Source of the DNA: Lachnospiraceae bacterium
Lineage (GTDB): Bacteria; Bacillota; Clostridia; Lachnospirales; Lachnospiraceae
Length of the DNA stretch: 64,000 bases
Direction: 5' to 3'
Assembly (NCBI GenBank): GCA_022768465.1
Contig: JALELZ010000033.1
Location: 35,438 to 99,437 of the forward strand
The notes under the pieces: model-generated
What the model saw: only the letters and a program-made list of their open reading frames with translations
Database searches by the model: none
Told to the model about the DNA's origin: nothing
In this document: one piece after another, positions 1 through 64,000 of the stretch
Layout of the letters: every line of letters starts with the position of its first letter
How positions within the stretch are numbered: the first letter of the stretch is position 1
Translations under genes and position numbers: made by a program

Positions 1-573
1 AAGCGGGGTTCCGCAGCGAGGGCAGTAAGGAACTATCTTAAATCCCTTATAAAGAAGTCCTTTGTTCCAGATCTCCTTAAGAGCCCAGAACTCAGACTCG
101 ATATAGTCATCATAATATGTAACATAAGGATTCTCCATGTCAGCCCAAAAGCCTACTGTAAATGAGAAATCCTCCCACATGCTCTTATACTTCCAGACAT
201 TTTCCTTGCAAAGCTCGATAAACGGAGCAATGCCGTAGTTTTCTATCTGATCCTTACCGTTGATGCCGATCTGCTTTTCAACCTCGATCTCAACAGGCAG
301 ACCGTGGGTATCCCATCCGGCTTTTCTCGGAACCATTTTGCCCTTCATGGTCTGATATCTCGGAATAAGATCCTTAATACATCTTGTAAGCACATGTCCT
401 ATATGCGGCTTACCGTTTGCTGTAGGCGGTCCGTCATAGAAAACATAGCTTGGATCACCTTCGTGTTCTTTGATTGATTTTTCGAAAATGTCATTATCCT
501 TCCAAAATTTCTCGACCTCTTTTTCTCTGTCGACAAAATTCATGGATGTATCGACTTTACTGTAAAGCGCCAT
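1..573 (-). CDS. ileS: isoleucyl-tRNA synthetase, N-terminal part (runs off the left edge)
   Basis: Reverse-strand translation MALYSKVDTSMNFVDREKEVEKFWKDNDIFEKS...YVFYDGPPTANGKPHIGHVLTRCIKDLIPRYQTMKG...GWDTHGLPVEIEVEKQ; class I aaRS HIGH motif (HIGH) and IleRS context. Confidence 0.95.
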   Translation of the reverse strand, partial: MALYSKVDTSMNFVDREKEVEKFWKDNDIFEKSIKEHEGDPSYVFYDGPPTANGKPHIGHVLTRCIKDLIPRYQTMKGKMVPRKAGWDTHGLPVEIEVEKQIGINGKDQIENYGIAPFIELCKENVWKYKSMWEDFSFTVGFWADMENPYVTYYDDYIESEFWALKEIWNKGLLYKGFKIVPYCPRCGTPL

Positions 574-653
574 TTCATTCCTCCTCTGACAATGGTTTGT
601 TTTAAAGTCCTTAAACACTCTTTAAGAGCAATTTTAAGCAAATATGTATTTTA

Positions 654-2114
654 TCACACAATAGTATACTTATCAAGCAATGCCTGCTTAAGATCCCAAA
701 GCTCCCGGCTTAAGTCCACATGCACGGAGTGAGGATTTGTAAGACGTCTGGACTCATCCCAAAGTGTATCAAGATCAGCCTTACATATCTTCTGAAGCTC
801 CATTACGGAAGGTCTGTCGTTATATACACATTTTCCGTCTATGAAAACAGGTATAAGCAGTTCCTTCATAGTATAGGTTCCGGCCTTCAGTAATGTCTTT
901 TTCCATGTTTCAACCGGATCAAACAAAAGCAGATCCTCATTCTCGTTATAAACCTCATCCTTAAGGGTTATAAGGTCAGCGATTATCTTGCCTGTACTCT
1001 TTCCGTATATTCTGTAAATGACCTTGTCGCCGGGATTAGTGACCTTTTCAGTGTTCTCGGATATCTTGATTTTAGGAATGAACTTCCCGGTCTTTTTATC
1101 TGCGACCGCAGCAAGCTTGTAAACGCCTCCTAATGAAGGAGTATCCTTGGAAGTAATAAGATTAGTTCCTACACCCCAGCTGTTAATTTCAGCTCCCTGC
1201 TGCTTTAATGATGAGATAAGATTTTCATCAAGATCATTTGATGCCGAAATCGTCACATCGGTAAAGCCTTCCTTTTCAAATTCTCTTTTAACGACCTTTG
1301 AAAGATATGCAAGGTCTCCGGAATCCATTCTGATGCCGTAGCGCTTTGACTTAATTCCGGCTTCTCTCATTTCCTTAAATACTTTTATCGCATTCGGAAG
1401 ACCTGACTTAAGAGTATCATAGGTATCTATCAGTAAAATGCAGTTATCCGGATAGAGCTTTGCATAAGCTCTGAATGCCTCAAGCTCGCTCTTAAAGGAC
1501 ATTATCCAGCTGTGTGCATGAGTTCCAAGTACCGGAACGTCGAACATTTGACCGGCAAGTACATTTGACGTACCGACGCATCCTGCAATAACGGCAGCTC
1601 TTGCTCCGTAAATACCTGCATCAGGACCCTGAGCACGTCTTAAGCCAAATTCCATTACACCGTCTCCGTTTGCTGCATGAACAACACGACTGGCCTTGGT
1701 CGCAATAAGAGACTGATGATTAATGATATTAAGTATTGCTGTCTCTATAAGCTGTGCCTGCATTATAGGTGCCATAACCTTTATAACAGGCTCTCTCGGG
1801 AACATGACGTTTCCTTCAGGTATAGCCCAGATACTTCCTGTAAATTTAAAATCTCTGAGATAATCTAAAAAATCTTCCTGAAAGGTTCCGAGTGAGGCAA
1901 GATAATCAATATCCTCCTTGTCGAAACGAAAATTATTGATAAGTTCTATTACCTGCTCAAGTCCGCAGCTTATGGAAAATGCATTTCCGTCAGGATTATT
2001 CCTGTAGAAAACATCGAATATAACATTAACATTCTGCTCTTCTTCTTTAAAGTAGCCCTGCATCATTGTAAGCTCATAAAAATCAGTAAGCAGTGTAAGA
2101 TTTCTTTCACTCAT
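654..2114 (-). CDS. pncB: nicotinate phosphoribosyltransferase
   Basis: 486 aa; LLTDFYELTMMQGYF, EFGLRRAQGPD, GTHAHSW, DTYDTLKSG, GIRMDSGDL motifs. Confidence 0.95.
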   Translation of the reverse strand: MSERNLTLLTDFYELTMMQGYFKEEEQNVNVIFDVFYRNNPDGNAFSISCGLEQVIELINNFRFDKEDIDYLASLGTFQEDFLDYLRDFKFTGSIWAIPEGNVMFPREPVIKVMAPIMQAQLIETAILNIINHQSLIATKASRVVHAANGDGVMEFGLRRAQGPDAGIYGARAAVIAGCVGTSNVLAGQMFDVPVLGTHAHSWIMSFKSELEAFRAYAKLYPDNCILLIDTYDTLKSGLPNAIKVFKEMREAGIKSKRYGIRMDSGDLAYLSKVVKREFEKEGFTDVTISASNDLDENLISSLKQQGAEINSWGVGTNLITSKDTPSLGGVYKLAAVADKKTGKFIPKIKISENTEKVTNPGDKVIYRIYGKSTGKIIADLITLKDEVYNENEDLLLFDPVETWKKTLLKAGTYTMKELLIPVFIDGKCVYNDRPSVMELQKICKADLDTLWDESRRLTNPHSVHVDLSRELWDLKQALLDKYTIV

Positions 2115-2132
2115 AATTTACTCCTTAGACAA

Positions 2133-2313
2133 TTATATCTGCTTTGCTTCCGCTAAACCAAAGCCTTCGTCAACAAACATTGTGTCAAGTTTTATGCCCC
2201 GGCAGATGCTTGTATTTCATATGATTTTTCAATATGTATTCCTGATCTTCAAGCATTGAGTATTCGTTTACTCTCTTGCCCAAGTGCAGATCGGATAAAT
2301 GTATAAATTTCAT
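2133..2313 (-). pseudogene. sbcD-sbcC deletion remnant (SbcD N-terminus joined to SbcC C-terminal fragment)
   Basis: Minus strand from 2313: MKFIHLSDLHLGKRVNEYSMLEDQEYILKN (SbcD N-terminus), stop at 2185; in another frame SICRGIKLDTMFVDEGFGLAEAKQI* (SbcC C-terminal region around the D-loop DEGFG motif) ending at 2133. Confidence 0.8.
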
Positions 2314-2339
2314 GCCGGTCTCCTTATGATCCTATTTGA

Positions 2340-3695
2340 TCACATATCCTCATCCGGGAAATTTTTCCTGATTTTTTTATAATATAAAAAGTTAGCAAGT
2401 GCCGTTACTACCCAGCTGACTGGCCATACAATAATAATAACTTCGTAATACGGGAATAAAACAAATACAGTATTCAGCCATATGATCCTGAATAAACATG
2501 ATCCGAGCAGTGTAGTTATCATTGGCTCTACTGAATATCCGAAGCCTCTCAGAGCACTTGCTGTCGCATCCATTGTTACTCCGAGAAATTCAAGCATTAC
2601 AACCGGTATAAGTCTTCTGACGGCAACAGCAACAACCTCATCAGATGTAGTAAACAGCGAAAGAAGCGGGAATCTGAATAAAACGGTAAGTATGCCGAGA
2701 ATAAATGTTCCCGTCATTCCCCACAGCCATGCATTTCTGATAGTATTGCTGGCCCTCCTATATTTTTTCGCTCCTACGTTCTGACTCGTAAATGTAAGTA
2801 TGGTGTTTAAATTCGAACTTATAAAACACTGCTGAAAACTTTCGATATTCTGAGCTGCAGCATTTCCTGCCATATATACAGAACCAAAAGAATTGACAGA
2901 TGACTGTATGAGCATGTTGGATATTGAGAAAATACTTCCCTGCAGTCCGACCGGCAATCCCTGCTTCATTATTTCAGAAAATACAGCTTTATTTATCTTC
3001 ATCTGTTTCGGATTAAACTTGAGGCATGAATCCTCTCTGATAAGAACACCCAAAACAAGAAATGCTGAAACATAGTTGGAAATTGATGTTGCAGCTCCTA
3101 CGCCCACGACTCCCAGCTTCATAACTATGACGAATAACAGATTTAATATAACATTAAGAACACCGGAAAATATAAGAAAGTTCATGGGTCTCTTAGTATC
3201 GCCAATCGCTCTTAAAATAGCTGCAGCAAAGTTATAAACAGCTATTCCCGGAAGACCTATATAATAAAAAAGCAGATAGCTTGCAGACATGCCTATAACA
3301 TCATCCGGTGACTTCATAAGCTCAAGTACCGGCCTTGCGCTGACTGCTCCCAAAACAGCTAATACAATACCTCCGATCAAGGCAGAAACGATGGTTGTAT
3401 GCACCTCATCCGAAACCTTATCAAATCTCTCTCCTGCATAGTCTCTTGCAATAACGATATTAACACCGTTAGAAAGCCCTACGACAAAATTTACGATAAG
3501 ACTGACTATAGCCGTAGTTGATCCTACAGCAGCAAGTGCATTCGGTCCTTCAAAACGACCTACAACAATTACATCAGCGGCATTAAATGCTATCTGAAGC
3601 ATATAGCTTAATGTCATAGGAATTATAAAAGCCAGATACTTAGGAAAAACACTTCCGTTAACAATATCAAGCTCATGAGAACTTTTTCCTGCCAT
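2340..3695 (-). CDS. MATE family efflux transporter
   Basis: 451 aa, 12-TM-like, MATE-like repeats (FNAADVIVVGRFEGPNALAAVGSTT; AAILRAIGDTKRPM). Confidence 0.9.
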   Translation of the reverse strand: MAGKSSHELDIVNGSVFPKYLAFIIPMTLSYMLQIAFNAADVIVVGRFEGPNALAAVGSTTAIVSLIVNFVVGLSNGVNIVIARDYAGERFDKVSDEVHTTIVSALIGGIVLAVLGAVSARPVLELMKSPDDVIGMSASYLLFYYIGLPGIAVYNFAAAILRAIGDTKRPMNFLIFSGVLNVILNLLFVIVMKLGVVGVGAATSISNYVSAFLVLGVLIREDSCLKFNPKQMKINKAVFSEIMKQGLPVGLQGSIFSISNMLIQSSVNSFGSVYMAGNAAAQNIESFQQCFISSNLNTILTFTSQNVGAKKYRRASNTIRNAWLWGMTGTFILGILTVLFRFPLLSLFTTSDEVVAVAVRRLIPVVMLEFLGVTMDATASALRGFGYSVEPMITTLLGSCLFRIIWLNTVFVLFPYYEVIIIVWPVSWVVTALANFLYYKKIRKNFPDEDM

Positions 3696-3953
3696 ACATG
3701 TCCTCCGTTTTTACATTTCGATACCTTGAGATATAAGCGGCATCAAATGCGCATCTGATTTATTATACGGCTGTGCTGATTTAAAGTCAAACTGTAGAAA
3801 ACATGGCGATTTTCTTAATGATTTTTATTTCATTTCAGACCTTCAATCTGTATAAAAAGCTGATCGGTTTACTTATTTAACTATTTGATATAAAATATTT
3901 TTCTGAAAGGAATTCCATACATAAAATAAAGGTTATGGAAAATGTGATTTGAA

Positions 3954-4469
3954 ATGAGTTTGAACGGTTCAGAACAGCTGACAAAGGCTGATGTTGCACG
4001 TATAGAAGAAGAAATTGAGCATAGAAAAAATGTGGTTCGTCCTGCTGCACTTAAGGCTCTGAAGGAAGCCCGTGCAATGGGCGATCTTTCAGAAAATTTC
4101 GAATATCACTGTGCAAAAAGAGACAATAATCTCAATAACAGCAGGATACGATACCTTGAAAAAATGCTCAGGTTTGCCACAGTAATAGATGATGAATCCA
4201 CCGAAGACACCATAGGTATCAACAACACTGTCGATGTATATTTTGAAGATGATGATTATACTGAAACCTACAGAATAGTCACGCCTATAAGATGTGATTC
4301 ACGAAAAGGACTTATATCAAACGAATCTCCTCTCGGCAAATCCCTTCTTGGCCGCAAGGTCGGCGACCGAGTTAAAATAGATGTCGACGGAGGAGACTCT
4401 TACTTTATCGTCATTAAAAATCTGATAAAAACCGGCGAATCGGATGAGGATACGATCCACAGATATTAA
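3954..4469 (+). CDS. GreA/GreB-family transcription elongation factor (divergent paralogue)
   Basis: 171 aa; ALKEARAMGDLSENFEYHCAKRD resembles the Gre coiled-coil tip GDLSENAEY, with a C-terminal FKBP-like SPLGKSLLGRKVGDRV. Confidence 0.85.
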   Translation: MSLNGSEQLTKADVARIEEEIEHRKNVVRPAALKALKEARAMGDLSENFEYHCAKRDNNLNNSRIRYLEKMLRFATVIDDESTEDTIGINNTVDVYFEDDDYTETYRIVTPIRCDSRKGLISNESPLGKSLLGRKVGDRVKIDVDGGDSYFIVIKNLIKTGESDEDTIHRY

Positions 4470-4472
4470 GAT

Positions 4473-5375
4473 TTATCTTAAATGTCTTTTAGCTATCTCC
4501 GCATATTCAGTTGCGGAATTATTAGTAATATGCCCCAGCTTCTTCTGCAGATCTGATATTTCTTCGCCTTCTTTAATAGCCAAAACAGCATAACTGTGTC
4601 TGAGCATCTCCGGTGTCACGTTCTTACCGATACCGGCGAGCTCAGAATATTTTTTCAGGATCTTCCATAATCCCTGTCTGGATATCCCGCTTCCCCCGCA
4701 GCTTAAAAATAAAAGCTCATTATCGATATAACTATTAATATGGCTGATTGGAACTTCGTTTCCTGTATTATCTGCTTCCATATTTAAAAGTTCATCTCTG
4801 CCTTTTAAAAGGTATTGTTTTAATGCTGAAAATGTCTTTTTATCAATGTTAAGCATTCTCTTATTTTTAATACCGGCTCTGAGCTGTCTTTTTTTTAAAT
4901 CAATGTCAGTTGTTTTTAATGACAAAAGCTCGGCAGAGCTTATGCCGGTGGAGCTTATAAGCCTTATGATAGCGATATCTCTTTTACCTTTTGCTGTCCT
5001 GTGGTTTACTGCGTTTACAAGTCTTTCAATATCTGCTATGTCAGCTGTGGCCGGCATATTTTTAATAACCTTCGGTGCCTTAAGACCAACTGAAGGATCA
5101 TTAAATATATATCCCTTTGCATAAGCCCATGAGAAAAATTTCCTGAAAGAGGTAACACATCTTGAAATTGTTGCAGTAGATCTTTCAGATGTCATAAGCT
5201 CTTCAACATATCTTTCCGTCATTACCTGGCTTATGTCCTGTGTATCATAGCCGGGAAAACTGTCCGAAAGCCAAAGAGCAAACTGTTTCAAATCTCTTCT
5301 GTAGGACAAGGCCGTATTATCTGAAACACCGGAAGCCTTAAGGTATTCTGAAAATGCATTGATCTTGTCAAACAT
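4473..5375 (-). CDS. tyrosine recombinase (XerC/XerD-like)
   Basis: SAM-like N-terminus, LISSTGISSAELLSL, TPEMLRHSYAVLAIKEG, LGHITNNSATEYAEI; start chosen at the internal Met (MFDKINAF) with an upstream GGAG; the ORF-track start at 5468 overlaps the upstream gene. Confidence 0.88.
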   Translation of the reverse strand: MFDKINAFSEYLKASGVSDNTALSYRRDLKQFALWLSDSFPGYDTQDISQVMTERYVEELMTSERSTATISRCVTSFRKFFSWAYAKGYIFNDPSVGLKAPKVIKNMPATADIADIERLVNAVNHRTAKGKRDIAIIRLISSTGISSAELLSLKTTDIDLKKRQLRAGIKNKRMLNIDKKTFSALKQYLLKGRDELLNMEADNTGNEVPISHINSYIDNELLFLSCGGSGISRQGLWKILKKYSELAGIGKNVTPEMLRHSYAVLAIKEGEEISDLQKKLGHITNNSATEYAEIAKRHLR

Positions 5376-5388
5376 CAGTCCGCTCCGT

Positions 5389-6093
5389 TTACTTCCACTG
5401 ATCGCGCCATTCCTTTTGACGCTTTCTCCTATTGAAATAATTCTTGATCTCAGTGAAAATGCTTTCACCTCCGCTGTATACCATACGATAGAAAAGATAA
5501 ACAGGTATGAGTGCAGCTATAATGGATATTCTTGTGTAAAGCATACCGAATATTCGTGATAAACCGTTTCCTACGATAAAATAAAAGGTATACAGTGCAA
5601 GCTCAAATACAGCAAGAAACTTTGCTTTTATAGGAAGAATGAAAAACAGCAGTATCGTTGATTCTGCATACATTATCGCAAAGGCCATAAACACTGAAAA
5701 CTGTGTAAACATAGGTATAAAAGGAGCATTTATGCCGGTTATAAGATAATAAATAAGAGTTCCTATTTCTCCGAGAAAAAAGCTTCCGAAGAAGTAGACA
5801 TTGAATTCAAACTCTCCCATCGACCTTTCTACCGATACAGCAAAGCTGTAATATATAAGTATTCCCAGGATAACATTAAAAATGCCACCGGTAACGGGCG
5901 GATAAAGAAATGCCGTAAATATTCTCCATACCTGTCCGTGAAGTACTTCCTTCGGCAGAAACATCATATAACCGTAAAATGGAGTAAGCATAAGAAGATA
6001 GCCTACAGCAAAGGCTATAGAAGCATAAACAGCAAGATTCTTAATAGCATATCTCTGATATTTAAATTTGAGTTTGTAAAATAAACTGTGCAT
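5389..6093 (-). CDS. Derlin/rhomboid-like multi-pass membrane protein
   Basis: GQVWRIFTAFLYPPVTGGIFNVILGILIYYSFAVSVERSMGEFEFNVYFFGSFFLGEIG; multi-TM; start at MHSLFYKLK with upstream CGGAGA. Confidence 0.65.
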   Translation of the reverse strand: MHSLFYKLKFKYQRYAIKNLAVYASIAFAVGYLLMLTPFYGYMMFLPKEVLHGQVWRIFTAFLYPPVTGGIFNVILGILIYYSFAVSVERSMGEFEFNVYFFGSFFLGEIGTLIYYLITGINAPFIPMFTQFSVFMAFAIMYAESTILLFFILPIKAKFLAVFELALYTFYFIVGNGLSRIFGMLYTRISIIAALIPVYLFYRMVYSGGESIFTEIKNYFNRRKRQKEWRDQWK

Positions 6094-6262
6094 ATATCTC
6101 CGTTTCATAAACATTTTAAAAAATTCCGTTATCGCTCACTATACCATAAATGTCATCTTAATCACATATATAATTCAATTGTTCACAGATGTTTCATTTT
6201 CTTAAGCTACAAACTATTCATTAAATATGCTATAATCAAGACCAATATAATTATAAAATATG

Positions 6263-6299
6263 TATAAGAGCTGTTGATTTGTTTACATCAGCTCTTATA
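6263..6299 (+). promoter_or_regulatory. 11-bp perfect inverted repeat in the leader of the 1469-aa activase gene
   Basis: tataagagctg (6263-6273) / cagctcttata (6289-6299), about 22 nt upstream of ATG 6322. Confidence 0.5.
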
Positions 6300-6321
6300 A
6301 ATGTACCTTAAGTGAGATTAA

Positions 6322-9300
6322 ATGGAGAAAAAAGATTACAGATTAGGTATCGATATCGGCTCGACAACTGTAAAAATCGCCGTTATCGATGAACTGAATA
6401 AAGTTCTGTTTGCAGACTATCAGAGACATTTTGCAAACATACAGGAAACGCTCGCCGGTCTGCTTGAAAAAGCAAAATCCAAATTAGGTGAGATATCATT
6501 TCGTGCTGCCATAACCGGATCAGGCGGTCTTTCTCTCTCAAAAGCAACTGAGCTTCCTTTTGTTCAGGAGGTCGTTGCAGTGTCATCTGTGCTTAGCGTA
6601 AGATCACCGGAATGTGATGTTGCCATAGAGCTTGGTGGCGAGGATGCAAAGATAATTTACTTTTCAAACGGTGTGGATCAGCGAATGAACGGCATCTGTG
6701 CCGGAGGTACCGGCTCGTTCATAGACCAGATGGCCGCACTTTTACAGACTGATGCAGCTGGCCTCAATGAATATGCAGCCAATTATAAGGCCATATATCC
6801 GATTGCAGCTCGCTGCGGTGTATTCGCAAAAACAGATATTCAGCCGCTTATAAATGAAGGTGCGACAAGAGAAGATCTTTCCGCTTCTATTTTTCAGGCT
6901 GTTGTCAATCAGACCATATCAGGTCTTGCATGCGGAAAGCCTATCAGAGGACATGTAGCCTTCCTGGGTGGTCCGCTTCATTTCCTTCCTGAATTGAGAA
7001 AGGCATTTATCAGGACACTCAAACTTGATGACGAGCATGTAATAGCTCCTGAGGATTCGCATCTTTATGCCGCTATGGGTGCCGCAATGGCGATTCCCGC
7101 TCCCGGCATGCGTTCGACTTATAAGGCTACTGATAATGTTATGCCTTGCGCTATCAGCTTCCTTATTGAAAAACTCAAAAAGCGTATTGATCTGCAGACT
7201 GAGATCAAGCGCCTTGACCCTATTTTTAAGGATGAGGAAGACTATCAGGATTTCCTTAAAAGACATGCCAGGTCTAACGTTAAGACAGCTTCTCTTTCAG
7301 AGCACAAGGGTAACTGCTATCTTGGTATAGATGCCGGATCGACAACAACAAAGCTTGCGCTTGTCAACGAAGAAGGTGAGCTTTTATATAAGTTTTATTC
7401 AAATAACAACGGCTCACCTATCGACACAGCGATCCGTGCTTTCAGAGAGATAAACGAACAGCTTCCTGCTGATGCTAATATTGTATATTCCTGCTCCACC
7501 GGCTATGGTGAGGCTTTACTTAAGGCCGCCTTTAAGCTCGACGAAGGTGAAGTCGAAACTATTGCACACTACTATGCTGCAGCCTTCTTTGATAAGGATG
7601 TAGACTGTATCCTTGACATAGGCGGTCAGGATATGAAATGCATACGTATTAAGGACGGTGCAGTTGACTCGATTCAGCTTAATGAGGCATGTTCATCCGG
7701 CTGTGGATCATTTATAGAATCCTTTGCAAAGTCTTTAGGCTACAGTGTTCAGGACTTTGCCAAAGAAGCTCTCTTTGCCAAACAGCCTACAGACCTTGGT
7801 ACACGCTGCACTGTTTTCATGAATTCCAACGTAAAGCAGGCACAGAAGGAAGGCGCTACAGTTGCAGACATTTCAGCAGGTCTTGCTTATTCGGTTATCA
7901 AAAATGCTCTTTATAAAGTAATTAAGATAAGCGATGCAAGAGATTTAGGACGTCACATAGTTACACAGGGCGGTACTTTCTACAATGATGCCGTATTAAG
8001 AGCATTTGAGAAAACTGCCGACTGCGAAGCTACACGTCCTGATATAGCCGGCATCATGGGTGCATTCGGTGCTGCACTTATCGCAAAGGAAAGATATAAT
8101 TTCAAGCTTAAGGAAGCACAGGCTAAAAATAAATCTGATGAAGGCAGCAGTAGCACTCATAACGGAACCGCTGTACTAACATCTATGCTTCCTATAGATG
8201 AGATACTTGATTTCTCATACAAGACTACACTCACAAGATGCGGCGGCTGTACTAATAACTGCATGCTGACAATAAACAATTTCGCAGACGGCAGACGCTA
8301 TATTTCCGGAAATCGCTGTGAAAGAGCTTTCGGCAAGGAAAAAGCCTCCGATGAAATACCTAACATGTTCAAGTACAAGCTTGAGCGCATGTTTGATTAT
8401 GAGCCTCTTGATGAAAAGGATGCCATAAGAGGAACCGTCGGTATTCCGAGAGTACTCAACATGTATGAGAACTTCCCACTTTGGGCTGTATTTTTCAAAA
8501 AATTAGGTTACCGAGTTGTTTTAAGCCCTGTCAGTACAAGGAAAATTTATGAGCTGGGCATGGAGACCATTCCTTCAGAATCAGAATGTTATCCTGCCAA
8601 AATAACTCACGGACATATTGAATGGCTTATAGATCAGGGTGTTAAATTCATCTTCTATCCTTGTATACCGTATGAGAGAAATGAATCTCCGCAAGCCGGA
8701 AACCATTATAACTGTCCTATCGTCACCTCCTATCCGGAGAATATTAAGAATAATATTGAGCTTAGAGAACGCGGCGTTGAATTTATGTGTCCGTTCCTTC
8801 CTCTTACTGATGAGGAAGTATTTACAGAATCCGTAATAAAAGCTTTTAAACCAAAATTCTCGGATAACAGCGGAATTGACGGCACCAAGTATCCTGTTCT
8901 TACTGAAAAAGAAGTTATTGCCGCTGCGCATTCTGCTTATGATGAGCTTATTAATGTTAAGCTTGAGACAGAAAAGAAGGGTGAAGAGATACTTAAATGG
9001 ATGGAGGCTACCGGACACAGAGGTATAGTTCTTGCCGGCCGTCCTTATCATGTTGATCCTGAGATCAACCACGGCATTGCCGACATGATTACAAGCTACG
9101 GCTTTGCGGTACTTACTGAGGACTCTGTCAGCCATTTAAATGATGTTGATAGACCTACAATAGTAACCGATCAGTGGATGTACCATACAAGACTCTACCG
9201 TGCGGCTACTTTTGTAAAAACACGCGATGATCTTGACCTTGTACAGCTCAACTCATTTGGCTGCGGTCTTGACGCCGTTACAACAGACCAGGTAAATGAT

Positions 9301-10731
9301 ATCCTTACAGGCTCAGGCAAGATCTACACTGTACTAAAGATCGATGAGGTCAATAACTTAGGTGCAGCACGTATTCGTATCCGTTCTCTTATTGCAGCTA
9401 TTAAAGTGCGTAAGATGCTGAATATTAAGAGAACTGCAGCATCATCCTCTTATAACCGTGTTCTATTCACAAAGGAGATGAAAAAGGACTATACGATACT
9501 CTGCCCTCAGATGTCGCCTATTCACTTTGATCTTCTTGAGCCGGCATTCAGGCAATTTGGCTATAACATGGTAGTTCTTCAGAACGACAATCGTAATGCC
9601 GTTGATATGGGACTGAAATATGTTAATAACGACGCATGCTATCCGTCACTTATTGTAATCGGCCAGATCATGGATGCGCTTTTAAGCGGTAAATATGATC
9701 TCAGCAGAACTGCTGTCATAATGTCGCAGACCGGTGGAGGCTGCAGAGCATCAAACTATATAGGATTTATAAGGCGTGCTCTTGAAAAAGCAGGCATTCC
9801 TGAAATTCCGGTTATATCAATAAATGCCAATAAGATGGAGACTAACCCTGGCTTTAAGATCACTCTCCCGCTTGCAATAAAGGCTCTTCAGGCCCTTGTC
9901 TACGGAGATGTATTTATGCGTGTGCTCTATGCCACACGACCTTATGAAAAGGTTCCGGGAAGTGCAAATAAGCTTTATGAAAGCTGGAAAGCACGCTGCA
10001 TCGAATCATTAAAGAAAAAGAAAGCCGGACTTAATGAGTTCAAAAAGAACATAAACGGAATAATAAAGGACTTTGATGAGTTAGAGCGTACCGATGAGAA
10101 AAAGCCAAAGGTCGGTGTTGTAGGTGAGATCCTGGTTAAGTTCTCTCCTCTTGCAAATAACAACATTGTAGAGCTCCTCGAATCAGAGGGCGCTGAGTGC
10201 GTAATGCCTGATCTTATGGATTTCCTGCTTTATTGCTTCTACAACAATACCTTTAAATGGAAATATCTCGGAGGAAAGCGTTCAATAGTAGATCTCTCCA
10301 ATATTGCTATAAGCTTCCTTGAAAAATGCAGGTCAACAGCTAAAAAGGCGCTTATACAATCAAAGCATTTTAAACATCCGTCAGATATAAGGGTAACTGC
10401 AGCAAGAGCAAAAAGATACCTTTCTCTCGGAAATCAGACCGGAGAAGGCTGGTTCCTCACAGGTGAGATGTTAGAGCTTATATATGAAGATGTTCCTAAC
10501 ATTATCTGTGTTCAGCCTTTCGGATGCCTGCCTAACCACATAGTCGGAAAGGGAGTTATAAAGGAACTTAGGAACGCTTACCCAAGTGCCAATATAATTG
10601 CAGTTGATTATGATCCGGGTGCATCTGAGGTCAACCAGCTCAATCGTATTAAGCTGATGCTTACTACTGCTCAGAAAAATCTTTATGAAAAACCTGATAG
10701 GAAAGTCATAAAGCCCAAAATAATACGTTAA
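6322..10731 (+). CDS. 2-hydroxyacyl-CoA dehydratase activase-type fusion protein (two BcrAD/BadFG ASKHA ATPase domains + DUF2229/HgdB-like region)
   Basis: 1469 aa; [16 protein letters not shown] and [17 protein letters not shown] phosphate-1 motifs; [59 protein letters not shown]-terminal FYPCIPYE..., [16 protein letters not shown]. Confidence 0.9.
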
Positions 10732-10739
10732 TAAAAAAC

Positions 10740-10798
10740 ATCACCTGTCATACAATATAGATCACTTATTTTAAGTGCCGTATTGTATGACGGGTGAT
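10740..10798. terminator. bidirectional intrinsic terminator between convergent genes
   Basis: atcacctgtcatacaata / tattgtatgacgggtgat (18-bp arms, one G-U type mismatch) with an inner cactt...aagtg hairpin; A- and T-rich flanks on either side. Confidence 0.8.
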
Positions 10799-10821
10799 AT
10801 TTTGTTTAAGTTATTTTTGAT

Positions 10822-12219
10822 TCAAAGCATGCTCTTGTGATAAAGCTTTTTCCATTTCCCGGAATAAACCCTGTAAAGTATATATATTCCTCTTAGTATC
10901 AGATCTATGATCATTGCATACCATGCGCCTTTAAGGCCGAGTCCGAGTCCGTTAACAATAATCATTGCTGCAGGTATTCTTATAAGCCACATAGATATGA
11001 TAGATACCGGTACGGCTATTTTAACATCTCCTAAGCCTCTGAGTATGCCAGTTCCGACTATGTACATGCCGAAAAACGGCTGTGCATAGGCAACAAGCCT
11101 TAACGCCATGATGGCATTAAGCTTAACATCAGAATCCGGTGTAAATAAGGATATAAACGGATCTGCAAAAACATACATAAGTATTGCATTGAAGGTCATA
11201 ATAGCAATGCTTAGCCAAAGAAGTATCTTGGAGTAATCCTCTGCCATCTCTTCATCCTCAGCACCTATAGCCTGTCCGGCAAGTGTCGTTCCGGCAGACT
11301 GCATTCCATATCCAGGCTGATAGCATATGGATTCAGCATTAACAGCAATATGATGTGCGGCAAGCATAACAGTGCCAAGCGATGCAACTATCCTTATAAA
11401 TACCACCTGTCCAAGGTTGATAGTCACTCGCTCGATTGCAGTAGGCAAACCGACATATACGACCTCTCTCATATCTCTTTTTACAAGTCTGAAGCTCTCT
11501 GAAAAGCTGATCCTGAATTCTCCCTTTGAAAAAACAAGATATATAAGCGCTGCGGCACCTGAAACAGCCGAAGAAAAAGCCGTAGCTATTGCGGCTCCCT
11601 TAACTCCGAGTCCGGCACCCAATACATGCATTGTATTTCCAAAGAGAACAATATCTCTTGTCTGATATATAAGAAGAAAATTGCCTATTATATTCAGAGA
11701 ATTGGCTGCCGCGGTAATCTTCATAGGTGTTGATGTATTACCGTAGCCTCTTATCGCACCACCAAGTATGATTCCCATATAATAAAGAGGATAACCGAGT
11801 GATACTGTCCTTAAATATATGGTGGATTCAATACAAACATCCGGAGCTCCACCCATCCATACAGGTATGAATGGTGCTAAAAACCACATGACCGCAAAGG
11901 CAATTATTCCAAAGCCTAATCCAAGGACAAGGGTCTCTCTTGCCCCCTGTCTGGCTCCAACCATATTTTTAGCACCGACATAATGAGCCACAAGCACAGA
12001 GCAGCCGGCATTTATTGCCATAGTAATAGCGTTGATGACCCAAATAGGTGAAGAAACGAGAGCCACCGCAGTTGTTGCGGCAGCTCCCAATGCACCGACC
12101 ATAGCGGTGTCTACTATACTCATCAAGGTAATGAGTAGATTTTCAATGATCGCAGGTATAGATAAAATTACAGCAAGTCTAATACGCTGAGATCTGGTTT
12201 TTGCGTTTTTTATATCCAT
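10822..12219 (-). CDS. MATE family efflux transporter
   Basis: 465 aa; IPAIIENLLITLMSIVDTAMVGALGAAATTAVALVSSP; GAIRGYGNTSTPMKI. Confidence 0.92.
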   Translation of the reverse strand: MDIKNAKTRSQRIRLAVILSIPAIIENLLITLMSIVDTAMVGALGAAATTAVALVSSPIWVINAITMAINAGCSVLVAHYVGAKNMVGARQGARETLVLGLGFGIIAFAVMWFLAPFIPVWMGGAPDVCIESTIYLRTVSLGYPLYYMGIILGGAIRGYGNTSTPMKITAAANSLNIIGNFLLIYQTRDIVLFGNTMHVLGAGLGVKGAAIATAFSSAVSGAAALIYLVFSKGEFRISFSESFRLVKRDMREVVYVGLPTAIERVTINLGQVVFIRIVASLGTVMLAAHHIAVNAESICYQPGYGMQSAGTTLAGQAIGAEDEEMAEDYSKILLWLSIAIMTFNAILMYVFADPFISLFTPDSDVKLNAIMALRLVAYAQPFFGMYIVGTGILRGLGDVKIAVPVSIISMWLIRIPAAMIIVNGLGLGLKGAWYAMIIDLILRGIYILYRVYSGKWKKLYHKSML

Positions 12220-12224
12220 TTGAT

Positions 12225-13694
12225 TTATAAAATGCAGTTAAGACTATCGATTACAAACTGCTCCATTTTATCAATATCAACTACGGCAGTGTGTCTTATT
12301 TCCTTTGTTTTGAGCATAGCAAGAGGAGTTGGTGCTTTTTCTCCTGTCTTTTCACTCAATGCACCCATATATGCAAATCCATCTGCATTCTTATCTGAAA
12401 GCTCACCAAAGATCGATTCATATACGTCCTTTGCAAACTTGAATGGGCTGGCTGTTGAAAGAATGACTGTAGGACGTCCGGAAGCAATATCCTTTGCTAC
12501 CTTATAGCCTACTGCAGTATGAGGATCTATAAGTCTGTGATCGTCATTCCATGCATCACGTATAACCTGCATAGACTCATCGTTAGTTGCATAGCCGCAG
12601 TCGAATATATCCTGAAGTGTATCAAGAATCTCCTTTGCAACTTCAAATCTGCCCTTTTCTGAAAGATCCTTCATAAGTCCGGCAACATACTCCGCATCAC
12701 AGCCGGAAGCATAGTAAAGCATACGCTCAAGGTTTGATGAAACAAGTATATCCATGCTTGGAGAAATTGTCTTTACAAAGTCTCTGTTCTTATCGTATAC
12801 ACCAGTATTAAGGAAATCAGTGAGTACATTATTTTCATTTGATGCAACTATAAGTTTTCCTACAGGAAGCCCTAATGCCTTTGCATAATAGCCTGCAAGA
12901 ATATCTCCGAAGTTTCCTGTAGGAACAACAAAGTCAAGCTTATCGCCATAGCTTATAGCCTTGTCCTGCACAAGCTTTTTATAACTCTCTATGTAATATA
13001 TAACCTGTGGAACAAGTCTTCCTACATTGATTGAGTTAGCACTTGAAAGAGAAATTTTTCTCTCCCTAAGTATTTTCTCCGAATCAGCAGCAAATATCTT
13101 TTTAACGCCTGTCTGACAATCATCGAAATTACCTCTGACAGCGGCAACATTAACATTTCCGCCTTCCTGTGTAGCCATCTGAAGGTACTGAATATCGCTG
13201 ACTTTGCCGTATGGATAGAATACGGTAATCCCTATATTTTCAGCATCCTGAAAGCCTGAAAGTGCTGCCTTGCCGGTATCTCCGCTTGTTGCGGTAAGTA
13301 TCATAACCTTCTCATCCTTAAGTGCCTTGCTCATAAGCTGAGGAAGCATACAGAGAGCCATGTCTTTAAAAGCTGATGTAGGTCCGTGATAAAGCTCAGT
13401 CATCCAATATTTGCCGAGCTTGGTTACAGGCGTAAGCTCGGCAGTCTCGAATTTTCCCGCATACGCCTTAGCGATACAGCTTTTAAGCTCTTCATCTGTG
13501 TAATCGTCAAGAAGGACCTTGAACACCTCAAATGCGATCTCTTCATAGCTCTTATCCATGAGCTTGCTCATATCTAAAGAAGCGCTCATGATGTCATCGC
13601 TTACATAAAGTCCTCCGTCTGTGCAAAGGCCCTTTAATATTGCTTCCTTTGAACCGCATGATACGGCCTTACTTCTGGTACTGTGATAAAGCAT
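12225..13694 (-). CDS. thrC: threonine synthase
   Basis: 489 aa; MLYHSTRSKAVSCGSKEAILKGLCTDGGLYV, YHGPTSAFKDMALCMLPQLM (PLP Lys), TATSGDTGKAAL, VPTGNFGDILAGYYAK. Confidence 0.95.
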   Translation of the reverse strand: MLYHSTRSKAVSCGSKEAILKGLCTDGGLYVSDDIMSASLDMSKLMDKSYEEIAFEVFKVLLDDYTDEELKSCIAKAYAGKFETAELTPVTKLGKYWMTELYHGPTSAFKDMALCMLPQLMSKALKDEKVMILTATSGDTGKAALSGFQDAENIGITVFYPYGKVSDIQYLQMATQEGGNVNVAAVRGNFDDCQTGVKKIFAADSEKILRERKISLSSANSINVGRLVPQVIYYIESYKKLVQDKAISYGDKLDFVVPTGNFGDILAGYYAKALGLPVGKLIVASNENNVLTDFLNTGVYDKNRDFVKTISPSMDILVSSNLERMLYYASGCDAEYVAGLMKDLSEKGRFEVAKEILDTLQDIFDCGYATNDESMQVIRDAWNDDHRLIDPHTAVGYKVAKDIASGRPTVILSTASPFKFAKDVYESIFGELSDKNADGFAYMGALSEKTGEKAPTPLAMLKTKEIRHTAVVDIDKMEQFVIDSLNCIL

Positions 13695-13801
13695 TTGTTG
13701 TTACCTCTTTATTTCTTTGTTTCCGTATATACAGAAACCTTGCTTTATGCTTGTTATTACAATGAGGCACTCTGTGATATAGCGGCTCATCAGTTGTTTA
13801 A

Positions 13802-14884
13802 TTATTTACAGATCTCAGGACACTCGAATGCTATAAATTGATTTTTTTCCTCTGCGATCTTTACTAGCTCTTCAAGAGTACCTTCGTATTTAGTTCCTCC
13901 GATATATGCGCTTCCTTTAAGCATTTCAGGAACATATCTAAGCTTTCTGAAGAACTGGAATTCTACATCAACATTAACAGAATTAAATATTGAATATATA
14001 TCTCTTAACAATGCATCAGCTGTTGGTGAACCGCCTGCACCCTGTCCGTAGAGCTTTATCTCGCCGCACATATCGCCTACAAGAGTTATCATATTATTAT
14101 TGAGCGGTACATGTGCCTCAAGCTGATCCTTGCCTATAACGCAAGGAACTACTCCGAGTGCATAGTCATTGTCATTTCTTACGGAAATACCCATAAGCTT
14201 AATGGTCTTGCCTTCGGCTGCATATTCATCAAGTATTTCCTTTGTAAGCTTCTCTATTCCTGAAACAGGAAAATCTGACGTTACAAAGCCATGATATGCA
14301 GTGCTTGCAAGGATCATTATCTTATTCTTAACATCAAAGCCTCCGATGTCTGCTGTAGGATCAGCCTCAGCATATCCAAGCTCCTGAGCCTCCTTAAGGG
14401 TAGCAGCAAAATCAGAGCCTTCATTGATCATCTTATCCAATATAAAATTAGATGTACCGTTAAGGATACCATATACGGATGAAAGATAGTTTGTATGTGT
14501 AGTTGAGATAATCTCTGAAACTATCGGTATTGTTCCGCCGCTTGAAGCCTCATACTTAAGCTGTACTTCCTTTTTTGCTGCTATCGTGCAAAGCTCCTCC
14601 ATAGCATATGCCAATGCTGCCTTATTTGCTGTAACAACATGCTTGCCGGCTAAAAGCGCACGCTTCATATAATCATATGAATCAATTTTACCTGAAAGTG
14701 CATCTACAACAATACCAACAGACGGATCATTAAGTATCTCGTCAAAATCCTCTGTCATGAATGGCTCTGTTGCCTTGCCCGGTCTTCTGAGTACATATGC
14801 AATCTGAATATCTCTGCTGTCTCCTTCGATATACTTACAGATGCTTCGTCCTACTGTGCCGTAGCCCAATACTGCAATTTTCAT
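13802..14884 (-). CDS. hom: homoserine dehydrogenase
   Basis: 360 aa; MKIAVLGYGTVGRSI, GKHVVTANKAALA, YEASSGGTIPIVSEI, GILNGTSNFIL, ELGYAEADPTADIGGFDVKNKI. Confidence 0.95.
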   Translation of the reverse strand: MKIAVLGYGTVGRSICKYIEGDSRDIQIAYVLRRPGKATEPFMTEDFDEILNDPSVGIVVDALSGKIDSYDYMKRALLAGKHVVTANKAALAYAMEELCTIAAKKEVQLKYEASSGGTIPIVSEIISTTHTNYLSSVYGILNGTSNFILDKMINEGSDFAATLKEAQELGYAEADPTADIGGFDVKNKIMILASTAYHGFVTSDFPVSGIEKLTKEILDEYAAEGKTIKLMGISVRNDNDYALGVVPCVIGKDQLEAHVPLNNNMITLVGDMCGEIKLYGQGAGGSPTADALLRDIYSIFNSVNVDVEFQFFRKLRYVPEMLKGSAYIGGTKYEGTLEELVKIAEEKNQFIAFECPEICK

Positions 14885-14911
14885 ACTAATCCTCCGCTTT
14901 TATATTGCCGG

Positions 14912-15370
14912 TCAATCGCCGTTTATTACTTCAATTTCATCAGATGCAGCCGAAGCCAGGGCTTCTGCATCAGCCTTTGCCTGCTCGCTGACAGCTCCGT
15001 GTCTAACCTTGTCCACAGCCTCAGGTATAAGATCTAAAAGTCTGGTGAATACATCCTGATTCTTAACATTCACAAGTCTTGTTTTTCCGTCCTGTATTAT
15101 AAGCAGTGCAACCGGTGACATTTTTGCACTCATGGCACCTGCACCATTATTTTTTGAGCTGCTGTTATTTATAAGTGCGCCTGAAGCAAGACCTGCAGAT
15201 ATTTCTATAAGAGGTATAATAGTTGCTCCACCAACCTCCATAGGCTCCCCTACAACGGTTTTTGACTGGACAAGGCCTTCCATTCCCTTGAAAAGCGCCT
15301 GGATCGTAACTCCGAGTCCGTCTTTTGTCTGACCGTATTCAACTTTAACGTGATCCTTGATATTAGCCAT
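14912..15370 (-). CDS. GerW/YtfJ-family spore protein
   Basis: 152 aa; VVGEPMEVGGATIIPLIEISAGLASG...NGAGAMSAKMSPVALLIIQDGKTRLVNVK. Confidence 0.88.
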   Translation of the reverse strand: MANIKDHVKVEYGQTKDGLGVTIQALFKGMEGLVQSKTVVGEPMEVGGATIIPLIEISAGLASGALINNSSSKNNGAGAMSAKMSPVALLIIQDGKTRLVNVKNQDVFTRLLDLIPEAVDKVRHGAVSEQAKADAEALASAASDEIEVINGD

Positions 15371-15410
15371 TTATCGTCTCCGTTTTATATGAAATATCAG
15401 CGTGTGTTTA

Positions 15411-16355
15411 TTAATCATCGGCTATGCCGAGTATTTTACGTGATTTATTATATAGTGCCTTCAGATCCTTATTTAAATATATCCTAAGCAATGGAAATGC
15501 TATAAAGAATATCCCGAATCTGCCCTTTATGCTAAGTTTTCCTTCAAGTCTGCTCTGTGTAAAATCAGGACTTATATTGAGCCAGTCACAATAAAGCGGA
15601 TAAAGCACTGCTGCAGCTTCCATAACCAATCCGGTATTGTATGGATCTCCGCTGCCAAACTCAAGATAACCGCTGCCTTTTTTAGGTTTGATTTCTTTCA
15701 GGATAGAAAATACTTCTTTTTTCAGAAAACCAAGAGCTTCTTTATACTTATCCTTATTAATAAGCTCATAGAGTTTTTTCAGTCGGTCAGTCTTATCCTT
15801 AACTGTTCTGTATAGTGCTCTGAAAAAATCATAAATATCTGAACATAGCCTCTTAATGCTTAAGATAGATTTATCTATGAACACTTTAAGCCTTTTTCTT
15901 ATTCCCGGCGATTTAGATTTTTCTTTTGAAGCAGGTTTACTATCAGATAAAGGTTCAAATGTTTGTTTTGAAGTATCCTGTACAATGATCTCGGAATCAG
16001 ATTTTTGCGTAGTCGCATTTTTTTCTGTATACGTACCGGCTATAGTCATATCCTTATCAAGGAATGAACTTGGTTTATCATTAACGCCCTTTTCATCAAA
16101 CGGATCATATACCTTTTTCCCAAGGATAATTAAGCCTGCCGAAAGTCCGTCTTCCTTACTGAATAGGACATAGCCTTTAACCAAGGAAAACATCCAGCTT
16201 ACAGAAGCACTGCCATCCGGTATTTCATCTATAAAGCTGCCATCAATTTTGTAACGAAGCGGCACAAAAAAGACGAGACCGATAATTAAAATAATAAGTC
16301 CCGCGAGTATAAGTAATATTAAGCCCAATACCTTAAGGATAGTAAACAAAAACAA
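15411..16355 (-). CDS. DUF2953 domain-containing membrane-anchored protein (apparent TTG start)
   Basis: 314 aa; N-terminal TM, VPLRYKIDG..SASVSWMF, GSGDPYNTGLVMEAAAVLYPLY; position in the order DUF2953-gerW. Confidence 0.75.
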   Translation of the reverse strand: MFLFTILKVLGLILLILAGLIILIIGLVFFVPLRYKIDGSFIDEIPDGSASVSWMFSLVKGYVLFSKEDGLSAGLIILGKKVYDPFDEKGVNDKPSSFLDKDMTIAGTYTEKNATTQKSDSEIIVQDTSKQTFEPLSDSKPASKEKSKSPGIRKRLKVFIDKSILSIKRLCSDIYDFFRALYRTVKDKTDRLKKLYELINKDKYKEALGFLKKEVFSILKEIKPKKGSGYLEFGSGDPYNTGLVMEAAAVLYPLYCDWLNISPDFTQSRLEGKLSIKGRFGIFFIAFPLLRIYLNKDLKALYNKSRKILGIADD

Positions 16356-16359
16356 ATTA

Positions 16360-16842
16360 TTAGCGCTCCGTTTGTTCTGAAAGTAAATGCCACGCTTCTT
16401 CGATCACAGCATTTACTGTCTGCTCTCTGATTTCCGGACGGGTACCTTTAAGCATATGCTCATAAACCTGAACATTACCTTTAATGTATACAGCTGTATA
16501 GACAAGACCCACGGGCTTACCTTCCGAAGGATCTGGTCCAGCATTTCCCGTAGTTGCAAGAGCCATATCTGTACCTGCCTTTTTGGCAGCACCAATGGCC
16601 ATTTCTCTCGCTGTAACAGGTGAAATAGCACCTTCTTTATCGAGAATATCTTTGCTGATTCCGAGAGTTCTATGCTTTGCACCTATATCATAGGTAACAA
16701 AGCCCTCCATAAATGCATACGAGGCACCAGGTACGCTTACAAGCGTTCCGGAAACAAGACCGCCGGTAAGTGACTCCGCACATGCTATAGTCATGCCATT
16801 ATCTCTGAGCATTCCTATAAGCTCGGCTTCCTTTCCCATCAC
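16360..16842 (-). CDS. CinA-family nicotinamide-nucleotide amidohydrolase
   Basis: 160 aa; IACAESLTGGLVSGTLVSVPGAS, GFVTYDIGAKHRTLGI, ALATTGNAGPDPSEGKPVGLVY. Confidence 0.93.
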   Translation of the reverse strand: MMGKEAELIGMLRDNGMTIACAESLTGGLVSGTLVSVPGASYAFMEGFVTYDIGAKHRTLGISKDILDKEGAISPVTAREMAIGAAKKAGTDMALATTGNAGPDPSEGKPVGLVYTAVYIKGNVQVYEHMLKGTRPEIREQTVNAVIEEAWHLLSEQTER

Positions 16843-17435
16843 ATGCCTCCTTCTGTTATAACCTTGATATTCTTCTTCATATAATCAACAAGTGAAATAA
16901 CTGTAAGCAACAGTGCCGCTGCAGTAAGTACTCCCACAACAGTACTGCCCAAAATAACCGGCATAGTAGGAAGAATCAGTATAATGCATAAAAGCATCTG
17001 TGATACAGTTTTAAACTTTCCCCACCAGCTCGCAGCAATAACGATTCCGTTATCTGCAGCCACGAGTCTGAAGCCGCTGATTATAAATTCTCTTGCTATA
17101 ATAATAATAACTACTATGCATGACAGTGATCCCTCTGCTGTGAGAAGTATAAGTGCTGAGCAGACAAGCAGCTTATCTGCAAGCGGATCCATAAACTTTC
17201 CTAAATCAGTAACAAGGCCTCTGCTTCTTGCAATATAACCATCCAGAAAATCAGTAAAGGATGCAGCACAAAATATTATACATGCGATGATCCTGTATGA
17301 AATAAATCTGCCGTCAGCGGATGCTCTCAGCTCTGATGCCAAATGTCCGTCAAGACTAAGTATCATAAATAACACAAAGAAGGGTATCATAAATACCCTT
17401 AGTAATGTGAGTTTATTCGGAAGATTCATTTTCAT
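16839..17435 (-). CDS. pgsA: CDP-diacylglycerol--glycerol-3-phosphate 3-phosphatidyltransferase
   Basis: 198 aa; NLPNKLTLLRVFMIPFF, DFLDGYIARSRGLVTDLGKFMDPLADKLL (CDP-alcohol phosphotransferase motif). Confidence 0.95.
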   Translation of the reverse strand: MKMNLPNKLTLLRVFMIPFFVLFMILSLDGHLASELRASADGRFISYRIIACIIFCAASFTDFLDGYIARSRGLVTDLGKFMDPLADKLLVCSALILLTAEGSLSCIVVIIIIAREFIISGFRLVAADNGIVIAASWWGKFKTVSQMLLCIILILPTMPVILGSTVVGVLTAAALLLTVISLVDYMKKNIKVITEGGM

Positions 17436-18853
17436 ATCAGTTCACCGATGAGATCGTAGCCATCAGCTCCGGTCACTCTTGCACTAACCATATCACCTGT
17501 CATGAATTCACGGCTTCCTGTATCGATATATATCAGACCGTCAACATCAGGTGCATCCATGTATGTACGCCCAACATAAATATTGCCGGCGGCTTTATTA
17601 TCATTAACTGTCTCTGAAGTTCCTTCACTGTCGCTGCACGCATCAGTAAGTCTGCCTTCTATCATAACGAGATATTCCCTGCCGATCTTTTCCTCAGCCT
17701 TTCTTACAGCAATTTCCTGCTGAACAGCCATTATCTCATTGCGTCTTGCTGCTTTAGTTTTAGCTGAAACCTGATGGCTTAATCCTGCCGCCTTCGTGCC
17801 CTCTTCTCTTGAGTATTCGAAATCTCCCAGTCTGTCGAATTCAGTATCGCGAACAAAATTCATAAGAATATTATGATCCTTATCGCTTTCTCCCGGGAAT
17901 CCGGATATCAGAGTCGTTCTCAAAACTATATCAGGAATCTCTTCACGCAGCTTCGCTATACGGCTGATTATTTCATCATGAGTAGTTCTTCTTGCCATTT
18001 TCTTCAAAATATGGTCAGAAGCATGCTGAATAGGAATATCAAGATAATGACAGACCTTTGGAAGCTTCTTTATAGCCTGAACAAGCTCGTCCGTGATTTC
18101 CTCCGGATAACAATAAAGGATACGGATCCATTTGATCCCTTCTATATCATTGAGCTTTTGAAGAAGCTCCGGAAGCATTTTTCTGCCATATAGATCAACT
18201 CCGTATAAGGTTGTTTCCTGTGCAACAAGAATAAGCTCCTTCACGCCATCTTCTGCAAGACTCACAGCTTCTTTAAGAAGATCCTCCATAGGGACCGAAC
18301 GATATTTTCCCTTAAGCGACGGAATAATACAGTAGGTACAGTTCTTTCCGCAGCCCTCTGCTATCTTAAGATAAGCATAATGTCCGCCTGCTGTGATGAA
18401 TCGCTCATTTACAGGTTTTTCGACAAATACATTGTCTGAAATAGGTCTGAATTCTCTGACCTTGGTATATTCATTCTCTGCCAGACTCTTATCGACTGCA
18501 TCCACAATATCCTGCCAGGAGTTGGTTCCGACTATGACATCAACCTCAGGCAGTGTTTCCTGTATCTCTTCCTTATAGCGCTCTGCCATACAGCCCATTA
18601 CAACAAGTAACGGAGCTGTCTCACCAAGTTCTTCCTTTAAGTCAGACATCTCTATAAGAGTCTGAACGCTTTCCTCCTTGGCATCTCTTATGAAGCAGCA
18701 GGTGTTAACTATAATTACATCTGCTTCCTGCGGAAGCTCGCAATACTCATATCCTGCCTTATACATAAGCCCGAGTGTTTTCTCAGAATCCACAAGGTTC
18801 TTATCACATCCGAGAGAAATAAGATGAACTTTTTTCTTTCCTATGCGCGGCAT
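17432..18853 (-). CDS. rimO: ribosomal protein S12 methylthiotransferase
   Basis: 473 aa; VHLISLGCDKNLVDSE, EGCGKNCTYCIIPSLKGKYRS radical SAM CxxxCxxC, PIQHASDHILKKMAR. Confidence 0.95.
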   Translation of the reverse strand: MPRIGKKKVHLISLGCDKNLVDSEKTLGLMYKAGYEYCELPQEADVIIVNTCCFIRDAKEESVQTLIEMSDLKEELGETAPLLVVMGCMAERYKEEIQETLPEVDVIVGTNSWQDIVDAVDKSLAENEYTKVREFRPISDNVFVEKPVNERFITAGGHYAYLKIAEGCGKNCTYCIIPSLKGKYRSVPMEDLLKEAVSLAEDGVKELILVAQETTLYGVDLYGRKMLPELLQKLNDIEGIKWIRILYCYPEEITDELVQAIKKLPKVCHYLDIPIQHASDHILKKMARRTTHDEIISRIAKLREEIPDIVLRTTLISGFPGESDKDHNILMNFVRDTEFDRLGDFEYSREEGTKAAGLSHQVSAKTKAARRNEIMAVQQEIAVRKAEEKIGREYLVMIEGRLTDACSDSEGTSETVNDNKAAGNIYVGRTYMDAPDVDGLIYIDTGSREFMTGDMVSARVTGADGYDLIGELI

Positions 18854-19092
18854 TATTCGTTCTCGTGCTTCTTTGTATATACTTTTACATCGCCGTCATA
18901 TATTTCATCAACAGCTAATGTAAGAGGCTTTTCGTCATTGCTCTTTACAAGTACCTTTGCACCGTCAACTATCTGTCTTGCTCTTTTAGATGCTGCAATT
19001 ACAACAGAATATCTGCTTGTAAGAGTCTCCTCGCCATTCTCTTCATTGACCTTCTTCATTATCTGTCCGTATGTAGGCTGAAACATTGCCAT
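18853..19092 (-). CDS. rpoZ: DNA-directed RNA polymerase omega subunit
   Basis: TSRYSVVIAASKRARQIVDG; starts at MAMFQPTYGQ with upstream GAGG; located just downstream of gmk. Confidence 0.88.
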   Translation of the reverse strand: MAMFQPTYGQIMKKVNEENGEETLTSRYSVVIAASKRARQIVDGAKVLVKSNDEKPLTLAVDEIYDGDVKVYTKKHENE

Positions 19093-19169
19093 AGCTATAA
19101 ACCTCTTTCTATAAATCAACTGAGCATAGTTCAAAAATACTATCTGCTCTTAAATTAATTCTATTTATA

Positions 19170-19847
19170 TTAATTATTTAGACTTGTGTAATACGTTCTG
19201 AGATCCTTTCTGATCTTCTCAACAAAGTCGATCTGTGAACGGACTCTCATGTGCTGATCCTGTATAAGATAATTAAGATGCTTTGTTGTCTTATCTAAAT
19301 TATCATTGATAAGGATATAATCATATGCCTCAATTCCCTCAGCCTCCTGAGCAGCCTTTGCCATACGCTTTCTTATGACCTCTTCTGTTTCCGTACCGCG
19401 CTTTCTGAGTCGCTCACCAAGCTCTTCAACAGTCGGCGGTGTAATGAAAACAAGGACTGACTCAGGGAATTTTGCCTTTATCTTGAGCGCACCCTGCATT
19501 TCTATCTCCAGGATAACATCCTTGCCCTTTTCCATTTCCTGTTCTACATATGAACGCGGAGTTCCGTAAAAATTATCTACATAAGAAGCATACTCAAGTA
19601 ATTCGTCATTCTGCAGCATCCCAAAAAACTTCTGCTTTGTCACAAAGAAATAATCCTTGCCCTCTACCTCACCAGGTCTCGGCTGTCTGGTGGTTGCTGA
19701 AACGGAAAGTGAATAATAATCATAATTTTCCATAAGCTGCTTCATAAGAGTTCCCTTACCTGAGCCTGAAAAACCAGATATTACGACAAGCATACCCTTA
19801 TTTCTTATAAATGGATGATGTGCTTTCTCTATGGTCTTATCACTCAA
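19170..19847 (-). CDS. gmk: guanylate kinase
   Basis: 225 aa; GMLVVISGFSGSGKGTLMKQLM, SVSATTRQPRPGEVEGKDYFFV, LEIEMQGALKIK. Confidence 0.96.
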   Translation of the reverse strand: MSDKTIEKAHHPFIRNKGMLVVISGFSGSGKGTLMKQLMENYDYYSLSVSATTRQPRPGEVEGKDYFFVTKQKFFGMLQNDELLEYASYVDNFYGTPRSYVEQEMEKGKDVILEIEMQGALKIKAKFPESVLVFITPPTVEELGERLRKRGTETEEVIRKRMAKAAQEAEGIEAYDYILINDNLDKTTKHLNYLIQDQHMRVRSQIDFVEKIRKDLRTYYTSLNN

Positions 19848-20730
19848 TATTCTGTACCTGCTCTCTAACCTTTTCTATTTCAGTCTTTAATGCTATGGCA
19901 GTATCTGCCTTCTTGAGATTATTGGCCTTTGAAAGCGTAGTATTGGCCTCTCTGTTCATTTCCTGAGCTATAAAATCAAGTTCTCTTCCGCAGCTTCCTC
20001 CGGCTTCAAGCTTGCATCTTACAGCTGCAATATGGCTCTTAAGTCTGACCATTTCCTCGTCGGTGCAGATCTTATCAGAATAGATAGTCACCTCTGTAAT
20101 AATCCTGCTCTCGTCAATATTAATGCTTGAATCCGCAAGAGTTTCCTTAATCTTGTCATAAAGACGCGATCTGTAATCCTCCACGATTGAAGGAGACATA
20201 TTTATAAGCTCATCCACCCATGAATCGATCATTGAAAGCTTGCTTAAAAGATCATTCTTGAGATGCTCACCTTCTCTTTTTCTTTCTAAAACAAAGTTCT
20301 CGGCTGCAGCTCTGAGTGCCGGCTCAACAATATCCCAAAGCTTATCATCGGCATCTGAGCTTTCCTCCATTACAAGTACTTCAGGAAAACGTGAAAGTGC
20401 CGGAGCGCTTAAGTCGTTTCTTAAACCAAAGCTTTCCTCCATGTTCTTAATGTATTTCACGTATTCCTCAGCAAGCTCTCTGTTATATATAAGCTTTTTA
20501 CTGGCACCCGTGTAGTCCTCGTAGGTGATATAGACGTCTGTCTTTCCTCTCTCCATGTACTCCTTGAGGACCTTTCTGATTCTGGCTTCAAAGCAATTGA
20601 ATCTTCGTGGCATTTTAATGGAAAGATCAAAATATCTGTGATTGACTGATTTGATCTCGACAAGTATACGATATTCGTCATTTATGATCTCGGCTCTGCC
20701 GAAGCCTGTCATACTCTGTATGGAATGCAT
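19840..20730 (-). CDS. YicC-family endoribonuclease
   Basis: 296 aa; IQSMTGFGRAE, VEIKSVNHRYFDLSIKMPR, GRELDFIAQEMNREANTTLSK. Confidence 0.94.
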   Translation of the reverse strand: MHSIQSMTGFGRAEIINDEYRILVEIKSVNHRYFDLSIKMPRRFNCFEARIRKVLKEYMERGKTDVYITYEDYTGASKKLIYNRELAEEYVKYIKNMEESFGLRNDLSAPALSRFPEVLVMEESSDADDKLWDIVEPALRAAAENFVLERKREGEHLKNDLLSKLSMIDSWVDELINMSPSIVEDYRSRLYDKIKETLADSSINIDESRIITEVTIYSDKICTDEEMVRLKSHIAAVRCKLEAGGSCGRELDFIAQEMNREANTTLSKANNLKKADTAIALKTEIEKVREQVQNIE

Positions 20731-20771
20731 AATACTCCTTTTAATGTCAAAAACCCTGAAATATTTTAAGT

Positions 20772-22571
20772 TTAATTATAGCTTATCTCAGCTTTTGGTT
20801 CAATCATTATAGAATAATTAGTATGGTAAATGACAAAGCCCGGAGCCGCACCAGGAACTCGTTTCAGCTCCTTTTTACGGACATAATCCACCTCGATCTT
20901 GGCATTGGCATCAGCTCCGTTATAGGCCCTTGAATAGTAAGCTGCCAGAGCCGCCGCCTCAAGACAGGTGTTGTCAGGAAGCTTTATATTTCCTGTTTTT
21001 GCGATTACATGTGATCCCGGAAAGTTTTTAGCATGGAACCACCAGTCATTCGCATCCGCAACCTTGAAATCCAGTTCTTCATTCTGATAATTATTTCTTC
21101 CGACAAAAATATCTATACCGTCACTTGAAACAAAATGCAGAGGCTTTGATTTCTTTTCTTCTTTTCGCTCTCTTTTGCCTGTCGAATGCTTGCTTATATA
21201 TCCGCTTTCAGCCATTTCTCTTCGAATTTCGTTAAGATCGGCTTCTGATTCGCAGAGTGAGAGTGAAGAAGCTATAGAACCGAGATGATAAAGTGACGCT
21301 CTGCACTCTTCAAGCTGAGCTCCAACTGCCTCTCTTGTACGTTTTAGTTTGTTATACTTATCAAAATATTTCTTTGAATTTTCCAAAGCGGTAAGATCCT
21401 TATCCAATGGGATCTTTATCATCTTTCCCTCATCGTAATAATTTGAGCAGACAAGCTCACTCTCACCGCCCTTAAGCTCATATCCGTAGGTATTTATAAG
21501 TTCTCCGTAAACTCTGAACTTATCCCTCTTATCGGTATCGGCATACTGCCTTTCCAACAGATCGAGCTTTTTGGCCGCCCTTTCTGTCAGATTTTTAAGA
21601 ACGCCTCTTATGTCCTCAGATTTAGATCTGATTCGGTTTGCTTTATCCTTAGCAGAATAAAATAGTCTTATTACCTCAGACATGGAATCATAAAAAACAG
21701 TCTTCATATCCCCGCCTTCAAGACTTTTCAGTCTGATTGCAGAAAATTCAGTTATCCTGTCACCATCATAGACAATATTAGGCGTAAATTGACCATTTAT
21801 GACATCTGTCATAAGTAAAGAAAATTCTTTAAAAAGACTGCTCAGCTCATCATCCGTTACTTCGCCGTAGGGTTTATCGGAATCGATTCCCGCTCTGTAT
21901 AAAAGCTCGCCGGAAACAACAGGGCTTATACCTGTCATAGACATATAAAGCTTCTTGTATATTGATATGCCGGCTTTCTTATCTGAAAATATTTCTTTGA
22001 AAAGTGCTTCATCTTTACAGACGGTCTTTGGGTTATGTTTACCCATGGCATCCGGGATAAAATACATTCTGCCCGGAAGTACTTCTCTTACAGAGCTTGT
22101 CATGTGTGACACATGCTTAATGCTGTCGATAATAGTCATATCATCCTTTAAAAGTATGATATTTGAATATTTACCCATGAGCTCAGCAACAAGATACTTT
22201 GTGCTCATGTCACCCATTTCATCAAGATGTTCAATAGCAAATACTATTATTCTTTCAAGACCTTCTGTACCATCTGATATATCAGACGAAGGCTGGAATA
22301 TCCTTGTTATCCTGCCGCCGCCTATGTGCTTTCTTAAGCTCATACAGAAATTAGGAGCAGTCACCGGAGAAAGGGTATTATCTTCCCTTAGATAGACCAT
22401 AGGTGTTGAGGCATTTGCAGAAATAGCCAGTCTCACCTGCGCTCTGTTACATTTAAGCGTTAAAAGTAGCTCATCCTTTTCAGGCTGAGCTACTTTTGTG
22501 ATACTGCCCGAAAGCAGTTTGTCATTTAATTCTTTAACCGTAGCCGCAGCTACGATACCGTCATAGGCCAT
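20772..22571 (-). CDS. rqcH: NFACT-family ribosome quality control protein (RqcH/FbpA-like)
   Basis: 599 aa; MAYDGIVAAATVKELNDKL, FCMSLRKHIGGGRI, GRNNYQNEELDFKVADANDWWFHAKNFPGSHVI. Confidence 0.92.
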   Translation of the reverse strand: MAYDGIVAAATVKELNDKLLSGSITKVAQPEKDELLLTLKCNRAQVRLAISANASTPMVYLREDNTLSPVTAPNFCMSLRKHIGGGRITRIFQPSSDISDGTEGLERIIVFAIEHLDEMGDMSTKYLVAELMGKYSNIILLKDDMTIIDSIKHVSHMTSSVREVLPGRMYFIPDAMGKHNPKTVCKDEALFKEIFSDKKAGISIYKKLYMSMTGISPVVSGELLYRAGIDSDKPYGEVTDDELSSLFKEFSLLMTDVINGQFTPNIVYDGDRITEFSAIRLKSLEGGDMKTVFYDSMSEVIRLFYSAKDKANRIRSKSEDIRGVLKNLTERAAKKLDLLERQYADTDKRDKFRVYGELINTYGYELKGGESELVCSNYYDEGKMIKIPLDKDLTALENSKKYFDKYNKLKRTREAVGAQLEECRASLYHLGSIASSLSLCESEADLNEIRREMAESGYISKHSTGKRERKEEKKSKPLHFVSSDGIDIFVGRNNYQNEELDFKVADANDWWFHAKNFPGSHVIAKTGNIKLPDNTCLEAAALAAYYSRAYNGADANAKIEVDYVRKKELKRVPGAAPGFVIYHTNYSIMIEPKAEISYN

Positions 22572-23302
22572 TATTCCTCTTCCCAGTTGGTATAATATGT
22601 CTGTACGTCATCATCCTCATCAAGAAGATCAAGTGTTCTGCGCAGATTCTTCACCATCTGCTCATCAGTTACAGAGACTGTGTTCATAGGTATCATTACA
22701 ACCTCTGCCTGAGTCATAGGAACATTTGCAGCATCAAGAGCCTCTCTGACTGCATCAAGATCCTCAGGTTCAGCAATGATCTCAAAGCTGTCTTCCTCTT
22801 CCTTGATATCCTCAGCGCCTGCTTCAAGAGCGATCTCCATAAGATCATCTCCGCTTCCTTCGTACTCCTCACGATCAATAATTATCTGAGCCTTATTCTC
22901 AAACATGAATGCTACGGAGTTAGGAGTTCCGAGAGATCCCTGTCCCTTTGTAAATGCTGACTTAACATTTGCAGCGGTACGATTCTTGTTATCTGTAAGT
23001 GTGTCAACAATGATAGCAACACCGCCTACACCGTATCCTTCATAACGAAGCTGCTGATATTCTGCTCCACCGTCAGCGCCGGCAGCCTTCTTGATACCTC
23101 TTTCAATAGTATCGTTCGGCATGTTATTGGCCTTGGCTTTCTGTATAACGTACTTAAGCTTGAAGTTATTATTAGGGTCAGGTCCACCTTCTCTGACAGC
23201 TATGGCAATTTCACGGCCAATGATAGTATAGATTTTTCCTTTTGCTGCATCATTCTTTTCTTTTTTTGCACGAATGTTGGCAAATTTTGAATGTCCTGAC
23301 AT
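22571..23302 (-). CDS. YebC/PmpR family transcriptional/translational regulator
   Basis: 243 aa; MSGHSKFANIRAKKEKNDAAKGKIYT...YEGYGVGGVAIIVDTLTDNKNRTAANVK. Confidence 0.95.
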   Translation of the reverse strand: MSGHSKFANIRAKKEKNDAAKGKIYTIIGREIAIAVREGGPDPNNNFKLKYVIQKAKANNMPNDTIERGIKKAAGADGGAEYQQLRYEGYGVGGVAIIVDTLTDNKNRTAANVKSAFTKGQGSLGTPNSVAFMFENKAQIIIDREEYEGSGDDLMEIALEAGAEDIKEEEDSFEIIAEPEDLDAVREALDAANVPMTQAEVVMIPMNTVSVTDEQMVKNLRRTLDLLDEDDDVQTYYTNWEEE

Positions 23303-23347
23303 ATATATAACCTCCTATTAGTAAAAAACCAATTAATTTTATCATAA

Positions 23348-24733
23348 TTAGACTTCTATAGCAATGTTTCTAAGCCACTTTTTCTTTGATACACGCCATA
23401 ATCCAAGCACAAGCTTGTAAAATTCCTCAAGGCTGACCAGAAGGAACAGCACATGTATAGGTGTGTGCCACACAAGTGCACCTAAAAATGCTAAAGGTGC
23501 GCCGATAAGCCAGACTCCGGAGGTGTCTATAAAGAGACACATTGTGGTATCTCCGCCGGCTCTTAATATACCTACTACGATAATAAAATTCAGCATTTTA
23601 GGAACAAAGACAAGGATAAACATGTTGATTATCATTGCCGTATTGCCTGCCACATCCGGTGCGGCATTGAATATTGAAATAATGCCGTTTTTGGTAAAAA
23701 ACAGAAGCGCCATAGCCGCAAAAGAAAGGATCACTGAAGAAATACAGAACTTATATGCATAATCCTCCGCCTCATCAAGCTTGCCGGCCCCTAAGGTATT
23801 ACCCAATATTACAGATGTAGCTGCAGAAAGGCCTATCCATAGAACCTGAATCATATCTATTACAGTCTGAGCCACAGTCATTGATGCAACTGCATTATCT
23901 CCCATTCTGCCGTATGCGACTGAATACAATGTAGTACCAAGTCCCCACATGAACTCATTACAAATAACAGGTAATGCAGTAATCATAGTTTTACGTATAA
24001 AGCTTTCACTCCACCCTGTAAAATCAGATGTTTTCCCTCTGAACAAAGAGCCTTTCCTGAAGGTGAGGCAAATCAATGCCGAAAACTCTACAACACGCGC
24101 AATAAGTGTAGCAATCGCAGCACCCTTTACTCCGAGTGCAGGGGCTCCAAAGTGTCCCAATATAAGAGTGTAGTTAAGTACTACATTCACAGAGACCGCA
24201 ACAAATGAGGTGTATACCGGAGCTTTAACTCTGCCGGTTGCTCTCATCATCTGGATCATTACGCTGTTTACACCAAAGAAAATATATGTAAAGCATGCTA
24301 TACTCAGATATCCGCTTCCTATTACAACAGCCTCGGTACTGTTAGTGAATATCCTCATTATGCTTTGAGGTGCAAGCAGTGCCGGAATAAAGAATAATAC
24401 TGAGGCACAAACCGAAAGAATAAAGCAGAGTCCGGTTATCTTTCTGACTCCTGTATGATCATCATTTCCGTAAAACTGAGCCGCAAGTACACTTGCACCT
24501 GAACAAATACCGAATATAAGCAGACTGAATACAAAGAAAAATTTATTTGCAAGTCCAACGGCAGCGATAGATGACGCACCCAGACCGCCGATCATAACAG
24601 TATCTACAAGATTAGTAAATGTCATCAGCAGATTCTGAAGCGCAACCGGAATGGCTATGCCCACAGCTTTTTTTATAAACTTCTTATCACTTAAGGTCTC
24701 TGGAATCTTTTTTGCGATAGTTTTAATTATCAT
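23348..24733 (-). CDS. MATE family efflux transporter (start overlaps the alr stop, ATGA)
   Basis: VALQNLLMTFTNLVDTVMIGGLGASSIAAVGLANKFFFVFSLL; start at MIIKTIAKK overlaps alr TGA at 24730-24732. Confidence 0.9.
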   Translation of the reverse strand: MIIKTIAKKIPETLSDKKFIKKAVGIAIPVALQNLLMTFTNLVDTVMIGGLGASSIAAVGLANKFFFVFSLLIFGICSGASVLAAQFYGNDDHTGVRKITGLCFILSVCASVLFFIPALLAPQSIMRIFTNSTEAVVIGSGYLSIACFTYIFFGVNSVMIQMMRATGRVKAPVYTSFVAVSVNVVLNYTLILGHFGAPALGVKGAAIATLIARVVEFSALICLTFRKGSLFRGKTSDFTGWSESFIRKTMITALPVICNEFMWGLGTTLYSVAYGRMGDNAVASMTVAQTVIDMIQVLWIGLSAATSVILGNTLGAGKLDEAEDYAYKFCISSVILSFAAMALLFFTKNGIISIFNAAPDVAGNTAMIINMFILVFVPKMLNFIIVVGILRAGGDTTMCLFIDTSGVWLIGAPLAFLGALVWHTPIHVLFLLVSLEEFYKLVLGLWRVSKKKWLRNIAIEV

Positions 24734-25911
24734 ACATACTTTCTCGGTACGCGTGACGATATTCCGCATACCACCTCATAACTTATAGTCTGACATATAT
24801 CTGCTATATCCTCTGCCGAAACTGTATTAACACCGTCACTGCCAAGAAGAACAACAGGTGCACCTACTGAAACATTATCAACTCCGGTAAGGTCAACCAT
24901 AAACTGATCCATACAAATGTTTCCAAGTATCCTGCAGCGCTTACCGCCTATAAGAACACTGCCCTTATTTGAAAGCAGTCTTGGATAACCATCCGCATAT
25001 CCGCAGCATACAGTTCCGATCTTCATCTTCTTATCTGCTGTGAATGTATAGCCATAGCTTACGGATGTTCCGGGTTCAAGCTCTTTTATACGTGTCACAT
25101 ATGAATACCAAAGCATTGCCGGTGCCAGATTCACATTTGTATGACTTACCTCTTCCGAAGGATACATTCCGTAAAGTCCTACACCGCATCTCACCATATC
25201 CATATCGTCATCAAGACCTATTCCGTCAATTATTGATGCAGTATTTGCACAATGCCAAATCGGAATGCTGATGCCGCTTTCAACGCAAAGCTTTTTGAAG
25301 TTTCTGAATTTATTATATGCCTCAAGTGCATAGGTCTTATCCGAGGCGTCAGCTGTAGCAAAATGCGTGAAAATGCCGTCAATGACAATATTTCCAAGCT
25401 CAGATATCTTTTTGATGATTTCTGCACCGTTTTCGTCAGGAGTAAGACCGATTCTCGACATACCTGTATCAACCGCAATATGTATATGCGCCTTATAATC
25501 AGGTGATGTATATTGCATCTCCTTGAGCTTATCTAAATTGTCTGTAACAAATTCATTAACACTCTCATTAAGCGCTCTGGCTCTGTCAAGATCAAAAACA
25601 GTCTCGGTAAGACCGTATAGGATCACCTGATCATCTTCTCCGGTAAATGTCGGTCCGAGTATAAGAATTGGTTTTGTAATGCCTCCGGCAACTCTCAGAT
25701 GAACGCCCTCATCAATAGTTGCAGTAGCAAACATATCACTCATATCATTGATTGCATTTGCAGCTTCACATGAACCATGCCCATAAGCATTAGCTTTCAT
25801 AACGCTTAGTATTTTTTTGTTTCCTGCAGCTCTTTTGAGTTCTGAAAGATTATGCCTTATGGCATTAAGATCAACAATAGCTCCACATCTGCAATAATCA
25901 CTGTGTTTCAT
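24730..25911 (-). CDS. alr: alanine racemase
   Basis: 393 aa; VMKANAYGHGS (PLP Lys), HIHIAVDTGMSRIGL, DGIFTHFATADASD, GNICMDQFMVDLT. Confidence 0.96.
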   Translation of the reverse strand: MKHSDYCRCGAIVDLNAIRHNLSELKRAAGNKKILSVMKANAYGHGSCEAANAINDMSDMFATATIDEGVHLRVAGGITKPILILGPTFTGEDDQVILYGLTETVFDLDRARALNESVNEFVTDNLDKLKEMQYTSPDYKAHIHIAVDTGMSRIGLTPDENGAEIIKKISELGNIVIDGIFTHFATADASDKTYALEAYNKFRNFKKLCVESGISIPIWHCANTASIIDGIGLDDDMDMVRCGVGLYGMYPSEEVSHTNVNLAPAMLWYSYVTRIKELEPGTSVSYGYTFTADKKMKIGTVCCGYADGYPRLLSNKGSVLIGGKRCRILGNICMDQFMVDLTGVDNVSVGAPVVLLGSDGVNTVSAEDIADICQTISYEVVCGISSRVPRKYV

Positions 25912-26278
25912 TAATATTACCTCCCTCGGCTACAGCAAAGGCAGACACCATAGTATCTGTATCTGAAATAGAAACATGAACAGCCGATATTCCGTGAACT
26001 CGGCAAAAATCAAGTGCTTTCTTATGAAAAACGATATATGGCTTACCTGAAGCTTCCCTTAAAACTTCTATGTCGGAAAATCCGATTCCCGAAAAACCGG
26101 TTCCGAAAGCCTTTGCAACCGCTTCCTTTACAGCAAAATCGCCGGCAAGCCTTTTTTTATTTGAAAAGGCTTCCCGACGCTCATTTTCAGTGAAAACACG
26201 TTTATAAAACGACTCCCTATCGCAGGCCTTAAGGACACGATCTATCTCCACAAGGTCCGTACCAACGCCGTATATCAT
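25898..26278 (-). CDS. acpS: holo-[acyl-carrier-protein] synthase
   Basis: 126 aa; MIYGVGTDLVEIDRV, FAVKEAVAKAFGTGFSGIGFSDIEV, VHVSISDTDTMVSAFAV. Confidence 0.95.
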   Translation of the reverse strand: MIYGVGTDLVEIDRVLKACDRESFYKRVFTENERREAFSNKKRLAGDFAVKEAVAKAFGTGFSGIGFSDIEVLREASGKPYIVFHKKALDFCRVHGISAVHVSISDTDTMVSAFAVAEGGNINETQ

Positions 26279-26279
26279 A

Positions 26280-26927
26280 TCAATCTATAGTCTTATCGTT
26301 ATTAGCAATTTTATAATTAAGTATCATAAGGCTCTCGGAAAGATGTACACTCTCAACAGCGATGCCGTTTGGCATTTCATAGTCTATGTGCGCAAAATTC
26401 CAAACACCTTTTATATGTGTTTTCTCAAGTCTCTTCATTACATCAAAAGCATTATCTGTAGGAATAGCTACAATAACGATCTCGACAGCATTTTCATCAA
26501 GAAAAGTTTCAAGCTCATCCATGGAGTGAACTTCGATATCATGAATATGTGAGCCTATCTTATTCGGATCAACATCAAACACAGCTAATATATTGAAGCC
26601 GTATCTAGGAAATGTTTTATATCCGCAAATGGCGCTTCCAAGGTTACCCGCACCGATCATAACCATGTTGTGCGGTTTATTGAGATGAAGTATCTTTCCT
26701 ATCTCATTGTAAAGATATTCGACATTATAACCGTAGCCCTGCTGGCCGAAGCCTCCGAAATTATTAAGATCCTGCCTGATCTGTGAAGCCGTAGCATTCA
26801 TCATCTTGGATAACTCACTCGATGAGATCCTCTCAACGCCTTCAGACTTAAGTTCTCCCAGGAACCTATAGTAGCGCGGCAGTCTCTTTATAATAGCCGG
26901 AGATATATATTTGTTGCCTTTATACAT
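26280..26927 (-). CDS. rex: redox-sensing transcriptional repressor Rex
   Basis: 215 aa; RLPRYYRFLGEL, ASQIRQDLNNFGGFGQQGYGYNVEYLYNEI, IGAGNLGSAICGY. Confidence 0.95.
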   Translation of the reverse strand: MYKGNKYISPAIIKRLPRYYRFLGELKSEGVERISSSELSKMMNATASQIRQDLNNFGGFGQQGYGYNVEYLYNEIGKILHLNKPHNMVMIGAGNLGSAICGYKTFPRYGFNILAVFDVDPNKIGSHIHDIEVHSMDELETFLDENAVEIVIVAIPTDNAFDVMKRLEKTHIKGVWNFAHIDYEMPNGIAVESVHLSESLMILNYKIANNDKTID

Positions 26928-27045
26928 CCTGTTTTCCCCTTAACATTCTATATAAAATAATCGTCTTAATCAATTTATTATAATTTAACAATTTTTTTTA
27001 GTCAATGTGCTATTGGAATAAGTGAGAAAATACTTTATTAATTTT

Positions 27046-27204
27046 ACATGCGAATAGCGCAAGCTTCGCTTGCTCCGCATGTGAGTACGCTTATTCGCAT
27101 TTCGCCTTGTTTCTTGCTTATATGCATTCTCTTTTTATTTTTTAACATGCGTATAGCGCAAGCTTCGCTTGCTCCGCATGTGAGTACGCTTATTCGCATT
27201 TCGC
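27046..27204. repeat. two 60-bp direct repeats (27046-27105 and 27145-27204), hairpin-rich, upstream of rex
   Basis: acatgcg[a/t]atagcgcaagcttcgcttgctccgcatgtgagtacgcttattcgcatttcgc twice, one mismatch; internal gcaagc-ttc-gcttgc hairpin and acatgcg/cgcatgt arms. Confidence 0.9.
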
Positions 27205-27238
27205 TTCGCTTCATGCTCATATTCGTACTCACATGCTT

Positions 27239-27303
27239 GAATAGCCAATAAAATAAGGCGGCGGAGAGCAAGCTCTCCACCGTCTATATTTTATTGGCTA
27301 TTC
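27239..27303 (-). terminator. groEL transcript terminator, compound hairpin
   Basis: 17-bp perfect arms gaatagccaataaaata (27239-27255) / tattttattggctattc (27287-27303) enclosing a GC-rich ggagagc-aa-gctctcc hairpin. Confidence 0.75.
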
Positions 27304-27318
27304 CTATTCGCTAAACGC

Positions 27319-29019
<1,701 letters not shown>

Positions 29020-29047
29020 TTACGTAAATGTAAATGTAGAACAGTTA

Positions 29048-29335
29048 TTACTGCTCAATAACAGCTAAAACATCACCCTGTCTGATGATAACAAACTTCT
29101 CGCCGTCAAGTTCAACGTCTGTTCCTGCGTATCTTGAATAAACGATATGCTGACCAACCTTAACTTCCATCTTTATTTCCTTGCCGTCAACAACTCCGCC
29201 AGGTCCAACTGCGATAACCTCTGCCTGTGCAGGCTTTTCCTTATCCTGTCCCGGAAGAACGATACCTGACTTAGTAGTCTCCTCAGCATGGAGCTTCTTG
29301 ATAACGATTCTGTCTGTTAATGGTACTAACTTCAT
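29048..29335 (-). CDS. groS: co-chaperonin GroES
   Basis: 95 aa; MKLVPLTDRIVIKKLHAEETTKSGIVLPGQDKEKPAQAEVIAVGPG. Confidence 0.98.
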   Translation of the reverse strand: MKLVPLTDRIVIKKLHAEETTKSGIVLPGQDKEKPAQAEVIAVGPGGVVDGKEIKMEVKVGQHIVYSRYAGTDVELDGEKFVIIRQGDVLAVIEQ

Positions 29336-29454
29336 TTGCTGCCTCCTTGATATTCTGACATCATCTCAGTCTGTAAAACTGTCAAGCCAGACCGAAACGA
29401 TCTGTTTGATTATATAAATTCTCTGCCGTACTTTTCTTTTCCGACAACGTTTGT

Positions 29455-29483
29455 ATTATACAACCGTGTGTTAGCAGTGTCAA
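29455..29483 (-). promoter_or_regulatory. consensus sigma-A promoter of groESL (TTGACA-N17-TATAAT)
   Basis: Minus strand: TTGACA (29483-29478), 17-nt spacer, TATAAT (29460-29455). Confidence 0.88.
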
Positions 29484-29497
29484 GAGTTGAGTGCTAA
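29471..29497 (-). promoter_or_regulatory. CIRCE element (HrcA operator)
   Basis: Minus strand TTAGCACTC-N9-CACTGCTAA; one perfect half, two mismatches in the other; overlaps the groES promoter -35. Confidence 0.9.
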
Positions 29498-29548
29498 CCA
29501 ATTGTAAATTTTCAGAGAATATTTATATATTTTTTCAGAGAATCTATA

Positions 29549-30031
29549 TCAATAATCAGCACCTTCATCCTCTATAAGATCTCTGCTGACAGCTGCTTTA
29601 CATGCAAGCTGATCGCAGCGCTCGTTTTCAGGATGTCCGTCATGTCCCTTGACCCATATAAAATTAACCTTATGAACCTCCATAGCTTTCAAAAGTCTCT
29701 TCCACAGATCAATATTTTTAACCGGTCCGCTCTTTCCTCGTTTCCAATCATTCTTGACCCAGTTCTTTATCCATCCCTGATTGAAGGCATCCACCAGATA
29801 TTTAGAATCACTGTACAGATCAATAAGACATGGTCTGTTCAGAGCTTCAAGGCCTGCTATAGCTGCCATAAGCTCCATTCGGTTATTCGTCGTTCTTATG
29901 TAACCCTGAGAAAGCTCCTTCTCATGTACAGTTCCGTCATTGCTGACATATCTAAGTATAGCTCCGTAGCCGCCCGGTCCGTCCGGATTACCCTTGGCTG
30001 CTCCGTCAGTAAAAATGCTGACTGCGCTCAA
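29549..30031 (-). CDS. rnhA: ribonuclease HI
   Basis: 160 aa; [74 protein letters not shown]. Confidence 0.95.
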
Positions 30032-30038
30032 ATTATGA

Positions 30039-31640
30039 TCACCTCATCTTTTCCACCAGCTCATTGATCCTTCTTACAAGCTTCATCTTGTCTGCATTTG
30101 CGCCCTGCTTCATCATTTCAACAAGCTCAGTAATATTATTAAGAGCTGCATCAAGCTCTCTGTTGACATTTTCATTGCGAGCAGTTGTCGCTGTTTCCTT
30201 CTTTATGAATCTTGGAGGAGCAACATAATCCCACTGTCCCGCTGCAAGATCAAAAATCGATCCCGAATACGGACATTCTACAGTATTTCCGGTCTCTTCT
30301 TCAATAGCTTTTGAAAGCGATTCCATTGATTCATCATTACCATGAACAAGGAAGACATTTCCAGAAAGCTTGCCGAATTCACCTATCCATTTTAAAAGGC
30401 CTGCTCTGTCGGCATGTGAGCTCATATCCTGCATAGTCTCTATATGTGCTCTTACTGCTATTTCTTCACCAAAAAGCTTGATAAAATCAGTCTCTCCGTC
30501 CTGCAATACTCGTCCGAGTGTTCCTTCTGCCTGATAGCCAGCAAATACTATGCTGCATTCAGGTCTCCACAAATTGTGCTTGAGATGATGTCTGATTCGT
30601 CCGGCATTACACATACCCGCTGCCGCAATGATAACCTTCGGTGTTGTATCATTTCGAATAGCCATCGAATCCTCTACAGTTTTTGAAAGAATCAGATTAG
30701 GGAAGCTTATAGGGTTAATGCCTTTTAAAACAAGCTCTCTGGTTTCTTCATCGTAGCAGTCTGCAAGATTCTTAGTGAATACACTGGTAGCCTCTACTGC
30801 CATAGGGCTGTCAACATAAACCGGGAAATAATCGTGTCCCTTAATTAAGTTGTTATCCTTAAGCTCTCGTATCAGATACAGAAGCTCCTGAGTCCTTCCC
30901 ACAGCAAATGCCGGAAATACAACATTTCCGCCTCTATCCAATGTCTCCTGAATAATGCGTCTCAAATCTTCTATGTGATTAATGGTCTTATCGTGATATC
31001 TGTTTCCGTATGTGGACTCCATTATAACGTAGTCGGCATCATGTATATACTGAGGATCACGGATAAGCGGCTTATTAATATTTCCTATATCACCTGAGAA
31101 AACAAGTTTCTTCCCAATGTCATTTTCATTGATCCACATTTCTATAGATGCTGATCCAAGCAGATGTCCGGCATCTATAAATCTTATTTTTACAGTATCG
31201 CTTAATTCAACAGTTTCTCCATATTCTACAGTTCTGAAATACTGCAGAGTTTTCTCAGCATCCTCTACAGTATATTCAGGCTCGACCGGATCCTTACCGG
31301 CTCTTTTACCTTTACGGTTTGCCTGCTCTGCCTCCTGTTCCTGTATATTGGCACTGTCAAGAAGCATGATAGCATTAAGATCTGCTGATGCCTTAGTCGC
31401 AAGTATGGTGCCTGTAAAGCCCTTTACCACTGCCTTCGGAAGCATTCCTGCATGATCTATATGTGCATGTGTAAGTAAAATATAATCTATTTCCGAATAG
31501 CTTACAGGCAGCTCTTCATTAACATAAACATCACGTCCCTGCTGCATGCCGCAGTCAACGAGAAGCTTAAGATCCGCTGTCTCAATAAAATGCATTGATC
31601 CGGTAACCTCATGATCGGCGCCTAAAAATTGAAGTTTCAT
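30039..31640 (-). CDS. MBL-fold RNA metallo-hydrolase (beta-CASP family)
   Basis: [76 protein letters not shown]. Confidence 0.93.
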
Positions 31641-31858
31641 AAAATACCTCCGACTATCTGCAGCGGTGCTTTCAGACCGTTTTGCCAATTTCGCAATAAG
31701 CCTGATAACAAATTAATAAATAACTATGTATTTATTTTATATCAATACTTCACTGTTGTCACTTGTCAATATTGGACATTATGTCTATTGAAATACAAAT
31801 GAAATTATTTATGTTTTAAACAAGATATAATTCAAATTATTGATTTTATTTATATAGC

Positions 31859-31905
31859 AAAAGCGGCCTTCCGGCGATGCCGTATGCATTCACCAAAGCC
31901 GCTTT
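31859..31905 (-). terminator. intrinsic terminator downstream of the 31934-32410 gene
   Basis: aaaagcggc ... gccgcttt inverted repeat just 3' of the minus-strand gene. Confidence 0.6.
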
Positions 31906-31933
31906 CTTTCGTTTAGTTATAAAAATTTGCCGC

Positions 31934-32410
31934 TTAACACTCATGAACCAATTTGCCACTCATGTGTTCTATATCAAGCTCTAAAACTTGAGCTAAATGA
32001 GCCTCTTTATTCATGATTTCTTCTACTGAATCAGGTGTTGGATAATATTTTTCTGCCAATTTCTTTAATGCTGCAAGGTCATGCTCCTTGTCACTACTAA
32101 GATGAAGGCGTCCGAAAACTATAATGCTTTTTATATAAAGAGCCCAATCACCGTCCTTAAGATACCCTTCATCGTAAACACAAAAAGATACCTTATCATG
32201 TTTGCTGATTGCATCAATCTTATGACCTTCTCTCGCTCCGTGAAAGTAAATTTTATTATTATCTTCACAGTAATAATAATTCATAGGCACCGCATACGGA
32301 TACTCTTCATCTCCGAGCACAGCGAGAACACCTCGCTTACCTTGCTTTAAAACCTCTTTGCATATTTCCTCAGAAAGTTCCTGTTTGCTGCGTCTCATTT
32401 TTCTGAACAT
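31934..32410 (-). CDS. pyridoxamine 5'-phosphate oxidase-like (split-barrel FMN-binding) family protein
   Basis: 158 aa; MRRSKQELS...RGVLAVLGDEEYPYAVPMNYYY...KIYFHGAREGHKIDAISKHDKVSFCVYDEG. Confidence 0.9.
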   Translation of the reverse strand: MFRKMRRSKQELSEEICKEVLKQGKRGVLAVLGDEEYPYAVPMNYYYCEDNNKIYFHGAREGHKIDAISKHDKVSFCVYDEGYLKDGDWALYIKSIIVFGRLHLSSDKEHDLAALKKLAEKYYPTPDSVEEIMNKEAHLAQVLELDIEHMSGKLVHEC

Positions 32411-32596
32411 TTTTCACCTCGCTAAATCATAGTATATACTAATTATTTAAGATTATTTTATGCATTTTTCTCAAATATAGTCTTTCATATACGTTAATGT
32501 CAACATGAAAACAAGGCTGTTAAATCGGTGAAATATAAACTATTTTAAGATTTTATCTACAGCAATACTAAATCACCTTTAATCAATGTTCAATGA

Positions 32597-33892
32597 TTAT
32601 TTATTGTATATTAGTCCCGGTAATCCCATGGATATTCCAGGTATAAATGTAATGATCATCAACAGTACTATGAGCAGAACGATCATAGGCAGAATTTTTT
32701 TCGATATCTGAGGTACTGTAAGTCCTGTTATTCCGGAAGCAACAAACAAATTCGCACCATACGGAGGAGTAATGAATCCTATTGCAAGCGCTACAGTCAT
32801 AAATACTCCAAAGTGAACCAGAGAATAGCCACACTCCTGAACAATTGGAACAAAAATAGGAGTGAGAATAGTCATGGATGTTATATTATCCATAAAGCAG
32901 CCTATAATAAACAGGAATATAAGAAGCATAAGTATTATAAGGTACGTATTGCTGGTTGTACCTAATAAAAATGCTGCAAATTTTGCCGGAACCTGCATGG
33001 TTGTAAGCAAATATCCAAAACCGGTTGCACACGCTATTGTAAATAAACATGAACTTGTTGTAAGTGCTGTATTTTTTAGTGCGGTGATCAGTGTATGCCA
33101 ATCAAGTTCCTTATAAATAAACCTTCCGGCAATAAGAGCCCACACATTTGCAACAATTGCAGCTTCTGTAGGTGTGAATATTCCAGCGTATATTCCTCCA
33201 AGAATAATAAGCGGAGTTAACAATGCAGCAAAGGAATCCTTAAAAGTATCCCAAAGGCTCATCTGCTCTCTATGTTCTTCATTCTCAAGTCTTTCCCCGT
33301 AACCGTTTTTCTTGCAAACCCACCAGCTATATGCACAAAGTGCTGCACCAATAAGAAGTCCAGGGACTATGCCTGCAATAAATAATTCGCCGATAGAACA
33401 GCCTGTGATTACTCCGAAAAGAACAAATGGTATTGATGGAGGTATTATAACTCCGATAATTCCTCCACAGCATGTAATAGCTGTTGCCCATGCTTTATCA
33501 TAATGATCCTTCTCCATTTCCGGAATCATCATGCTTCCTATTGCTGAAACCGTTGCAGGACCTGAGCCTGATATAGCTGCAAAGAACATGCATGCACATG
33601 TAGTTATTATTGCTAATGCACCTGCAAGATTTTTCACAAAACAATGTGCCATATTAACTATACGGCGTGATATGCCACCCGTACTCATTAGCTCTCCTGC
33701 CAAAATAAAATAAGGGATAGCAAGAAGCGTAAAGCTGTCAAGGCCTGTAACTGCAAGCTGTGCAAGTACATCAGGACTCATCTTTGTAAATGATATCATT
33801 GATATAAGCGTCGCACCGCTTAAACTTATACCAATAGGAATTGTCAGGAATATTGCAGCGAATAAGAGAACAAATAAAACTACAAGTACCAT
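32597..33892 (-). CDS. TRAP transporter large permease subunit (DctM-like)
   Basis: 431 aa; LAIPYFILAGELMSTGGISRRIV, ISGSGPATVSAIGSMMIPEM, TPTEAAIVANVWALI, ITPPYGANLFVASGI. Confidence 0.95.
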   Translation of the reverse strand: MVLVVLFVLLFAAIFLTIPIGISLSGATLISMISFTKMSPDVLAQLAVTGLDSFTLLAIPYFILAGELMSTGGISRRIVNMAHCFVKNLAGALAIITTCACMFFAAISGSGPATVSAIGSMMIPEMEKDHYDKAWATAITCCGGIIGVIIPPSIPFVLFGVITGCSIGELFIAGIVPGLLIGAALCAYSWWVCKKNGYGERLENEEHREQMSLWDTFKDSFAALLTPLIILGGIYAGIFTPTEAAIVANVWALIAGRFIYKELDWHTLITALKNTALTTSSCLFTIACATGFGYLLTTMQVPAKFAAFLLGTTSNTYLIILMLLIFLFIIGCFMDNITSMTILTPIFVPIVQECGYSLVHFGVFMTVALAIGFITPPYGANLFVASGITGLTVPQISKKILPMIVLLIVLLMIITFIPGISMGLPGLIYNK

Positions 33893-33894
33893 AT

Positions 33895-34374
33895 TTATAC
33901 CTCCTCCCTTTCTTCACTTCTGAACATTTTAATTATATGCTCAATATATCTGATCATCATTAGTATGCAGGATACCGGAATACACGCATATACGTACGAC
34001 ATTGGAAGCTTTAACGCTGCAGATGTCTGCCCCATCCTTGATACCATCTGAACTATCTTTATTCCCTTAAATGTCAGGAAAATAAGGAATGCTATACTTA
34101 CAATAGTAACAAATGTCTCAAATATATTATTTACTTCTTTAGGAAGCTTATGCGTGAAAATATCTATTCTGATATGGCGATTCTTCTGTACACAATAGCT
34201 TGAACCAAGCCATATCTGCCATATAAATATATATCTTGCCAATTCTTCAGACCATGACAACGAATGGCCTAAAACATACCTGCTTATGACCTGTGCAGTT
34301 AGTATAGGTATAACAACAAGATACGATGCTATAAGTATGCTTTCTTCAAGATGATCCCATATTTTCCTGATCAT
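33895..34374 (-). CDS. TRAP transporter small permease subunit (DctQ-like)
   Basis: 159 aa; 4-TM; SWSEELARYIFIWQIWLGSSYCVQKNRHIRID. Confidence 0.93.
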   Translation of the reverse strand: MIRKIWDHLEESILIASYLVVIPILTAQVISRYVLGHSLSWSEELARYIFIWQIWLGSSYCVQKNRHIRIDIFTHKLPKEVNNIFETFVTIVSIAFLIFLTFKGIKIVQMVSRMGQTSAALKLPMSYVYACIPVSCILMMIRYIEHIIKMFRSEEREEV

Positions 34375-34484
34375 TTTATTTTCTCCTTATGTCTAAAGCG
34401 TATATGGGCAGACACACCGAAATATAACTATCACTTTTTCGGCAGACTGCCCATTTTCATTCAGCTTCAGCTTTTATGCATCTA

Positions 34485-35576
34485 TCAATAGTTTCCTGCC
34501 TGAGCATCCTTTGCAATATCGACAAGATCCTGTCCTACTTCTGATGCTACCTGATCATATACAGGTGCTGTCTTTTCAACAAAAAGCTTTCTGTTTTCCG
34601 GTGTGATTTCATTCACTTCCATCTTAGTCTTAAGATACTCTAACGCTTCCGCATTCTGCTTATCACAGAGTTCATACTGATATTCTCTTGCTACGTCTGC
34701 TGCATCCATAAGCACCTTCTGAAGGTCTTCAGGAAGACTATCGTAGAACTGTTTATTGATAGTAACAACACCTGATGTATAGAGATGACCTGTTAATGAA
34801 AGATACTTCTGAACTTCATCAAAGCGTGATGTCTGAATAAGGAAAATTGGGTTTTCCTGAGCATCAACTGTTTTCTGCTGAAGAGCAGTGAAAAGCTCTG
34901 TGAAAGCCATAGGTGTAGGTGAAGCACCAAGAAGCTCAAATGCCTTCATATGAATATCATTTTCCATTGTTCTTATCTTAAGTCCCTTAAGGTCATCAGG
35001 GGTATTAATTGGCCTTGCACTGTTTGTAATCATTCTCATACCATTTTCAAGATATGTAAGTTTTACAAGCCCTATATCCTCTAATCCTTCTGCTGCTGCA
35101 TCTCCAAGCTTTCCATTTACAGCCTTTCTTGCTGCATCCTCATTTTCAAAAAGGAACGGAAGATCGAGAACCTTAAGCTTCGAATCGAAATTTGCCAGTA
35201 CTGAGCTTGTACCATAAGCCACTTCAAGTGTTCCCATCTGACATGCCTCATACATAACTCTTTCTGAACCAAGAGCCGAGTTTGGATATATCTCTACAGC
35301 AATACGTCCGTTACTATTCTTCTCAACTTCTTCTTTGAATTTAACAAAGCCCTCATGTGAAGGTGTATTTTCCTGAAGAGTATGTCCGACTTTTATTGTA
35401 TATTCAGCGTTAGATGTATCAGTTGCAGAACCCCTGTTATCTGCTGAACTTGTATCCGCTGCCTCTGATGATGCTGCTGATGACTCTGTTGAAGTTGTGC
35501 CGCTATTACTGCCGCCACACGCTGTAAGACCTGCTGTCATAGCAAGAGCAAGAATAAAAGCTATCGATTTTTTCAT
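34485..35576 (-). CDS. TRAP transporter substrate-binding lipoprotein (DctP-like)
   Basis: 363 aa; lipobox LTACGG; VGHTLQENTPSHEGFVKFKEEVEKNSNGRIAVEIYPNSALGSERVMYEACQMGTLE; GLKIRTMEN. Confidence 0.95.
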   Translation of the reverse strand: MKKSIAFILALAMTAGLTACGGSNSGTTSTESSAASSEAADTSSADNRGSATDTSNAEYTIKVGHTLQENTPSHEGFVKFKEEVEKNSNGRIAVEIYPNSALGSERVMYEACQMGTLEVAYGTSSVLANFDSKLKVLDLPFLFENEDAARKAVNGKLGDAAAEGLEDIGLVKLTYLENGMRMITNSARPINTPDDLKGLKIRTMENDIHMKAFELLGASPTPMAFTELFTALQQKTVDAQENPIFLIQTSRFDEVQKYLSLTGHLYTSGVVTINKQFYDSLPEDLQKVLMDAADVAREYQYELCDKQNAEALEYLKTKMEVNEITPENRKLFVEKTAPVYDQVASEVGQDLVDIAKDAQAGNY

Positions 35577-35662
35577 TTTTTCCTCCTTAAATCTCCCAGT
35601 TTATAAGGTTTCATTATTTAAAGCCTTCGCTGAAGCTTTGTTAATATATAGATATAAAATAG

Positions 35663-37087
35663 TTAAACAGATCTTCTCCTGTTCTGAAAATATTTATCCA
35701 TTGTTGCAGCATTTATTCCTATAGGTGGCTTATGTCCCTTCGGCAGTAAACATTCGTACTGTTTTCCACTCATACGTTCACGCCACTCTTCCTTTGCCTT
35801 ATCAATAATATCCGGTTGTGTCAGAAGGTCTATGGCAGATGCCGTCGTTATCTGAGATGCTCTTGCCAAAGTTTTTTGTCCGATTGAACTACCGGCACAT
35901 GCAGTTACCATCCAATTATGCCATCCGGATGTTGGTCCCATAGCCAACCAGAATGTTGCATACGGAGCATTCCATGTGAACTCCGAGGTGTCACATATAA
36001 TCGTTTCGCTTTCTCCGAAAGGATCTATATCAGTTCTTAGCCCTATTGGTTCTAAACCTGCATTTTTCTGCATTTCTTTCACAAAATTCTGCTCATCAGC
36101 AGTAAAATCAGGAGCTCCGTAATACTCCATGTTTTTATGGACTATCTCAGCAAGAGTCTTATTAGGTATTTTATTATGTGTATAAGTTACGATTTCACGA
36201 TCAACCTCTGTTCCTGTTGCTAACGCAGCGCCTTCTGCAGCTTTCATTATTCTGTCGAATGCATCTTTGGAAATATCAAGATCGTTAAATCTTCCATAAA
36301 GCTGTACATCCGTCTTGTCTGGAACAACATTGGCATATTCTGCGCCGACGTCAGTAAACGTGTAGTTTATTGTGTGAGCAGCATCAGGTCTGGCAGGAAT
36401 TATATGCTCTCTAAGCATTTCAAGCGCATGTCCGAAGAGCATTGCCGCATCAAATGCACTGCGCCCCTGCCACGGATAAGCTCCATGTGCTTTCTTACCT
36501 TTGAAATGATAGATACAAACAAATACACTATTGCATTTATCATAATCCGCTCTGTTATAGTGCCAAGGATGCCAATCCAGAAATGCATCTACATTTTTAT
36601 ATGCGCCTGTTCGTCCAACCAGAGGTTTGCCAACACTGGCTTCTTCATATGGGGATCCAAAAAGCTTAACGGTTCCTGCAAGCTCAAAATGTTTAATCGC
36701 TTCTTTTACAGCAATGCCAGCCTTTACAGCTGCAGTTCCCAGAATATTGTGTCCGCATCCCTGTCCCGGAGCTCCATCTATTACAGGGCATGGATAAGGT
36801 TTATCTTTTTGTTGCGAAAGTCCTGGGAGACAATCATATTCAACATTAATACCTATAATAGGATGCCCATTTCCGTAACTGGCTATAAATGCTGTAGGCA
36901 TATCCCCTACATTTGTCTCAACGGTAAACTCATTTTTTCTCAAAAGTTCAGTAATAGCTGAAAATGCTCCGAATTCCTCAAGACCAAGTTCAGGATTCTC
37001 CCATATAAAATCCGAAAGTCTGTTAAACTCGTCAGAATTTTCTTTTAGCCAGCATTCTGCATACTCTCGTATCTTTTCTGCATTCAT
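35663..37087 (-). CDS. M20-family amidohydrolase (AbgB / p-aminobenzoyl-glutamate hydrolase-like)
   Basis: 474 aa; IWENPELGLEEFGAF, INVEYDCLPGLSQ, GQGCGHNILGTAAV, GKKAHGAYPWQGRSAFDAAML, DTSEFTWNAPYATFW. Confidence 0.88.
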   Translation of the reverse strand: MNAEKIREYAECWLKENSDEFNRLSDFIWENPELGLEEFGAFSAITELLRKNEFTVETNVGDMPTAFIASYGNGHPIIGINVEYDCLPGLSQQKDKPYPCPVIDGAPGQGCGHNILGTAAVKAGIAVKEAIKHFELAGTVKLFGSPYEEASVGKPLVGRTGAYKNVDAFLDWHPWHYNRADYDKCNSVFVCIYHFKGKKAHGAYPWQGRSAFDAAMLFGHALEMLREHIIPARPDAAHTINYTFTDVGAEYANVVPDKTDVQLYGRFNDLDISKDAFDRIMKAAEGAALATGTEVDREIVTYTHNKIPNKTLAEIVHKNMEYYGAPDFTADEQNFVKEMQKNAGLEPIGLRTDIDPFGESETIICDTSEFTWNAPYATFWLAMGPTSGWHNWMVTACAGSSIGQKTLARASQITTASAIDLLTQPDIIDKAKEEWRERMSGKQYECLLPKGHKPPIGINAATMDKYFQNRRRSV

Positions 37088-37167
37088 TGCTTTTCCTCTT
37101 AAGTAATTATCAGATTAAATAGCTTCATTACATAAATGCTGTTAAAACTATAGTGGCTTTGTTTTAC

Positions 37168-37206
37168 ATGCTTGCATTTCTGTATGCTTGCATGTTAGCA
37201 TGTATA
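37168..37206. promoter_or_regulatory. candidate operator cluster between M20/TRAP operon and GntR gene (repeated atgcttgcat)
   Basis: atgcttgcat at 37168-37177 and 37184-37193, followed by catgttagcatgtata; in the divergent intergenic region. Confidence 0.45.
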
Positions 37207-37339
37207 TAGAATTATTACAATTGACAAATAATAATGAAGTTGTACGATATTTTTTATTCAAAATGCCATTTGAATTCATTTTCACTTTTAAAATATTATG
37301 GTAAAATCAATTGAAGAAAGAATTATGAGGTGTTATCAT

Positions 37340-38023
37340 ATGACAACATTTACTTCACAGGTCAGTTCAATTAAGGATCAGGTTTACAATATAATACGAG
37401 ATAAAATTGTATATCTCGATCTTCGTCCCGGCGAAAGGATAGATGAAAACTCTATAACCGGACTTGTCGGAGCCAGCCGCACACCCAGACGCGAGGCAAT
37501 GATGATGCTTGAAATGGATGGCTATGTCAATATTTATCCTCAGAAAGGAACCTATGTTTCTCTTATAGACCTCAATCTCATAAGGGAAATAATTTATATG
37601 CGTTACTGTCTTGAGCTTAATATTTTTTCTGAACTTGCATCAAAGGCTGTTTTGGTATTTCCATCAATTGAAAAATATCTTGTTATGCAGGAATACGCCT
37701 TCAAAAGCCGGGATTTTCCTGAATACATAGATAACGACTATACTTTTCATGAAAAACTTTTCGATCTTGCCGGACACAAACAGATATGGAATATGATTGA
37801 AAGTAAGTTGCATCTTACTACACGCTTTAGGATACTAGGATGGCAATCCTGTCCGGAGGAATTTAAAAGTACTATAGACGAACACAGACATATTGCAGAA
37901 TGTATAGAGAAAAATGATATTGAAGATCTTAAAAATACTCTTTTACTGCATCACGATGTTAGTTTAAGCAGATACTACGAGTTTCTTCACAATTCCAACC
38001 CTGAATACTTTGTTAATACATAA
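37340..38023 (+). CDS. GntR family (FCD-type) transcriptional regulator
   Basis: IKDQVYNIIRDKIVYLDLRPGERIDENSITGLVGASRTPRREAMMMLEMDGYVNIYPQKGTYVS; start at MTTFTSQ with upstream GAGG. Confidence 0.92.
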   Translation: MTTFTSQVSSIKDQVYNIIRDKIVYLDLRPGERIDENSITGLVGASRTPRREAMMMLEMDGYVNIYPQKGTYVSLIDLNLIREIIYMRYCLELNIFSELASKAVLVFPSIEKYLVMQEYAFKSRDFPEYIDNDYTFHEKLFDLAGHKQIWNMIESKLHLTTRFRILGWQSCPEEFKSTIDEHRHIAECIEKNDIEDLKNTLLLHHDVSLSRYYEFLHNSNPEYFVNT

Positions 38024-38039
38024 TTTATCCGATAAAATC

Positions 38040-38069
38040 AGCGCCGTGATGTTCATCATCATCGGCGCT
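38040..38069. terminator. bidirectional terminator between convergent GntR and M18 genes
   Basis: agcgccgtgatg ttc atcatcatcggcgct hairpin with A/T-rich flanks. Confidence 0.7.
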
Positions 38070-38097
38070 TTATGATTTTAGTTAATTTATGATATTT

Positions 38098-39450
38098 TTA
38101 TTTTATCACCGCGCTGTCGGCTCCGGATATCACTATATGGCTCTTGTAAAATGCACTTAAAGCATCTGCCATATAGCCGATGTCATAGCATCCGGCAGTT
38201 TCAAAGCTTGAATGCATAGCAAGCTGAGGAAGTCCGATATCAGCAGCATGCATACTGACTTCAATATTAGAAAGGTTGCCGAGGGTAGAGCCTCCTGCAA
38301 CGTCACTTCTGTTAGCGTATGACTGAACAGGAATACCGCTCCTATGGCAGATTTCTTTGATTATCGCTCTGCTGAAAGCATCTGTCGTGTACTTCTGACT
38401 TGCATTTTCCTTTATGACGATTCCCTTATTAAGGTATACAGCATTGTCAGAATCAGTTTTTTCCGGATGATTCGGATGAACTGCATGAGCATTGTCGCAG
38501 CTAAGCATATATGATGCTGCAGCAGCTCTTATAAAGCCTTCATCATCTCTTCCTAATCCCTTATTAATTCTCTTAAGTGTATCAGCAAGGAATGTGGACA
38601 TTGCTCCCTGCTTGGTGTTTGAACCAACCTCTTCGTTATCAAAGCAGCAGCAAACATTTACAGTACTGTTATTTGATGTATTAGCAAGTGCAATAGCTGA
38701 AATAAATGCGCATTCAAGATCATCAAGTCTCGGTGATGATATAAACTGATGACCCACACCCCAAATTACCGGATCTTGCCTATTTACAAGGTTAAGATCC
38801 TTTCCGAGAATATCTTCCGGTTTTATACCCAAGGCAGCAGCAATTATGTCTGCAAGTGTACCGCTTTTACAGCCCGATGCTGACATAAGCGGCAGCAGGT
38901 CGATCTGTTTATTGAACTTATAGCCGTTATTTGCATCCTTATTAAGATGAATAGCCATGCTCGGAATAATAAGCATATCCTCGTCAATATATATAAGACG
39001 TGACTTTATGCCTCCGTTTTCTCTTACCAGCACTCTTCCGGCTATGCTTAAAGGTCTGTCAAACCAGGTATTTTCGATCATGCCGCCGTATCCCTCAACA
39101 TTAAGTCTGAGATAATCTGCCGGGCCTTCGACCTCAGGCACATCCTTTAATTTAAATGTCGGTGAATCACCATGCGATGCACATATCTGAAAATGCAGAT
39201 CATCAGCGGCTTCCTTTCCTACGCTGAATGCAATAATGCTGGAGTTATTTCTTTTTGTATAGTATTTTCCACCCGGCACAAGACGCCATACCTCATTTTC
39301 AGGCAAATACTCAAATCCGCAGGAAGTATAATAGCGGCTAAGCGTTTCTGTGGTATGAAAAACACTTGGGCTTGCTTTAATAAATCCCAGTAAAATCTCT
39401 GCATTTTTAACTGTCTTACTATAATCCATGACTTTATTATCAGTACTCAT
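38098..39450 (-). CDS. M18 family aminopeptidase
   Basis: 450 aa; ASHGDSPTFKLK, FDNEEVGSNTKQGAMSTFL, SYANRSDVAGGSTLGNLSN, MHSSFETAG. Confidence 0.95.
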   Translation of the reverse strand: MSTDNKVMDYSKTVKNAEILLGFIKASPSVFHTTETLSRYYTSCGFEYLPENEVWRLVPGGKYYTKRNNSSIIAFSVGKEAADDLHFQICASHGDSPTFKLKDVPEVEGPADYLRLNVEGYGGMIENTWFDRPLSIAGRVLVRENGGIKSRLIYIDEDMLIIPSMAIHLNKDANNGYKFNKQIDLLPLMSASGCKSGTLADIIAAALGIKPEDILGKDLNLVNRQDPVIWGVGHQFISSPRLDDLECAFISAIALANTSNNSTVNVCCCFDNEEVGSNTKQGAMSTFLADTLKRINKGLGRDDEGFIRAAAASYMLSCDNAHAVHPNHPEKTDSDNAVYLNKGIVIKENASQKYTTDAFSRAIIKEICHRSGIPVQSYANRSDVAGGSTLGNLSNIEVSMHAADIGLPQLAMHSSFETAGCYDIGYMADALSAFYKSHIVISGADSAVIK

Positions 39451-39486
39451 ACTAAACCTCTGCTCTAAAGATTTTCAAATTAAAAA

Positions 39487-39541
39487 CCTGTACAAAATAT
39501 ATTTTAACGCAAATCATGCGCAAAAACACTATTTGTACAGG
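39487..39541 (-). terminator. putative liv operon terminator
   Basis: Minus strand CCTGTACAAA ... TTTGTACAGG followed by TTTTTAATTT; lies 3' of livF. Confidence 0.55.
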
Positions 39542-39613
39542 TATCATATATGATTTTAAATAAAAGATATTTCTTGCTGCAAATACTATTTTTCGCAATA
39601 AAGCAGCTTATAT

Positions 39614-40330
39614 TTATTCTGAAAGATATGCAGCCTTTACCTGCGGATCTGTCATAAGTTTCTTGGCATCGCCTTCAAGAACGATTTTTCCGGTCTCTAA
39701 GACATACGCTCTGTTTGCAACACTGAGAGCTTTATTTGCATTCTGCTCAACAAGAAGAACCGTAACACCGTCCTCATTAATTTTCTTTATAATGTCAAAA
39801 ATCTCATTAACATAAATAGGTGATAGACCCATTGACGGCTCATCCATAAGGATCATCTTAGGCTTCGACATAAGAGCTCGTCCCATTGCAAGCATCTGCT
39901 GCTCTCCACCTGAAAGTGTTCCTGCAGGCTGATCAAGTCGCTCCTTAAGACGAGGGAATCTTGTGTAGATCACCTCGAGATCTTTGTTCAGCTCTGCTTG
40001 GCTGTCCTTTCTGGTAAATGCTCCGAGCATAAGGTTCTGATAAACTGTCAGATCAGCAAAAACTCTTCTTCCTTCAGGAACATGCGCAAGTCCTCGGCCT
40101 ACCAGCTTACAGCCCGGTGTCTGAGTAATGTTATCACCGTTATATATAACCTCTCCGCTTCTTGCTTTTATAAGTCCTGTAATTGTCTGAAGAGTAGTTG
40201 TTTTACCCGCTCCGTTAGCTCCTATAAGTGTAACTATTTCTCCTTCACCTACGGTAAAGGAAATGTCCTTTATAGCGTGGATAACGCCGTAGAATACATT
40301 CAGATCTTTTACTTCAAGTATATTTCCCAT
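39614..40330 (-). CDS. livF: branched-chain amino acid ABC transporter ATP-binding protein
   Basis: 238 aa; LIGANGAGKTTTLQTITGLI, LAHVPEGRRVFADLTVYQNL, TLSGGEQQMLAMGRALMSKPKMILMDEPSMGL. Confidence 0.95.
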   Translation of the reverse strand: MGNILEVKDLNVFYGVIHAIKDISFTVGEGEIVTLIGANGAGKTTTLQTITGLIKARSGEVIYNGDNITQTPGCKLVGRGLAHVPEGRRVFADLTVYQNLMLGAFTRKDSQAELNKDLEVIYTRFPRLKERLDQPAGTLSGGEQQMLAMGRALMSKPKMILMDEPSMGLSPIYVNEIFDIIKKINEDGVTVLLVEQNANKALSVANRAYVLETGKIVLEGDAKKLMTDPQVKAAYLSE

Positions 40331-40342
40331 TGCGTTCTCCTT

Positions 40343-41119
40343 TTAATCTCCGAGATATGCCTTAATAACATCAGGATTATTAAGAACAGTCTTGGTCTCT
40401 CCTTCGGCAAGCATCTGGCCAAAGTTGAGAACTGTAAGTCTATCACAGATTCCGCTTACAAGCTTCATATCGTGTTCTATCAAAAGCACAGTCATGTCAA
40501 ACTTATCTCTTACAAAGCGTATGGTATCCATAAGCTCCTGAGTTTCCTGCGGGTTCATTCCGGCTGCCGGTTCATCCAGAAGAAGGAGCTTCGGATCTGT
40601 GGCAAGTGCACGTGCAATCTCCAGCTTTCTTTGTTTTCCGTAAGGAAGCTGGCTTGCCTTAAACTCTGCAGACTCATCAAGTTCAAAAACCTTTAAGAGC
40701 TCATGAGCCTTATCTGTCATTTCCTTCTCTACGCGTCTGTACCTGCCAAGATGCGTAACACCTTCAAACAAGCTGTATTCGTGATGCTGATGCAGACCAA
40801 CTTTAACATTGTCAATAACGCTGAGATTGCTGAAAAGCCTAATGTTCTGGAAGGTGCGGGCAATACCTGATCTGTTGATTTCTATAGTTTTTTTACCTGT
40901 TAATGCATCGCCGTCAAGAATGATCCTTCCGGTATCAGGCTTATAAACACCTGTAAGCAAATTGAACACTGTAGTCTTTCCGGCACCGTTAGGGCCGATA
41001 AGACCATAAAGCTCATTCTTCTTTATTTTAATGCTGAAATTATTAACAGCCTTAAGTCCTCCGAACGATATACTTATGCCCTCTACGTCAAGGAGAACTT
41101 TTTCATTTGTATCAGCCAT
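40343..41119 (-). CDS. livG: branched-chain amino acid ABC transporter ATP-binding protein
   Basis: 258 aa; GLIGPNGAGKTTVFNLLTG, GIARTFQNIRLF, LLLDEPAAGMNPQET. Confidence 0.95.
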   Translation of the reverse strand: MADTNEKVLLDVEGISISFGGLKAVNNFSIKIKKNELYGLIGPNGAGKTTVFNLLTGVYKPDTGRIILDGDALTGKKTIEINRSGIARTFQNIRLFSNLSVIDNVKVGLHQHHEYSLFEGVTHLGRYRRVEKEMTDKAHELLKVFELDESAEFKASQLPYGKQRKLEIARALATDPKLLLLDEPAAGMNPQETQELMDTIRFVRDKFDMTVLLIEHDMKLVSGICDRLTVLNFGQMLAEGETKTVLNNPDVIKAYLGD

Positions 41120-41121
41120 GG

Positions 41122-42192
41122 TTATACCTCCCCTCCGTCTGCATTTTTCTTATCCTTTTTGAAATACTTCTCTGCCATGACCTTTCTCCATTCAACTACC
41201 TTAGGAGCAGAGTTGATGATCATCATAACGATAAGTACAATTGCATAGATAAGCATTCTGTAATCGCTTAAGAATCTAAGCTTTTCAGGAAGTATGGTTA
41301 ATACTACTGCAGCGATCATTGAACCTCTGATATTGCCGATGCCTCCCAAAACAACAAATACAAGAATCATTATGGACTGGTTATATCCAAAGTTCTTGGA
41401 TGTAGCCTGAAGGTTTGCAAGATTATGGCTGTAAAGAACGCCTGCCACGCCTGCAAGAGCTGCAGAAATAACAAATGCCGTAAGCTTATATTTTGAAACA
41501 GACAGGCCTACAGATTCTGCGGCAATTCGGTTATCACGAATAGACATGATAGCACGACCATGTCTGGAATTTATAAGGTTAATTACTATAAACAATGTTA
41601 TAAGAAGCAATATTATGCCGAATGTAAATGTCGAATTTCTAGGCAGACTTCCGATTCCCTGTGCACCTTTGATAATGACCTCTCCGCCATCCTCAAGTCC
41701 AAGGCTCTTAACATCCTTAAGAGACACATGAAGTCCGTTTGAATCAACTCCAAGATAAACTGCATTAATAACATTTTTAATAATCTCTCCGAATGCGAGT
41801 GTTACTATTGCAAGATAGTCCCCTCTCAAACGAAGAACAGGAATTCCAATGAGGAATCCGAATATTGCTGCAAATACAGCACCGATTATAACTGCAACAA
41901 TAAGCTCAACCATGCCTGGAAGATTTGCTCCGAGAGTACGTGCAAATACAGCAGAAACAAATGCACCGACACACATGAAGCCTGCATGTCCGAGGCTGAG
42001 TTCACCGGAAATACCTACAACGAGGTTAAGTGATACTGCAAGTATCATGTAGTAGCAAAGCGGAACCAGCAGTCCCTTCATAAGAGAACTGAGCATCCCT
42101 CCCTTAAGCATAGCCTCCATAACAGCATAGAATGCTAATACAAGACCCAGAGTTATAATATTTGACCTGAAGGTTTTTGATGTTGTATTCAT
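41122..42192 (-). CDS. livM: branched-chain amino acid ABC transporter permease
   Basis: 356 aa; SGELSLGHAGFMCVGAF, LRLRGDYLAIVTLAFGEI, RHGRAIMSIRDNRIAAESVG. Confidence 0.95.
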   Translation of the reverse strand: MNTTSKTFRSNIITLGLVLAFYAVMEAMLKGGMLSSLMKGLLVPLCYYMILAVSLNLVVGISGELSLGHAGFMCVGAFVSAVFARTLGANLPGMVELIVAVIIGAVFAAIFGFLIGIPVLRLRGDYLAIVTLAFGEIIKNVINAVYLGVDSNGLHVSLKDVKSLGLEDGGEVIIKGAQGIGSLPRNSTFTFGIILLLITLFIVINLINSRHGRAIMSIRDNRIAAESVGLSVSKYKLTAFVISAALAGVAGVLYSHNLANLQATSKNFGYNQSIMILVFVVLGGIGNIRGSMIAAVVLTILPEKLRFLSDYRMLIYAIVLIVMMIINSAPKVVEWRKVMAEKYFKKDKKNADGGEV

Positions 42193-42205
42193 TTTTTACC
42201 TCCCG

Positions 42206-43090
42206 TCATACTTTTTCCTGAATCTTCTTGCCCATAAGTCCTGTAGGCTTAACAAGAAGAATGATTATAAGAAGAGCAAAAACAATAGCATCTGAAAGCT
42301 GAGAGCTTATATATGCCTTTGAAAGGTTTTCTACAACTCCCATTACCATGCCGCCGATCATAGCTCCCGGTATTGATCCGATTCCTCCGAATACGGCTGC
42401 TGTAAATGCCTTAATACCAGGCATGGCACCTGTCTGAGAGGAAAGCACCGGATATGTAGAGCAAAGAAGCACACCTGCTACACCTGCAAGAGCGGAACCA
42501 ATAGCGAAGGTAAGTGCAATAGTCTTATTAACATCAATTCCCATAAGAGTAGCAGCTCCGGTATCCTCAGATACAGCAAGCATGGCCTGTCCTGCCTTGG
42601 TCTTATTTATAAATAATGTTAAAAGCACGATAACGATTATTGATGCAGCTATTGAAACAATAGTTACTCCGGAGATTATGACCTCTCCGTTCATAATTGT
42701 TACCGAAGGAATATTTACAAGTGATGTAAATGTCTTGGAATCAGCACCGAATAAAAGCAGTGCCGAGTTCTGAAGAAAATAGCTGACACCGATAGCTGTA
42801 ATAAGAACGCTCAGCGATGATGCCCCTCTAAGCGGCTTATATGCTATCCTTTCGATAAGGACGCCAAGAATAGTACATCCTGCGACAGACGCAAGAATAG
42901 CGACGACCGGAGGAAGTCCCATATTTGTAAATACTATGAAAGCTATATATGCTCCCACCATGATAATATCACCATGCGCAAAGTTAAGCATCTTTGCGAT
43001 TCCGTATACCATTGTGTAGCCAAGCGCAATGATCGCATATACCGATCCTAAGCTTATGCCGCTTATGAGATAGCTCAGAAAACTTGACAT
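42206..43090 (-). CDS. livH: branched-chain amino acid ABC transporter permease
   Basis: 294 aa; ISLGSVYAIIALGYTMVYGIAKMLNFAHGDIIMVGAY, GIKAFTAAVFGGIGSIPGAMIGG. Confidence 0.95.
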   Translation of the reverse strand: MSSFLSYLISGISLGSVYAIIALGYTMVYGIAKMLNFAHGDIIMVGAYIAFIVFTNMGLPPVVAILASVAGCTILGVLIERIAYKPLRGASSLSVLITAIGVSYFLQNSALLLFGADSKTFTSLVNIPSVTIMNGEVIISGVTIVSIAASIIVIVLLTLFINKTKAGQAMLAVSEDTGAATLMGIDVNKTIALTFAIGSALAGVAGVLLCSTYPVLSSQTGAMPGIKAFTAAVFGGIGSIPGAMIGGMVMGVVENLSKAYISSQLSDAIVFALLIIILLVKPTGLMGKKIQEKV

Positions 43091-43170
43091 AGTTCGCTCC
43101 TTACCTTTTTTATAAATTTATAAGACTTATTATGTGAAATGCCCTCATCCACACTGCAAATATACATTAA

Positions 43171-43196
43171 GGCTGCATTATATTTCAAATGCAGCC
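43171..43196 (-). terminator. internal hairpin between livK and livH (attenuator/stabiliser)
   Basis: ggctgcatt atatttca aatgcagcc hairpin in the 157-nt livK-livH spacer. Confidence 0.6.
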
Positions 43197-43247
43197 TCCA
43201 ATCCGCTATTTCTAACGGTTTTGATCAACTAATATAACAATTATTTA

Positions 43248-44468
43248 TCAGTCAGCAAGTACGTATGCTCCGTCCTTGATAACAACAGCCTTAGGTGCCT
43301 TATCAGGCTCACCGTTTTCATCAAACTTGATTGACTCACCTGTAAGTCCGTCAAACTCGATCTCACCCATTGCAGGCTCCATAGCATCGCAGATATCGCT
43401 GATGCTCATATCAGGAGTGATGTTTGCTTTTTCTGCTGCATACTTGATAGCATATACGCAGTCGTATGCATCTGCAGCGAACTGAATAGGTGTCTCGCCG
43501 TACTTATCCTTGTATGTATTTACAAAGTTAACTGTAAGCTCATCCTCTGCATCTGCTGAGAAAGGAGTAAGAAGCATCAGTCCCTCAGCAAGTGACTTAT
43601 CAAAGTTATCAAGGTTGAGGATACCGTCCATACCGTCACATCCGAAGAAGATCGGTGAATAGTTAAGCTCCTTTGACTGCTGAAGTACTAAAGCTGCCTC
43701 TGTGTAATAGAATGGAAGGAATACAAGCTCTGCTCCGGCATCCTTCATCTTCTGAATCTGTGTCTTGAAATCTGTCTTTGAATCAGCTGTAAATGCCTCT
43801 GCTGCGACGATCTCAATTCCATAGTTTGAAGCTTCTGCATCAAATGACTCATAGATACCCTGTGAATAAGGATCTGAGCTGTCATAGATAACACCAACCT
43901 TAGTAGCAAGCTCGTGCTCACCGATGTACTGTGCTGACTTTGCACCCTGTGCAGGATCTGAGAAGCACATACGGAAAACGTTAGGGTTAACTGTGATATC
44001 AGCTGTTGTTCCTGAAGGTGTGATCTGGAACATGTTATCATCAGCTGTTTCCTGAACTACTGAGAGGCAAGGGCCTGATGTAACAGTACCAACCATCATC
44101 TGAAGGCCTTCATCCTTAAGTGTATTGTAAGCATTAAGAGCCTTTTCTGCATCATGCTCATCATCCTCAAATACCCACTTGATCTGATGTCCGTTAATAC
44201 CGCCGGCTGCATTGATCTCATCGACTGCGATCTGTCCGCCGTTCTTAACTGCGATACCGTAAATAGCTGCGCCGCCTGTTAAAGGACCTGATCCACCGAT
44301 GACGAACTCACCGTCAGCTGATGCTTCTGATGCCTCTGATTCCTCAGCAGCCTCTGTCTGCTCTGAAGACTCCTTGGCAGCTTCTGTAGATGTACCTGAT
44401 GAGCTGCCGCATGCTGCAAGTGATGCAGTCATAGCAGCTGCAAGTGCAATACTTAAAAACTTTTTCAT
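43248..44468 (-). CDS. branched-chain amino acid ABC transporter substrate-binding lipoprotein
   Basis: 406 aa; lipobox LAACGSS; IGGSGPLTGGAAIYGIAVKNGGQIAVDEINAAGGINGHQIKWVFEDDEHDAEKALNAYNTLK. Confidence 0.95.
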   Translation of the reverse strand: MKKFLSIALAAAMTASLAACGSSSGTSTEAAKESSEQTEAAEESEASEASADGEFVIGGSGPLTGGAAIYGIAVKNGGQIAVDEINAAGGINGHQIKWVFEDDEHDAEKALNAYNTLKDEGLQMMVGTVTSGPCLSVVQETADDNMFQITPSGTTADITVNPNVFRMCFSDPAQGAKSAQYIGEHELATKVGVIYDSSDPYSQGIYESFDAEASNYGIEIVAAEAFTADSKTDFKTQIQKMKDAGAELVFLPFYYTEAALVLQQSKELNYSPIFFGCDGMDGILNLDNFDKSLAEGLMLLTPFSADAEDELTVNFVNTYKDKYGETPIQFAADAYDCVYAIKYAAEKANITPDMSISDICDAMEPAMGEIEFDGLTGESIKFDENGEPDKAPKAVVIKDGAYVLAD

Positions 44469-44594
44469 ATGCTTCCTCCCTTTGAAAGCTCTATGCTTTC
44501 CTTTAATAATGCTTAAACAAAAATCGCTTTTACCCCTGCGATTGTGTTAGATTATATGTAGCTAAATTGTTTTATGCAAGCCATACAATAAGAA

Positions 44595-44624
44595 AAAGCG
44601 AATATTGTACAAAAAATTCGCTTT
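44595..44624 (-). terminator. intrinsic terminator after plsY
   Basis: Minus strand AAAGCGAA TTTTTTGTACAATA TTCGCTTT followed by TTCTTATT. Confidence 0.7.
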
Positions 44625-44667
44625 CGATAACCAATAGTTATGTCTGACTATTACCTATGCGCATAGG

Positions 44668-45333
44668 TTATGCTTTTTCTATCAATTTTATCTTATTTTC
44701 ATTTCCGTTCATAAGACGGACTATATTAGCTTTATGCCTGTAAATAGCTATTGCAGACATAATTCCTGAAATTATCAATATCTCAGGTGCATGAGCCGGA
44801 TCAAAGGTCTGAGGATAAATACTCCATCCCGGTGTTCTTCCGCTTACAACTGTAATTATATTAAATATGAAATAAAATATCGTCGCAAGCATTGATCCGA
44901 CAGAAACATATCCTGTAATTATTGCCGTACCGAATATAGTTACAAAATCTATAACAAATATTATCGGATCGGTAGTCAGTATTACTCCGCCGGATGTAGC
45001 TATGCCTTTGCCTCCGTTAAAGCCCAGCCATGGTGAGAAATCATGCCCAAGGACTGCGCCCAAGCCGGTATAAAGCGTTATAAGATATCTCATTCCTGAT
45101 ATTGAGCCAAACAATGCTGACATTACAATTATAGGAACTATAGATTTAAGCATATCGCAAACCATCGTTATAGCACCGTATTTTTTGCCCATACTGCGCA
45201 GAACATTGGTACTGCCGACATTGCCGCTTCCGGTGTGCTTAAGATCTATGCCCTTGGATCTGGCAAGCAGATATCCCGTAGGAATACTGCCGCACACAAA
45301 TCCAACCAAAAGACAGATAATACGAATACCCAT
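44668..45333 (-). CDS. plsY: glycerol-3-phosphate acyltransferase
   Basis: 221 aa; GSIPTGYLLARSKGIDLKHTGSGNVGSTNVLRSMGKKYG, GHDFSPWLGFNGGKGIATSGG. Confidence 0.95.
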   Translation of the reverse strand: MGIRIICLLVGFVCGSIPTGYLLARSKGIDLKHTGSGNVGSTNVLRSMGKKYGAITMVCDMLKSIVPIIVMSALFGSISGMRYLITLYTGLGAVLGHDFSPWLGFNGGKGIATSGGVILTTDPIIFVIDFVTIFGTAIITGYVSVGSMLATIFYFIFNIITVVSGRTPGWSIYPQTFDPAHAPEILIISGIMSAIAIYRHKANIVRLMNGNENKIKLIEKA

Positions 45334-45364
45334 CTGAAATTATTCTCCTTAGTATTAAAGCAGC

Positions 45365-46696
45365 TTACTGCTCAGATTTTTTACGTTCTCTTATAATAAA
45401 GTGAACCGGTGTTCCTACAAAGCCAAAAGCTTCTCTGAATCTGTTCTCTATATATCTGAGATATGAGAAATGGAAAAGTTCCTTATAATTAACAAATATA
45501 ACAAAGGTAGGCGGATTTACACTCACCTGTGTTGCATAGAACAGCTTAAGTCTCTTACCCTTATCCTGCGGCGGCTCATGCATAGCCGTAGCCTCTGTAA
45601 GGATCTCATTAAGAACACCGCTCTGTATACGAAGAGTCTGGCTCTGTCTTACCTTATCTATCTCATCATAGAGCTTAATAAGTCTCTGTCCGGTCTTTGC
45701 TGAAACAAACATTATGTCAGCATAGGACATAAATGCAAACTTCTGTTTGATTTCTTCCGTAAACTTATATATAGTCTTGTCGTCCTTTTCCTCGACGGCA
45801 TCCCATTTATTTACAAGAATGATAGCGCCCTTTCCTCTTTCATGAGCTATTCCGGCTATCTTTGTATCCTGCTCCGACACACCCTCTGATGCATCGATAA
45901 CAATAACGGCAATGTTGCATCGATCTACTGCGGCAACTGTTCTTATGATTGAATATCTCTCGATATCATCCTTTATCTTTGATTTTCTTCTGAGTCCGGC
46001 AGTATCGATAAATACATACTCCTCGCCGTTGTGGATGACCTTTGTATCGATAGCATCTCTTGTGGTGCCCGCAACATCAGATACAATAAGTCTGTTCTCT
46101 CCCAAAAGCTTATTAATTATAGATGACTTGCCGACATTAGGTCTTCCGATAACGGCAATTCGAGGTCTGTCATCCTCTTCCTCTTCAAGATCTCCTGAAG
46201 GGAAATTCTTTACAACCTCGTCAAGAAGCTCTCCTATGCCAAGTCTTCCTGCAGAAGAAACAGGTATCGGATCTCCCATACCAAGATTGTAGAATTCATA
46301 AACATCATTTACCTGCTTTTTGAAGCTGTCGACCTTATTGACACAAAGAACAACAGGCTTCTTACTGCGTCTTAACATATCGGCAACAGTGTAATCCGCA
46401 TCGGTAAGTCCGGTCCTGACATCAACCATGAAAATGATTACTTCTGCAGTTTCAACCGCGATCTGAGCCTGTTCTCTCATCTGCTTAATAATAACATCAT
46501 CTGATTCAGGCTCAATTCCTCCGGTATCAATAAGAGTAAATTTATAGTTCTGCCAGTCACAGTCAGCATATATTCTGTCTCTTGTAACTCCGGGTCTGTC
46601 TTCTATAATACTTATATTCTCTCCGCAAAGAGCATTAAAAAGCGTTGACTTGCCGACGTTAGGACGTCCGACTACCGCTACTATAGGCTTTTTCAT
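45365..46696 (-). CDS. der: ribosome biogenesis GTPase Der
   Basis: 443 aa; two G domains: VVGRPNVGKSTLFNAL and VIGRPNVGKSSIINKLLG; C-terminal KH-like domain. Confidence 0.97.
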   Translation of the reverse strand: MKKPIVAVVGRPNVGKSTLFNALCGENISIIEDRPGVTRDRIYADCDWQNYKFTLIDTGGIEPESDDVIIKQMREQAQIAVETAEVIIFMVDVRTGLTDADYTVADMLRRSKKPVVLCVNKVDSFKKQVNDVYEFYNLGMGDPIPVSSAGRLGIGELLDEVVKNFPSGDLEEEEDDRPRIAVIGRPNVGKSSIINKLLGENRLIVSDVAGTTRDAIDTKVIHNGEEYVFIDTAGLRRKSKIKDDIERYSIIRTVAAVDRCNIAVIVIDASEGVSEQDTKIAGIAHERGKGAIILVNKWDAVEEKDDKTIYKFTEEIKQKFAFMSYADIMFVSAKTGQRLIKLYDEIDKVRQSQTLRIQSGVLNEILTEATAMHEPPQDKGKRLKLFYATQVSVNPPTFVIFVNYKELFHFSYLRYIENRFREAFGFVGTPVHFIIRERKKSEQ

Positions 46697-46872
46697 CTAT
46701 CTCTCTCCTATTCGTTTAATCCCACTATAACTAATATATTCTATCATAAAAGAGCTTTTTTACAACTGCATATAAATCAATACATAGTAAAAACAAAAGG
46801 AAAGATTGAAACTGCATGCCCCTGATGATAAACTATCATAAGCATTATAAATTTATCTGAAAGGAATATGAA

Positions 46873-48057
46873 ATGGCTGAAGACTTTACAATTGAAGCTG
46901 TCCCTGTCGCCCCACTGAAGTTGGCTGCGCATGTAAGTGCTGAAAAGTTAGCTCAGGAGGTTGACGCCGCACTTGTTGAGTATAGAAAACACGATTTTGA
47001 ACAGCTCAAAGAAAAATATACCGATTTTACACTGCTCCGTGACTTTGCTCCGGACAGCTTTCTTTTAGACCTCTCCTGTCCTCGTTTCGGAACAGGCGAA
47101 GGAAAAGGTGTTATTAACGAATCCTGCAGAGGTGTTGATGAGTTTATTCTTTGTGATATCACAAACTACTCCAACACATACACCGTAAGCGGATTTACCA
47201 ATCACATGTCTCCTGATGATAACTATCAGGATCTTAAGAGAATTATCGGTGCCAGTGTTGCAAAGGCTCACAGAGTAAATGTCATTATGCCTTTCCTTTA
47301 TGAGTCACGTCAGCATAAGCGTCAGAAGAGAGAATCTCTTGACTGTGCTATGGCACTTGAGGAGCTTGTAAACATGGGCGTTAAGAACATCATCACATTT
47401 GATGCTCATGACCCAAGAGTTCAGAACGCCATCCCATTAAACGGCTTTGACTCATTCATGCCGACATATTCCTTTGTTAAATGTATACTTAAAAAGTTCC
47501 CTGACTTAAAGATCACCAAGGACACTCTTATGGTCATTTCTCCTGATGAGGGTGCTATGGGAAGAGCTGTATTCCTTGCCAACAACCTTGGCGTTGACAT
47601 GGGTATGTTCTATAAGAGACGTGATTACTCTAAGGTCGTAGGCGGACGTAATCCTATCGTAGCACACGAATTCCTCGGAAGCTCTGTTGAAGGCAAGACT
47701 GTTATCATTGTCGATGACATGATCTCTTCCGGTGAATCCATGCTTGATACAGCAAGAGAGTTAAAGGAACGCAAAGCAAAGAATGTTATCGTATGCTGTA
47801 CATTCGGACTCTTCACCAACGGCTTTGCAAAGTTTGACGAAGCATATTCCAATGAATATATCGATCTTATCGTAACTGCAAACTTAAACTACAAGCCTGC
47901 AGAGATATATGAGAAGCCTTGGTACATGGAAGCTAACTTAAGCCGTTATCTTGCAGCTATCATCAACTCATTCAACTATGATATGTCTACAAGAAGCTTC
48001 GGCAACTCTGACAAGATCCAGAAGGTATTAAACGTACACAATGCCAAGTTTATGTAA
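46873..48057 (+). CDS. prs: ribose-phosphate pyrophosphokinase (N-terminally extended form)
   Basis: 394 aa; VNVIMPFLYESRQHKR, NIITFDAHDPRVQNA, VISPDEGAMGRA, VIIVDDMISSGESMLDTA (PRPP-binding loop). Confidence 0.9.
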   Translation: MAEDFTIEAVPVAPLKLAAHVSAEKLAQEVDAALVEYRKHDFEQLKEKYTDFTLLRDFAPDSFLLDLSCPRFGTGEGKGVINESCRGVDEFILCDITNYSNTYTVSGFTNHMSPDDNYQDLKRIIGASVAKAHRVNVIMPFLYESRQHKRQKRESLDCAMALEELVNMGVKNIITFDAHDPRVQNAIPLNGFDSFMPTYSFVKCILKKFPDLKITKDTLMVISPDEGAMGRAVFLANNLGVDMGMFYKRRDYSKVVGGRNPIVAHEFLGSSVEGKTVIIVDDMISSGESMLDTARELKERKAKNVIVCCTFGLFTNGFAKFDEAYSNEYIDLIVTANLNYKPAEIYEKPWYMEANLSRYLAAIINSFNYDMSTRSFGNSDKIQKVLNVHNAKFM

Positions 48058-48129
48058 TCATCTTCCATGATGAAGCCACATTAACTTAGCTAATAGTTAT
48101 ATATACCGCAAATAATACTTTTAGAAACA

Positions 48130-48165
48130 GATCCCTGAGTCAGGTTTAATCCAAACTCAGGGATC
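48130..48165 (+). terminator. intrinsic terminator after prs
   Basis: gatccctgagt ... actcagggatc followed by ttcatttttttat. Confidence 0.85.
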
Positions 48166-48204
48166 TTCATTTTTTTATAATATATATTTTTTTTCAAGCT
48201 TTGA

Positions 48205-49851
48205 TCAATATCGATCCGTTAACAGCTTTCTCTTTCTTTCAAGCATTTCTTCTGTTCTGTCAAGATATGAGGCAATATCTTTAACATTCTCACATCTTTC
48301 CACACTTTTATCCGGATTGACTCTTTTTGTGCTGGAACCGGCGCCGCAGGATATAACAGAGTGCTTTTCCTCCATCATGAGTATGTTATACAAATTTTCC
48401 TTGCCCGGCTTAGCGTATCCTATATTTTCAAGGTTGCCTGCCATGTTCTTCTGTCTGTAAAGGTAATAAGGATTAAGCCCGTTCTTATCAGCACACTCCG
48501 CGCCCAGTTCTGTCATTCTAAGGACTTCCTCCGCACCTTCCTTATCAAGGCCTTCTCTGTCCATTCCGCCCCAGGCATTTCCTTCGGTATTAAGTCTGGA
48601 TGCTCTCTTTACAGCAAGCGTGTGAACTGTCAGGTTATCAGGATCCAGTTTTGCTATTTCTGACAGAGTATACTTGAAATCCTCAAGATTCTCTCCCGGA
48701 AGTCCGGCAATTATATCCATGTTAATGTTATCAAAACCAAGCTCTCTCGCAAGCATAAAGGCTTCCTTTATTTGCTCAACTGTATGCTTTCTTCCAATCA
48801 GATCAAGCGTCTTTTGACACATGGTCTGAGGATTAATGCTTATACGGGTAACATTGTGTCTTCTTAATACCTCAAGCTTATCTCTTGTAATAGTATCAGG
48901 ACGGCCTGCTTCAAAGGTAAATTCAGCAAGCTTACTTATATCCACATACTTTTCTATCGTCTGCATCAGCTTTTCTATAAGCTCTGCAGAAAGCACTGAA
49001 GGTGTGCCTCCTCCGATATAAATAGTCTGAAGCTCCTTACCGCTGAGTATATTCCCCTTGTGGTGCATTCCGGATACATTTACATTTTCTGAATGACTTA
49101 TTATTGAAGCATTTATATCCTGTGCTCTCAAAGCCTCACTTGCTGCAGGAGTTGAGTTCATCTTAACAATATCCGCAAGCTCTTCTCCTAACTTTTCGAT
49201 ATACTCTTCTGCTCTATTTTCCCAAAGATGATACGGATATGCCGTAAAGCTGCAGTATACACATCTGGTTGGGCAAAAAGGAATACCTATATAAATGCTG
49301 TAGCCGTTTTTATAATCTATCTGCGACAACACATTTTTTTCTCTTCCATATATATCTAACAGCAGATCAAGCTTCTCATCAGTAATGAGAAAATCCTTTT
49401 TAAGCAGTCCTCTAAGCATTCTTAACGAAGAATATTTATCTTTGAGAGCTCTGCAAACCTCCCCAGTAGAATTATATTCATGCTTATCCTTCTTATACGA
49501 CTTATAATCGGAACACTCAATATCATTTGCTGTAACTGCATTATCTGTATCAATAAATTCGGCCTCGTACTTTTCAGCTATCCTTACAGGTCTTATACCT
49601 GTAAGCGTACCCCATGGAAGCTCTCGTCCCGTAAAATCAACCAGATATTCATACACAGCCTTTTTTACAGCAGATTTATCATAGAATCTGTCTTCACTGC
49701 GATCTATATTGCTGCATATCTCATCTATATCAAAGAATAAATCCGAACTGCATTCTGTGTATTTTATCTGCACTCCCGGATAAAAAGAATTTATCAGAGG
49801 TCTGATGTCCGGTTCATATGTATTAAATTCATTGTTTTTAACGTATATCAT
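48205..49851 (-). CDS. hemZ: coproporphyrinogen dehydrogenase HemZ-like radical SAM protein
   Basis: 548 aa; YSIYIGIPFCPTRCVYCSFTAYP, IYIGGGTPSVLSAELIEKL, RISINPQTMCQKTLDLIGRKH. Confidence 0.92.
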   Translation of the reverse strand: MIYVKNNEFNTYEPDIRPLINSFYPGVQIKYTECSSDLFFDIDEICSNIDRSEDRFYDKSAVKKAVYEYLVDFTGRELPWGTLTGIRPVRIAEKYEAEFIDTDNAVTANDIECSDYKSYKKDKHEYNSTGEVCRALKDKYSSLRMLRGLLKKDFLITDEKLDLLLDIYGREKNVLSQIDYKNGYSIYIGIPFCPTRCVYCSFTAYPYHLWENRAEEYIEKLGEELADIVKMNSTPAASEALRAQDINASIISHSENVNVSGMHHKGNILSGKELQTIYIGGGTPSVLSAELIEKLMQTIEKYVDISKLAEFTFEAGRPDTITRDKLEVLRRHNVTRISINPQTMCQKTLDLIGRKHTVEQIKEAFMLARELGFDNINMDIIAGLPGENLEDFKYTLSEIAKLDPDNLTVHTLAVKRASRLNTEGNAWGGMDREGLDKEGAEEVLRMTELGAECADKNGLNPYYLYRQKNMAGNLENIGYAKPGKENLYNILMMEEKHSVISCGAGSSTKRVNPDKSVERCENVKDIASYLDRTEEMLERKRKLLTDRY

Positions 49852-49939
49852 TATTCCCTGTAAGACAAAATGTCATATATTCTGATTTCGCCGAATAAAC
49901 ATTATAAATGCTTATCCGGCGAAGTTCGTTTAACAGCTG

Positions 49940-52291
49940 TCAGCCAGCAGTTCTGCTTATATCTATGATATCAGGAATGGTGCGAAGCTTATCAATTATC
50001 TTTGTCAGCTCATTCCTTCCGTGGATATCAAATGTCAAGGTTGTGGTACAAGTACCATTCTTGGCATTTTTCAGATTAATACTCGTAATATCAATATTAA
50101 GATCTGTAAAAATACGTGAGATATCAGCAAGCATTCCTATACGGTTGTTGCAGAAAATCTTTATCTCTGCTGAGTATGTATCGTCTGTTCCATCCTCAAC
50201 ATCCCACTCAGCTTCAATAAGTCTGGTTCTTTCAGACTGAGGCAGGTTGATCATGTTAATACAGTCAGTCCTGTGAACAGTTATACCTCTTCCTCTTGTA
50301 ACAAAGCCTACTATCTCATCACCCGGTACAGGATTACAGCAGTGTGCGCATCTTGCCGAAAGATCATTTACACCTTTGACAAGGATTCCGCCTCTAAGTG
50401 CCTTCTTTACTGTAGGATTGGATATCTCCGGATTTCCTTCCGCACTGTGAGCCGCAAGTATCTGTTCATCAGTAATACGCTCCTGCTCGTGCTTCTTCTT
50501 AGCCTCAAGAAGCTTACCGATGATCTGGCCTTCCTTTAATCCGCCATGACCTACAGATGCTAATACAGCATCCCAGTCATGCATGGCATAGCGCCTTAAA
50601 ACAGCTTCAACAAATTCAGGCTTAGTCAGATCTCCGTAGCTGAAGCCCTTAGACTTACAGTATTTATCAAGAATATCACGGCCTCTGAGGATATTATCCT
50701 CTTTATTGGTAGTCTTAAACCATGCATTTATCTTTGATTTAGCCTGTGTACTTCTGACAAGATTGAGCCAGTCCATGCTTGGCCCCTTAGAGTTCTGAGA
50801 AGTAATTATTTCAACTCGATCTCCGTTTTTAAGTTTATAGTCTATAGGAACTATACGCTCATTTACACGCGCTCCGACCATCTTATTGCCGACAGCCGAA
50901 TGAATGCTATACGCAAAATCAATAGGTGTGGAACCTGACGGCAGACTCTTAACATCACCGCTCGGAGTAAAGCAGTAAACATTGTCATTAAAAAGATCGA
51001 AGTCTGATTTGACCATGTTCAAAAAGTCCTTGTTGTCATCGGCATCCTTCTGCCATTCAAGAACTTCTCTGAGCCAGCTCATTTTTTCGTCATTTTCAGA
51101 ATCCGCTTTTACCTGTGATCCGCCTGACTCTTTATATTTCCAGTGGGCCGCAATACCGTATTCAGCAACCTTATGCATTTCAAAGGTCCTGATCTGTATT
51201 TCGAACGGGGTACCGTCTCTGCCTATAAGAGTTGTATGCAGTGACTGATACATATTCGGCTTCGGCATTGCTATATAATCCTTAAAACGACCCGGTATAG
51301 GCTTATACATTTCATGTATAACACCAAGCGCAGCATAGCAGTCCTTCACACTTTCAACCAGAATTCTCACTGCAAACAGATCATATATCTGATCCACAGT
51401 CTTATTCTGATTGATCATTTTCTTATAGATGCTGAAAAAGTGCTTAACACGGCCTGTCATAACTGCATGTATGCCGGCCTCTTCAAGATTTTTCGAAACC
51501 TCTTCTTCTATATCGGATATAAAAGCTTCTCTTTCTTCTCTCTTTAAGGCAATTTTCTCGACCAAATCATAATAAACATCAGGTTTAAGATATTTGAGTG
51601 AAATATCATCAAGCTCTATCTTGAGTTTCATGATACCGAGTCTTTCAGCCAATGGAGAATATATCTCCATTGTCTCTGTTGCCTTTTCTATCTGCTTCGC
51701 CTTACTTTGATATTGAAGAGTACGAAGATTATGCAATCTGTCCGCAAGCTTAATAAGCACCACTCTGATGTCTTTTGCCATGGCAACAAACATCTTGCGG
51801 AGATTCTCTGCCTGTATTTCGATCTTATCAACATCAAGGGAAAGCTGAGTCAGCTTTGTAACACCGTCCACAAGCAACGCAACATGATCACCGAACATTT
51901 CTCTTATTTCATCAAGAGTCATGTTGGTATCTTCGACCACATCATGAAGAAGTGCCGCACATATAGCTTCCTTATCCATTTCAATTTCAGCGATAATTAT
52001 GGCTGTATTAAGCGGATGAATAATATACGGTTCGCCGGATTTCCTTTTCTGATCCTTATGCTGCCTGCAGGCTACCTCATAGGCCTTCTTAATAAGCTCT
52101 GTATCGCCTTCAGGCTTATAGGATCTGTATATCCTGATAAGCCCGTTATATAATTCCTCAGGAGTCGCATCGGCTCTCGGTGCGTCCAGTTTTCTTGGTT
52201 CACTTATATAATCTACAACACTTTTAGGTTCCGGCTTTGCTTCAATAACCGGTACATAATTAAGATTTTTTTCAGTTACTGTTTCAGACAT
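49940..52291 (-). CDS. bifunctional (p)ppGpp synthetase/hydrolase (RelA/SpoT family)
   Basis: 783 aa; HD domain (HPLNTAIIIAEIEMDKEAICAALLHDVVEDT), synthetase domain (KPNMYQSLHTTLIG), TGS, C-terminal ACT. Confidence 0.96.
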   Translation of the reverse strand: MSETVTEKNLNYVPVIEAKPEPKSVVDYISEPRKLDAPRADATPEELYNGLIRIYRSYKPEGDTELIKKAYEVACRQHKDQKRKSGEPYIIHPLNTAIIIAEIEMDKEAICAALLHDVVEDTNMTLDEIREMFGDHVALLVDGVTKLTQLSLDVDKIEIQAENLRKMFVAMAKDIRVVLIKLADRLHNLRTLQYQSKAKQIEKATETMEIYSPLAERLGIMKLKIELDDISLKYLKPDVYYDLVEKIALKREEREAFISDIEEEVSKNLEEAGIHAVMTGRVKHFFSIYKKMINQNKTVDQIYDLFAVRILVESVKDCYAALGVIHEMYKPIPGRFKDYIAMPKPNMYQSLHTTLIGRDGTPFEIQIRTFEMHKVAEYGIAAHWKYKESGGSQVKADSENDEKMSWLREVLEWQKDADDNKDFLNMVKSDFDLFNDNVYCFTPSGDVKSLPSGSTPIDFAYSIHSAVGNKMVGARVNERIVPIDYKLKNGDRVEIITSQNSKGPSMDWLNLVRSTQAKSKINAWFKTTNKEDNILRGRDILDKYCKSKGFSYGDLTKPEFVEAVLRRYAMHDWDAVLASVGHGGLKEGQIIGKLLEAKKKHEQERITDEQILAAHSAEGNPEISNPTVKKALRGGILVKGVNDLSARCAHCCNPVPGDEIVGFVTRGRGITVHRTDCINMINLPQSERTRLIEAEWDVEDGTDDTYSAEIKIFCNNRIGMLADISRIFTDLNIDITSINLKNAKNGTCTTTLTFDIHGRNELTKIIDKLRTIPDIIDISRTAG

Positions 52292-52307
52292 CTATGTAAA
52301 TGTTCCT

Positions 52308-53987
52308 TTATTTCTGTACCTTATATGAACTCTTAAGGCCGACAATTCTGTTAAATACAGGTCTGCCTTCCTCAGAGTCTCTGCAATCTACATTAAAATA
52401 GCCGTTTCTGACAAACTGGAAACTGTCAAAGGTCTTTGCATCCTTCAATGCAGGCTCTAACTTACAATTCTCAAGTATAGTCAGCGAATTAGGGTTAAGA
52501 TTCAGATTACCGTCTGCATCAAGCTTACCCTTTTCCTCATCAACAAGGTTTTCATAAAGTCTGACTGTAGCATCAAAGCAATCATCAGCATTTACCCAAT
52601 GAATTGTACTCTTGACCTTTCTGGTTTCAGATCCTGACTTCTGCTCAGGATCATATGTAACATGAACAGCAGTTACATTGCCATCTGAATCCTTATCGCA
52701 GCCGACACACTTTACAAAATATGCACCCATAAGTCTGACTTCATTACCAGGGAAAAGTCGGAAATACTTATGAGCCGGAACTTCCATGAAATCCTCCTGC
52801 TCAATATAGAGATTCTTTCCGAATTTAACCTTTCTTGAACCCATCTCAGGAACCTCGAGGTTATTTGGCATATCTACATATTCTCCGTCACACTCATAGT
52901 TATCTATAATAAGCTTGAGCGGATGAAGGACTGCAAGCATTCTCGGCTTCTTAAGCTTAAGATCATCTCTTATGCAGTACTCAAGCATGTCTAACTCACA
53001 GCTTGAATCAGCCTTTGAAATGCCGGCAAGCTCAACAAACTTTCTGATGGCCTCAGGTGTATATCCGCGTCTTCTTAATGCTGCAATAGTTACAAGTCTT
53101 GGATCATCCCAGCCGTCAACTATCTTATCTTCAACGAGCTTTTTAATGTATCTCTTACCTGTAACAACATTTGTAAGATACATCTTTGCAAATTCGATCT
53201 GTCTTGGCTTTTCTTCAAATTCACACTCTCTTACTACCCAGTCATAAAGAGGTCTGTGATCTTCAAACTCAAGCGTGCAAATACTATGAGTAATGCCCTC
53301 AACTGCGTCCTCTATAGGATGAGCATAATCATACATCGGATAGATACACCATTTATTACCTGTATTGTGATGCTCCATACGTGCTATCCTATAGATGACA
53401 GGGTCTCTCATGTTAATGTTTCCGGCTGCCATATCTATCTTTGCACGAAGGACCTTCTCTCCATCCTCAAACTTTCCGTTCTTCATATCCTCAAAGAGTG
53501 CAAGGTTTTCTTCAACACTTCTGTTTCTTGAAGGATCCTCTTTGCCCGGAGTTGTAAAATCTCCTCTGTATGCTCTTATTTCATCTGCTGTGAGATCAGA
53601 AACATAGGCTTTTCCTTTCTTAATAAGAAATACAGCCTTTTCATACATAACGTCGAAATAATTAGATGCGAAAAGAACCTTGCCGCCAAAATCGGCACCA
53701 AGCCACTCAACATCCTTTCTTATTGACTCAACAAATTCAGTCTTCTCTTTTGTAGGGTTTGTGTCATCGAAACGAAGATGAAACTTACCATTATACTCTT
53801 GTGCCAGACCATAGTTAAGAATGATTGACTTGGCATGTCCTATATGAAGGTAACCGTTAGGCTCCGGCGGAAATCTGGTGCATACATGATCATATACACC
53901 TTCAGCAAGATCCTTATCTATCTCTCTTTCTATAAAGTTTTTTGAAACTGTTTCTTCTGCGTTTGTTTTTACGATTTCTTCAGCCAT
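52308..53987 (-). CDS. glnS: glutaminyl-tRNA synthetase
   Basis: 559 aa; [66 protein letters not shown]. Confidence 0.96.
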
Positions 53988-54178
53988 AACAAAACCCCGT
54001 GTAATTATATATAATATAAACCATATAGAAAATGGCTTTAAATAAAGCTTATACAGCCTTTATGCAGCTAAGGATATAAAAGCTGCAAATTTTAAGTGCA
54101 TTATAATATATTATAATTTTTTCACAGTTTAGTCAATAAATGCTCAGTGAATGCTGCATTTTTACTATAGAATTAAAA

Positions 54179-54215
54179 ACAGTCGAAATCCCGTATATAA
54201 CAGAATTTCGACTGT
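54179..54215 (-). terminator. terminator downstream of rpsB-tsf
   Basis: acagtcgaaat ... atttcgactgt 11-bp perfect inverted repeat 3' of tsf. Confidence 0.7.
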
Positions 54216-54279
54216 AATTATCAGCTAATATAATTTATATATCTAACAGCTTATTTTGAAGAAATGATAAATCTGTAAA

Positions 54280-55218
54280 TTAATGACCCATCTGCTTTGC
54301 AACTTCCTCTGCAAAGTTCTCTTCCTTCTTCTCAAGGCCTTCGCCTGTCTCGAATCTTACAAAGCCCTTGATGTTGATATTTGCATTGTTTGCCTTTGCA
54401 ACTGAATCAACATAAGCCTTAACGCTCTGCTTTCCATCCTCAGCCTTTACATAGATCTGATCAAGAAGGCAGATCTCCTTAAGCTCCTTCTTGATACGTC
54501 CCTGTACCATTCCCTCGATAACCTTTGCAGGCTTTGAAGCCTCCTTAGGATCATTCTGGATCTGAGCCATAAGAATTTCTTTTTCTCTTTCGATGTAATC
54601 AGCATCTACTTCATTGTCTGAAACATAGACTGGCTTAAGAGCTGCGATCTGCATGCAGACATTCTTAGCCATTTCCTTGATTGCATCATTCTCAACATCT
54701 GTCTCAACATCAAGAAGAACGCCAATCTTTCCGCCTGCGTGGATGTAAGACTCTACGAAACCGTTCTCTTCCTTAACGATTTCATATCTTCTGATCTTCA
54801 TATTCTCACCAATGATAGAAATCATTGAGCTGAGCTTCTCTGCAACTGTAAGAGACTCATCAAGAGCCCACTTCTCGTTGAAGAACTCATCAATATCAGC
54901 TGCTGCTGAGTTGAGAGCCTGATCTGCGATCTCTGAAACGTATGTAAGGAACTTCTCGTTCTTTGCAACGAAGTCTGTCTCAGCGTTTACTTCAAGAACG
55001 ATACCCTTCTTTCCGCATGGTGTGATCTTTGTTGTAACAACGCCTTCTGCTGCGATTCTTCCTGCCTTCTTCTGTGCTCCGGCAAGTCCCTTCTCACGAA
55101 GGAAATCAACAGCCTTATCCATATCGCCGTCTGATGCTGAAAGAGCCTTCTTGCAGTCCATCATTCCGGCACCGGTCATCTCTCTGAGTTCCTTTACCTG
55201 TGCAGCTGTAATAGCCAT
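54280..55218 (-). CDS. tsf: translation elongation factor Ts
   Basis: MAITAAQVKELREMTGAGMMDCKKALSASDGDMDKAVDFLREKGLAGAQKKAGRIAAEG; start placed at MAITAAQ with upstream AGGAGG. Confidence 0.97.
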   Translation of the reverse strand: MAITAAQVKELREMTGAGMMDCKKALSASDGDMDKAVDFLREKGLAGAQKKAGRIAAEGVVTTKITPCGKKGIVLEVNAETDFVAKNEKFLTYVSEIADQALNSAAADIDEFFNEKWALDESLTVAEKLSSMISIIGENMKIRRYEIVKEENGFVESYIHAGGKIGVLLDVETDVENDAIKEMAKNVCMQIAALKPVYVSDNEVDADYIEREKEILMAQIQNDPKEASKPAKVIEGMVQGRIKKELKEICLLDQIYVKAEDGKQSVKAYVDSVAKANNANINIKGFVRFETGEGLEKKEENFAEEVAKQMGH

Positions 55219-55255
55219 GGTTATTCCTCCTGTATTAGATAGTCGTAAAAAAGAA

Positions 55256-56020
55256 TTACTCTGCGTCTGCAGCAACTTCCTCGATGCTCTTCTCGCCTTC
55301 TGTCTCAACAGCTTCCTGCTCCTCAACATAAGCCTCATCGCCCTGCTTTGCCTCAATAACAGCATCAGCCATCTTAGAAACGATAAGCTTTACGGCACGG
55401 ATAGCGTCGTCGTTACCAGGGATAACATAGTCAAGGTCCTCTGGATCACAGTTTGTATCACACATACCGATAAGAGTGATTCCGAGTGAATGTGCTTCCT
55501 GAATGCAGATTTTCTCCTTCTTAGGATCAACAACGAAGATAACTGATGGAAGCTCCTTCATCTCAACGATACCGCCAAGGTTCTTCTCAAGCTTCTCCTG
55601 CTCCTTCTTAATGTTGATAACTTCCTTCTTAGGAAGAACATCAAATGTTCCGTCCTCTGCCATCTTTCTGATAGCCTTAAGTCTCTCAACTCTTGATCTG
55701 ATAGTCTTGAAGTTTGTAAGCATTCCGCCGAGCCATCTCTCATTTACATAGAACTCTCCGCAACGAAGTGCTTCAGCAGCTACAGCATCCTGAGCCTGCT
55801 TCTTTGTTCCTACGAAAAGAACAGTGCCGCCCTCTGCAACGATCTTGTTGAGTGCATCATAAGCATCTCCTACCATTCCTACTGTCTTCTGAAGATCGAT
55901 GATGTGGATACCATTTCTCTCGGTGTAGATGTATGGAGCCATCTTAGGGTTCCATCTTCTTGTCTGATGACCGAAATGTACTCCGGCCTCTAAAAGCTGC
56001 TTCATAGAAATAACGCTCAT
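55256..56020 (-). CDS. rpsB: 30S ribosomal protein S2
   Basis: 254 aa; [46 protein letters not shown]. Confidence 0.98.
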
Positions 56021-56047
56021 TTTTGTCCTCCTTGGTTTTAAGCGTCT

Positions 56048-56104
56048 GCCGCGTCATGGCATGAGACCTGTTTCAGGCACCTTCATGTCCTCCGGACCAG
56101 CGGC
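56048..56104 (-). promoter_or_regulatory. structured 5' leader of rpsB
   Basis: Minus strand GCCGC...GCGGC closing helix with GTCC-GGAC and CCTGAAACAGG internal hairpins, 28 nt from the rpsB start. Confidence 0.5.
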
Positions 56105-56251
56105 ATGTTTACTGGTTACAACTGTGATAAATAATCATATTTAAAAGAAATTATTTATTCACAGCAAAAAATACATGTTTTTGCACATGCCCTACAATAT
56201 TAGCATATCCTTTTCATGTATTCAAGCAATTTTTCTCGTTTTTTACAGTTC

Positions 56252-56437
56252 TTATTTGCCCTTTGGTGCATCAGGAAATTTATTCTCGATTTTCTTTCCC
56301 GGCACATATTTTTCATTATTCTCAAGACAGTCATATAAAATATTTATGACCTCTATTTCAGTATGACCTGCAAGCTTTGCAAGTGGGAAATCCTCATTAA
56401 ATCTGGCCTTATATTCATTTAATAAAACTTCAAGCAT
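56252..56437 (-). CDS. small uncharacterised protein (61 aa)
   Basis: MLEVLLNEYKARFNEDFPLAKLAGHTEIEVINILYDCLENNEKYVPGKKIENKFPDAPKGK; upstream AAAGGAG Shine-Dalgarno. Confidence 0.7.
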   Translation of the reverse strand: MLEVLLNEYKARFNEDFPLAKLAGHTEIEVINILYDCLENNEKYVPGKKIENKFPDAPKGK

Positions 56438-56603
56438 TTATACTACTCCTTTGCCGTCCTTCAAATTTTTCATTTAATATATCACTACTTATCTTTATGC
56501 TAATGCTTATTTTTTTGTCAGTGTCCTACATATTTATTTTCATCTTCATTAGAACTCAATTTTTCATTTCATCAGATACTTTTATCGTTATCTTCTTATG
56601 TAT

Positions 56604-57797
56604 TTACATTTCATCAACGACCTGGAATATAATAAACTTAAGATAATATGATTCGTCTGCAGCCCACAATATAGGATGATCAGGTGACTGTGTACGGAAC
56701 TCAACCTGTCTCAATCTTTTATGAACTGCATGAGCAGCTTCCTTTATCGTCTTTTTAAAAAGCTCCTCAGTCATAAAATGTGAGCATGAACATGTAGCTA
56801 AAAATCCGCCGTTTTTAACAAGCTTCATGCCCTTCATATTTATTTCTCTGTAGCCTTTAACAGCCTTTTTTGTGGCTTCTCTTGATTTTGTAAATGCCGG
56901 AGGATCAAGTATTACTACATCATACTTTTTTTCTTCAGCAGCAAGCTTAGGTAACAGATCCAGAACATTCTCTGTAATAAACTCTACTCTGTCCGTAAAC
57001 CCGTTTATTTCAGCATTCTTCCTAGCCTGTTCTATGGCTGTTTCAGAAATATCTACTGCGGTTACATGACTCGCTCCGCCTAACGCAGCATTTAAAGCAA
57101 AGGATCCTGTATGTGTGAAGCAGTCAAGCACTTCAGCTCCACTGCATATTCCCTGTATAGCTTTTCTGTTATATTTCTGGTCAAGGAAAAATCCGGTCTT
57201 CTGACCATCCTCAACATTCACAAGGTATTTAACTCCGTTTTCGACTATGTCAACTTCTGTATCAAAGGGTTCTCCGATAAAGCCTTTAAATGGTTCCATG
57301 CCTTCCTTTTTTCTGACAGGTGCATCAGATCTTTCATATACTCCTCGGATCTTTATGCCGTCATTCTCAAGGACTTCTACTAAAAAATCAATCAGCTTAT
57401 TTTTCAGTTTGTCAATGCCAAGTGCCAATGATTCAACAACAAGCACATCATTAAATTTATCGACTACAAGTCCCGGAAGGAAATCAGCTTCACCGAAAAT
57501 AACTCTGCAGGCATTAATGTCAACAGTTTTCTTCCTGTATTCCCATGCATTTCTCACACGCCTATAAAGAAAATCATCATCGATTTTATCACGCCATCTT
57601 GCAAGCATCCTGACAGTGATCTTCGAATTTGTATTAATAAAACCGACTCCCATCTTAAAGCCGTCAAAGTCCTCAACTCTGATAATGTCTCCGTTTTCAA
57701 AATCTCCGTATATCTTATCTATTTCATTATCAAAGATCCATGCCCCACCGGCCTTAATTGTTCGTCCTTCGCCCTTTTTCAGTATGACTGTTGCCAT
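56604..57797 (-). CDS. class I SAM-dependent rRNA methyltransferase (RlmI/RlmK-like, PUA domain)
   Basis: 397 aa; GAWIFDNEIDKI, DGQKTGFFLDQKYNRK, VLDCFTHTGSFALNAALGGASHVTAVDISETAIEQA, VILDPPAFTKSR. Confidence 0.94.
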   Translation of the reverse strand: MATVILKKGEGRTIKAGGAWIFDNEIDKIYGDFENGDIIRVEDFDGFKMGVGFINTNSKITVRMLARWRDKIDDDFLYRRVRNAWEYRKKTVDINACRVIFGEADFLPGLVVDKFNDVLVVESLALGIDKLKNKLIDFLVEVLENDGIKIRGVYERSDAPVRKKEGMEPFKGFIGEPFDTEVDIVENGVKYLVNVEDGQKTGFFLDQKYNRKAIQGICSGAEVLDCFTHTGSFALNAALGGASHVTAVDISETAIEQARKNAEINGFTDRVEFITENVLDLLPKLAAEEKKYDVVILDPPAFTKSREATKKAVKGYREINMKGMKLVKNGGFLATCSCSHFMTEELFKKTIKEAAHAVHKRLRQVEFRTQSPDHPILWAADESYYLKFIIFQVVDEM

Positions 57798-57945
57798 TTT
57801 TTCTCCGTAATCAATCTAGTGACATTTATAAATTCTCATTCACTTATTTTAGTCGTCTTATTATAATAAATGTCAGTTAATTTATGTTTCCTTCATATCT
57901 TATATAACATCATATAGTTTGTATTATATATTAGTGAAAGAAAAA

Positions 57946-57991
57946 GCTTCGAATCCATGCACACTTTTACAGTATACATTAAACCCGAAGC
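57946..57991 (-). terminator. possible terminator downstream of the CDF gene
   Basis: gcttcg / cgaagc inverted repeat followed on the minus strand by AAT/T-rich sequence; short stem, long loop. Confidence 0.4.
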
Positions 57992-58012
57992 AAAAACTAT
58001 TATTTTACTTTA

Positions 58013-58957
58013 TTATTCACCGACTCCATAAGGATATCCGTTCGGATTAACATGAACCGTGATATGCTTGATCTCAGGATGTTCTTTCTCAATCAAGCCA
58101 TGTACATCATCCGCAACAAGATGAGCTTCATGCAATGGCATGTTACCGTCAAGATTTATCTCAAGATCAGCGAAAAGTTTTTCTCCGAACTGTCTTGTCA
58201 TAAGTGAATCAATTCCAATGTTCATGTCATGCTCTTTTGAATATTCATTGACGATTTCTTTGATTTCTTTATCAGTTTCCGGGTCTCCCGCATGGTCGAC
58301 AAGCTTGTCAACAGCATCCAATATAACCTCCACAAGACCTACATGTATGATTATCGCACAGATAACAAGACCTGCAAGTAAATCCATGATAGGGAATCCC
58401 ATTCTTGCGCCGAGAATACCTATAAGAGAACCAACTGATGAGAATGCATCTGATCTGTGATGCCATGCATCCGCGCGAAAGGCACTGGACTCGATCTTAT
58501 CTGCCGCAAATATCGTATACCAATACATTCCTTCCTTTGCAGCTATGGAAACTACAGCTGCTGCTATCGCAATCATTCCCGGAGTCTGAGCAGTAAGATA
58601 TTCTTTATGAATAATACTCTGAATGCATCCCCAACCGATATGAACTCCTGTGTATGTAAGGATGAGTCCAAGCAATATTGATGCAAAGCATTCAAATCTC
58701 TCATGTCCGTAAGGGTGTGATGCATCTGCGCCTTTTTTAGATATCTTAACTCCTACAAATGCAATGAATGTTGCAAATACATCAGAAAGTGAATGAATGG
58801 CATCAGACACCATTGCAGTAGAATTACCTACAATTCCGGCAAACATCTTGAATGCAGTAAGTACTACATTGCCGGCAATTCCAACAGCTGCCACCTGATT
58901 AACGATTTTGTGTTTTTCAGCTTCTGTTAAATGAACCTTTGTTTTTTCTTTGCTCAT
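58013..58957 (-). CDS. cation diffusion facilitator (CDF) family metal exporter
   Basis: 314 aa; NSTAMVSDAIHSLSDVFATFIAFVGVKIS, HPYGHERFECFASI, ADAWHHRSDAFSSVGSLIGI. Confidence 0.96.
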   Translation of the reverse strand: MSKEKTKVHLTEAEKHKIVNQVAAVGIAGNVVLTAFKMFAGIVGNSTAMVSDAIHSLSDVFATFIAFVGVKISKKGADASHPYGHERFECFASILLGLILTYTGVHIGWGCIQSIIHKEYLTAQTPGMIAIAAAVVSIAAKEGMYWYTIFAADKIESSAFRADAWHHRSDAFSSVGSLIGILGARMGFPIMDLLAGLVICAIIIHVGLVEVILDAVDKLVDHAGDPETDKEIKEIVNEYSKEHDMNIGIDSLMTRQFGEKLFADLEINLDGNMPLHEAHLVADDVHGLIEKEHPEIKHITVHVNPNGYPYGVGE

Positions 58958-59044
58958 AGCTTTCTCCTGTCAGAAACAACGCATATCACGTTCCTTATAC
59001 AACAGCTTTCTTTGTATAAAAAAACTGCCATAAGTGCAGCTTAT

Positions 59045-59080
59045 AAAAAAGCTGCGGAACAAATACTACTGTCCCGCAGC
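59045..59080 (-). terminator. riboswitch expression-platform terminator
   Basis: Minus strand GCTGCGGGA-CAGTAGTATTTG-TTCCGCAGC followed by TTTTTT; overlaps the riboswitch GCGGGACAG core. Confidence 0.88.
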
Positions 59081-59160
59081 TATAAATATCAAAAATATAG
59101 TCTGCTGTCCGTAAAGACCCGGCTAACGATCACCCGCCGCCTGCTCAGTTTGTACTGTAG
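59055..59160 (-). ncRNA. NiCo (czcD-type) transition-metal riboswitch
   Basis: Minus strand ...ACTGAGCAGGC-(P2)-GCCGGGTC-(P3)-GGACAGCAG-(P4 CTATA..TATAG)-CTGCGGGACAG...; conserved core of the NiCo riboswitch four-way junction; 5' of a CDF gene. Confidence 0.88.
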
Positions 59161-59383
59161 AGATATGATACTTTTTAAGTGTCCTATTGCAGTGCAAATT
59201 GTTTAAACACATATTATCTTTCGAACCCCTTGTTAGTCAAGCGTAAACGTTAAAATAATTTAACCAATTTTCAAATATTCAATCATATACAATTAGAGCC
59301 TATGTTTCTTATATAATATTCACTAATATTAACGAAATATCGCACGATGGCAGTCAACTTATAAATGTTGATACACAAAAAAA

Positions 59384-59404
59384 CGGCGCACCAAAGGTAC
59401 GCCG
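59384..59404 (-). terminator. intrinsic terminator after the 59448-60671 PLP gene
   Basis: Minus strand CGGCGTACC-TTT-GGTGCGCCG-TTTTTTT. Confidence 0.85.
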
Positions 59405-59447
59405 CTGAATATCCATTATCAGAATGTCAATCTTAAAAAGACCAGAA

Positions 59448-60671
59448 TCAATTTTTGCCGTATGCAGCCTCAAGAGCCTGGGTGAAGTCTCTCTTAAGAT
59501 CCTCGATATTCTCGATACCAACAGAGAATCTAAGAAGACCATCTGTGATACCCATAGCATATCTCTGCTCACGTGTAAGATCTGAATGTGAGCTCATTGG
59601 AGGATATGACATAGTTGTTCTGTATCCGCCAAGTGTCATTGCATAGTGGCAAAGCTTAAGTGAACGCATGAACTTGTTCATCTTAGCCATCCAGTCAGCG
59701 CCAGCCTCAGCCTCCTCAGGAAGGATGATTGAAAGCATTGGGCCATAGTTTCCGTTAAACTGTTCCTTAGCAAGCTCGTGCTGTGGGCAGCTCTCAAGTG
59801 ATGGATGATAAACAGCCTTTACATATGGAGACTCCTCGAACATCTTAGCAAGAGCTGTAGCGTTATCGCTCTGTCTCTTTACACGAAGCTCAAGTGTTCT
59901 GATAGAACGGCAAACAAGCCAGCTATCGAATGGTGAAGCCTGGTTACCCATAAGCTGCTGCATATGGAATACCTTGTCAATAAGCTCAGCCTTACCTGTT
60001 GCTGAACCTGCAGTTGCATCAGAATGTCCGTTGTAGAACTTTGTAAGTGAGTTAACAACAATATCAGCACCAAGCTTAAGAGGCTTTACAAGTGCGCCTG
60101 TCATAAATGTGTTATCAATAACAAGGATAGCATTGTTAGCATGAGCGATCTCTGCAATAGCCTTGATGTTAGGAACAGCTATAACAGGGTTAGCAACTGT
60201 CTCACCATAGAAAAGTGTTGTATTAGGCTGTACTGCATTCTTGATAGCATCAAGATCAGTGAAGTCTACAAATGTAACTGTTACGCCATACTTTCCAAGA
60301 ATGTTTGTGAAGATCTCGATTGATTCACCATAAAGTGTGTCACCTGAAATGATATGATCTCCAGCCTTTGTATTAGCGATGATTGAAGCGCAGATTGCAC
60401 CCATACCAGCTCCGCAGCAAACTGAAGCCTCGCCGCCCTCGATGTAGCTCATAAGCTCATTAAGAGCTGAACGGTTAGGGTTACGATATCTGTTGTAGCA
60501 GAAGCCCTTCTCGTCATATCTCTTCTGAAGATCATCAAGGTCATTTACATTATGAGCTGTAGCAAGATGGATTGGAAGCTGCTCAGGATTTGTTGCAGGC
60601 TCTCTGAAATAAGCACCGGCCTCAAGAATATTTGTTTCAAAAGTGTTCTTTGGATCAAACTCACCGATCAT
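59448..60671 (-). CDS. trans-sulfuration family PLP-dependent enzyme (Cys/Met metabolism; methionine gamma-lyase/cystathionine lyase-like)
   Basis: 407 aa; CCGAGMGAICASIIANTKAGDHIISGDTLYGES, LVIDNTFMTGALVKPLKLGADIVVNSLTKFYNGHSDATAG (PLP Lys). Confidence 0.92.
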   Translation of the reverse strand: MIGEFDPKNTFETNILEAGAYFREPATNPEQLPIHLATAHNVNDLDDLQKRYDEKGFCYNRYRNPNRSALNELMSYIEGGEASVCCGAGMGAICASIIANTKAGDHIISGDTLYGESIEIFTNILGKYGVTVTFVDFTDLDAIKNAVQPNTTLFYGETVANPVIAVPNIKAIAEIAHANNAILVIDNTFMTGALVKPLKLGADIVVNSLTKFYNGHSDATAGSATGKAELIDKVFHMQQLMGNQASPFDSWLVCRSIRTLELRVKRQSDNATALAKMFEESPYVKAVYHPSLESCPQHELAKEQFNGNYGPMLSIILPEEAEAGADWMAKMNKFMRSLKLCHYAMTLGGYRTTMSYPPMSSHSDLTREQRYAMGITDGLLRFSVGIENIEDLKRDFTQALEAAYGKN

Positions 60672-60710
60672 AGAAAATTATCCTCCAATAATAAAATGTA
60701 TTGATTATAT

Positions 60711-60738
60711 AAGGCTGCCATCGAATGACGACAGCCTT
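60711..60738 (-). terminator. intergenic hairpin between tandem PLP genes
   Basis: aaggctgccatcgaatgacgacagcctt inverted repeat, 16 nt downstream of the upstream gene's stop. Confidence 0.6.
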
Positions 60739-60754
60739 ATAGTATTAGTCATTA

Positions 60755-61948
60755 TCAGTCAAGAGCTGTGAAAGCCTGCTTGAAGTCGTTGATAAGATCA
60801 TCAATGTCCTCAGTACCTGTTGATACTCTGAACATACCTGGTGTGATACCAATTGCTCTTCTGTCAGCATCAGGCATATGGCTGTGTGAAGAAGTGCATG
60901 GGTGGTTAAGTGTTGTTTTGAGTCCGCCAAGTGTTGTTGCATAGTGAACATACTGAAGCTTAGCCATGAATGCGTCGATCTTCTCCTCATCCTCTGTGCA
61001 AAGGATTATGCTGAGCATACCTGAGATCTTCTCGTCATTGCTCCAAAGCTTCTTAGCAATGTCTCTGTTTGTGAAGCTGTCAAGTGAAGGATGGTTAACC
61101 TTAACAACGTGTGGATCAGCCTCGAAGAACTGAGCAAGCTTAGCTGCGTTGTACATCTGTCTCTCGACTCTCAAGAATACTGTCTCAAGAGCTCTGATCA
61201 TCATCCAGCATGGGAATGGATCTGCAGGTGTACCGAAGAGCATTCTCATAGGTCTTACTGTCTCAATGATGTCATGGCTTGCTGTCATGCATCCAAGGAT
61301 AGCATCTGAATGTCCGTTAAGGAACTTTGTCATTGATGAGATAACGATATCTGCGCCAAGCTCAAGCGGTCTGATTGAGATAGGTGTTGTGAATGTGTTA
61401 TCCATCATAAGAAGTGCGCCATTCTTATGAGCAAGCTCTGCCATAGCAGGGATATCAATGATGTTCATTGTTGGGTTAGCGCAAACCTCTGAATAGATGA
61501 GCTTTGTGTTAGGCTTAATAGCTGCCTCAACATTCTTAATATCATCCATATCTACGAAGTCATGCTCTATGCCGAATCTGTCGAACATCTTTCCCCATAC
61601 GTCGAATGTCTCGCCATAGATGAACTTGTTGCAGATTACGTGGTCTCCGCTCTTAAGGAGTGAACCAACTGTTGTTGAGATTGAAGCCATACCTGATGAG
61701 AAGATAAGTGTATCCTTATCAGGAAGATTTGGAGCCTCAAGCTTTGTCATCATGCCTGCAAGTACATCTCTGTCAGGGTTGTTAGTACGAATATAAGTAT
61801 ATCCCTGTCTGTAAGCTTCCTTGATCTCTGAAAGAGTGTTAGCTCCGAAAGCTGTGCAAGGATAGTATGGGAAAGACTCTCCCTTACCAAGGTTAACTGC
61901 GTCTGCTCTGTAATTTCTGGTGTACAGAAGTTCTGTTGAAAGTGCCAT
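60755..61948 (-). CDS. trans-sulfuration family PLP-dependent enzyme (paralogue 2)
   Basis: MALSTELLYTRNYRADAVNLG...FSSGMASISTTVGSLLKSGDHVI...LLMMDNTFTTPISIRPLELGADIVISSMTKFLNGHSDAILG; ATG at 61948 preferred over 61963. Confidence 0.92.
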   Translation of the reverse strand: MALSTELLYTRNYRADAVNLGKGESFPYYPCTAFGANTLSEIKEAYRQGYTYIRTNNPDRDVLAGMMTKLEAPNLPDKDTLIFSSGMASISTTVGSLLKSGDHVICNKFIYGETFDVWGKMFDRFGIEHDFVDMDDIKNVEAAIKPNTKLIYSEVCANPTMNIIDIPAMAELAHKNGALLMMDNTFTTPISIRPLELGADIVISSMTKFLNGHSDAILGCMTASHDIIETVRPMRMLFGTPADPFPCWMMIRALETVFLRVERQMYNAAKLAQFFEADPHVVKVNHPSLDSFTNRDIAKKLWSNDEKISGMLSIILCTEDEEKIDAFMAKLQYVHYATTLGGLKTTLNHPCTSSHSHMPDADRRAIGITPGMFRVSTGTEDIDDLINDFKQAFTALD

Positions 61949-62010
61949 TTTTAATCCCTCCAATTTACTTAAAAAATAGTTTTAAGTTAATCCCTTTTGT
62001 TTACGCCCTA

Positions 62011-62041
62011 AGCATAAACTTTATAGTAACAATAGAGTCAA
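62011..62041 (-). promoter_or_regulatory. MerR-type promoter (19-bp spacer with internal dyad) of the PLP gene pair
   Basis: Minus strand TTGACT-N19-TATGCT; dyad ACTCTAT-TGTTACT-ATAAAGT in the spacer; divergent MerR gene adjacent. Confidence 0.75.
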
Positions 62042-62228
62042 TATAATATTCCAAAAAAAAATACATATTTTTTAAATATTTTTTTTGTGACATTTTTTGT
62101 ATAACTTTGGCATATTTTTTTATATTATTATATTAAGTATTAACAGCTTTACTTTTGTTCCTTTACATTTTATTTGCTTTACATTATTATACGGATTGCA
62201 TCAGATTTTTTTCTGCTCTGGAGGTAAA

Positions 62229-63056
62229 ATGAAAAAAAATTATACCATTGGTGAAGTTTCGAAAATAATGGGCATTTCAACTCAGACTCTGCGCTATTAC
62301 AGTTCTATCGATCTTCTTAAGCCCGCTTATGTTAATCCGGATACCGGGTATAGATATTATTCTGATGATCAGTTTCACTTCATTGACAGAATAAGATATC
62401 TGCAGAAATTAGGAATGTCTCTTGATGAGATCAAGGATATTCTCGTGCATAATGACATCAACTCTCTTATAAAAAATCTTACGGATCTTGAAAACGAATG
62501 TCAGAAGAAAATCAATGAGCTCAATGACACCATTGATACAATAAAATGGTATCGAAATTATTTTTCGGAATCTGCCGAAAACGATGATAATAAATATGCA
62601 TATGTTCAGCATTTTCCTAAAAGATATATGGTTGCCGTCAGCATAAATGAAGGTGAGAGCAAAGAAAGCTATCATTTAAGGCTTATAGCGCTTCGAAATA
62701 AGCCGTTTATGAGGGAGCTTCCGTATATGCGCCAGTATTCTATCATTATGGATTATAGTAATCTCATTGATATGAAGCTTAAACCTCTGTGTCTTGGAAT
62801 GTTTATAAAAAATGCTCCGAACGACGAATCACTTCAAAAGCCGGTTCCTGGCGCAATAATTGAAATTCCGGAGGGGGATTACTATTGCTTCAGATCACGT
62901 ATCCTAAGCGATGGATGGAATCCTTATCTCATCAAGATGTTCTTTTCTGATAATAAGAAAAAACCGGGACTTGTCCTTGCAAATGAATTTGAAAATAGCC
63001 TTAAAGAATATCAGCAATGCCCTTATGAGGTGCAGACATTAATTTTAGATAATTAA
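62229..63056 (+). CDS. MerR family transcriptional regulator with C-terminal effector-binding-like domain
   Basis: MKKNYTIGEVSKIMGISTQTLRYYSSIDLLKPAYVNPDTGYRYYSDDQFHFIDRIRYLQKLGMSLDEIKDIL; start with upstream GGAGG. Confidence 0.93.
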   Translation: MKKNYTIGEVSKIMGISTQTLRYYSSIDLLKPAYVNPDTGYRYYSDDQFHFIDRIRYLQKLGMSLDEIKDILVHNDINSLIKNLTDLENECQKKINELNDTIDTIKWYRNYFSESAENDDNKYAYVQHFPKRYMVAVSINEGESKESYHLRLIALRNKPFMRELPYMRQYSIIMDYSNLIDMKLKPLCLGMFIKNAPNDESLQKPVPGAIIEIPEGDYYCFRSRILSDGWNPYLIKMFFSDNKKKPGLVLANEFENSLKEYQQCPYEVQTLILDN

Positions 63057-63137
63057 CAGAAATGTTTAATAGACGTTCAGGACGGCGGCGTGATCCGCCG
63101 TCTTTTTTCCTTATGTTTTAGTTAGTTTATGTCTCAG

Positions 63138-63593
63138 TCAGTTCAACACCTGCTCCAATAGCCCTTCACAACCTTCTGCAATCTGCTCAGCACAGTAATC
63201 AAACTGACGTGTATACCACGGATCGTCAATAATTACATTTGGTCTGTCCGAGTATTCCATCAGATAATGAATCTTCCCTTCAGGATCATCACCGAGGATT
63301 CTCTTCATGTAAAACATATTTTCTTCATCCATACCAATGAAAAGATCATACTTATCATAATCTGTTTTCTTTAATTGGCATGCTCTGTATGTTCCGATCG
63401 GTATAAGTTTTCTTTCCAAAGCTGATTTCATCGGCGGATATATAGCATTACCTATCTCTTCCGTTGATGTAGCAGCCGAGTCTATCACGAAATCTGCCGC
63501 AAGTCCTCGTTGATTTACCATGTCTTGAAGAATATATTGTGCAGAAACGCTGCGGCAAATATTGCCGTGGCAAACAAAAAGTATCTTAATCAC
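63138..63593 (-). CDS. low molecular weight protein-tyrosine phosphatase
   Basis: 151 aa; MIKILFVCHGNICRSVSAQYIL (CX5R), DLFIGMDEENM, IDDPWYTRQFD. Confidence 0.95.
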   Translation of the reverse strand: MIKILFVCHGNICRSVSAQYILQDMVNQRGLAADFVIDSAATSTEEIGNAIYPPMKSALERKLIPIGTYRACQLKKTDYDKYDLFIGMDEENMFYMKRILGDDPEGKIHYLMEYSDRPNVIIDDPWYTRQFDYCAEQIAEGCEGLLEQVLN

Positions 63594-63620
63594 TATAAAA
63601 TCCCTCCTTCAATGCCGTGA

Positions 63621-63772
63621 TTTGCCCTGTTTTGCAAGGTTTTTTGCGTTTTTCATTCTGTACACATATTATGCCGACATTAACAGAATAGGCAAAACGG
63701 GGCAAAATGTAGCCTTTTGTACTACTCAGTTGTAGTCAAGTAGTAGTCTGTTTAGGGGGGGTGCAGACTACT
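63621..63772. repeat. inverted-repeat-rich intergenic segment
   Basis: tttgccctgttttgc (63621-63635) / gcaaaacggggcaaa (63692-63706), one mismatch; agtagtctg (63742-63750) / cagactact (63764-63772) around a GGGGGGG loop. Confidence 0.75.
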
Positions 63773-63857
63773 GCGTTTTTGGCACTATCGGTAGACAAAA
63801 ACATATCCATTCATGATAAAAAAACGTGTCTAATTGCATAACTGTAATAATCTACTA

Positions 63858-64000
63858 CTAATCTAAAATAAAGCGATTATAAGCTATCCTTTTTCCTGTG
63901 TTTGTTTTAAAGTTTTCACCTATACACTTTTTTATCTTTTCCTGTTCTTTTTCTTTATCCATAACCGTTAAATTTTCAAGCAAATCAGCTTCCCATTGTA
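63858..64000 (-). CDS. C-terminal end of an unidentified protein (runs off the right edge)
   Basis: Open minus-strand frame ...QWEADLLENLTVMDKEKEQEKIKKCIGENFKTNTGKRIAYNRFILD*; no family recognised. Confidence 0.5.
   Translation of the reverse strand, partial: QWEADLLENLTVMDKEKEQEKIKKCIGENFKTNTGKRIAYNRFILD

Follow-up and report, generated by a model that had tools for sequence, protein, structure and literature searches.

The locus

The window, by which we mean the whole 64-kb stretch of DNA that was analysed, carries on its minus strand a gene for a metal exporter of the CDF family, and about 110 nt upstream of this gene (58957-58013) lies a riboswitch aptamer. The features on which the analysis draws are listed below in the direction of transcription.

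59213-59240, minus strand: candidate sigma-70-type promoter, with -35 TTGACT (59240-59235), a spacer of 16 nt and -10 GATAAT (59218-59213); 10/12 in a consensus scan
59188-59201, minus strand: 5' box CAATTTGCACTGCA (family consensus CTCTTTGCACTGCA), near the presumed 5' end of the transcript
59198-59190, minus strand: core of the box, TTTGCACTG, which can pair with the flank CAGUACAAA in a proposed helix P0
59150-59158, minus strand: conserved 5' flank ACAGTACAA, part of the Rfam model, a possible partner of the box (in P0) or of the 5' arm of P1
59067-59158, minus strand: NiCo riboswitch aptamer (RF02683), cmscan 51 bits, E 1.1e-8
59149-59139, 59123-59118 and 59075-59069, minus strand: core segments (A)CUGAGCAGGC, GCCGGG and GGGACAG, all present, with the metal-binding G tracts
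59050-59081, minus strand: terminator T1, 13 pairs, its 5' arm made of the 3' strand of P4 and the GGGACAG core, its 3' arm UUCCGCAGCU
59050-59045, minus strand: U-run of T1, directly after its 3' arm
59036-59055, minus strand: proposed antiterminator AT2, the 3' arm of T1, GCAGCUU (59055-59049), with the 5' arm of T2, AAGCUGC (59042-59036)
59022-59042, minus strand: second terminator-like hairpin T2, 7 pairs, -7.1 kcal/mol, with a U-tract at 59024-59018
58013-58957, minus strand: CDF-family metal exporter gene, 314 aa, Cation_efflux and ZT_dimer (Pfam), TIGR01297 E 3.5e-67

Directly upstream of the riboswitch lie two adjacent genes for PLP enzymes of Cys/Met metabolism (59448-60671(-) and 60755-61963(-)), both methionine gamma-lyase/cystathionine synthase-like, and an 11-pair terminator at 59406-59382(-) parts them from it.

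A complete NiCo aptamer with an overlapping terminator

When the window was scanned with cmscan against all families of Rfam 15, NiCo (RF02683) was the sole match above threshold. The match lies at 59158-59067(-), covers model positions 1-96 and is therefore complete, and reaches 51 bits (E 1.1e-8) where the curated cut-off is 37 bits, which bears out the class assignment made by an earlier note on this DNA and answers the covariance-model search that it had proposed. The core segments quoted there were all found on the minus strand at the place it gave, and both conserved GGG tracts of the aptamer are intact (59120-59118 and 59075-59073). We found no second NiCo element elsewhere in the genome, the copy in the window being the only one. 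The four-way junction that had been suggested holds for P1, P3, P4 and the proximal GGC/GCC part of P2, all of which pair, but not for distal P2, which is not a good helix and has four P2 positions at which the Rfam alignment flags non-standard pairs. P4 had been drawn with a bulge on both strands; the helix itself is present, with an A bulged on the 5' side only (GCAG-A-CUAUA / UAUAG-CUGC) and a contiguous 3' strand. The fold of the riboswitch leader is more stable than 199/200 dinucleotide shuffles (z -3.1). As certainly as sequence tests allow, the element genuinely belongs to the known NiCo class; its expression platform is an uncommon one.

The poor distal P2 could be taken as a sign that the aptamer has degenerated and lost metal sensing, leaving the exporter under other regulation, and the score of 51 bits does lie in the lower part of the relatives' range and under that of most congeners with a match, while most congeners are without a NiCo match at all. 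However, all core segments, both GGG tracts, P1, P3, P4 and the overlapping T1 have been retained, and we regard such a loss as highly improbable.

The last strands of the aptamer double as the 5' arm of T1. An overlapping terminator had been claimed as a 9-bp stem followed by a T-run, and it was recovered at 59081-59050(-) as a stem of 13 pairs with a U-run. Across a set of 173 distinct NiCo leaders, a T1 that overlaps the 3' strand of the aptamer is found in 157/173, so that an aptamer with T1 is the ordinary layout. By analogy with the characterised class (PMC7689651, PMC7917058), metal would be expected to block T1 and turn the gene on. Class membership and control through T1, taken alone and without the relay described below, seem to us close to certain.

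A conserved 5' box and its possible partners

Most NiCo leaders open with a conserved box, CUCUUUGCACUGCA, which sits outside the Rfam model; in the window it lies at 59201-59188(-), and the earlier note had overlooked both this box and the T2 hairpin (59042-59022(-)). A search of the first 116 leaders, allowing up to 3 mismatches and up to 90 nt upstream of the aptamer, found the CTCTTTGCACTGCA box in 85/116, compared with 0.3% of shuffled upstream regions. In the full set of 173 leaders, box and flank occur together in 123, the box alone in none, the flank alone in 7 and neither in 43. The CTCTTTGCACTGCA box with a ACAGUACAA flank is seen in the window, in leaders L021, L124 and L153 and in about 120 others. 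Where a leader has a promoter match, the box usually begins 7-10 nt downstream of a recognisable -10 hexamer (about 12 nt in the window), and because it follows the -10 so closely it probably marks the transcript start. Between box and aptamer lie 4 to 74 nt, depending on the leader. The box is a more general observation than the tandem terminator described below. We also considered the box as a general operator and rejected this: the exact 14-mer occurs in 14/292 genomes of the class, 10 of them beside a NiCo element, and since our own chance estimate is about 5, the four other occurrences need no explanation.

The core of the family box, UUUGCACUG, is complementary to the flank CAGUACAAA at 8/9 positions, and permutations of the box equal the energy of the P0 duplex in 447/20000 cases (2.2%). 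Covariation in P0 was sought and gave no informative signal, because the columns of box and flank are nearly invariant. The flank has a competing alternative, a hairpin with the 5' arm of P1 (CAGU-ACAA-ACUG), which appears in the centroid fold.

A second candidate partner of the box lies between T1 and the ribosome-binding site, where 39/79 testable leaders have a box-complementary site at p <= 0.05 against dinucleotide shuffles, with about 4 expected, these counts not being independent events because the leaders are related. Among 65 leaders the box gave 36 such sites and two control queries 5 and 4. The typical site reads AGUGCCAUAGAG. A motif ahead of the SD, AGUGCCAUAGAGCUAUC, which is complementary to the box, occurs downstream of T1 in L002, L021, L026, L029, L124, L132, L148 and others. 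Leaders with a degenerate CUCUU half of the box have a partner site in only 1/14 cases, compared with 40/65 for the others (Fisher p = 2e-4), and the window and the other T2 leaders all fall in the degenerate group. The window itself keeps the box core and has T2, and no pre-SD site in it pairs with the box (p = 0.86-0.91). As to what the pairing might do, protection of the 5' end of the read-through mRNA and an effect on translation are both guesses.

A second terminator and a possible strand relay

On the 3' side of T1, the window carries the T2 hairpin, AAGCUGC-ACUUAUG-GCAGUUU followed by a U-run. We found a T2 between T1 and the gene in 7/173 leaders, namely that of the window (L001), L004 and L006 from the same genus, L044 and L235 from another genus of the family, L052 and L219. 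The hairpins flagged automatically in L068 and L110 run into T1 or the start region, so we set them aside and do not count them among the seven. The tandem terminator is thus uncommon, and it is backed by the comparison of leaders.

In all seven leaders the 3' arm of T1 is complementary to the 5' arm of T2, as in GCAGCUU/AAGCUGC (window), CGCGGCUUU/AAAGCUGCG (L004) and GCAGUCU/AGACUGC (L052), the match in L044 being weaker than in the others. Ranked against a background of 263 unrelated terminators, drawn from the relatives' loci and from the window, the duplex has p values of 0.087 (L001), 0.053 (L004), 0.015 (L006), 0.17 (L044), 0.011 (L235), 0.034 (L052) and 0.015 (L219), and Fisher's combination of the seven gives 2e-5, a value that overstates the case because the leaders are related. 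With the arms aligned, 92% of cells in the AT2 helix pair, compared with at most 39% in slid registers; two pairs have changed on both sides among these 7 related sequences, a result that column shuffles equal in 45/500 runs. An unconstrained RNAfold prediction for 59165-59015 places P2-P4 together with AT2 in the minimum free energy structure and T1 together with T2 in the centroid, and when P1 and P4 are constrained AT2 forms. Since the 3' arm of T1 can pair with the 5' arm of T2, one aptamer could switch both terminators, and the complementarity and the folds make it fair to suppose that T2 may come under aptamer control by a relay from T1. The window's own case for this relay is among the weakest of the seven (T2 -7.1 kcal/mol, AT2 p 0.087), and T2 could have arisen by partial duplication of T1, in which case the arms would match without selection for AT2. 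At 59032-58998(-) a long hairpin is possible after AT2 has formed, with the 3' arm and U-tract of T2 paired to downstream sequence; it would arise too late to prevent termination at T2.

Taking the class membership, the overlapping T1, T2, the complementarity of their arms in seven leaders and the exporter as they stand, we propose a NiCo transcriptional ON switch for the CDF exporter in which metal binding, termination, the direction of switching and the relay would work as follows. With metal absent, the strand GCUGCGGGACAG would depart from the aptamer to build T1, and the few polymerases that passed T1 would then run into T2. With metal bound in the four-way junction, at the G tracts 59120-59118 and 59075-59073, P1 and P4 would hold GCUGCGGGACAG and so prevent T1, whose 3' arm GCAGCUU would then be free to pair with the T2 5' arm AAGCUGC; once AT2 had formed, T2 would be disarmed as well and the exporter would be transcribed. 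We lean, with moderate confidence, towards this statement as a whole, relay included.

A plainer account is an ordinary NiCo switch that acts via T1 only, T2 being either a weak hairpin that arose by chance or a simple fail-safe terminator outside aptamer control. No T2 is present in 166/173 leaders, that of the window is weak at -7.1 kcal/mol, and in the Bc1 c-di-GMP riboswitch, likewise a two-terminator system, a T2 that remains folded masks the ligand response (PMC11218506). Yet T2 recurs 3' of T1 in seven leaders of differing sequence, its 5' arm matches the 3' arm of T1 in every one of them (in L044 more weakly), and a strong T2 such as those of L004 and L006 would, if constitutive, leave the exporter off. 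We see this T1-only account as a serious contender, although we would sooner doubt it than adopt it.

The proposed relay can be joined with the box in a broader and more tentative reading, in which NiCo switches exceed the annotated aptamer. The box CUCUUUGCACUGCA and the flank would form P0 beside P1, and in many species the box would also pair with an element before the ribosome-binding site that is found only in the read-through mRNA; in the lineage of the window this long-range pairing would have been lost and T2 gained, with one aptamer switching T2 by strand relay. We put this combination forward as a possibility that is rather doubtful in its entirety.

Comparison with known systems

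The window shares with the NiCo (czcD) class, RF02683, the core segments, the four-way junction layout, the GGG tracts, the overlapping intrinsic terminator and the CDF gene downstream, but differs from it in a short, poorly paired distal P2 and in T2 with the AT2 relay that it may allow. Neither the 5' box nor P0 is covered by the RF02683 model, though most sampled members carry the box. The c-di-GMP-I riboswitch Bc1 of the Bacillus cereus group (PMC11218506) likewise combines one aptamer with two intrinsic terminators in a single expression platform; its ligand and aptamer are different, and its T2 stays folded with ligand, whereas in the window the 3' arm of T1 could disarm T2. The Na+/c-di-AMP tandem riboswitch (PMC9337991) also places two terminators one after the other ahead of a single gene, each with an aptamer of its own, in contrast to the single aptamer found in the window. 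Tandem NiCo systems were absent from a survey of 783 NiCo elements (PMC9481103). The literature searched, which left the primary NiCo papers outside its scope, gave no description of the 5' box or of the tandem terminator, and we do not claim novelty for either. If the relay is true, it would show one aptamer governing two terminators in series, with a tighter OFF state as the outcome. If the box has both of its possible partners, minimal NiCo constructs may miss part of the regulatory RNA, which bears on which metal, and what concentration range, a NiCo switch answers.

The exporter, its likely metal and its relatives

The assignment of the downstream gene to the CDF exporters in the earlier note is well founded, with TIGR01297, Cation_efflux and ZT_dimer all matching, and the arrangement recurs across Clostridia. 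The best equivalog-type model for the protein is MamB, yet below the MamB cut-off, the Co/Ni exporter model DmeF scores poorly, and the protein aligns over its full length with FieF/YiiP. Its metal-site motifs are HxxxD in TM2 and HxxxD in TM5 (AWHHRSD, aligned to YiiP), a combination found in each of the 77 NiCo-linked CDFs that the motif search matched. An HxxxD rather than a DxxxD in TM5, together with the full-length CDF match, is consistent with the Fe/Zn-CDF group and rules out Mn-CDF only, since Zn- and Fe/Zn-CDF share HxxxD. This reading follows the classification in PMC1868760, in which HxxxD is inconsistent with Mn-CDF and does not tell the Zn- and Fe/Zn-CDF groups apart.

The same switch might have Fe(II) rather than Ni/Co as its physiological ligand, which would be compatible with the relay as well as with control through T1 only. 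The alignment with FieF/YiiP, the ranking of MamB over DmeF and the HxxxD/HxxxD motifs all agree with Fe(II), although motifs of this kind do not distinguish between Zn, Co and Fe. The original NiCo work reportedly described a Ni/Co-selective class, and this selectivity speaks against Fe(II). Later anaerobic work found that NiCo riboswitches respond to Fe(II) and Zn(II) too, and argued, by setting in vitro affinities against metal levels in cells, that sufficient concentrations are attained there by Fe(II) and Mn(II) alone (PMC7689651); a review names the class an Fe2+ riboswitch (PMC11477304). Judging from sequence, we consider the balance between Ni/Co and Fe(II) to be even.

Among the 80 nearest relatives of the exporter, 50 have a NiCo element upstream, and a NiCo element occurs in 7/25 genomes of the window's genus, 77/397 of its family and 42/292 of its class. 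Within the genus its distribution is patchy, one genome (G008) having a 55%-identical CDF and no NiCo match.
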